Virus record (IMG/VR): IMGVR_UViG_3300044620_000417
Span: 1 to 21,531 of that record
Source: a virus
Direction: 5' to 3' (one strand)
Length of the DNA stretch: 21,531 bases
Part shown: positions 1 to 21,531 of the stretch, in pieces
How positions within the stretch are numbered: the first letter of the stretch is position 1
How the letters are laid out: every line of letters begins with the position of its first letter
The notes under the pieces: generated by a model
Databases searched by the model: none
What the model saw: the letters and a program-made list of their open reading frames with translations, nothing else
What the model was told of the DNA's origin: nothing
Position numbers and translations under genes: made by a program

Positions 1-140
1 ACAAAAAATATAATTTCCCGCATGCAAGACAATTAACAGTTAAAGAACATGCCAGTTTACCTTGGGAAGTAGATGTTGCAGAAAAACAACAAAAAATACT
101 CAACGAAGCTATACAATTATCCTTGACAAAAAAAGGATAA
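1..140 (+). CDS. C-terminal end of unknown protein (partial)
   Basis: An open frame enters from the left edge and stops with TAA at 138-140. The visible part is about 45 residues and ends ...AIQLSLTKKG. It contains a charged, helix-prone stretch (EKQQKILNEAIQLS). No family can be assigned from this fragment. The reading frame is open to the edge, so the gene starts outside the window. Its last codons overlap the -35 box of the next promoter (123-128), a pattern repeated through the window. Confidence 0.6.
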   Translation, partial: KKYNFPHARQLTVKEHASLPWEVDVAEKQQKILNEAIQLSLTKKG

Positions 141-151
141 GGTACTATACT
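123..151 (+). promoter_or_regulatory. Sigma-70 promoter for the gene at 193
   Basis: TTGACA (123-128), 17-bp spacer, TATACT (146-151). The -35 lies inside the end of the upstream open frame. Predicted start is near 158, leaving a leader with an AAAGGAAG ribosome binding site. Confidence 0.8.
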
Positions 152-192
152 GTAAGTACAGTAGATAGCAACCCCCGAGAAAGGAAGACGAT

Positions 193-384
193 ATGGCAGA
201 AGTCAAACTGAGTGGTGTTTATAAAGTCACTGTCACTGAATACGAAAGAGGTTGGGGACAACGTGTTGATCCGAATGACACTAAGTACTTCACCACTCTA
301 CCCGAAGCGGAAGCCTACAAATTGCACTGGGAAAAAGACGGTAACCCTGAATATTTCTTCCGTGCTGAAATCACAAAAGTGTAA
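193..384 (+). CDS. Small conserved phage protein, 63 aa
   Basis: A 63-residue acidic/aromatic protein (YKVTVTEYERGWGQRVDP...). I recall this type of short protein, with the EYERGWGQ core, from other tailed phages, but no function is known to me. The start is supported by an AAAGGAAG ribosome binding site about 8 nt upstream. It is a single-gene unit behind its own consensus promoter and is followed by a small inverted repeat that merges into the next promoter. No membrane segment or signal peptide is visible. Confidence 0.8.
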   Translation: MAEVKLSGVYKVTVTEYERGWGQRVDPNDTKYFTTLPEAEAYKLHWEKDGNPEYFFRAEITKV

Positions 385-398
385 CTAAAGTACTACGA

Positions 399-426
399 CC
401 CAAACTTGACTAATAATCAGTTTGGG
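399..426 (+). repeat. Inverted repeat after the 193 gene
   Basis: CCCAAACT (399-406) pairs with AGTTTGGG (419-426) across a 12-nt loop and is followed by TTTATAAT. It could be a weak terminator for the upstream transcript, but it overlaps the -35 and spacer of the next promoter, so it may equally be an operator. Confidence 0.45.
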
Positions 427-434
427 TTTATAAT
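406..434 (+). promoter_or_regulatory. Promoter predicted to give a leaderless mRNA (TOPRIM gene)
   Basis: TTGACT (406-411), 17-bp spacer, TATAAT (429-434). The predicted start is base 441, which is the A of the ATG of the next gene. A GAGG precedes the ATG by one base, too close to act as a ribosome binding site. Confidence 0.75.
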
Positions 435-440
435 TGAGGC

Positions 441-962
441 ATGAAAACAGTTACAGAACACCTCAAAGACAGACACCTAGACTTAGAGTTGCATCGTCCT
501 ATGGTGGACGAGGTTGAGCGTGTTGCTACATTCTTCCTGTACAATCTGAGTGGTCAAGTTGTTGGTTATCAACAATACCGCCCCGAGGGCGAAAAGAAGC
601 CAAACAACAATCCAAAATCGGGTAAGTATTTCACATACCGAAAGCAACCTACACTGGGTGTTTGGGGAGTAGAAAGTTTACATTTGTCACCCCATGTTGT
701 TTTCTTGACTGAGGGGGTGTTCGATGCATGTAGGCTTACTGAAAAGGGCTACAGTGCCCTTGCAGTCCTCAGTAATAACACTGGTACAGACTTGAAAAAC
801 TTCCTGTTCATGTTGAATAGAAAAGTAGTAGCCGTTTGTGACAACGACACCGCCGGTAGGAAGCTTGCAAAGTTTGGTGATGTTAGTGTGTTTTGTGAAG
901 ACCACGATTTGGGGGATTCTACAGACGAATTTGTGAATACTTTAGTATCACAATTTGGCTAA
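441..962 (+). CDS. Stand-alone TOPRIM-domain protein, DNA primase-like
   Basis: A 173-residue protein whose C-terminal half fits a TOPRIM fold: the VFLTEGVFDA strand-loop with the conserved Glu (E91), then AVCDNDTAGRKL with the acidic motif (D134, D136) and Gly139, as in DnaG/Toprim nucleotidyltransferases. The N-terminal part (LSGQVVGYQQYRP, residues 36-48) resembles the segment that precedes TOPRIM in phage primases. A full primase-helicase is much longer, and no zinc finger or helicase domain is present. It could be a reduced primase, a nuclease of the OLD/RNase M5 kind, or a primase relic. It is led by a promoter placed for a leaderless message and followed by the repeated element at 965-1041. 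Confidence 0.75.
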   Translation: MKTVTEHLKDRHLDLELHRPMVDEVERVATFFLYNLSGQVVGYQQYRPEGEKKPNNNPKSGKYFTYRKQPTLGVWGVESLHLSPHVVFLTEGVFDACRLTEKGYSALAVLSNNTGTDLKNFLFMLNRKVVAVCDNDTAGRKLAKFGDVSVFCEDHDLGDSTDEFVNTLVSQFG

Positions 963-964
963 CT

Positions 965-1041
965 AAAGTACTCATTTTCACTGGTCAGGGACGCTAGGAC
1001 CGATACTTTATCTAGGAATAGATACAGACACAGTCCTAGCG
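965..1041 (+). repeat. Structured repeat element, copy A
   Basis: CGCTAGGAC (992-1000) and GTCCTAGCG (1033-1041) form a perfect 9-bp stem enclosing a hairpin TATCTA-GGAA-TAGATA (1009-1024). Upstream AAAGTA (965-970) is complementary to TACTTT (1004-1009), which would cross the 9-bp stem as a pseudoknot. Bases 992-1041 are identical to 19060-19109. It lies between the TOPRIM gene and the next promoter, so it is at the 3' end of a transcript. No T-run follows this copy. Function is unknown; a 3'-end structure, terminator or regulatory RNA are all possible. Confidence 0.8.
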
Positions 1042-1054
1042 AAATGCCCAAAAT

Positions 1055-1083
1055 TTGACAATAAATGTGGTTTGATGTATAAT
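1055..1083 (+). promoter_or_regulatory. Promoter predicted to give a leaderless mRNA (GIY-YIG gene)
   Basis: TTGACA (1055-1060), 17-bp spacer beginning ATAAATG, TATAAT (1078-1083). The predicted start is 1090, the first base of the ATG. Confidence 0.8.
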
Positions 1084-1089
1084 TCATCT

Positions 1090-1428
1090 ATGAACTCAAA
1101 AATCGTCCGCAAGCGTAGAACTGATCGTAACCAAGTGATCTACTTTATCCAAGATACTGTAACACTTGAGTACTACATCGGTCTGACTGCTATGGAATTC
1201 AAAGGCAATGTTTTCAAGACACTGCGCCGTCGTATGCAAAAGCACATGCAAAGGGCCATGACTGAGAACAAAGATTGGGGTCTGAGCCGTGCATTGCGTG
1301 AGCGTGGCGCCGAGCGTTTTGTGTTCGGTACTGTTGAAGTTGTGCGTGGCAAGCGTCCTGCTCATAGCCGAGAGACTGAATTGATTAACACATTGCAACC
1401 CGCACTTAACACATTCGGAGTAAAGTAA
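1090..1428 (+). CDS. GIY-YIG family endonuclease, free-standing
   Basis: A 112-residue protein with a GIY-YIG nuclease core: VIYFI near residues 16-20 in place of GIY, YYIG at 28-31, an Arg-rich helix (LRRRMQKH, 45-52), Glu in RETELI (94-99), and PALN near the end (104-107). These match the catalytic Tyr, Arg, Glu and Asn of the family. No DNA-binding domain is fused. An in-frame ATG at 1072 lies inside the promoter; 1090 is chosen because it coincides with the predicted start of transcription. No ribosome binding site is visible, so translation is probably leaderless. Such genes are often homing endonucleases or phage nucleases. The next gene overlaps as TAATG. Confidence 0.8.
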   Translation: MNSKIVRKRRTDRNQVIYFIQDTVTLEYYIGLTAMEFKGNVFKTLRRRMQKHMQRAMTENKDWGLSRALRERGAERFVFGTVEVVRGKRPAHSRETELINTLQPALNTFGVK

Positions 1429-1631
1429 TGACTGAACTAGAAAAAGCCAAGCAACAAGTTCTATTAGTAGAACATGCTATTTTCAATGTTAAGTTTGCCG
1501 CTGAGGAAGAACGAAAGATTACACACGCCAAACACATTGACCAATACTATGTGGAAGCACTGGATCGATTAGATGTGAAACTTACAGGTGCCCGAGCATA
1601 CCTTGGGCGCATCGAAGCAATTGGGAGATAA
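1428..1631 (+). CDS. Small hypothetical helical protein, 67 aa
   Basis: A 67-residue, charge-rich, probably all-helical protein (MTELEKAKQQVLLVEHAIF...). Its start overlaps the previous stop as TAATG, so translation is probably coupled to the GIY-YIG nuclease gene. No motif, membrane segment or signal peptide is visible and no function is proposed. Confidence 0.7.
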   Translation: MTELEKAKQQVLLVEHAIFNVKFAAEEERKITHAKHIDQYYVEALDRLDVKLTGARAYLGRIEAIGR

Positions 1632-1632
1632 A

Positions 1633-1779
1633 ATGACAACTTACCTAGTGGTATACAAGTCTTATCAGAAGCCTGGATTAGAGCATTTTGAGATTCTTGC
1701 TGAAAACAAGCACGATGCTAAAATGAAATTTTTGGAAGCAAATATCAAACACGATTACATCATCAAGGTGATTATATGA
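1633..1779 (+). CDS. Small hypothetical protein, 48 aa
   Basis: A 48-residue protein (MTTYLVVYKSYQKPGLEH...). The start at 1633 is preferred over an upstream in-frame codon at 1588 because it follows the previous stop by one base and has GGGAG just upstream. It overlaps the next gene by ATGA. The pattern of alternating strands with EILAENKHDAKMKFLEA resembles small phage proteins that convert screen or ribosomal context (aspartate-rich alpha/beta folds), but no family can be named. Confidence 0.7.
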   Translation: MTTYLVVYKSYQKPGLEHFEILAENKHDAKMKFLEANIKHDYIIKVII

Positions 1780-1979
1780 CCAAATTCGTACACATCGTTT
1801 ATGTCCACCCCGTAGAACTTGGAGAGCCGAATCTGCATAAGGTCCTTCTTGAAAAAGAATTTACAACCAAACAGCAGGCAGACAAGTTCATTTTGTTGTT
1901 CAACACACCTGATATCAAATTATATGTTGAGGCAGTCTATCTAGGCTGTGTCAACGATGAAACCGGAGAACTGGTGTGA
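1776..1979 (+). CDS. Small hypothetical protein, 67 aa
   Basis: A 67-residue protein, MTKFVHIVYVHPVELGEP..., with a predicted strand-helix-strand arrangement (KEFTTKQQADKFILLF then IKLYVEAVYLG). It starts inside the previous stop (ATGA) and ends overlapping the GTG start of the next gene. Nothing in it identifies a function. Confidence 0.7.
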   Translation: MTKFVHIVYVHPVELGEPNLHKVLLEKEFTTKQQADKFILLFNTPDIKLYVEAVYLGCVNDETGELV

Positions 1980-2212
1980 GTCCAAAACTTAAGCTAAACA
2001 TTATCTTTTGGATCATCACCATTCCAATGATTCCGTTTGTAATACTTTTGTTGCTATTGGCACTTATCATCAGTCCTGTCCCGGTAATCGGAAACAATTT
2101 ACTAGACAAAACTGAACGGCTAATAACAAAGTTTGCAATTTGGCGTAACAATCTTCCTGTAGTAAAAAATGCTTACGATAAGGCGCACTTGTTCGACTAC
2201 ATCAAAGGTTGA
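1976..2212 (+). CDS. Small membrane protein, 78 aa, GTG start
   Basis: A 78-residue protein with a long hydrophobic stretch at about residues 9-36 (IIFWIITIPMIPFVILLLLL and onward), enough for one long or two short inner-membrane segments, followed by a soluble basic tail (NAYDKAHLFDYIKG). The GTG start at 1976 overlaps the previous stop. The TGA stop at 2210-2212 lies inside the -35 box of the next promoter. Function unknown; membrane location is inferred from hydrophobicity. Confidence 0.65.
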   Translation: MSPKLKLNIIFWIITIPMIPFVILLLLLALIISPVPVIGNNLLDKTERLITKFAIWRNNLPVVKNAYDKAHLFDYIKG

Positions 2213-2237
2213 CTTTAATTCAGTTTGGGCATATAAT
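2209..2237 (+). promoter_or_regulatory. Promoter of the long 2268-6851 operon
   Basis: TTGACT (2209-2214), 17-bp spacer, TATAAT (2232-2237). The -35 contains the stop codon of the preceding gene. A dyad, AATCTAT-AC-ATAGATT (2235-2250), starts in the -10 box and covers the predicted start at 2244. Confidence 0.8.
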
Positions 2238-2247
2238 CTATACATAG

Positions 2248-2267
2248 ATTGAAACAAAGGAATCAAT
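2248..2267 (+). promoter_or_regulatory. Leader hairpin presenting the ribosome binding site
   Basis: ATTGA (2248-2252) and TCAAT (2263-2267) flank a 10-nt loop that contains AAAGGAA, immediately before the ATG at 2268. The ribosome binding site would sit in the loop of a short hairpin, similar to the leaders at 12342 and 15565. Confidence 0.4.
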
Positions 2268-2351
2268 ATGACCGCTATCACTAATTTAATCATCGTACTC
2301 ATGCCTGTTATCATCATGGGCCTGGCAATCATCGTCAAGGATGGATTCTAA
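2268..2351 (+). CDS. Micro membrane protein, 27 aa
   Basis: A 27-codon frame, MTAITNLIIVLMPVIIMG..., almost entirely hydrophobic and ending KDGF, consistent with a single membrane helix. It has a strong ribosome binding site (AAAGGAA) and is the first gene after a consensus promoter, which is the main reason to believe it. It is followed after one base by a second micro membrane protein. Function unknown; a small lysis, membrane-perturbing or partner-regulating peptide are possibilities. Confidence 0.6.
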   Translation: MTAITNLIIVLMPVIIMGLAIIVKDGF

Positions 2352-2352
2352 A

Positions 2353-2448
2353 ATGAGTAAACGAACTGGCTTAATCATATGGGCCGTCACAGCCTTAGCG
2401 TTTCATGTTGCGGCATTCTCACTAGCTTATTTGGGATTACTGAAATGA
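2353..2448 (+). CDS. Micro membrane protein, 31 aa
   Basis: A 31-codon frame beginning MSKRTGLIIW with one hydrophobic helix (about residues 7-30), positively charged at the N-terminus and ending LLK. It follows the 27-aa gene by one base and overlaps the next start as ATGA, so it fits a translationally coupled chain. No function can be given. Confidence 0.55.
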   Translation: MSKRTGLIIWAVTALAFHVAAFSLAYLGLLK

Positions 2449-2738
2449 ACGAACGAATTCGAGAACTTAAAGAGCAGGCTTGGACACTGGTGTCTGAGGA
2501 AGAACGAGCACGTGGCGAACTGTATGAGGCACGAGAGCAGTGGGAACGATGCGATCAAAAGTTCGCCGAGTTGATTGTTCGGGAATGTATTGACATTTTG
2601 GAAACAGAGATTGAATTAGTAAAAGGATATAAATCTACTGCCTGCAATGACTTTGATGTCAGATGGCACGAAGGTAAGATTGAACACTTTGCTAAACTGA
2701 TAGAAAAGAGTAAAAAACATTTCGGAGTTGAAGAATGA
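2445..2738 (+). CDS. MNERIR-type small phage protein, 97 aa
   Basis: A 97-residue, highly charged, coiled-coil-prone protein. The start at 2445 overlaps the previous stop (ATGA) and begins MNERIREL, the standard beginning of a widespread phage protein group that also carries FAELIVREC (here about residues 41-49) and ends HFGVEE. The gene at 13892 is a shorter paralogue with the same three blocks. The middle, ETEIELVKGYKSTACNDF, is unique to this copy. Function is unknown to me; the shared blocks at both ends suggest recombination between copies. Confidence 0.8.
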   Translation: MNERIRELKEQAWTLVSEEERARGELYEAREQWERCDQKFAELIVRECIDILETEIELVKGYKSTACNDFDVRWHEGKIEHFAKLIEKSKKHFGVEE

Positions 2739-2902
2739 AAATAACCATAACAGGTGAGCACGAAGGTAAATCTGTGACGATTGCCGTTTGGGAATATTCT
2801 CCCGAGGTTGTTAAAGGCAACCCTATTGAAGTAGAAGAAAAATTATGGCTTGCTATCAAACAGCAAATGACCCACTACATTGAGAAGGTGGTTGAACTAT
2901 GA
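2735..2902 (+). CDS. Small hypothetical protein, 55 aa
   Basis: A 55-codon frame (MKITITGEHEGKSVTIAVWE...) that fills the gap between two supported genes and overlaps both by ATGA (2735-2738 and 2899-2902). The coupling on both sides is the main evidence. The sequence suggests a small beta-hairpin followed by a helix (EKLWLAIKQQMTHYIEKVVE). No function is evident. Confidence 0.65.
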   Translation: MKITITGEHEGKSVTIAVWEYSPEVVKGNPIEVEEKLWLAIKQQMTHYIEKVVEL

Positions 2903-3144
2903 ACATCCAAACCGTAGCAGAAAATCTGCGTAACACAATCGCCGGCAAGGAAATACAGTTGGCACAATGGGAAGCAGCCAGATCATGGAAAAATGCAGAC
3001 CAGCAGTTTGTTAATGAAACAATTCAATATTTGAAAATTAACATTGACGAACTCAAGCGTATCCTCAAGGATGTGGAACAGTGTGTGCCACAGTCTGAGT
3101 ACTCACATGATGGTCCAATGATTAAAATGTTCCGAGAGGACTAA
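2899..3144 (+). CDS. Hypothetical helical protein, 81 aa
   Basis: An 81-residue protein with long amphipathic helices (MNIQTVAENLRNTIAGKEIQ ... YLKINIDELKRILKDVEQC), likely a coiled coil or helical hairpin. Start overlaps the previous stop as ATGA; stop is one base from the next start. No catalytic motif is visible. Confidence 0.7.
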   Translation: MNIQTVAENLRNTIAGKEIQLAQWEAARSWKNADQQFVNETIQYLKINIDELKRILKDVEQCVPQSEYSHDGPMIKMFRED

Positions 3145-3145
3145 T

Positions 3146-3457
3146 ATGAAATATCAATACATTGGATGGTGTAAAGACGAGAAGACCAACACTGATAAGG
3201 TGTGGGGTGCAATTGAATTACAGTCACCAACTACATCTTACAGTGGTGATGGCAAGTATGTTACCTTTTGGGGTCGCCGGGGCACAAAATTACAAACTAA
3301 AATAGTTGAAGGTAGTCTCTGGGATGTGCATCATCCTTTCCTTAAAAAACTAGACAAAGGCTACAAGGAAATTCAAGAACATCAGTTAGATGAAGTCTAT
3401 CCAGAGTTTCAACAAGACTTAGAGAAGACAGCATTCTGGGCCACATTTAAAATATGA
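3146..3457 (+). CDS. WGR-like domain protein, 103 aa
   Basis: A 103-residue protein consisting essentially of one WGR-like domain: KVWGAIEL (18-25), KYVTFWGRRGTKLQTKIV (37-54) carrying the W-G-R signature, and the late LDKGYKEI segment (69-76) that matches the conserved K-K-GY region of WGR domains. WGR domains occur in PARPs and in bacterial DNA-associated proteins, where they contact DNA ends or partner proteins. No other domain is fused. A GAGGA ribosome binding site precedes the ATG. Its presence in a phage that also carries NAD+ genes is suggestive but does not prove a link. Confidence 0.6.
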   Translation: MKYQYIGWCKDEKTNTDKVWGAIELQSPTTSYSGDGKYVTFWGRRGTKLQTKIVEGSLWDVHHPFLKKLDKGYKEIQEHQLDEVYPEFQQDLEKTAFWATFKI

Positions 3458-3651
3458 ATGAAAAGCTGAACACCTTCAGAGCATTGCAAGAGTTGCCACC
3501 AGTAGTGACAAGTTTTTGGTGCCGCTTTAACTGGCATACTTGGACCAAGTGGGGTTCGATAGAAAGTAGCAATAGTACAATTTGGGCGCGCCAAAATCGA
3601 TTCTGTATTCATTGCAATGCATTTGAACAAAAGAAGTGGGAAATAAGATGA
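3454..3651 (+). CDS. Small Trp/Cys protein with zinc-ribbon-like motif, 65 aa
   Basis: A 65-residue protein with CRFNWHTWTKW (residues 23-33) followed by RFCIHCNAFEQKKW (49-62). The C-x5-H and C-x2-C spacing suggests one metal site shared between the two halves. I have seen this layout in small phage and prophage proteins of unknown role. It overlaps both neighbours by ATGA. Metal binding is inference. Confidence 0.65.
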   Translation: MNEKLNTFRALQELPPVVTSFWCRFNWHTWTKWGSIESSNSTIWARQNRFCIHCNAFEQKKWEIR

Positions 3652-3878
3652 ACAGTTCACAAAGACGGAAGAGTAAAAGACAATTCCCACATGTGATTAA
3701 ACTAGTTGCAGGAAATGGTATGTACTTTTTTGAACATGATGACAAAGTAATGACCGCCCGTAATTGGTGTAGCCATAATTGCCGTGATGCTTATAAAGTT
3801 AATTCAGAGTGGGATCATGCTGTATTCAAATTTGTTACAGAAAGAGATGCGGTGTTGTTCGCATTGAAATGGTTATGA
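3648..3878 (+). CDS. Small hypothetical protein, 76 aa
   Basis: A 76-residue protein starting at 3648 inside the previous stop (ATGA); an in-frame ATG 12 bases upstream is less likely. The N-terminus is very basic (MNSSQRRKSKRQFPH), followed by a beta-rich region with WCSHNC (Cys/His) and a C-terminal FVTERDAVLFALKWL helix. Nucleic-acid binding is possible from charge alone. It overlaps the next gene. Confidence 0.65.
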   Translation: MNSSQRRKSKRQFPHVIKLVAGNGMYFFEHDDKVMTARNWCSHNCRDAYKVNSEWDHAVFKFVTERDAVLFALKWL

Positions 3879-4165
3879 TTTATTATAAAATTAGATACAA
3901 AGACGATCCTGATATGTATGTCAAGGGTACACCTGTATACTTGAGTTACGATAAGACTGGTCGCATCTTTCAATCACTAGGTCAACTTAGAACATTCTTG
4001 ACCAGTGTGATGAATGCAGATTCCCGTTATAGCAAGAGAGATGAAACACATAGCAACCGTGTAGCCGATTGGGAAGTCGTTGAACTTGAAATGGTAGTTA
4101 AGGACGTTAAAGGTGTCCACGAAGTTATCACTGCTAAGAAACTTAAAGAATTGATAATGAAATGA
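3875..4165 (+). CDS. Hypothetical protein, 96 aa
   Basis: A 96-residue protein from the ATG at 3875 (coupled ATGA); the frame is open further upstream but inside the previous gene. It contains RIFQSLGQLRTFLTSV, a helix that resembles those in small phage proteins with an FxSxGxLRxHL pattern, then a helix-rich basic C-terminus (TAKKLKELIMK). No enzyme signature. Confidence 0.7.
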   Translation: MIYYKIRYKDDPDMYVKGTPVYLSYDKTGRIFQSLGQLRTFLTSVMNADSRYSKRDETHSNRVADWEVVELEMVVKDVKGVHEVITAKKLKELIMK

Positions 4166-4410
4166 ATTACTTTGACCAAATATACGGAGAGCCTGAAGTG
4201 AGAATTGAATTTAAACCCATGCATCTGCCTTGCAGTGGCACAGCATATATTGATGACGGTGCAGGCTATGGTTATCGTTGTGACACTTGCAATGCTGTGG
4301 TGGGGTCTATCGGTCAACCTGCACAATGCAAAAACGAAGAACAGAAGTTTGAGAACTGGAAAAAGCTAGGTGGTAAGGGATGGGATTATGATAAGGGATG
4401 CCCAAAATGA
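4162..4410 (+). CDS. Small Cys-rich (zinc-ribbon-like) protein, 82 aa
   Basis: An 82-residue protein with LPCSGTAYIDDGAG followed by YRCDTCNAVVGSIGQPAQC. One Cys near residue 24 and CDTC around 40-43, plus Cys 56, give a likely single zinc knuckle or ribbon. The C-terminal WKKLGGKGWDYDKGCPK is Trp/Gly rich. It overlaps both neighbours. The role is unknown; zinc binding is inferred from Cys spacing. Confidence 0.65.
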   Translation: MNYFDQIYGEPEVRIEFKPMHLPCSGTAYIDDGAGYGYRCDTCNAVVGSIGQPAQCKNEEQKFENWKKLGGKGWDYDKGCPK

Positions 4411-4622
4411 AATCAAAAGAAGAAATTATTAATAGCATGTGTCTATCATACAGACACGATTATGGATTGAGGAAAGATAATTCTGAACCAAATTGGACAG
4501 CAGGTATGACTGAGAAGGATGCCAAAATGCTTTACAAAACCATGGAACAGATATATAATAACGATATCGCACCTATCATCAACTACTACGAAGGATTAAA
4601 AAATGCACCTAAGCGAAGTTAA
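4407..4622 (+). CDS. Small hypothetical phage protein, 71 aa
   Basis: A 71-residue protein, MKSKEEIINSMCLSYRHDYG..., with GMTEKDAKMLYKTMEQIYNN typical of small phage proteins of unknown function. The start at 4407 overlaps the previous stop as ATGA; ATG at 4398 would add three residues and is the alternative. Its end overlaps the next gene by 20 bases in another frame. Confidence 0.7.
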   Translation: MKSKEEIINSMCLSYRHDYGLRKDNSEPNWTAGMTEKDAKMLYKTMEQIYNNDIAPIINYYEGLKNAPKRS

Positions 4623-5115
4623 CAAAGCACTAGATCACAAAATTTGCGGGGGTAGTGAGTATGGATGGAACTGCTGGCCCAATGCACGATTTTTAGATTA
4701 TGAATCTGAATACGCACACGCCTCAGTAGTGTTTAGTAGTGAGACACAGGAAATCTATACAGCCGAAATTAACGACAAGGTTGACAAATACAAACCCTAT
4801 CGCTGGCTAAATCCTGAATACAAAGAAGTAATGTACAAGGAAGCAAGACAGCGTAGAATTGAAGCTAATCAAGCTTGGGATGAAGTAATGTGGTGTGACT
4901 TGGAAACACCAGAAGATTGGATTGAAAAGGCAAGTGCTATCATGCGTAATGAAGACTTTGATGACCGAGTTCAAATTCCATTGACCTTGGATAAAGATGA
5001 ATTGTATAAACTCATGGAGATGGCACACGAACGTGATGTCACGCTAAATAAGATGGTAGAAATTATTTTGGAAGAAATGATTTCTCGTCATCGGAATGAT
5101 GACCTAACACGTTAA
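4603..5115 (+). CDS. Conserved phage protein with RHH-like C-terminus, 170 aa
   Basis: A 170-residue soluble protein. The N-terminus has KICGGSEYGWNCWPNARFLD; the C-terminus (about 128-163) reads IPLTLDKDELYKLMEMAHER then DVTLNKMVEIILEEMI, a strand-helix-turn-helix typical of ribbon-helix-helix-like domains seen in phage proteins of this kind. DNA binding or oligomerisation through that domain is inference. A GAAGGA ribosome binding site precedes ATG 4603, inside the end of the previous gene. It is one of the larger products of this operon. Confidence 0.75.
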   Translation: MHLSEVNKALDHKICGGSEYGWNCWPNARFLDYESEYAHASVVFSSETQEIYTAEINDKVDKYKPYRWLNPEYKEVMYKEARQRRIEANQAWDEVMWCDLETPEDWIEKASAIMRNEDFDDRVQIPLTLDKDELYKLMEMAHERDVTLNKMVEIILEEMISRHRNDDLTR

Positions 5116-5134
5116 TAGTATATAGGAGATTAAC

Positions 5135-5491
5135 ATGAGAAAACTTATTTTAGCATTGGCACTTGTAGTATCAGTGCCCGCATTTGCAATTGATTGTCGC
5201 AGGGGTGTTGACCATAAACATCCCGCATGTTATGGATACAGTTATGTAGATCATCGCCACATGAATCATTACCATCGTCCTACTGTTGTATACCGAAATA
5301 ATGATTGGGTGGGACCAGCTATTGCAGGTGCAATAGGAACCGCAATCATAATTGATGTAATGAACCGTAGACAAGAAACACAAATTGTAGTACAACCTAC
5401 AGTGGGTCAATCTAATCAAATATGCACTCCGTGGACTGAGACACTGCAATCTGATGGAACGATAACACGGACCCGTACGTGTAATCAATGA
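5135..5491 (+). CDS. Secreted/periplasmic His-rich protein with signal peptide, 118 aa
   Basis: The N-terminus MRKLILALALVVSVPAFA is a clear Sec signal peptide with probable cleavage after AFA (residue 18). The mature part is His-rich (DHKHPACYGYSYVDHRHMNH), has a glycine-rich hydrophobic segment (WVGPAIAGAIGTAIIIDVM, near residues 58-76), and ends with CTPWTETLQSDGTITRTRTC, a Cys pair that could form a disulfide in the periplasm. A strong AGGAGA ribosome binding site is present. Histidines suggest metal binding. Role unknown; an envelope-acting protein for exclusion or host alteration is plausible. Confidence 0.75.
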   Translation: MRKLILALALVVSVPAFAIDCRRGVDHKHPACYGYSYVDHRHMNHYHRPTVVYRNNDWVGPAIAGAIGTAIIIDVMNRRQETQIVVQPTVGQSNQICTPWTETLQSDGTITRTRTCNQ

Positions 5492-5778
5492 CAACACTAT
5501 TATCAAACACGATTGAATGGATTAAAGAAGATTGGCGTAGTAATCCTCTTAGATGTTTCTTGGAGATATTAGCTTGGTTTTTAAGTATCGGTTGTGCATT
5601 TACAATGATGCTTACAGTACCAACTCCACCGTTCTTAATTCTCTATCCACTGTTCATTTTGCAATGTGCTATCTTTGCATGGGCAGCTTGGACACGTAAG
5701 AGTTTAGGAATGTTAGCCAACTATTTGTTGTTGGTAACTATTGATAGCGTAGCACTTTTTAGAATGGCAGTAATGTAA
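5488..5778 (+). CDS. Integral membrane protein, 96 aa
   Basis: A 96-residue protein with a short N-terminal soluble part (IEWIKEDWRSNPLRCFLEIL) and about three hydrophobic segments (residues ~26-42, 45-67, 74-92). The EDWRSNPLR motif followed by membrane helices is one I associate with small phage membrane proteins of unknown role. Overlaps the secreted-protein gene by ATGA and the next gene as TAATG, so the two envelope genes are coupled. Confidence 0.75.
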   Translation: MTTLLSNTIEWIKEDWRSNPLRCFLEILAWFLSIGCAFTMMLTVPTPPFLILYPLFILQCAIFAWAAWTRKSLGMLANYLLLVTIDSVALFRMAVM

Positions 5779-6230
5779 TGACAAGTTATATATTAGATGT
5801 TAAAGAAGCACCCGACGGTGATTTGTATATTGAATTACCAGACGAAGTATTAAAACAATCAGGCTTTGAGATTGGTGATACTTTGTTATGGAAAGACATG
5901 GGTAATAATTCATTTCAGCTTTCTAAAAAAGAAACTGAATGGGTTATGGTTGAATGTGTTTCAACGTTCCGCGAACGCTATATGGTAGAAGTACCTAAGG
6001 GTCACGCAGAGTATGCATTAGACACGGTAACAATGAACGAAGCTAAAGAGTTTAGCCAAGAGTATTTAGGTGAAACTATTGTTAGTCACCGCGTAGTCAC
6101 TAAAGAAGAAGCATTTAAAATGTGCGACCATGATAATGACTACACCAAATCTTGGGATGATGAAACAAAGGTTAAGAATTTCTTTACAACACTATCCGAT
6201 CAAGGGGATGCGTATGGCCACCTCACTTAA
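5778..6230 (+). CDS. AbrB/MazE-like N-terminal domain protein, 150 aa
   Basis: A 150-residue protein. Residues about 15-50 (DLYIELPDEVLKQSGFEIGD then TLLWKDMGNNSFQLSKK) match the swapped-hairpin AbrB/MazE pattern: a strand, P-x-E-hydrophobic, 'G-F-x-x-GD', then a second strand. The C-terminal half (ERYMVEVPKGHAEYALDTVT ... EEAFKMCDHDNDYT) is a separate alpha/beta region common in phage hypotheticals. AbrB folds bind DNA as dimers, so a regulator is possible, but the domain also occurs in non-regulatory phage proteins. Confidence 0.65.
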   Translation: MTSYILDVKEAPDGDLYIELPDEVLKQSGFEIGDTLLWKDMGNNSFQLSKKETEWVMVECVSTFRERYMVEVPKGHAEYALDTVTMNEAKEFSQEYLGETIVSHRVVTKEEAFKMCDHDNDYTKSWDDETKVKNFFTTLSDQGDAYGHLT

Positions 6231-6531
6231 GATGGTTAATAGAAAAACTGGTATCACTAAGACAGGGTATGTAGGTTTCAGTTATTCATATTTCTTTTTA
6301 GGAATATTCAACTTGGGTTGGATCGTTCCCTTAGTCAGAGGAGAGTTCTTAGTGTCACTGGTGTGTTTAGTGATTCATTTACTTACACTACCACTGTGGA
6401 TTCTTACTGCATTATTATTTGGTTTGTTCTTCAACAAGTATTATACACTCAATTTGATTGAATCAGGGTACGAATTTGATGACGAAGAAGAATTAGTTAA
6501 ACGAGCAAAAACTGTATTGGGGGTAGTATGA
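6214..6531 (+). CDS. Small integral membrane protein, 105 aa
   Basis: A 105-residue protein with a soluble N-terminus (MVNRKTGITKTGYVGFSYSY), two or three membrane segments (about 22-38, 45-72), and an acidic C-terminus (GYEFDDEEELVKRAK). GFSYSYFFLGIF followed by PLVRGEF recalls a family of small bacterial and phage membrane proteins with a GFSxxxFFFG...PxxRGD pattern. Start at 6214 is chosen because AAGGGG lies six bases upstream; ATG 6208 would be too close to it. It overlaps the previous gene. Confidence 0.7.
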   Translation: MATSLKMVNRKTGITKTGYVGFSYSYFFLGIFNLGWIVPLVRGEFLVSLVCLVIHLLTLPLWILTALLFGLFFNKYYTLNLIESGYEFDDEEELVKRAKTVLGVV

Positions 6532-6851
6532 TTAATTGGACAGATTCTAACAACTTAGTTACCATTGATGACCGTGTTGAGCCTATGTTGCACAAGTGGC
6601 TCAAGGATATTCTAGCAGTCACTGAAGCAAAAGTTACTTTCACTAAAGTAGACGGCACTGAGCGTGTGATGCAGTGTACTTTGGAAGCAGCCAAGTTGCC
6701 ACCTGTTGTAGTTAAAGAGGATGCAAAACCGCGCAAACAATCTGATAGCACAAAGGCATTGCGTGTGTTTGATATAGAGAAACAAGAGTGGCGCAGTTTT
6801 ACTATCAAAAACATCAAACGAATTGAATTGTCATTGATTGACAATAAATAA
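6528..6851 (+). CDS. SH3-beta-barrel-like phage protein (DUF2693-like), 107 aa
   Basis: A 107-residue protein with VTFTKVDGTERVMQCTL (about 36-52) and later KALRVFDIEKQEWRSFTIKN (76-95). This pairing, a 'K-DGT-R-M-CT' strand pair and a 'VFD-EWRSF' strand pair, is characteristic of the small SH3-barrel-fold phage proteins of the DUF2693 type. Function is unknown for the family as far as I know. Start overlaps the previous stop (ATGA), and the end overlaps the next promoter, so it closes the long operon. Confidence 0.7.
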   Translation: MINWTDSNNLVTIDDRVEPMLHKWLKDILAVTEAKVTFTKVDGTERVMQCTLEAAKLPPVVVKEDAKPRKQSDSTKALRVFDIEKQEWRSFTIKNIKRIELSLIDNK

Positions 6852-6866
6852 GACTCATGCTATAAT
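6838..6866 (+). promoter_or_regulatory. Promoter predicted to give a leaderless mRNA (6874 gene)
   Basis: TTGACA (6838-6843), 17-bp spacer beginning ATAAATA, TATAAT (6861-6866). The predicted start is 6873, one base before the ATG at 6874. It lies inside the end of the 6528 gene. Confidence 0.75.
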
Positions 6867-6873
6867 ATGGGTT

Positions 6874-7032
6874 ATGAAACGAGAAATACTATCCTTCAAA
6901 CTTGAGCCGATGAAACATCGTGCCCATCGTGTGCTTTTTGATGAAGACACACCGTTCAAACCTAAGGTTGTAAAGTCTAAAAAGTCTGAATACAATCGTA
7001 AACAGAAGCACCGTAACAAAAATGAGTACTAA
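6874..7032 (+). CDS. Small basic protein, 52 aa
   Basis: A 52-residue protein, MKREILSFKLEPMKHRAHRV..., with an extremely basic C-terminal half (KPKVVKSKKSEYNRKQKHRN). I recall similar short basic proteins in large phages of aquatic bacteria. An in-frame ATG at 6838 overlaps the -35 box and is upstream of the predicted transcript start, so 6874 is chosen. No ribosome binding site precedes it; translation is probably leaderless. DNA or RNA binding is inferred only from charge. Confidence 0.7.
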   Translation: MKREILSFKLEPMKHRAHRVLFDEDTPFKPKVVKSKKSEYNRKQKHRNKNEY

Positions 7033-7273
7033 AATCTTACATGAAGATCACCGCGACTTGCTTGGTCGTGAAGTCAAAGAGGATGATGCGGTGGCATTTA
7101 CACATCACAATACCCTTTATGTGGGTAAGGTTATCAAAATCACTCCCAAGCAGGTTCGTGTAATACCCATGTTAACAAATTATCGTAGTGATACGGGTTA
7201 TCTAAAGTATACAAATCAATGTGTACTGATCGGTGGCCCTGAACTGACGATGCACCTGCTAAAAAATCTCTAA
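7022..7273 (+). CDS. Conserved phage protein, 83 aa
   Basis: An 83-residue protein with LLGREVKEDDAVAFTHHNTL then YVGKVIKITPKQVRVIPM, a small beta-barrel-like pattern (G-D/E-x-V-A-x-x-x-x-N-x-L-x-x-G-x-V). I recall this GREVK...VAF-HHN...VGKV layout from other large phages, function unknown. It starts inside the previous gene in another frame (11-base overlap), consistent with coupling. Confidence 0.75.
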   Translation: MSTKILHEDHRDLLGREVKEDDAVAFTHHNTLYVGKVIKITPKQVRVIPMLTNYRSDTGYLKYTNQCVLIGGPELTMHLLKNL

Positions 7274-7278
7274 AAAAT

Positions 7279-7307
7279 TTGACAATAAATCCATTTCCTG
7301 ATACAAT
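7279..7307 (+). promoter_or_regulatory. Promoter with a perfect 14-bp palindrome at the start site
   Basis: TTGACA (7279-7284), 17-bp spacer beginning ATAAAT, TACAAT (7302-7307). The perfect palindrome CAATACATGTATTG (7304-7317) begins in the -10 box and covers the predicted start near 7314; it may be an operator. Confidence 0.8.
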
Positions 7308-7338
7308 ACATGTATTGAAACGATAAGGAATTGGAAGT

Positions 7339-7485
7339 ATGAAATTCACGTTGATTACAGGTAATGGTAAAGTATTCACTTTCTTTATCAAGGCTGTAGC
7401 AGAAACTTATCAACAAGCATACGGTGGCACTCTGTTCACCGATTCTATTCTTACAAAGGAAAATCAAAATGCAACTCTCTCTTAA
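7339..7485 (+). CDS. Small hypothetical protein, 48 aa
   Basis: A 48-codon frame, MKFTLITGNGKVFTFFIKAV AETYQQAYGG..., directly behind a consensus promoter and with GGAA 8 bases upstream of the ATG. The predicted strand-strand-helix pattern with 'F-I-K-A-V-A-E-T-Y-Q-Q-A-YGG' looks like a real small phage protein. Its last 17 bases overlap the start of the membrane-protein gene in another frame. No function known. Confidence 0.65.
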   Translation: MKFTLITGNGKVFTFFIKAVAETYQQAYGGTLFTDSILTKENQNATLS

Positions 7486-7699
7486 ACAAACCGCCCTGAT
7501 CCAAACTCTCAAATTGTTCGCTGTGGCCCTATCTATAGGCATGCTGACCAGTTTAGCTTTTGCCTACTTCACAGTCTCCCAAATTGGCATTGGTTTCTGC
7601 ATCGTTATGATGGCATTCTTGGGTAAGATGGTCTATGATATCGAACTGAGCAAGGCAGAGCACCTGGCAACTCTAAACGAGTTGAACAAAAAAGGTTGA
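7469..7699 (+). CDS. Small membrane protein, 76 aa
   Basis: A 76-residue protein with two hydrophobic segments (about residues 15-34 and 38-55) and a charged C-terminal helix (DIELSKAEHLATLNELNKKG). The start at 7469 has AAAGGA nine bases upstream and is preferred over an upstream in-frame codon at 7424 that lies inside the 48-aa gene. The TGA stop (7697-7699) is contained in the -35 box of the next promoter. Function unknown. Confidence 0.7.
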   Translation: MQLSLKQTALIQTLKLFAVALSIGMLTSLAFAYFTVSQIGIGFCIVMMAFLGKMVYDIELSKAEHLATLNELNKKG

Positions 7700-7753
7700 C
7701 AATAAATGGATTCGGGTATATAATCATTACATAGACAGTTAACTAAAGGACTC
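7696..7753 (+). promoter_or_regulatory. Promoter and leader cassette, copy 1
   Basis: TTGACA (7696-7701), 17-bp spacer, TATAAT (7719-7724). From the -35 through the AAAGGACTCA ribosome binding region (7696-7753) the sequence matches 19123-19180 with a single difference, so this is a repeated promoter-leader module. The -35 contains the stop codon of the preceding gene. Confidence 0.85.
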
Positions 7754-7757
7754 AGAA

Positions 7758-7973
7758 ATGGCAAACTACTCAATGTACACAGGTTTTGGTAACGATGCAG
7801 TTGACGCAATCGTGCGTAGTGCTAAAGTACTCAAAATGGAATGGCCCCAAGTTCTTGCAGAACTCCGTAGTTTGGCTGAGCGTTTCCCAGAAGACTTTGG
7901 CGAAGCTACTGACACCGCAGTCCGTGAATGTGTCTATCACGCACTTGATTTTGACACCCCCTTCTATATTTGA
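7758..7973 (+). CDS. Small hypothetical protein, 71 aa
   Basis: A 71-residue acidic, mostly helical protein (MANYSMYTGFGNDAVDAIVR ...). It has a clear AAAGGA ribosome binding site and its own promoter. The stop TGA (7971-7973) lies within the -35 box of the following promoter. No domain recognised. Confidence 0.75.
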   Translation: MANYSMYTGFGNDAVDAIVRSAKVLKMEWPQVLAELRSLAERFPEDFGEATDTAVRECVYHALDFDTPFYI

Positions 7974-7998
7974 CAATAAATCCAAACTCTGATACAAT
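7970..7998 (+). promoter_or_regulatory. Promoter of the 8031-rIIA-rIIB operon
   Basis: TTGACA (7970-7975), 17-bp spacer beginning ATAAATC, TACAAT (7993-7998). A dyad, CAATAC-TT-GTATTG (7995-8008), overlaps the -10 and predicted start at 8005, closely matching the palindrome at 7304-7317. Confidence 0.8.
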
Positions 7999-8030
7999 AC
8001 TTGTATTGACACTGAAACACTGGAACTAAA

Positions 8031-8234
8031 ATGACATTGACTAAATTCATCGAAAATCTTCAGAAACTTCAAGCCGAAGGTCATGGCGATAAGGAAGTTT
8101 TCTATCGTCACGGCGCCTCAGGTGATTGTGGTCCATTGTCCTCAGCATTCATTTCGGATGAGGTAGATAGTGATTGTGGTCCATTTGACCTAGACGAAGG
8201 TCAAGAGTATGTTTCTATCTACGCTGGCAACTAA
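8031..8234 (+). CDS. Small conserved phage protein, 67 aa
   Basis: A 67-residue acidic protein with DKEVFYRHGASGDCGPLSSA and CGPFDLDEGQEYVSIYAGN, a pattern I recognise from small hypothetical proteins of other large phages (repeat-like 'D-CGP' pair at about residues 31-34 and 49-52). It is first in the rIIA-rIIB transcript. Function unknown. Confidence 0.75.
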   Translation: MTLTKFIENLQKLQAEGHGDKEVFYRHGASGDCGPLSSAFISDEVDSDCGPFDLDEGQEYVSIYAGN

Positions 8235-8257
8235 TTAACACACCCAGGAATTTTTAA

Positions 8258-10420
8258 ATGATTATCAACGCGGCACCTCAAAACGAAGCAATCATGTCCA
8301 ACGTGGGCGAGATTGGTGAGTTTCGCATTCGCAATAGTGCGAAGGCTTTCAACATTCTGTCCTCTGGTCTGTATGCAAACAAAATCCGAGCAATCGTCCG
8401 AGAATTGTCCTGCAATGCTGTGGACTCACATACGGCAGCTGGCAAGCAAAACACCCCCTTTGACGTTCACTTGCCCAACAGTCTCGAACCCTGGTTCTCA
8501 ATTCGAGACTATGGTACTGGTCTGTCGCACGACCAAGTCACTAACATCTACACTACTTACTTTGAAAGTACTAAAACAGCGTCCAATGAATTCATCGGCG
8601 CACTTGGTCTGGGATCCAAGAGTCCTTTCTCTTACACTGACAACTTCACCGTTACAGCGATTAAAGACGGTGTTAAAGGTATTTACACAGCCTTCATCAA
8701 CGAACAAGGTGTCCCATCTATCGCTAAAATGATGGATGAACAAACTACTGATCCAGCTGGTGTTGAGGTTCGTTTTGCAGTGGAAGAACGATATGACTTT
8801 GACAAGTTCCGTAGTGAGGCAAAGTCTGTTTACGAATACTTCAAACTGCGCCCAGTAATTTCTGGCAACCAAGAATTCCGATTTAAGGACCCTGAGTACA
8901 AGGAAAAAGATATCATCCCGGGTGTTCATTACTCAGGTGAGGGTAATAGTCGCCATTCTTACGCTATCATGGGTAACATCAAGTATCCAATTGACGTTCC
9001 TAACGCTGATAAGGCTCTTGGTGGTCTGCAAGGTCTGTTGGGTTGCGGTCTGGTTATGGAGTTCAACATTGGTGAACTTGACTTCCAAGCTTCACGTGAA
9101 GGTCTGTCGTACATCCCACAAACAATTGATGCTATCAAAAACAAATTGGTAGCATTGAACGGTCAACTGGCTATTCATATCGCACAAGAGGCTGACAAGA
9201 TCACCAACTTGTGGGAACGTGCTGATTATTTGGAAAAGCGTTATGCTGACAATTTGTTCTGTACAGCCGTGCAGAAGTATGTTACTGATACAAAGTTTGA
9301 ATTGTACTCTCCACAGCACAGTCGTTGGAATGCAAAGAAGACTTTCAAGTTTGAAGTAAAGAATTTGGCAAGTACTTACAACATTGCATTGCGTGGTTTC
9401 AGTAAGAGCCGTAGTTACAATGCATGTTCTACACTCAAGCCAACTCATGCTTACGACAATGTGAATGGGCAGACTGTATATCACGATGACTGGGAAATTA
9501 CTGTTAGTCCTGACGTGCATTTTGTTATCAACGATACCAAAGTCGGTGCTACTGAACGTGCAAAACATCACTGGAAGAATTCGGCCGATAAAGACCGTTA
9601 TAGTTCTAGTGTGTACGTGATTGAGGCTGCTGACAAGAGTAAGCCAGTAAACACTAAGGCTTTCTTCACTGCAATGTCTAATCCACCCGAAGGTAAAATC
9701 TTCCAAGCAAGTTCATTGCTTGAGAAAGATCGTGCTGGCGGTATCGGGCAGAACGTTACTATCATGCGATTGGAAGAAGGTCGTACTAATAGCTGGCGTG
9801 ATCGCCGTGAAATGGTATGGCGTGATGGTGGCAAGGCTGGCTCATTTGATGCTAAACAAACTTACTACTACTTGCCACTGAGCGGTTACAAGAACCTCGG
9901 TACAGTTGAGGATATCAAGAGTTTGGAAGTTCACTTGCGTACTAGTGGTATCTACACAGATCATATCTACGGCGTGCGTAAGGGTGATATCGAAAATATC
10001 AAATCTCAAAAGAACTGGGTTAACCTTGACGAACATATTAAGGGTAAACTGGCACTGTTGGGTCAGGCAGATGTGATGGGTTTGGTCAAACAAAGTATTG
10101 ACTGGAAAGAACTTTACCAGTATAATGCTACTAAGCATATTGCAGATAAAGCTAGTCCTTATATTGTGTTGTTTACTACATTTAAGGATGTGAAAGAATC
10201 TGACCAGAAGAAGCGTCAGAGTTTGGAATGGTTGTGCCGACAGTACAAAGTTGCAACGTCAACAAACATTGACCCAGCAACATTGATTGATAAGTACAAC
10301 AAAGAAGTTGAAGCTATCTTTAAGCGTTACCCGCTTATCAAAGGCATCAGCAAGTACAGCACAGAAGGTAAAGACCTCGCTGAGTATATTAATTTGATTG
10401 ACCAGACTAAAGGAGTCTAA
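8258..10420 (+). CDS. rIIA: rIIA-like protein, GHKL ATPase domain
   Basis: A 720-residue protein, close to the length of T4 rIIA. The N-terminus carries a GHKL (gyrase/Hsp90/histidine kinase/MutL) ATP-binding fold: N box RELSCNAVDSH with E49 and N53, G1 box RDYGTGLS with D84-x-G-x-G, and G2 box IGALGLGSKSPF (113-124). T4 RIIA acts with RIIB at the membrane and is needed for growth in hosts carrying lambda rexAB. The start ATG 8258 has AGGA upstream. It is followed without a gap by a 45-aa gene and then rIIB. The large middle and C-terminal region (residues 150-720) has no motif I can name. Family call is strong; the exclusion role here is inferred from T4. Confidence 0.9.
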   Translation: MIINAAPQNEAIMSNVGEIGEFRIRNSAKAFNILSSGLYANKIRAIVRELSCNAVDSHTAAGKQNTPFDVHLPNSLEPWFSIRDYGTGLSHDQVTNIYTTYFESTKTASNEFIGALGLGSKSPFSYTDNFTVTAIKDGVKGIYTAFINEQGVPSIAKMMDEQTTDPAGVEVRFAVEERYDFDKFRSEAKSVYEYFKLRPVISGNQEFRFKDPEYKEKDIIPGVHYSGEGNSRHSYAIMGNIKYPIDVPNADKALGGLQGLLGCGLVMEFNIGELDFQASREGLSYIPQTIDAIKNKLVALNGQLAIHIAQEADKITNLWERADYLEKRYADNLFCTAVQKYVTDTKFELYSPQHSRWNAKKTFKFEVKNLASTYNIALRGFSKSRSYNACSTLKPTHAYDNVNGQTVYHDDWEITVSPDVHFVINDTKVGATERAKHHWKNSADKDRYSSSVYVIEAADKSKPVNTKAFFTAMSNPPEGKIFQASSLLEKDRAGGIGQNVTIMRLEEGRTNSWRDRREMVWRDGGKAGSFDAKQTYYYLPLSGYKNLGTVEDIKSLEVHLRTSGIYTDHIYGVRKGDIENIKSQKNWVNLDEHIKGKLALLGQADVMGLVKQSIDWKELYQYNATKHIADKASPYIVLFTTFKDVKESDQKKRQSLEWLCRQYKVATSTNIDPATLIDKYNKEVEAIFKRYPLIKGISKYSTEGKDLAEYINLIDQTKGV

Positions 10421-10558
10421 ATGGACATTGAGAAAGAAGCAAAGGCGGCTCAGAAACGACTCGCTAAGTATATTGATAAGTTGACTGAGAAGGCAAAAGC
10501 CGATACAGCAAAAGATTTTGAACAAGCACGTAAAAAACTGAAAATTGAAGGAAAATAA
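10421..10558 (+). CDS. Small basic coiled-coil protein between rIIA and rIIB, 45 aa
   Basis: A 45-codon frame starting immediately after the rIIA stop with an excellent AAAGGAG ribosome binding site (10410-10416). The product (MDIEKEAKAAQKRLAKYIDK ...) is one long, Lys/Glu/Ala-rich helix. It ends one base before the rIIB start. Its tight placement and strong ribosome binding site argue that it is real. It may be a bridging or regulatory partner of RIIA/RIIB; no known function. Confidence 0.7.
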   Translation: MDIEKEAKAAQKRLAKYIDKLTEKAKADTAKDFEQARKKLKIEGK

Positions 10559-10559
10559 A

Positions 10560-11615
10560 ATGAGCTATCCGTTTATCATGCAGGGCAACAGCATTACAGT
10601 TGTTATTGGTTCTAAGCCCCACACAATCTCTAAGAGCCACATTACTTTCCAAAAGGTTCTTGACGCTATCAAGGCACAAGACTGGGACTTGGTTAAAGAC
10701 ATTATTGAGCCAGTCAAGGTTGTTCTCAACTATGGCAAGGGCAACGTAAGTGTCCAAGGTGAGGAATTGTTCTGGAAAGGTAAGCCAATGCACAACGCAT
10801 TGAGCAACCGAATGATTGCAATGTTGCAAGATGGCTTCCCTGTTGAACCTCTGGTCAACTTCATGGAAAACTTGATGACTAACCCATCTAAGCGGGCAGT
10901 CACTGAGTTGTATGGCTTCTTGGAAAAGAACAGCTTGCCAATCACTCCTGATGGTTGCTTCTTGGCTTACAAGAAAGTTCGTAATGACTTCTTGGACATT
11001 CACTCTGGCACAATGGACAATAGTGTTGGTAATATTGTTGAAATGGAACGCAATGAAGTTGATGACAACAAGGATCAAACTTGTTCAACTGGTTTGCACT
11101 TCTGTTCACAGGACTATCTGCCACACTTTGGCAATGGTTACGATAGCCGTGTTGTTATCTTGAAGATCAACCCTGCTGATGTGGTCTCTATCCCTAGCGA
11201 CTACAACAACGCTAAAGGTCGTGCATGTCGTTATGAAGTTGTCGGTGAAATCGGCAACGACGGTGACAAGATTGACAATGCTTTCAACAAGCCTGTGCAG
11301 TCTAACGCAAGCAACAACATCGCTAAACCAGTTGCCCCGGTAGCAAAAGCACCGAAGACTGGTTCTAGTGAATTCTATCGTGGTTACACTGATGGATATG
11401 AAAGTAGGGAGTTTTCTCCTGGTTTCAAATTCAACAAGGACTATCAAGAAGGCTTTGATAAAGGTGAGACTGATGCAGACTGGGAAGATGGTCCTCGCTA
11501 TCAGTATGTGAGTACACCGGCAGGTTGGACTCGACACAGTGATGGTAAAGTAAGTCCTCCACCAGGAACTACTTTTAATGCACAAAGTGGTGCATGGCCC
11601 TTCCCAACTAAGTAA
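10560..11615 (+). CDS. rIIB: rIIB-like protein
   Basis: A 351-residue protein from ATG 10560 (GAAGGAAA upstream; a TTG 15 bases earlier is unlikely). The core has the RIIB signatures: FMENLMTNPSKRAVTELYGF (about 98-117), FLAYKKVR, TCSTGLHFCSQDYLPHFG (about 175-192) and VVSIPSDYNNAKGRACRYEVVGE. T4 RIIB works with RIIA in the same phenotype. The C-terminus after about residue 260 is an unusual Gly/Tyr/Asp-rich tail (YRGYTDGYESREF ... DKGETDADWEDGPRY), longer than the T4 protein's 312 residues. The gene is closed by a clear terminator. The rII call is firm; mechanism is not known. Confidence 0.88.
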   Translation: MSYPFIMQGNSITVVIGSKPHTISKSHITFQKVLDAIKAQDWDLVKDIIEPVKVVLNYGKGNVSVQGEELFWKGKPMHNALSNRMIAMLQDGFPVEPLVNFMENLMTNPSKRAVTELYGFLEKNSLPITPDGCFLAYKKVRNDFLDIHSGTMDNSVGNIVEMERNEVDDNKDQTCSTGLHFCSQDYLPHFGNGYDSRVVILKINPADVVSIPSDYNNAKGRACRYEVVGEIGNDGDKIDNAFNKPVQSNASNNIAKPVAPVAKAPKTGSSEFYRGYTDGYESREFSPGFKFNKDYQEGFDKGETDADWEDGPRYQYVSTPAGWTRHSDGKVSPPPGTTFNAQSGAWPFPTK

Positions 11616-11633
11616 TACTTAGTACTACAAATT

Positions 11634-11656
11634 AGCCCCTTAAACGGGGCTTTTTT
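11634..11656 (+). terminator. Intrinsic terminator after rIIB
   Basis: AGCCCC (11634-11639), loop TTAAAC, GGGGCT (11646-11651), then a run of T. It ends the rIIA-rIIB transcript just before the next promoter. Confidence 0.9.
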
Positions 11657-11661
11657 GTGGC

Positions 11662-11690
11662 TTGACAATAAATGGATTTGGGCATATAAT
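11662..11690 (+). promoter_or_regulatory. Promoter with 12-bp palindrome at the start site
   Basis: TTGACA (11662-11667), 17-bp spacer beginning ATAAATGG, TATAAT (11685-11690). AATACATGTATT (11688-11699) is a perfect palindrome covering the predicted start at 11697, shared with the 7279 promoter. Confidence 0.85.
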
Positions 11691-11721
11691 ACATGTATTG
11701 AATCAGAAAACGGAGTACGAA

Positions 11722-12099
11722 ATGGCACGAGAAACAGTAGCACAGCGAAATGCACGATACGCCCAAGAGCGTGAGACATACCTTGCAAACCAAGTTGCTG
11801 AGTATCCACAGCGTCTAATGCTTGCTCTGGCACGTGCTACAAAAGCATACTTTGAACTTACAGTGAGCGATAACAGGTTCCAACTTAGAAATGTTAATGA
11901 TCGTTATGATTCCGTAGTGTCTTTGGCATATGCTCACAGCCCCAACAGTCAAGAACAGTTAGAATCGTTGGAATATGATCTGGATAGTTACGAAAAGAGA
12001 TTAGCAGAAGCCCAGCGTCTCCGTGAAGTAAAGGCAGAGGCATTGCGTAAGGTCAATGAATTGTTGACAGCCGAAGAGCGTGAATTGTTGAACCTGTGA
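11722..12099 (+). CDS. Coiled-coil hypothetical protein, 125 aa
   Basis: A 125-residue protein rich in Ala, Arg and Glu, with long predicted helices (RETVAQRNARYAQERETYLA; SYEKRLAEAQRLREVKAEAL). The frame is open upstream to a TTG at 11662, but that is the -35 box of the promoter, so ATG 11722 behind CGGAGT is the start. The C-terminus ELLTAEERELLNL is acidic. No function recognised. Confidence 0.75.
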   Translation: MARETVAQRNARYAQERETYLANQVAEYPQRLMLALARATKAYFELTVSDNRFQLRNVNDRYDSVVSLAYAHSPNSQEQLESLEYDLDSYEKRLAEAQRLREVKAEALRKVNELLTAEERELLNL

Positions 12100-12290
12100 T
12101 GTATACAAAAATGACTACTTACGAACGCATTGCCGAGAAACTACTGAAGGGTCAGCCCAAAGCAAAGAGATTCGGTCTATTCGACGGTAAGCGTTTTTGG
12201 ACAGGAACTAAGAGCCTACACCGGACAAAACAGTCAAGAATTTGGCGACTTTTTTGGCGATTAAAGTTTGACAGAAAAAGTAAAGTCTGA
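12099..12290 (+). CDS. Small basic protein, 63 aa
   Basis: A 63-residue, strongly basic protein (YERIAEKLLKGQPKAKRFGL ... RIWRLFWRLKFDRKSKV). The ATG at 12099 overlaps the previous stop (TGATG); a GTG at 12096 is an alternative. The C-terminal Trp/Arg helix could be amphipathic and membrane- or nucleic-acid-associated. Its last codons carry the whole next promoter. Two nearby copies of TTTGGCGA (12240-12260) fall inside it. Function unknown. Confidence 0.6.
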   Translation: MYTKMTTYERIAEKLLKGQPKAKRFGLFDGKRFWTGTKSLHRTKQSRIWRLFWRLKFDRKSKV

Positions 12291-12296
12291 TATAAT
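12268..12296 (+). promoter_or_regulatory. Promoter of the NadM/macro operon
   Basis: TTGACA (12268-12273), 17-bp spacer, TATAAT (12291-12296), inside the end of the upstream gene. Predicted start near 12303 gives a leader of about 56 nt. The spacer differs from the ATAAATG family. Confidence 0.8.
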
Positions 12297-12341
12297 AAGA
12301 TAAATAAAACAAAGCAACGAGATAGACTCCGCGCTGACATT

Positions 12342-12360
12342 ATTGAAAGGATTTTTCAAT
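12342..12360 (+). promoter_or_regulatory. Leader hairpin with GGA loop over the ribosome binding site
   Basis: ATTGAAA (12342-12348) and TTTCAAT (12354-12360) form a perfect 7-bp stem with loop GGATT. The loop holds the core of the ribosome binding site, and the stem includes the first two bases of the start codon. A GGA in a hairpin loop over a start site is the kind of target bound by CsrA/RsmA. Confidence 0.5.
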
Positions 12361-12685
12361 GTCTAAATTAACTCTCTTCGCCATCGAAGAAAAAATCAAA
12401 CAACATGAGCAAGGTCTCAAAGACTTGCAAGCCCAACTGGTTGAGGCTAAACTCGAATCACCAGATCATCAACTAGCCAAAGAGTTGCATAGTATGCTTT
12501 GCAATCAGAACCACACAGACGGTTGCGGTTGGCACTATGAATTCAAAAACAAAAAAGATGACTGGACAGGTTATGCTCACACTGAGTATTTGAAAAAAGC
12601 ACAGAAAATGATCTGCCATTGTGAAGAACATGGCATGGATATTGCTTCTACTCTTACAGCATTCAAATTGATTCGAGGTTACTAA
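12359..12685 (+). CDS. Conserved phage protein, 108 aa
   Basis: A 108-residue protein: N-terminal coiled coil (IEEKIKQHEQGLKDLQAQLV), then LHSMLCNQNHTDGCGWHYEF, and YLKKAQKMICHCEEHGMDIA. Cys and His residues at about 42, 45, 50, 52, 86 and 88 could form a metal site. The N-terminal helix followed by 'LH-LCN-NHTDGC-W-YE' is typical of small proteins found in other large phages. It is first in the NadM operon, with its start in a hairpin. Function unknown. Confidence 0.75.
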   Translation: MSKLTLFAIEEKIKQHEQGLKDLQAQLVEAKLESPDHQLAKELHSMLCNQNHTDGCGWHYEFKNKKDDWTGYAHTEYLKKAQKMICHCEEHGMDIASTLTAFKLIRGY

Positions 12686-12686
12686 T

Positions 12687-12875
12687 ATGACAAAACAATA
12701 CGAAATCACTGTCAAGATTTTGGTCACCGTGCCCAATGACAATAGTTTGGGTATGAACGCGGATCAATGGGCCGGCAAAATTGCGGGCGACTGGGCAAAC
12801 ATGGCGCTGACTTACAGAAACATCGGTGCTGACGAAGTTGTGGAAGTAACTGCTAAGGAGGCAGAAAATGTCTAA
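12687..12875 (+). CDS. Small hypothetical protein, 62 aa
   Basis: A 62-residue acidic protein, MTKQYEITVKILVTVPNDNS..., with strand-helix-strand character ending VVEVTAKEAENV. It follows the previous stop by one base and overlaps the start of the NadM gene by 8 bases, so it is probably co-translated with it. No motif. Confidence 0.7.
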   Translation: MTKQYEITVKILVTVPNDNSLGMNADQWAGKIAGDWANMALTYRNIGADEVVEVTAKEAENV

Positions 12876-13890
12876 AAAATACGATACACTTGTCCTCATT
12901 GGACGCTTTCAACCCTTACACAATGCTCACCTTGAGATTATCAAACGTGCCACAGCATTGACTGACCAATTGGTCATTATCACTGGTTCGGCAGCACAGC
13001 CCCGTACTTACAAAAACCCCTTCACTAGCAAAGAACGTGCCAACATGATTAAGGACGCTACCCGCGGTCTTAACATGCATGTTTATGTTGAAGAAAACAT
13101 TGACACCATCTACAACGACCAAGCCTGGGCTATTCGTGTTCAAGGTATTGTTAGCAAATATCGTGTGCTAGGTGGAAAAGGTGTAGGTATCATTGGTCAC
13201 AAGAAAGATGACAGTAGTTTCTACCTCGATATGTTCCCTCAATGGGGTTACGAGAATGTGGAACTGATTGAATTCTTGAGTGCGGTTGACATTCGTGACC
13301 TGTATTTCAAGCGTGAAGTCAATATGAAATTCATTAAAGGTGTTGTGCCTGAATCAACATTTGATTTCTTGGATGAATTCCGTATCACACCCGAGTATGA
13401 GCAAATCATCAAGGAGCGTGAGTTCGTGGCTAACTACAAAAAACAATATGCTAGTCTGCCATATCCCCCAATCTTCTCTACTGCGGATAGTGTAGTGATT
13501 CAGTCGGGTCATGTGTTGATGATTAAACGCCGTAGCGAACCCGGTAAAGGCTTGTGGGCATTGCCCGGTGGTTATGTTAACGCTAACACTGACAAGACTG
13601 TACTGGATGCGGCCATTCGTGAACTGCGTGAAGAAACATTAATCAAAGTGCCCGGTCCTGTACTGCGTGGTAGTATTGTTGATAACCGTGTGTTTGATGC
13701 TGTGGATCGTAGCCCACGTGGTCGTATCATTACACACTGTTTCAAAATCGTATTGCCTGATGGTGAACTGCCAAAAGTAAAAGGCAGTGACGATGCTGAA
13801 AAAGCACGATGGGTTCCTATCGCAGAAGTGCGTAGTGAAGAATGTTTTGAAGACCACTATGACATGGTCATGTGGGCAGTTGGAGCTTGA
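12868..13890 (+). CDS. nadM: Bifunctional NMN adenylyltransferase / Nudix hydrolase (NadM type)
   Basis: A 340-residue two-domain protein. Residues 1-185: nucleotidylyltransferase with LIGRFQPLHNAHLEII (10-25; HNAH at 18-21 is the HxGH motif with Gly replaced by Ala) and the second motif PFTSKER (51-57). Residues 200-340: Nudix domain with LWALPGGYVN (229-238) and RELREETLI (251-259), matching the Nudix box core; Lys stands where a Glu usually precedes it. The N-domain joins NMN and ATP to give NAD+. The Nudix part in this family cleaves ADP-ribose or related compounds. AAGGAGG is an excellent ribosome binding site. With NadV at 15582 it completes nicotinamide-to-NAD+ salvage. Cytosolic. Confidence 0.92.
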   Translation: MSKKYDTLVLIGRFQPLHNAHLEIIKRATALTDQLVIITGSAAQPRTYKNPFTSKERANMIKDATRGLNMHVYVEENIDTIYNDQAWAIRVQGIVSKYRVLGGKGVGIIGHKKDDSSFYLDMFPQWGYENVELIEFLSAVDIRDLYFKREVNMKFIKGVVPESTFDFLDEFRITPEYEQIIKEREFVANYKKQYASLPYPPIFSTADSVVIQSGHVLMIKRRSEPGKGLWALPGGYVNANTDKTVLDAAIRELREETLIKVPGPVLRGSIVDNRVFDAVDRSPRGRIITHCFKIVLPDGELPKVKGSDDAEKARWVPIAEVRSEECFEDHYDMVMWAVGA

Positions 13891-13891
13891 T

Positions 13892-14104
13892 ATGAATGAA
13901 CGAATTCGACAACTTGCCCGTGATTCATACATGGTCGAAGTGGTGTGTAGCCAGAAATCCGTCAAGGTCAACTACCCCAAGAACTTTGAAAAGTTCGCCG
14001 AGTTGATTGTCAGGGAATGTTATCTGTGGGCCAAAGAAAATGGTGGCCTGGGCTGTGAGGAAGATTTTGAAGCGTTAAAAGAACATTTCGGAGTTGAAGA
14101 ATGA
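13892..14104 (+). CDS. MNERIR-type small phage protein, 70 aa
   Basis: A 70-residue protein beginning MNERIRQLARDSYM, containing KFAELIVREC (34-43) and ending HFGVEE. It is a paralogue of the 97-aa protein at 2445, sharing nucleotide-level identity in the same blocks. The centre differs (VVCSQKSVKVNYPKNFE). The frame is open far upstream inside NadM, but the ATG at 13892, one base after the NadM stop, is the natural start. Function unknown. Confidence 0.8.
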   Translation: MNERIRQLARDSYMVEVVCSQKSVKVNYPKNFEKFAELIVRECYLWAKENGGLGCEEDFEALKEHFGVEE

Positions 14105-14286
14105 CAACAATACCTTACGAACAATTAGAATACGGACCAATGGACGAAATTGATGCGGCTATTTGGAATGGCGATATGTTTCACAATCGTGATAACATTC
14201 GGGAATTTCGTGATATGATGGCACGGTGGGAACGCGGATTAAAAATGTGCGAAGACATCCTAAATGAAGTACCGGAGAACGAATAA
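14101..14286 (+). CDS. Small acidic hypothetical protein, 61 aa
   Basis: A 61-residue, Asp/Glu/Met-rich helical protein (MDEIDAAIWNGDMFHNRDNI REFRDMMARWERGL...). Starts in the previous stop (ATGA) and overlaps the next gene as TAATG. The pattern NIREFRDMMARWERGL resembles a helical segment seen in small phage proteins. No function known. Confidence 0.7.
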   Translation: MTTIPYEQLEYGPMDEIDAAIWNGDMFHNRDNIREFRDMMARWERGLKMCEDILNEVPENE

Positions 14287-14504
14287 TGAATGATGATATT
14301 TGTCTATCGTGTAAACATGGTGGCATTCACTATTGTCCGGATAAGAATGGTAATCCTATACCGAAAGGCAATCATTCATCCCCACCACCTGAATTACCAG
14401 ACAGTGTAAATTTCTGGACATATATTTCTTGTAAGAAAAATTTTGGTCTGCCTAAGGCAGCCTACATCAACAAGTGCCCGCTGTGGCAATCAAAAGGAAA
14501 GTAA
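14286..14504 (+). CDS. Small Cys-rich protein, 72 aa
   Basis: A 72-residue protein with CLSCKHGGIHYC near the N-terminus (Cys 6, 9, 17) and later SCKKNFG and NKCPLW (Cys 49 and 64). The spacing suggests one or two zinc or iron sites. Proline-rich middle (SSPPPELPD). It overlaps its neighbours on both sides as TAATG. Function unknown; metal binding is inference. Confidence 0.65.
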   Translation: MNDDICLSCKHGGIHYCPDKNGNPIPKGNHSSPPPELPDSVNFWTYISCKKNFGLPKAAYINKCPLWQSKGK

Positions 14505-15022
14505 TGAGACATTATACAAACACAGACAATCCAATTGACTTTCCTAAGTCGGCATTGAAGCATGTCAAAGGCAATCTACTGGACTTGGCAGAAGCAGGTG
14601 AGTTCGATATTGTAGTACAAGGCTGTAATTGCTTTAACACTATGGGTGGAGGCATTGCCCGTGAGATTCGTGAACGCTATCCAGTTGTGGCAAGTGTTGA
14701 TATGGTAACTCTAAAGGGAGACTACCGCAAGTTGGGCAATTGGACTGAATGCGATGCTGGCGAAAAGAATCGTTTTACGGTTATCAACGCCTACACTCAA
14801 TATAATATGAGTCGTGGCACTGATGTATTTGAATACAATGCGTTCCAATTGATTTTGGAAAAGTTGGCTTTTGTCTTTCCTGGCAAACGGTTCGGCCTAC
14901 CCTACATTGGATGCGGACTTGCCGGTGGCGAACAGGAAACTATCGTTGACATGATCGACGTATTTGCCAGACGAGTTGCCCTAGAAGGCGGCACAGTGAC
15001 ATTGGTGGAGTTTGTACGATGA
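14504..15022 (+). CDS. Macro-domain protein (ADP-ribose binding/processing)
   Basis: A 172-residue protein that is essentially one macro domain: HVKGNLLDLAEAGEFDIVVQ (24-43), GCNCFNTMGGGIAREIRERY (44-63, the Asn-containing ligand loop and Gly-rich turn), FTVINAYTQY (88-97), and LPYIGCGLAGGEQETIVDMI (126-145, second Gly-rich loop). Macro domains bind ADP-ribose and relatives; many phage members are annotated as Appr-1''-p phosphatases or ADP-ribosyl hydrolases. The start at 14504 has AAAGGAAAG upstream and overlaps the previous stop. Its neighbour overlaps by ATGA. Close placement to NadM and NadV suggests a role in handling ADP-ribose made when defence enzymes break NAD+; this is inference. 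Confidence 0.88.
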   Translation: MRHYTNTDNPIDFPKSALKHVKGNLLDLAEAGEFDIVVQGCNCFNTMGGGIAREIRERYPVVASVDMVTLKGDYRKLGNWTECDAGEKNRFTVINAYTQYNMSRGTDVFEYNAFQLILEKLAFVFPGKRFGLPYIGCGLAGGEQETIVDMIDVFARRVALEGGTVTLVEFVR

Positions 15023-15495
15023 AACATATCAAATCACCAGAGCTTTATTACAACGATAACTCTAACATCGGTGATGTATTCTTGGCAGGTTCTATTGAAA
15101 TGGGTACTGCTGAACCTTGGCAAGAACGATTGGTCAATGAGTTCAAAGACACTGATATTCGTTTCTTGAATCCTCGGCGTGATGACTGGGATTCATCATG
15201 GGTTCAGGAAGCAAGCAACCTTCAATTTTCTCAACAAGTTAATTGGGAATTGGACGCACTAGATTACAGCGACTTGATTGTATTCTATTTTGATCCAAAC
15301 ACTAAAAGCCCTATCACCTTAATGGAATTAGGACTCTACGCATCAAGCGGAAAAGTAATTGTATGCTGCCCGGATAGATTCTGGCGCAAAGGCAATGTAG
15401 AGATTGTATGCCAAAGACACCATGTAACTTTAGTTAACAGTTTTGATGAATTGGTCAGTGCTGTCAAGAAAGAAACTAAGTTTTGGGCAACATAA
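15019..15495 (+). CDS. Nucleoside 2-deoxyribosyltransferase-like protein
   Basis: A 158-residue protein matching the nucleoside 2-deoxyribosyltransferase-like fold: DVFLAGSIEMGTAEPWQERL (about 14-33), FLNPRRDDWD (44-53), QQVNWELDALDYSDLIVFYF (67-86) and the active-site-like SPITLMELGLYA (92-103), where Glu of MELG would be the nucleophile. Family members cleave or exchange N-glycosidic bonds, including in nucleotide-type substrates. It overlaps the macro-domain gene (ATGA), so the pair is likely translated together. A role in NAD+/ADP-ribose chemistry or nucleotide salvage is possible; the real substrate cannot be told from sequence. Confidence 0.82.
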   Translation: MKHIKSPELYYNDNSNIGDVFLAGSIEMGTAEPWQERLVNEFKDTDIRFLNPRRDDWDSSWVQEASNLQFSQQVNWELDALDYSDLIVFYFDPNTKSPITLMELGLYASSGKVIVCCPDRFWRKGNVEIVCQRHHVTLVNSFDELVSAVKKETKFWAT

Positions 15496-15499
15496 ACAG

Positions 15500-15528
15500 T
15501 TGACATTAAAATAGGTTAATGTTATACT
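15500..15528 (+). promoter_or_regulatory. Promoter of nadV
   Basis: TTGACA (15500-15505), 17-bp spacer, TATACT (15523-15528). Predicted start near 15535, so GTCCTAGCG (15537-15545) lies at about +3 to +11 of the message. Confidence 0.85.
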
Positions 15529-15535
15529 GTATCTA

Positions 15536-15546
15536 AGTCCTAGCGA
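15536..15546 (+). repeat. Repeat-element 3' arm in the nadV leader
   Basis: AGTCCTAGCGA is identical to 1032-1042, the 3' arm of the structured repeat (copy A), and its nine-base core is complementary to CGCTAGGAC at 992, 18225 (first six to nine bases) and 19060. TATCTA also precedes it in both settings. It may be a remnant of the element or a site for pairing with it. Confidence 0.6.
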
Positions 15547-15564
15547 TAGACGCAAGGCAATTTA

Positions 15565-15581
15565 AATAAAGGAACTTTATT
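15565..15581 (+). promoter_or_regulatory. Leader hairpin over the nadV ribosome binding site
   Basis: AATAAAG (15565-15571) and CTTTATT (15575-15581) form a perfect 7-bp stem with a GAA loop, ending at the base before the ATG. The AAAGGAA ribosome binding site is within it. All but one pair are A-U, so it would be weak or temperature sensitive. Confidence 0.5.
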
Positions 15582-17006
15582 ATGAGACTCGGAAGACACT
15601 CTTTTGCAAAACTCGCAAAAAACATTATCTTGAACACAGACAGCTACAAAGTTAGCATGTTCAAACAATACCCAGCAGGAACTACTGGTGTATACAGTTA
15701 CATTGAATCCCGGGGTGGGCGTTACGATCAAACAGTATTCTTCGGACTCCAGGCTTTTATCAAAGAATACCTACTTGAACCCATTACCCAAGCAGACATT
15801 GATATTGCAGATGAAATCCTTACTGCCCACGGAGAGCCATTTAACCGAGCAGGATGGCAATACATACTGGACAAGCACATGGGATACCTCCCACTTGTCA
15901 TTAGGGCAGTCAGTGAAGGAACGGTTGTCCCTGTTAAAAATGTCTTGGCCACCATCGAGAACACAGACCCCAACGTCCCCTGGCTGACTACTTGGGTTGA
16001 AACTCCGATCCTCCGAGCAGTGTGGTATGGTACTACTGTATCTACACAAAGCAAATTCATTAAAAACATCATCACAGAGTACTTGGAGAAGTCAGGTGAC
16101 CCTACAACTATTGGTTTTAAGTTACATGATTTCGGCGCTCGTGGTGTCTCTAGCCTGGAGAGTGCTGGTATCGGTGGTGCCGCACACTTGGTTAACTTCA
16201 TGGGGACTGATACCCTCAGCGGTATACTGTTGGCTCGTGAATATTACAACGCTGGTGTTGCTGGTTTCTCCATCCCAGCCGCTGAACACAGTACTATCAC
16301 TAGTTGGGGTCGTGCCGGTGAAGTAAAAGCCTACAGCAACATGGTCAAGCAGTTTGGTGTACCAGGTGCATTGTTGGCAGTAGTGTCTGACAGTTACGAC
16401 ATTTACGAAGCATGCCGCATGTGGAGTACCGGTGACTTGAAACAACAAGTTATTGATAGTGGTGCTACAGTTGTTATTCGTCCTGACAGTGGTGATCCTG
16501 TAGAAGTGTTGCCAAAGATGTTCCGCATCTTGGCTGAAGGCTTCGGCTACACTACAAACACTAAAGGCTACAAAGTACTGAACAATGTTCGTGTACTGTG
16601 GGGCGATGGTATCAACCAGTTGAGCATCAAGTCAATTCTCAGCGTAATGGTTGACATGCATGGCTACAGTGCAGATAACATTGCATTCGGTATGGGCGGT
16701 GCATTGTTGCAACAACTTGACCGCGATACTCAAAAGTTCGCTATGAAGTGTTCAAGTGCAGAAGTCAACGGTGAATGGATTGATGTGTTCAAAGATCCAA
16801 TCACTGACCAAGTGAAAGCCTCTAAGAAAGGTCGTATCACTCTTTGGCAGTCTGGTGGTGAGTTTCAATCTAGTGTTGAACAACCAAAAGGATGGACTGA
16901 CAAGGGTATTGGTCCTTGGACAGAGGCACTGGTTGAAGTGTATCGTGATGGTAAACTCATCCGAGAATACACCTTTGACGAAGTTCGTGCGAACAGCATG
17001 AAATAA
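15582..17006 (+). CDS. nadV: Nicotinamide phosphoribosyltransferase (NadV/NAMPT)
   Basis: A 474-residue protein, the usual size for NAMPT. It makes NMN from nicotinamide and PRPP. Conserved segments: NTDSYKVSMFKQYPAGTTGV (18-37), YIESRGGRYD (40-49), LHDFGARGVSSLESAGIGGA (181-200), PAAEHSTITSWGR (232-244, with His236 at the place of the catalytic His of human NAMPT), VVSDSYDIYEA (267-277), VVIRPDSGDP (297-306, phosphate/ribose binding) and LWGDGINQ. The start has AAAGGAA upstream. It has its own promoter and terminator, separate from the NadM operon. Cytosolic, partner of NadM at 12868. Confidence 0.96.
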   Translation: MRLGRHSFAKLAKNIILNTDSYKVSMFKQYPAGTTGVYSYIESRGGRYDQTVFFGLQAFIKEYLLEPITQADIDIADEILTAHGEPFNRAGWQYILDKHMGYLPLVIRAVSEGTVVPVKNVLATIENTDPNVPWLTTWVETPILRAVWYGTTVSTQSKFIKNIITEYLEKSGDPTTIGFKLHDFGARGVSSLESAGIGGAAHLVNFMGTDTLSGILLAREYYNAGVAGFSIPAAEHSTITSWGRAGEVKAYSNMVKQFGVPGALLAVVSDSYDIYEACRMWSTGDLKQQVIDSGATVVIRPDSGDPVEVLPKMFRILAEGFGYTTNTKGYKVLNNVRVLWGDGINQLSIKSILSVMVDMHGYSADNIAFGMGGALLQQLDRDTQKFAMKCSSAEVNGEWIDVFKDPITDQVKASKKGRITLWQSGGEFQSSVEQPKGWTDKGIGPWTEALVEVYRDGKLIREYTFDEVRANSMK

Positions 17007-17032
17007 AGAAAGGGGCACTTGCCCTTTTCTTC
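17007..17032 (+). terminator. Intrinsic terminator after nadV
   Basis: GAAAGGGGC, loop ACTT, GCCCTTTTC (one G-U pair) followed by TTCT. It closes the nadV transcript and abuts the next promoter. Confidence 0.85.
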
Positions 17033-17061
17033 TATGCAACAAATCCAAACTCGCATATAAT
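17033..17061 (+). promoter_or_regulatory. Promoter of the AAA+ ATPase gene, degenerate -35
   Basis: TATAAT (17056-17061) with a spacer (ACAAATCCAAACTC...) very like that of the 7970 promoter. The -35 position holds TATGCA instead of TTGACA, so it is probably weak or needs an activator. Confidence 0.6.
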
Positions 17062-17098
17062 ACAAGTTCTAAATCGTTAAATTGTTTGAAAGAAATTC

Positions 17099-18157
17099 AT
17101 GACTCGTTTTATTAAAAATGGCAATCACTTCATGGTAGCATCCGAAGAATCTATGGATGTGCGCAATGAGTTGCCGCCCGGTAATTACACTGTTAAAGAA
17201 ATGCCAATGGGCGGCCCGTTGTATCTAGAACATATTGATAGTTTCACTCCGCTTTCTAAAGTGTACGGTGACTGTTTGAAGAACACTGATCGGGTTATTC
17301 GTACTTTCATGGATCGTCCTGCGGCTACTGGCATTATGCTGACTGGTGAAAAGGGTTCTGGTAAAACATTGTTGACCAAGAACATTGCGATTGAATTGGC
17401 AAAGCAAGGTATCCCTACTATTGTTATCAACGCCGCATGGCATGGAGACAAGTTCAATAGCTTTATTCAAACTATCACTCAGCCATGCGCTATCTTGTTT
17501 GATGAATTTGAAAAGACATACGACCGTGATGAACAGGAAGCCATCTTGACATTGCTCGACGGTGTGTTCCCTTCTAAGAAGTTGTTCATGTTGACAACCA
17601 ATGACAAGTACCGTGTTGACTACCACATGCGTAATCGTCCAGGTCGTATCTTCTACATGCTAGACTTTAAAGGTCTGGATGCTGAGTTCATTCGTGAATA
17701 CTGCGAAGACAATTTGAAGAATACTAGCCAGATTGACAAGATTGTGAATATCTCTAGCTTGTTCTCAGAATTCAACTTTGACATGCTGAAAGCATTGGTT
17801 GAAGAAATGAATCGCTACGATGAATCTCCGCAGGAAGCATTGCGTATGTTGAACGCTAAGCCTGAGTTCGATGGCGGCTCCAAGTACGATGTTGAAGTTG
17901 TACATAACGGTGAACTGGTCAAGGGCGATGTTAACCCTGCAGTCTTTAACGGTAACCCACTACAACCAAAAGGTGTCGAAATTTCTTTTGATGCTGACCC
18001 TGATGGTGATACTGATTGGGAATACATGGAGTTCAATGCTAACGCATTGGTCTCTGTTGATGCACAAGCAGGTAAGTTTGTCTTTGAGGACAAAGGTACT
18101 CGTCTGACACTGACTAAGGTCAAGAATAAGAGCTATGACTTCTACGGCGCTTTTTGA
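17099..18157 (+). CDS. Phage AAA+ ATPase
   Basis: A 352-residue protein. AAA+ core: Walker A GEKGSGKT (83-90), Walker B AILFDEFEK (131-139), sensor-1 region LTTND (165-169), and arginines in MRNRPGRIFY (177-186) that could be the arginine finger. The small helical domain follows to about residue 265. The C-terminal ~90 residues (VEISFDADPDGDTDWEYMEF and onward) are acidic and beta-rich and are not part of the AAA+ fold. The N-terminal ~70 residues precede the core and may bind substrate. The ribosome binding site is GAAAGAAA. The partner or substrate is unknown; remodelling of DNA-protein or host protein complexes is typical for the class. Confidence 0.85.
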   Translation: MTRFIKNGNHFMVASEESMDVRNELPPGNYTVKEMPMGGPLYLEHIDSFTPLSKVYGDCLKNTDRVIRTFMDRPAATGIMLTGEKGSGKTLLTKNIAIELAKQGIPTIVINAAWHGDKFNSFIQTITQPCAILFDEFEKTYDRDEQEAILTLLDGVFPSKKLFMLTTNDKYRVDYHMRNRPGRIFYMLDFKGLDAEFIREYCEDNLKNTSQIDKIVNISSLFSEFNFDMLKALVEEMNRYDESPQEALRMLNAKPEFDGGSKYDVEVVHNGELVKGDVNPAVFNGNPLQPKGVEISFDADPDGDTDWEYMEFNANALVSVDAQAGKFVFEDKGTRLTLTKVKNKSYDFYGAF

Positions 18158-18161
18158 GACT

Positions 18162-18190
18162 AAAATGTGTACTTAATCAGTACACATTTT
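18162..18190 (+). terminator. Hairpin terminator after the AAA+ gene
   Basis: AAAATGTGTACT (18162-18173), 5-nt loop, AGTACACATTTT (18179-18190): a perfect 12-bp stem ending in T's and starting with A's, so it could stop transcription from both sides. Confidence 0.75.
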
Positions 18191-18198
18191 TAATACAT

Positions 18199-18273
18199 AA
18201 GTATTCAATTTATCGGTTCTGGGACGCTAGGACCGATACTTTTTTCAGGAACGCATACTGACATACATCTAGC
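18199..18273 (+). repeat. Structured repeat element, copy B (diverged)
   Basis: Shares GGACGCTAGGACCGATACTTT with copy A at its core (18222 onward, written here as 18222-18242) but is diverged downstream: only GCTAG (18226-18230) and CTAGC (18269-18273) remain of the long stem. A different stem, ATCGGTTC (18212-18219) with GGACCGAT (18230-18237), is followed by ACTTTTTT and is a good intrinsic terminator. Outer AAGTAT (18199-18204) also pairs with ATACTT. It sits before a promoter, as copies A and C do. Confidence 0.65.
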
Positions 18274-18287
18274 AAAAACAGAAAAGG

Positions 18288-18316
18288 TTGACAATAAATC
18301 ACTTTGGGTATACAAT
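18288..18316 (+). promoter_or_regulatory. Promoter for the 18349-19005 genes
   Basis: TTGACA (18288-18293), 17-bp spacer beginning ATAAATC, TACAAT (18311-18316). Leader shares TAGAATCTTAGACAGTTAA with the 19411 promoter leader. Confidence 0.85.
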
Positions 18317-18348
18317 AGAATCTTAGACAGTTAAATAAAGGACTTAAA

Positions 18349-18633
18349 ATGACATTGCAAGAAATCAATCGCTCTATCATCAGTGGCACTTTCTCTAATG
18401 AGGATCTGAATTCTATCGGGGATGCTATCAAGTTTGCCCGTTCTCAAATTGCAAATAAAAACAAATTTACACTGGTTAAAGGTACTAGTGTGAAGTTCAC
18501 TAATTCGCGGTCGGGACAAACAGTGGTTGGCACTGTTGAAAAAGTCAACCGCAAATTTATCATTGTTCAGGAAAAAGGTAAGGCATTTGGTGGCTCATGG
18601 AGAGTTCCTGCTAACATGTTGTCTGCCGCTTAA
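18349..18633 (+). CDS. Small beta-barrel-like phage protein, 94 aa
   Basis: A 94-residue protein: N-terminal helices (LQEINRSIISGTFSNEDLNS), a basic linker, then KGTSVKFTNSRSGQTVVGTV EKVNRKFIIV and SWRVPANMLSAA. The second half resembles a small KOW/SH3-like beta barrel of phage proteins ('G-x-V-x-F...G-x-V-x-K-V-N-x-K-x-x-x-V...W-R-V-P'). RNA or DNA contact is possible. Strong AAAGGA ribosome binding site. Confidence 0.75.
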   Translation: MTLQEINRSIISGTFSNEDLNSIGDAIKFARSQIANKNKFTLVKGTSVKFTNSRSGQTVVGTVEKVNRKFIIVQEKGKAFGGSWRVPANMLSAA

Positions 18634-18646
18634 TAAGGAAAAAATC

Positions 18647-18835
18647 ATGGCTGTAATTAAATTTATTTTTTGGCTTGCTGTAATAGCACTTATCATTGTT
18701 GCAGGTCCGCTATTGACCTTGTGGGCAATGAATACATTGTTCCCTGCTCTTGCGATTCCTTACTCTATTGAGACTTGGTTCGCAGTCATCATCCTCGCAG
18801 GCGTATTTAAGTCAAACGTAAAGGCAACCAAATGA
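18647..18835 (+). CDS. Small membrane protein, 62 aa
   Basis: A 62-residue protein with two hydrophobic helices (about 5-27 and 38-55) and the segment TLWAMNTLFPALAIPYSIET WFA, a pattern seen in many large phages' small membrane proteins. Start at 18647 has AAGGAA upstream; the upstream open frame overlaps the previous gene and is not used. Function unknown. Confidence 0.75.
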   Translation: MAVIKFIFWLAVIALIIVAGPLLTLWAMNTLFPALAIPYSIETWFAVIILAGVFKSNVKATK

Positions 18836-19005
18836 GCAAAGTAAATGAATTGTATATGGATATTGAATTGATGCTGGAGCAGGGTACCCATCCTGCTACA
18901 ATCTCCGCAGTACTTGATGTGCCGGTTTCTTGGGTCTATGAGGTGTTGGAAGATGCTGAAAAACCCGATGAAGATTTTAGCCCCTTTAAAACAGTCAACA
19001 GTTAA
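18832..19005 (+). CDS. Small helix-turn-helix-like protein, 57 aa
   Basis: A 57-codon frame, overlapping the previous stop as ATGA. The segment IELMLEQGTHPATISAVLDV PVSWVYEVLE (about 11-40) fits a compact helix-turn-helix: one helix, turn with T/P-A-T-I-S, recognition helix with VPVSWVYEVL. I recall similar short proteins in other large phages. A DNA-binding regulator is plausible; the C-terminus is acidic. It is followed by repeat copy C. Confidence 0.65.
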   Translation: MSKVNELYMDIELMLEQGTHPATISAVLDVPVSWVYEVLEDAEKPDEDFSPFKTVNS

Positions 19006-19032
19006 TACTGTAGTACTACTTTTCGGCGAACT

Positions 19033-19114
19033 AAAGTATTCATTTTGATGCCATAGGAACGCTAGGACCGATACTTTATCTAGGAATAGATACAGACACA
19101 GTCCTAGCGTTTTT
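19033..19114 (+). repeat. Structured repeat element, copy C
   Basis: Bases 19060-19109 are identical to 992-1041 (50 of 50). CGCTAGGAC (19060-19068) and GTCCTAGCG (19101-19109) form the 9-bp stem, with the inner TATCTA-GGAA-TAGATA hairpin at 19077-19092. AAAGTA (19033-19038) is complementary to TACTTT (19072-19077), as in copy A. Unlike copy A, TTTTT (19110-19114) follows the stem, so this copy could work as an intrinsic terminator. The flanks are much less alike than the core. Confidence 0.85.
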
Positions 19115-19122
19115 GCCAAAAG

Positions 19123-19180
19123 TTGACAATAAATGGATTTGGGTATATAATCATTACATAGACAGTTAACTAAAGGACTC
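19123..19180 (+). promoter_or_regulatory. Promoter and leader cassette, copy 2
   Basis: TTGACA (19123-19128), 17-bp spacer, TATAAT (19146-19151), then a leader through AAAGGACTCA. It matches 7696-7753 with one difference. Confidence 0.88.
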
Positions 19181-19183
19181 AAA

Positions 19184-19414
19184 ATGACCAAGCAATTCGT
19201 ACAAGTTAGTGCTCGTAAAGACAGCAACAATTTTGCACTCTGTAGCAACCTGAGCATCATGGCATATGATGGTCTGACTGCCGAGCAGGCCCTGTGCAAA
19301 TTGCAGGAGATGGCGGATGAATATGGAGCGAAGGGTTACGATATCGAATGGATTCGTAGCGATTTCGATGCAATTGACGAAGAAATGTACGGCGACTTGT
19401 TTGCCCAAATTTGA
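19184..19414 (+). CDS. Small hypothetical protein, 76 aa
   Basis: A 76-residue acidic protein: VSARKDSNNFALCSNLSIMA, then a helix (LTAEQALCKLQEMADEYGAK) and ...YDIEWIRSDFDAIDEEMYGD. It has its own promoter cassette and AAAGGA. Its stop TGA (19412-19414) is inside the -35 box of the next promoter. No function recognised. Confidence 0.75.
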   Translation: MTKQFVQVSARKDSNNFALCSNLSIMAYDGLTAEQALCKLQEMADEYGAKGYDIEWIRSDFDAIDEEMYGDLFAQI

Positions 19415-19439
19415 CAATAAATGGTTTTGGTGCTATAAT
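19411..19439 (+). promoter_or_regulatory. Promoter for the 19472 gene
   Basis: TTGACA (19411-19416), 17-bp spacer beginning ATAAATGG, TATAAT (19434-19439). The -35 supplies the stop codon of the preceding gene. Confidence 0.85.
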
Positions 19440-19471
19440 AGAATCTTAAACAGTCAACTAAAGGAAACGAA

Positions 19472-19897
19472 ATGGCTTACTTCAATCAAGAACGCAAAAA
19501 AGAACGTGCTCCGGTTATCAAATCTATCCTGAAAAAGTACGGTGTCAAAGGTTCGCTTGCTGTGCGTAACCACTCTACTTTTGTCCTGAACGTCAAGTCG
19601 GGTTCTGTTGACTTTATTGAAAACTATATCAAGACCGATGCTGACAAAAACTACGGTAACAAATTGTCGCAGGATCAAATCGACTATATCCGTAACAACA
19701 AATCTTTGGATGTGAATCCCTACTGGTATCAAGAACACTATTCGGGTAAGGCTCTTTCTTTCCTTAAGGAAGTGTTCACTGCAATGAACAAAGGTAACCA
19801 TGATAATTCGGATGTCCAAACTGACTACTTTGATGTGGGTTGGTATGTTGATGTGAACATTGGTTCTTGGGACAAGCCCTACACTTTGGAAAAATAA
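19472..19897 (+). CDS. Conserved phage protein, 141 aa
   Basis: A 141-residue protein that I recognise as a type widely shared among tailed phages: AYFNQERKKERAPVIKSILK, KYGVKGSLAVRNHSTFVLNV, PYWYQEHYSGKALSFLKEVF and NSDVQTDYFDVGWYVDVNIG. Long-range conservation of NHST and TDYFD-GWY suggests an enzyme or binding site, but I do not know a function. AAAGGAAA ribosome binding site; own promoter. Confidence 0.82.
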   Translation: MAYFNQERKKERAPVIKSILKKYGVKGSLAVRNHSTFVLNVKSGSVDFIENYIKTDADKNYGNKLSQDQIDYIRNNKSLDVNPYWYQEHYSGKALSFLKEVFTAMNKGNHDNSDVQTDYFDVGWYVDVNIGSWDKPYTLEK

Positions 19898-19898
19898 A

Positions 19899-20054
19899 AT
19901 GAATCAATATTGGATCCTCGTAAAATATAAAGACGAACCTGGTGCAGGCTTTGGACGCATGTATATTAATGCTGACAATCCTTTCCAAGCAATCCAAATG
20001 GCTAAAGGTATGTATGGACGTTTGCTGATTAGTGAATCAGCGAACGTGGTGTAA
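19899..20054 (+). CDS. Small hypothetical protein, 51 aa
   Basis: A 51-residue protein, MNQYWILVKYKDEPGAGFGR MYINADNPFQAIQMAKGMYG..., with a strand-strand-helix-strand pattern typical of tiny phage alpha/beta proteins. It starts one base after the previous stop; the longer upstream frame overlaps that gene and is rejected. No ribosome binding site other than AAAATAAA, so translation is probably by coupling. Function unknown. Confidence 0.7.
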   Translation: MNQYWILVKYKDEPGAGFGRMYINADNPFQAIQMAKGMYGRLLISESANVV

Positions 20055-20070
20055 TTCGGGCAAATGAGTG

Positions 20071-20113
20071 GTTGACAGTTATAACGCCCGGTGTTATAAT
20101 AGTAACTGTCAAC
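20071..20113 (+). promoter_or_regulatory. Consensus promoter wrapped in nested operator-like dyads
   Basis: TTGACA (20072-20077), 17-bp spacer, TATAAT (20095-20100), predicted start 20107. GTTGACAGTTA (20071-20081) and TAACTGTCAAC (20103-20113) are perfect 11-bp inverted arms, one over the -35 and one over the start. Inside, ATAACGCC-C-GGTGTTAT (20081-20097) is a second near-perfect palindrome in the spacer. Probably a strong, tightly regulated promoter. Confidence 0.8.
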
Positions 20114-20157
20114 ATTGACATTTTATTAACTTAGTCTAATCTTAAAGGGAACTTATA

Positions 20158-20550
20158 ATGGCTAACGCAAATCAAACTTTCAAAGTCGCTGGTATCACTG
20201 TTCATAATGGTAATGCTAAGGTTCGTTTCACTGATGATATGGTTCGCCGTATCAAACAGTTTACTAAAGGTGGCGCAACCCGCGTTGACTTTATTGAATT
20301 GCCGAGTGAGATGACCAAGCTTGAAGCACTTGCTTATATGGCAAAACATGCAGAATTTCAATCTGCTGAGGATCAGGCAACTATTGCGGATACTACTTCT
20401 GACAAGACAAAAGAAGCAAGTAAAGGTACTGTAAAAGTTAAGGCATCCAAGCCTAGCATTGAATCTATCAAGGCTCGTGGCAAGAAGAAAGAAGTCACAC
20501 CCGAGCAAGTTCTCGCGGCCGCTGACTTGCATAACGTGGATCCCGCATAA
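20158..20550 (+). CDS. Conserved phage protein, 130 aa
   Basis: A 130-residue protein. N-terminal part: VAGITVHNGNAKVRFTDDMV RRIKQFTKGGATRVDFIELP; middle helix with MTKLEALAYMAKHAEFQSAE; then a Lys/Ser/Thr-rich, probably flexible tail (KTKEASKGTVKVKASKPSIE ... GKKKEVTPEQVL). The N-terminal half is one I recall from other large phages of aquatic bacteria, with no known role. AAAGGGA ribosome binding site, first gene behind the dyad-flanked promoter. Confidence 0.8.
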   Translation: MANANQTFKVAGITVHNGNAKVRFTDDMVRRIKQFTKGGATRVDFIELPSEMTKLEALAYMAKHAEFQSAEDQATIADTTSDKTKEASKGTVKVKASKPSIESIKARGKKKEVTPEQVLAAADLHNVDPA

Positions 20551-20552
20551 CT

Positions 20553-20741
20553 ATGAAGCTGTCTACTAAACTTTCAAAAGTAGGTGACAACCTTACTGTC
20601 CACATGTATGACAACGGCTTTATGGTTGAAGTATCCGGTCGCAATGACGATGACGACTGGAAGACTGCAAAGATCATGTGCCCAACATTGAATGACGTAT
20701 ATACCGTGATTGAAGAAGCGGCAGCTATGGTAAAGGAATAA
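20553..20741 (+). CDS. Small hypothetical protein, 62 aa
   Basis: A 62-residue protein, KLSTKLSKVGDNLTVHMYDN GFMVEVSGRNDDDDWKTAKI..., a small beta sheet followed by a helix (LNDVYTVIEEAAAMVKE). It begins two bases after the previous stop. This short acidic type is common next to the preceding gene in my recollection of large phages, but no role is known. Confidence 0.72.
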   Translation: MKLSTKLSKVGDNLTVHMYDNGFMVEVSGRNDDDDWKTAKIMCPTLNDVYTVIEEAAAMVKE

Positions 20742-20742
20742 G

Positions 20743-20979
20743 ATGAACCTTCAAACATTTCGCCGATCATTTAATCCACGCCGTGAATTTGATCCTACTA
20801 GTCATGAGGATTTGATTGAACTGAAGTATTTTAAAGATAATGGCAAATGGAAGAACGGTTGTCCTTTCTATGTAGAAGACCCTTTCATTGAAGTGCCCGC
20901 AATGTGTTATTTCAAGTATAGTGAACACATGCTATCACAACTAAAAGTCACTACACGAAAACAAAAAAGCCCCAAATGA
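20743..20979 (+). CDS. Small hypothetical protein, 78 aa
   Basis: A 78-residue, aromatic and charged protein (MNLQTFRRSFNPRREFDPTS HEDLIELKYFKDNGKWKNGC PFYVEDPFIEVPAMCYFKYS). Two Cys are present but no clear metal motif. It starts one base after the previous stop, behind GGAATAAG. Its TGA stop falls in the loop of the terminator that ends the operon. Function unknown. Confidence 0.7.
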   Translation: MNLQTFRRSFNPRREFDPTSHEDLIELKYFKDNGKWKNGCPFYVEDPFIEVPAMCYFKYSEHMLSQLKVTTRKQKSPK

Positions 20980-20990
20980 GGGGCTTTTTT
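20963..20990. terminator. Bidirectional terminator between convergent genes
   Basis: AAAAAAGCCCC (20963-20973), loop AAATGA, GGGGCTTTTTT (20980-20990). The A-run and T-run on the two sides let it stop transcription from both strands, between the plus-strand operon and the minus-strand tail gene. Confidence 0.92.
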
Positions 20991-21008
20991 TATGGCTACG
21001 TCGGGTGC

Positions 21009-21531
21009 TTAACCTATACGCCAGTTAGTTCCGTCACACCATACACATACAGTATTTGAACCACTGTTACCAACAATTGCACCAAAGTTTCCTACCGATG
21101 CCAAGTTAGCGTCACTGACAAATGCTCTAAATCCTGCTACTGCATATTGACCGGATGGCAATGTATCTACTGTTAGAACAGGACTTTGAGTAACTCCGGC
21201 TTCAGTAAACAAATAGTTTTTAGCATTGGTTGTTAATTTAATACCATTTACTGATGTTAACCTATTTGGTAGTGTGAACTGAGCAATCTGTTGACCACCA
21301 CCAGTTCCACTTACTGTAAATGTGCCTGCGCCCCCACCAGTATATACCCCGGTAACAGTTGTAGATGTGCTACCAAGTATTATGGTATCACCTACTTCCA
21401 TCAATGCTAATACGCCTAGCATATAAGTAGAAGATGCATTGGTGAATGTCAGTGTATTACCAGACCAGACTAAATCATCATACTGATATAATATATCAAA
21501 TGTAGCAAGTGGAATATTATTTGTTACAATA
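21009..21531 (-). CDS. C-terminus of a tail-fibre-like structural protein (partial)
   Basis: A minus-strand frame is open from the right edge to the TAA at 21009-21011. The visible 173 or so residues are Gly/Thr/Ser/Val-rich with repetitive beta character (GDTIILGSTSTTVTGVYTGG; GTFTVSGTGGGQQIAQFTLP) and end FGAIVGNSGSNTVCVWCDGT NWRIG. This ending, with a 'SDG/CDGTNWRIG' type motif, is common at the C-terminus of tail-fibre and other phage structural proteins. The in-frame Met at 21422 is not the true start because the frame continues upstream (…LVWSGNTLTFTNASSTYM). The protein begins outside the window. Confidence 0.75.
   Translation of the reverse strand, partial: IVTNNIPLATFDILYQYDDLVWSGNTLTFTNASSTYMLGVLALMEVGDTIILGSTSTTVTGVYTGGGAGTFTVSGTGGGQQIAQFTLPNRLTSVNGIKLTTNAKNYLFTEAGVTQSPVLTVDTLPSGQYAVAGFRAFVSDANLASVGNFGAIVGNSGSNTVCVWCDGTNWRIG

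Follow-up and report, generated by a model that had tools for sequence, protein, structure and literature searches.

A roughly 100-bp element that probably punctuates transcription between early genes of uncultured phages

Three copies of an intergenic element in the window

The window, i.e., the whole stretch of 21,531 nt analyzed here, corresponds to positions 1 to 21,531 of IMG/VR virus record IMGVR_UViG_3300044620_000417, and carries three copies of a short non-coding element. Genes ending at 962, 18157, and 19005 precede copies 1 to 3, respectively, and TTGACAATAAAT promoters at 1055, 18288, and 19123 come after them, confirming the placement between gene end and promoter proposed in an earlier sequence-only reading. 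The features of the three copies, along with the genes flanking copy 1, are as follows.

441-962, + strand: gene preceding copy 1, encoding a partial primase/TOPRIM protein (PHROG phrog_849, E 1.4e-39; Pfam Toprim_2)
938-968, + strand: AT-rich upstream hairpin H1 of copy 1, TACTTTAGT / ACTAAAGTA (RNA fold)
965-978, + strand: conserved box of copy 1, AAAGTACTCATTTT, near-invariant in both core types
988-1009, + strand: type I core of copy 1, GGGACGCTAGGACCGATACTTT, near-invariant in type I
992-1041, + strand: 50-nt repeat of copy 1 with its 9-bp stem, 992-1000 / 1033-1041 (sequence; fold z -5.2; stem lineage-limited)
1055-1083, + strand: early sigma-70 promoter of copy 1, TTGACA-17-TATAAT (12/12)
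1090-1428, + strand: gene following copy 1, encoding a small GIY-YIG endonuclease-like protein (Pfam PF01541, E 3.3e-5; phrog_5123)
18198-18211, + strand: conserved box of copy 2, variant TAAGTATTCAATTT
18211-18245, + strand: terminator-like hairpin of copy 2, TATCGGTTCT-GGGACGCT-AGGACCGATA, then CTTTTTT (12 pairs and T-tract; fold; -18.9 kcal/mol)
18221-18242, + strand: type I core of copy 2
18288-18316, + strand: promoter of copy 2, TTGACA-17-TACAAT (11/12)
19033-19046, + strand: conserved box of copy 3, AAAGTATTCATTTT
19056-19077, + strand: type I core of copy 3, GGAACGCTAGGACCGATACTTT
19057-19114, + strand: long hairpin of copy 3, the 50 nt of copy 1 with an extended stem, then TTTTT (fold z -6.5; terminator-like, -22.7 kcal/mol)
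19123-19151, + strand: promoter of copy 3, TTGACA-17-TATAAT (12/12)

Copies 1 and 3 share 50 identical nucleotides (992-1041 and 19060-19109), exactly as previously reported from the letters. In copy 1 numbering, this stretch consists of the arms CGCTAGGAC (992-1000) and GTCCTAGCG (1033-1041), a symmetric pair of 8-nt joints (1001-1008 and 1025-1032), and the inner hairpin TATCTA-GGAA-TAGATA (1009-1024), and the two bodies that contain it fold with z-scores of -5.2 (copy 1) and -6.5 (copy 3). The 9-bp stem and GGAA hairpin had been attributed to each copy, which holds for copies 1 and 3 but not for copy 2 (starting at 18198), where both are missing. What copy 2 (18198-18242) has in common with the other two is a 22-nt core, GGGACGCTAGGACCGATACTTT, and its fold is a different one: the spacer ATCGGTTCT pairs with the core segment AGGACCGAT, the core thus forming the 3' arm of a hairpin followed by CTTTTTT. 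The 17-nt string CGCTAGGACCGATACTT is present at three window positions (992, 18225, and 19060), but in none of 100 dinucleotide shuffles. Copy 1 as a whole extends from the conserved box at 965, which overlaps the 3' arm of H1, to the promoter end at 1083; the 50 bp initially taken as the unit are therefore a genuinely identical stretch, but the actual unit is a cassette of ~100 bp running from box to promoter. Separately, the gene at 441-962 matches only the middle of the phage primase profile (148-330 of 435, phrog_849), and may thus represent a free-standing TOPRIM fragment.

A family with two core types and near-constant spacing

Scanning IMG/VR for the exact core retrieved 19 contigs, which aligned as box AAAGTAYTCATTTT, 9 nt, 22-nt core, 45 nt, and TTGACAATAAAT. 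The ~100-bp cassette thereby comprises, in order, the box, the core, a variable hairpin, and an early promoter (TTGACAATAAAT..TATAAT). A second IMG/VR scan, in which the box could lie at any distance from the promoter and the core was left unspecified, yielded 94 stretches, most of them of one total length, and uncovered a second core type, GGGGCTTCAAAATCGCTAGA (hereafter type II). Overall, these scans detected ~100 loci on uncultured phage contigs of up to 524 kb, corresponding to 66 distinct sequences (31 type I and 35 type II). Profile searches with either core type retrieve the other, and the window copies are matched by a sequence-only type II model (1e-6 to 1e-9).

Among the distinct elements whose box to -35 spacing was measurable, it was 89 nt in 27, 90 nt in 30, and 87 nt in 3, i.e., 57 of 60 were at 89 or 90 nt. 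The 86-column alignments of each of the two types were gap-free, despite wide sequence variation between core and promoter. The exceptions were lineages carrying either 23-bp tandem repeats or an HNH endonuclease gene between core and promoter, and in one L157 copy the box lies 121 nt from the -35. The tandem repeats (ATACCAAAGTAAATTTCAGGGGA, 2 to 4 copies) were found in three lineages (L028:13257-13346, L032:6895-6936, and L049:2255-2295) and are reminiscent of both the box (AAAGTA..TTT) and the motif CAGGGG. The HNH gene lies on the opposite strand, between the core and the GIY-YIG promoter (L105:7575-8189 in genome G004, and also L006 and L009). On another contig, 13 tRNA genes are clustered upstream of a type II element (L126:277-4030).

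The element is found at only a subset of early promoters: 3 of ~9 in the window, and 4 elements vs 39 promoter-pattern matches on the 524-kb contig. Since most TTGACAATAAAT promoters are devoid of it, we rejected the idea of a feature generic to all early promoters. The window has three copies; at the cut-offs applied, 0 to 4 were counted on each large contig, many contigs being incomplete, with a single copy on one of 260 kb. A role as replication origin was likewise discarded, as the cumulative GC skew of the 260-kb contig had no extremum at the element and up to 4 or more copies are found elsewhere.

Terminator signals

Next, we evaluated hairpins located directly before a T-tract, using a threshold of -12 kcal/mol or better and shuffled sequences for comparison. 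Such hairpins were detected in 31 of 35 type II elements (14% of shuffles) and 19 of 31 type I elements (15% of shuffles). Within the window, copies 2 (-18.9) and 3 (-22.7) qualify strongly, while in copy 1 H1 and a weaker site together give about -14. No T-tract comes after the main stem in copy 1 or in its class within type I, so that any termination at copy 1 would have to rest on the AT-rich H1 with its TTTT. The combination typical of intrinsic terminators, i.e., a stable hairpin with an adjoining U-rich tract, is thus present in these 31 type II and 19 type I elements and in window copies 2 and 3, but not after the main stem of copy 1. Ordinary intrinsic terminators likewise consist of a hairpin and a U-tract, a combination significantly enriched in the cassette, but unlike the cassette they have neither conserved primary sequence nor fixed geometry across loci. 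Elsewhere in the window (11600-11690), a plain GC-rich terminator, GCCCCTTAAACGGGGCTTTTTT, stands directly before the TTGACAATAAAT promoter at 11662, forming a comparable terminator-promoter composite that lacks the conserved core.

RNA structure in the two types

Type II elements fold with a mean z-score of -5.7 and share three pairings, P2 (CCCC-TCA-GGGG), P3 (AAAATCGCTAGA/TCTAGCGATTTT), and P4 (TCAG/CTGA). When natural partners were compared to permuted ones, 0 of 2000 permutations were as good for P2 and 4 of 2000 for P3, with a less clear outcome for P4 (64 of 2000), although these values are optimistic given that the sequences are related. Compensated variants included GCACC/GGTGC (L126), CACCG/CGGTG (L166), and CGATAG/CTATCG (L123). 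Across the P3 core (36-43) and P4, 14 G·U cells were observed vs 1 A·C cell, a bias expected from selection on the + strand RNA. Double changes were few (2 cells), and the covariation support is thus real but modest. Taken together, sequence comparison indicates that type II is constrained at the RNA level.

For type I, the 9-bp stem that had been put forward as a conserved RNA feature is not family-wide: its pairs form in 66% of type I cells, with columns 36-69 unpaired in 17 of 27 rows and columns 35-70 in 15 of 27, and among 26 distinct type I bodies, no more than 12 allow a stem of -7 kcal/mol or better. In this arrangement, G·U cells are as frequent as A·C cells (23 each). The core stays near-invariant whichever partner it faces, whereas the 3' partner varies, which limits the stem to part of type I. 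The GGAA hairpin fared better, with compensatory forms within type I (CTA/TAG vs GCA/TGC) and 15 cells changed on both sides vs 8.5 expected, a value reached in 2 of 500 shuffles, although this compensation probably stems from few evolutionary events. By contrast, the suggested AAAGTA/TACTTT pseudoknot is not supported: both motifs are nearly invariant, but the variant GATTCTTT, present in 5 of 27 distinct type I rows, breaks the pairing (columns 5-41) with 0 cases compensated, and type II has AAAGTA without TACTTT. RNAalifold returned no meaningful consensus in type I, and H1 was set aside as a co-evolving stem, as its left arm showed no partner-specific signal across the family (1756 of 2000 permutations as good). 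These tests indicate that it is primary sequence that type I conserves, with hairpins formed from different partners by lineage. A structure model compared to a sequence-only model gave mixed results on type I, with lower scores for window copies 1 and 2; hence, types I and II are related by sequence and not by a shared fold. Of the earlier proposal that identity outside coding sequence reflects RNA-level selection or copying, much stands, i.e., there is selection beyond coding, at least partly at the RNA level, and the element has been copied around.

Termination alone would not require the type I core to be conserved so strictly, and an operator or RNA-binding role for this letter-for-letter core is the leading rival to a terminator-promoter function. 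We regard as possible, if doubtful, that the near-invariant core is a dedicated control site, bound as RNA or DNA by a phage or host factor, which would place this subset of cassettes under regulation, with the two interchangeable core types marking two early-gene regulatory classes in an uncultured jumbo-phage clade. The more specific scenario of a DNA operator, where a phage or host protein bound at a set distance before the -35 would regulate this subset of early promoters, seems unlikely. It would fit a core that stays near-invariant as its pairing partner changes, the near-constant spacing to the -35, the minority of early promoters with an element, and the 23-bp repeats (AAAGTAAATTTCAGGGG..) of three lineages, which resemble the box and GG motif. 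However, these repeat arrays and the HNH insertions alter or break the core-promoter distance, and an operator predicts neither the partner-specific pairing of type II nor its excess of G·U relative to A·C.

A regulated or multi-state RNA, i.e., a switchable terminator or a protein-bound 3' RNA, is quite unlikely in our view. Conserved TCAG motifs do compete for one CTGA, and the core can pair with three different partners, giving alternative folds across copies (CGCTAGGAC/GTCCTAGCG, ATCGGTTCT/AGGACCGAT, and AATTCTTTT/AAAAGAATT); yet the differing folds were seen in different copies rather than in one RNA, and the downstream genes have no common theme. Pairing of the type I spacer with the 3' segment is also no better for natural than for permuted partners (607 of 2000 as good), and this outer stem was dropped as a feature of the type, striking as individual cases can be (e.g., TGTGTCAG/CTGACACA in L132).

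Genomic context and mobility

The order gene end, element, promoter was found in all loci listed, and among these the flanking genes are co-directional wherever a downstream gene was found, HNH insertions excepted. Clustering of the flanks yielded 13 upstream and 10 downstream families in at least 21 combinations. Exchange is also visible within single elements: L009 is a chimaera whose upstream flank and spacer are those of the window's class, while its downstream part is that of L006, and its switch point falls inside the shared core, in a stretch identical in both parents. At the primase/GIY-YIG locus, most contigs carry a type I element, while L139 and L162 carry type II between the same two genes. 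In a shifted-junction control, however, linkage at some control junctions (offset +700) was as low or lower; the shuffling of flanks is therefore regional, and the control does not single out the cassette as a special breakpoint. With linkage low elsewhere in the region too, the surroundings in which the cassette moves are plastic in general, and the element does not stand out as a unique recombination hotspot.

The frequent endonuclease neighbors raise the question of whether adjoining GIY-YIG or HNH homing endonucleases use the element as their site of recognition or insertion. A GIY-YIG gene does follow most copies, and in G004 and its related contigs an HNH gene separates the core from the promoter. 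Nevertheless, many copies have no adjoining endonuclease gene (L035, L026, L166, L193, and window copies 2 and 3), and a GIY-YIG gene also lies behind an element-free promoter (L032), making this explanation very improbable. Recent duplication and gene conversion alone, with no function beyond the promoter, could account for the identical 50 nt of copies 1 and 3 in one genome, but is hardly credible in view of the structure enrichment and of a core and spacing kept in 66 distinct sequences, on contigs that differ in their flanks and elsewhere.

A putative transcription-punctuation cassette

Sequence comparison establishes the anatomy and fixed spacing of the element, its association with different gene pairs, the enrichment in terminator-like structure, the RNA-level constraint on type II, and the chimaeras. 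We consider that it is probably a composite transcription-punctuation cassette of ~100 bp, which would terminate one early transcript, start the next, and be moved by homologous exchange. RNA polymerase coming from the upstream gene would copy the cassette into hairpins and U-tracts, and a hairpin with its U-tract would probably end the upstream transcript; ~14 bp further on, the consensus sigma-70 early promoter would start the next gene. Homologous exchange inside the conserved segments appears to shuffle the cassette along with the different gene pairs around it. Both termination and initiation are thus predicted to take place in vivo, and the conserved core presumably matters for exchange or factor binding. 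Such a cassette would offer a sequence-defined unit for how giant phages transcribe small early genes separately yet swap them freely, and, if the core is a factor-binding site, a regulatory layer beyond the promoter alone.

This punctuation cassette would function like the promoter early stem loops (PeSLs) of T4-type phages, which Arbiol et al. in 2010 and Comeau et al. in 2014 reportedly presented as composite promoter-terminator motifs. All three window copies include a PeSL-type promoter (TTGACA-17-TATAAT, 12/12 or 11/12), and a PeSL-type modular exchange of flanks is seen in the 21 combinations and the chimaeric L009, this exchange being regional. Later work refers to PeSLs as mediators of gene shuffling (PMC4503421). 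The likeness to PeSLs lies in a strong sigma-70 early promoter with a terminator-like stem-loop, in module shuffling, and perhaps in recurrence between small early genes. Packaged mini-circles arising from exchange between copies count as a further PeSL trait. Their anatomy differs: in the cassette, the hairpins lie upstream of the -35, the box is at a near-constant 89-90 nt from the -35, and a 22-nt core is conserved in two types. The cassette may thus represent an undescribed variant of an element kind already known from T4-like phages. In phage RB49 (L198), several sigma-70 promoters (43031, 33335, and 25338) contain an inverted repeat in their -35/-10 spacer, and the scanned stretch includes one promoter with a terminator just upstream.

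Bacterial dispersed mobile repeats of the REP/BIME, MITE, and Correia type are short, non-coding, dispersed, and hairpin-forming. The cassette resembles them in all these respects, but its orientation relative to genes is fixed and each element has a promoter, and neither terminal inverted repeats nor target-site duplications were seen. Assignment to an already known family of terminators or mobile repeats had been named as one of the outcomes that would overturn the first interpretation; this holds by half, as the element is both mobile and terminator-like, yet no catalogued family includes it. In Rfam, no match was obtained in the window, nor at the element at relaxed thresholds, in agreement with the initial statement that no named RNA family corresponds to it.

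Distribution and gene content of the element-bearing phages

The window and type II elements had no match beyond chance in the cultured phage collection, and no element was detected in PA5oct, Paride, Phosso, or ACP17 at E of 1 or less. In bacterial genomes, two exact core matches without the rest of the element were taken as chance. The cassette also provides a search model marking members of an uncultured jumbo-phage group. Element-bearing phages encode rIIA/rIIB, tail sheath, and terminases of T4-like families; the nearest cultured terminase is from Arenbergviridae (50% identity), and the nearest rIIA from the KVP40 group (31%). In the window, genes at 12868-13890 and 15582-17006 encode NAD+ salvage products, i.e., a cytidyltransferase/NMN adenylyltransferase-NUDIX protein and a nicotinamide phosphoribosyltransferase, a neighbor pair also found in Acidovorax phage ACP17. 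The ORF at 14474-15022 encodes a macro-domain-like protein, as judged by eye.

Follow-up and report, generated by a model that had tools for sequence, protein, structure and literature searches.

A PF15891 protein linked to NadV is a candidate ribose-cleaving accessory of phage NAD+ salvage

Results

An NAD+ salvage region in a fragment of a T4-like phage

The window analyzed here covers all 21,531 bases of a virus record and is part of the genome of a T4-like phage, with rIIA and rIIB at 8258-11615. Beyond these, and all on the plus strand, lie the genes of an NAD+ salvage region. NadM-Nudix (12868..13890, 340 aa), an NMN adenylyltransferase fused to a Nudix domain, was assigned with Pfam, PHROG, and NCBIfam profiles; CTP_transf_like and NUDIX were above the Pfam cut-offs, and the NCBIfam NadM-Nudix models matched it at full length but under their strict cut-offs. 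Three small, tightly packed ORFs (13892-14104, 14101-14286, and 14286-14504) link NadM to a macro-domain gene, and none of the three matched a family among the Pfam and PHROG profiles. The macro-domain protein (172 aa) runs from an ATG at 14504 to a TGA at 15022. It matched phrog_335, named “phosphatase” (E 7.1e-35), and Pfam Macro at a score under the cut-off (E 0.013), and its AlphaFold2 model has a Poa1p/DarG/TARG1-like fold. The following gene, from an ATG at 15019 to a TAA at 15495, encodes a 158-aa protein of Pfam family PF15891, “Nuc_deoxyri_tr2” (hereafter DRT), which we predict from its family, AlphaFold2 model, and conserved residues to be a ribose-specific N-glycosidase. Its match to PF15891 (E 1.8e-36) was 125.1 bits over a cut-off of 30, and that to PF05014 (E 6.5e-06) was under the Pfam cut-off. 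NadV, a nicotinamide phosphoribosyltransferase (15582..17006, 474 aa), was identified with Pfam (NAMPT_N, 1.1e-27; NAPRTase, 1.7e-54), PHROG, and NCBIfam profiles, scoring 629.7 bits against NF006629 with its cut-off of 405. Both core enzymes of NARP2-type salvage, NadV and NadM, are present in the window. The original prediction had the macro and DRT genes overlapping by ATGA between NadM and NadV; ORF coordinates and profiles confirmed this arrangement, with the overlap at 15019-15022. An Rfam search of the window at gathering scores returned zero RNA genes or riboswitches, a tRNA search found zero tRNAs, and anti-defense screening with PADLOC gave weak DarG and PDC-S07 matches only.

Judged by consensus match alone, a sigma70-like promoter lies at 12268..12296 on the plus strand (12/12 consensus, spacer 17, extended −10) and another, TTGACA-17-TATACT (11/12 consensus), at 15500..15528 on the same strand, between the DRT stop and NadV. 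The gapped promoter pattern was found twice in the window, where 0.01 occurrences were expected. Downstream of the perfect match at 12268, NadM, the three small ORFs, macro, and DRT follow one another in a tight array, and we predict this promoter to be the start of a NadM-macro-DRT unit. As NadV has its own promoter-like site at 15500, co-transcription of all four genes is not a given, and NadV may be transcribed separately from the array. Counting these two, sigma70-like promoters that agree with the consensus at 11 or all 12 positions number four in the region, at window positions 11662, 12268, 15500, and 18288.

DRT often lies beside NadV in related contigs

We collected the best 80 of 548 DRT loci by similarity to the window DRT, chosen regardless of NadV. 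NadV lay within 3 kb of DRT in 46 of these best 80, in 36 of the 60 with full flanks, and in 20 of the 37 clusters that they form at 80% identity; it was absent within 3 kb in 34 of the 80. The two genes shared a strand in all 46 neighboring loci, with NadV upstream in 31 and downstream in 15. Among the 31 clusters at 80% identity with a contig of at least 40 kb, 25 had NadV on the contig and 18 had it within 3 kb, against 1.9 (sd 1.3) expected under random NadV placement. Clustering at 70% identity left 20 such clusters, with NadV on 16 and within 3 kb in 12 (1.1 expected). On a tree of 69 DRTs, 35 of them NadV-adjacent and 31 not, adjacency took 13 changes, compared with a shuffled mean of 22.3. 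Repeated gain of NadV adjacency is likely but unproved, because the strongly supported branches of this tree force just one change.

Other genes accompany DRT over a wider range. Within 9 kb of DRT in the best 80 of 548 phage loci, we found a Prs-like gene (named by PHROG 619) in 31, macro in 33, and NADAR in nine; NadV, Prs, NadM, macro, and NADAR were all absent over that distance in 25, some of which are on short contigs. One close relative has macro, a SLOG-like gene with a weak DprA-family Pfam match, DRT, and NadV in a row (L122:8103-10960). In loci without NAD genes, a gene of ~425 aa often directly follows DRT (L138, L152, L167, L169, and L178); three of these were scanned with Pfam, and none scored above cut-off. 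Ten neighbors of DRTs lacking NAD genes yielded an R2K ATP-grasp and a PDDEXK nuclease, three weak or sub-cut-off matches, and nothing for the remaining five in Pfam. A PHROG scan of 10 proteins, seven of them neighbors of NAD-less DRTs, gained little.

DRT accompanies NadV in named phages and in a bacterial operon

Of 50,697 phage records searched with tblastn, 45 contained a relative of DRT, and we checked 16 of these 45, picked to avoid near copies, for NadV. A NadV-family gene was present in 15 of the 16, a figure whose background comes from phages of all sizes and from published percentages and is not size-matched: by tblastn the window NadV matches 1899 of the 50,697 records, and the accessible text of Iyer 2022 (PMC9503650) gives NadV in 22% of medium and 33% of jumbo phages. 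For Sinorhizobium phage Phosso and LR756501, the NadV-family match was only at E 1e-20 and 6e-20, and the Phosso gene is an NaPRTase. The NadV-family gene was within 15 kb of DRT in nine of the 15 phages, where 1.6 were expected. In the exception among the 16, Lactobacillus phage 3-521, a gene annotated as a nicotinamide mononucleotide transporter lies 4 kb upstream of DRT. Phosso, an unrelated phage of 469 kb, packs NaPRTase, Nudix, NMNAT, nicotinamidase-like, and DRT genes into 5.2 kb; profile scans found no family for the gene before its DRT (L118:4549-4995). A phrog_619 Prs occurs in four of the 16 named DRT phages, so phage PRPP supply is not a constant partner of DRT. Xanthomonas phage X1 has two tandem PF15891 genes adjoining a large tRNA array (L111:4947-5878).

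A single-protein search of bacterial genome contigs returned one locus. In Terrimonas pollutisoli, an operon running in one direction comprises NrtR, a Prs-like gene, DRT, NadV, DUF4291, an unknown gene, NADAR, KptA, and a metallophosphoesterase (L277:6334-12696), a bacterial NAD and RNA-repair set. We also inspected three of five plasmid matches. The annotated Bernardetia plasmid has no NAD salvage gene beside DRT and a Sir2 gene on the opposite strand; the annotated Parabacteroides plasmid likewise has none, with DRT placed after pentose-phosphate genes; and the unannotated Novosphingobium plasmid gave no match to NadV, NadM, Prs, macro, or NADAR profiles. These three loci count against DRT as a universal NadV partner. 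PHROG 12872 matches a Prs-like protein at its start and the window NadV near its end, a pattern that suggests Prs-NadV fusions.

Macro is linked to NadM and NadV and is not a conserved partner of DRT

Among the best 80 of 101 macro relatives, NadM lay within 3 kb of macro in 56, NadV in 51, and DRT in 11. Around NadV (best 80 of 114), the 3-kb neighborhood contained NadM in 74 loci, macro in 42, and DRT in nine. In the NAD region of the window's phage group, macro is thus a common member and DRT an occasional one. The original prediction had treated the macro and DRT genes as coupled. Macro was within 200 bp of DRT in only eight of the 80 DRT-centered loci (best 80 of 548), and a phrog_335 macro was found in two of the 16 named DRT phages, and we rejected the two as a conserved pair. 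What is conserved is two separate links, macro with NadM/NadV and DRT with NadV. The proposed co-occurrence of the four families accordingly holds for the macro-NAD and DRT-NadV links, which are non-random, and is not supported for macro with DRT; the window does have all four genes together, but this set is one local version of a broader assortment that includes Prs, NadV, NadM, DRT, macro, NADAR, and SLOG.

The AlphaFold2 model of macro (mean pLDDT 84.9) most resembled the uncharacterized BT1257 (Z 17.9), followed by Poa1p (6lfu, Z 16.6) and by DarG and TARG1 (Z 15.5 to 16.3). A loop alignment placed a common CNCxxxxGGGIA loop in macro and Poa1p. His23 of Poa1p, which has a catalytic role, aligns with Q39 of macro, a position that is Gln in 26 and His in 11 of 37 relatives; the window protein combines the macro fold and the Poa1p loop with Gln in place of this His. 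From the model, macro likely acts on ADP-ribose, either by binding it or by removing a group from its distal ribose. The DarG and TARG1 matches, together with a weak DarG profile match, would also suit a scheme in which macro and DRT strip ADP-ribose from phage DNA or proteins that the host, in a DarT-like manner, or the phage itself has modified. We consider this very unlikely: the fold match to Poa1p is equal or better, no ADP-ribosyltransferase was found among the 10 window proteins scanned, and DRT has no known role of such a kind.

Conserved residues of DRT point to ribose

The AlphaFold2 model of DRT (mean pLDDT 94.2) matched 4mcj (Z 20.8), YtoQ (Z 13.1), MilB (Z 11.5), and DNPH1 (Z 11.3), and Z spanned 20.8 to 10.3 across 4mcj, MilB, DNPH1, and the NDTs. 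With PF15891 above cut-off and the NDT fold for DRT, and the macro fold described above, the folds originally claimed for both proteins were borne out by the models. DRT has NPRR and WE signatures and the invariant residues F21, R53, R54, W76, and E103; in the alignment, F21 and E103 were each present in 67/67 sequences, S97 in 62/67, and the position of E27 was Glu in 65/67. Taking the register from aligned ranges and assuming no gap in strand 1, F21 falls on F17 of MilB, Y24 of DNPH1, and Y7 of NDT. By the same kind of register, E27 occupies the position of MilB Arg23, a phosphate contact. S97 corresponds by spacing to the phosphate serine of MilB and DNPH1, and the register of both E103 and S97 on MilB comes from motif spacing. 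DRT therefore lacks the Tyr (Y7/Y24) that confers 2′-deoxy specificity on true NDTs. It shares with MilB the Phe at the sugar position, the Glu nucleophile, and the phosphate Ser, and differs at the Arg23 phosphate/base contact.

Published work gives these positions meaning, as far as the accessible portions of each paper go. In MilB, F17Y turns a CMP preference into one for dCMP, and R23E was the worst mutant (PMC4081090). The DNPH1 paper says that Phe there in MilB accepts ribose (PMC10603095), a ribosyltransferase has Phe7 at the equivalent position (PMC7308715), and a Thoeris paper makes a Tyr-versus-Phe argument for TIR, NDT, and DNPH1 active sites (PMC11204291). Taken together, PMC4081090, PMC7308715, and PMC10603095 also link the equivalent of S97 to phosphate. 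Because an invariant Phe replaces the Tyr of deoxy-specific enzymes, the label “deoxyribosyltransferase,” which the original prediction also applied in the form “-like,” is probably wrong in sugar specificity. E27 in place of Arg23 argues against a plain MilB-like 5′-phosphate site or an ordinary NMP site. We found no PF15891 protein with a known substrate in the literature.

The fold that DRT has in common with DNPH1 and the NDTs, and the location of some phage DRTs near DNA ligase, DNA polymerase, dCMP deaminase, or tRNA genes, could point to a nucleotide-pool or DNA-modification enzyme, such as a DNPH1-like house-cleaner of dNMPs, that happens to share an early region with NAD genes. We think this improbable, since F21 is invariant where deoxy-specific enzymes have Tyr, adjacency to NadV is far above chance, and NadV accompanies DRT in 15 of 16 named phages. 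A DNA-modification role in particular is not favored, given F21 and the NadV link.

DRT fusions and ADP-ribose signals

Two fusions place DRT in other settings. On one contig, a single ORF joins PF15891 (residues 17-120) to an Acb1-family 2H phosphoesterase (163-291), whose HxT motifs we recognized by eye (L025:5950-6831); a search for a second DRT-Acb1 fusion found none beyond this contig. An ORF upstream of this fusion looks SLOG-like by eye (L025 3793-4230). Tunturiibacter phage Tunturi_5 gp225 (1262 aa; L112:4950-8738) combines PF15891 with ART-PolyVal and adjoins the portal gene, and it is therefore possibly packaged and injected. A similar fold also lies inside a Klosneuvirus protein named Nudix hydrolase.

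Such fusions raise another explanation, in which DRT and macro serve to destroy immune signals of the ADP-ribose type. DRT would cut the N-glycosidic links in canonical cADPR, N7-cADPR, and His-ADPR, macro would bind or trim adducts of ADP-ribose, and the ADP-ribose and nicotinamide set free would return to NAD+. The Acb1 family includes an anti-CBASS enzyme, the Tunturi_5 partner is an ADP-ribosyltransferase domain, and the macro, NADAR, and SLOG neighbors of DRT are among the proteins that, in the accessible text of Iyer 2022 (PMC9503650), are proposed to process ADP-ribose signals. However, DRT tracks NadV and not macro (15/16 versus 2/16 named phages), the genes of the Terrimonas operon, next to an NrtR-type regulator, make up a cellular NAD/RNA-repair set rather than a phage counter-defense, and the Acb1-like partner, fused on one contig only, is also named RNA ligase by PHROGs. 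We regard signal destruction as a real but rather unlikely alternative.

Discussion

Given its fold, its invariant Phe, and its linkage to NadV, we read DRT as a ribose-specific N-glycosidase serving NadV, within an NAD+ salvage set that carries DRT and macro as two independent accessories. We hold this reading tentatively, at close to an even chance. In more general terms, DRT is probably an unrecognized ribose-cleaving helper of phage NAD+ salvage. Under this model, the NadM and NadV (NARP2-type) set would be extended by two enzymes that act independently. DRT, with its MilB/DNPH1/NDT fold, would act as a retaining N-glycosidase in which E103 serves as covalent nucleophile and the sugar is ribose rather than deoxyribose. 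It would split a ribonucleoside or ribonucleotide, most likely a residue of NAD+ breakdown, and its products would be what NadV needs, nicotinamide and/or ribose-5-phosphate, the latter being converted to PRPP by a phage or host PRPP synthetase. Macro, in the manner of Poa1p or DarG, would take groups off the distal ribose of ADP-ribose, which the Nudix domain of NadM could then split into AMP and ribose-5-phosphate.

DRT might instead transfer ribosyl groups, running TIR chemistry backwards: ADP-ribose from an N-glycosidic immune signal or breakdown product would pass to the catalytic Glu and on to nicotinamide, giving NAD+ directly, with NadV and NadM rebuilding the rest of the NAD+. NDTs are transferases by nature, Phe21 permits ribose, and the near-invariant acid E27, at the site of base recognition in DNPH1, could suit a base that is cationic; DRT also tracks nicotinamide salvage rather than macro. 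We consider this reading very unlikely. If true, it would give phages a third way to NAD+, in addition to NARP1 and NARP2.

Rebuilding NAD+ is a main way in which phages answer immunity that destroys it. If an enzyme family without an assigned function regularly partners NadV in large phages, and does so in a bacterial operon with NrtR too, the known two-enzyme pathway is incomplete. The substrate of DRT would show what phages recycle after NAD+ breakage and may reveal a new form of nucleotide-signal erasure, and the point about sugar specificity would correct a common “deoxyribosyltransferase” annotation.

The four-gene combination had been put forward as possibly undescribed. This stands in part. 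Macro beside NadV/NadM was partly anticipated by Iyer 2022 (PMC9503650), which in its accessible text describes NADAR with NadM/NadV and combinations of macro, NADAR, and SLOG, predicts macro, NADAR, SLOG, and Nudix proteins to be processors of ADP-ribose signals, and lists as viral members of the deoxyribohydrolase (DrHyd) superfamily only ADP-ribosyl cyclases. A jumbo-phage survey describes phage NAD+ synthesis genes without DRT in the portion available (PMC7824862), and our literature search found no paper linking PF15891 to phage NAD+ salvage.

Several known systems resemble parts of the locus. Barba19A phages of Rheinheimera also combine NAD genes with macro, as consecutive NaPRTase, Prs, and macro genes; the rows available show no DRT, and the accessible text does not discuss the genes as a module (PMC6715854). 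The macro protein shares its fold with the ADP-ribose-1″-phosphatase Poa1p, DarG, and TARG1 and its loop with Poa1p, and differs from Poa1p in having Q39 for His23. The closest solved structure to DRT is the PF15891-like 4mcj, BDI_0649 of Parabacteroides (Z 20.8, 36% identity over 141 residues), which is bacterial and whose entry title gives no function. MilB, a CMP/hmCMP N-glycosidase, and DNPH1 share the fold, Glu nucleophile, and Ser97 of DRT, and MilB its Phe, whereas DRT differs in E27 for MilB Arg23, in its NPRR and WE signatures, and in being only 12 to 17% identical. NARP2-type phage NAD+ salvage, which we take to be NadV plus NadM as in the nadV/natV genes of Vibrio phage KVP40, is matched in the window by both core enzymes; the window differs by the inserted macro and DRT, and related loci add Prs, NADAR, and SLOG. 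The NARP2 name occurs in PMC12028318, as far as its accessible text goes. The nearest precedent is RyDEP in NARP1 operons, likewise a glycosidase gene inside a phage NAD+ rebuilding operon. According to the available part of its description, RyDEP has a RyR domain and demonstrated O-glycosidase activity (PMC13232231), whereas DRT belongs to the NDT/TIR-like Rossmann group and its activity is predicted. What is new here is phage NAD+ salvage with a putative ribose-cleaving partner from PF15891.
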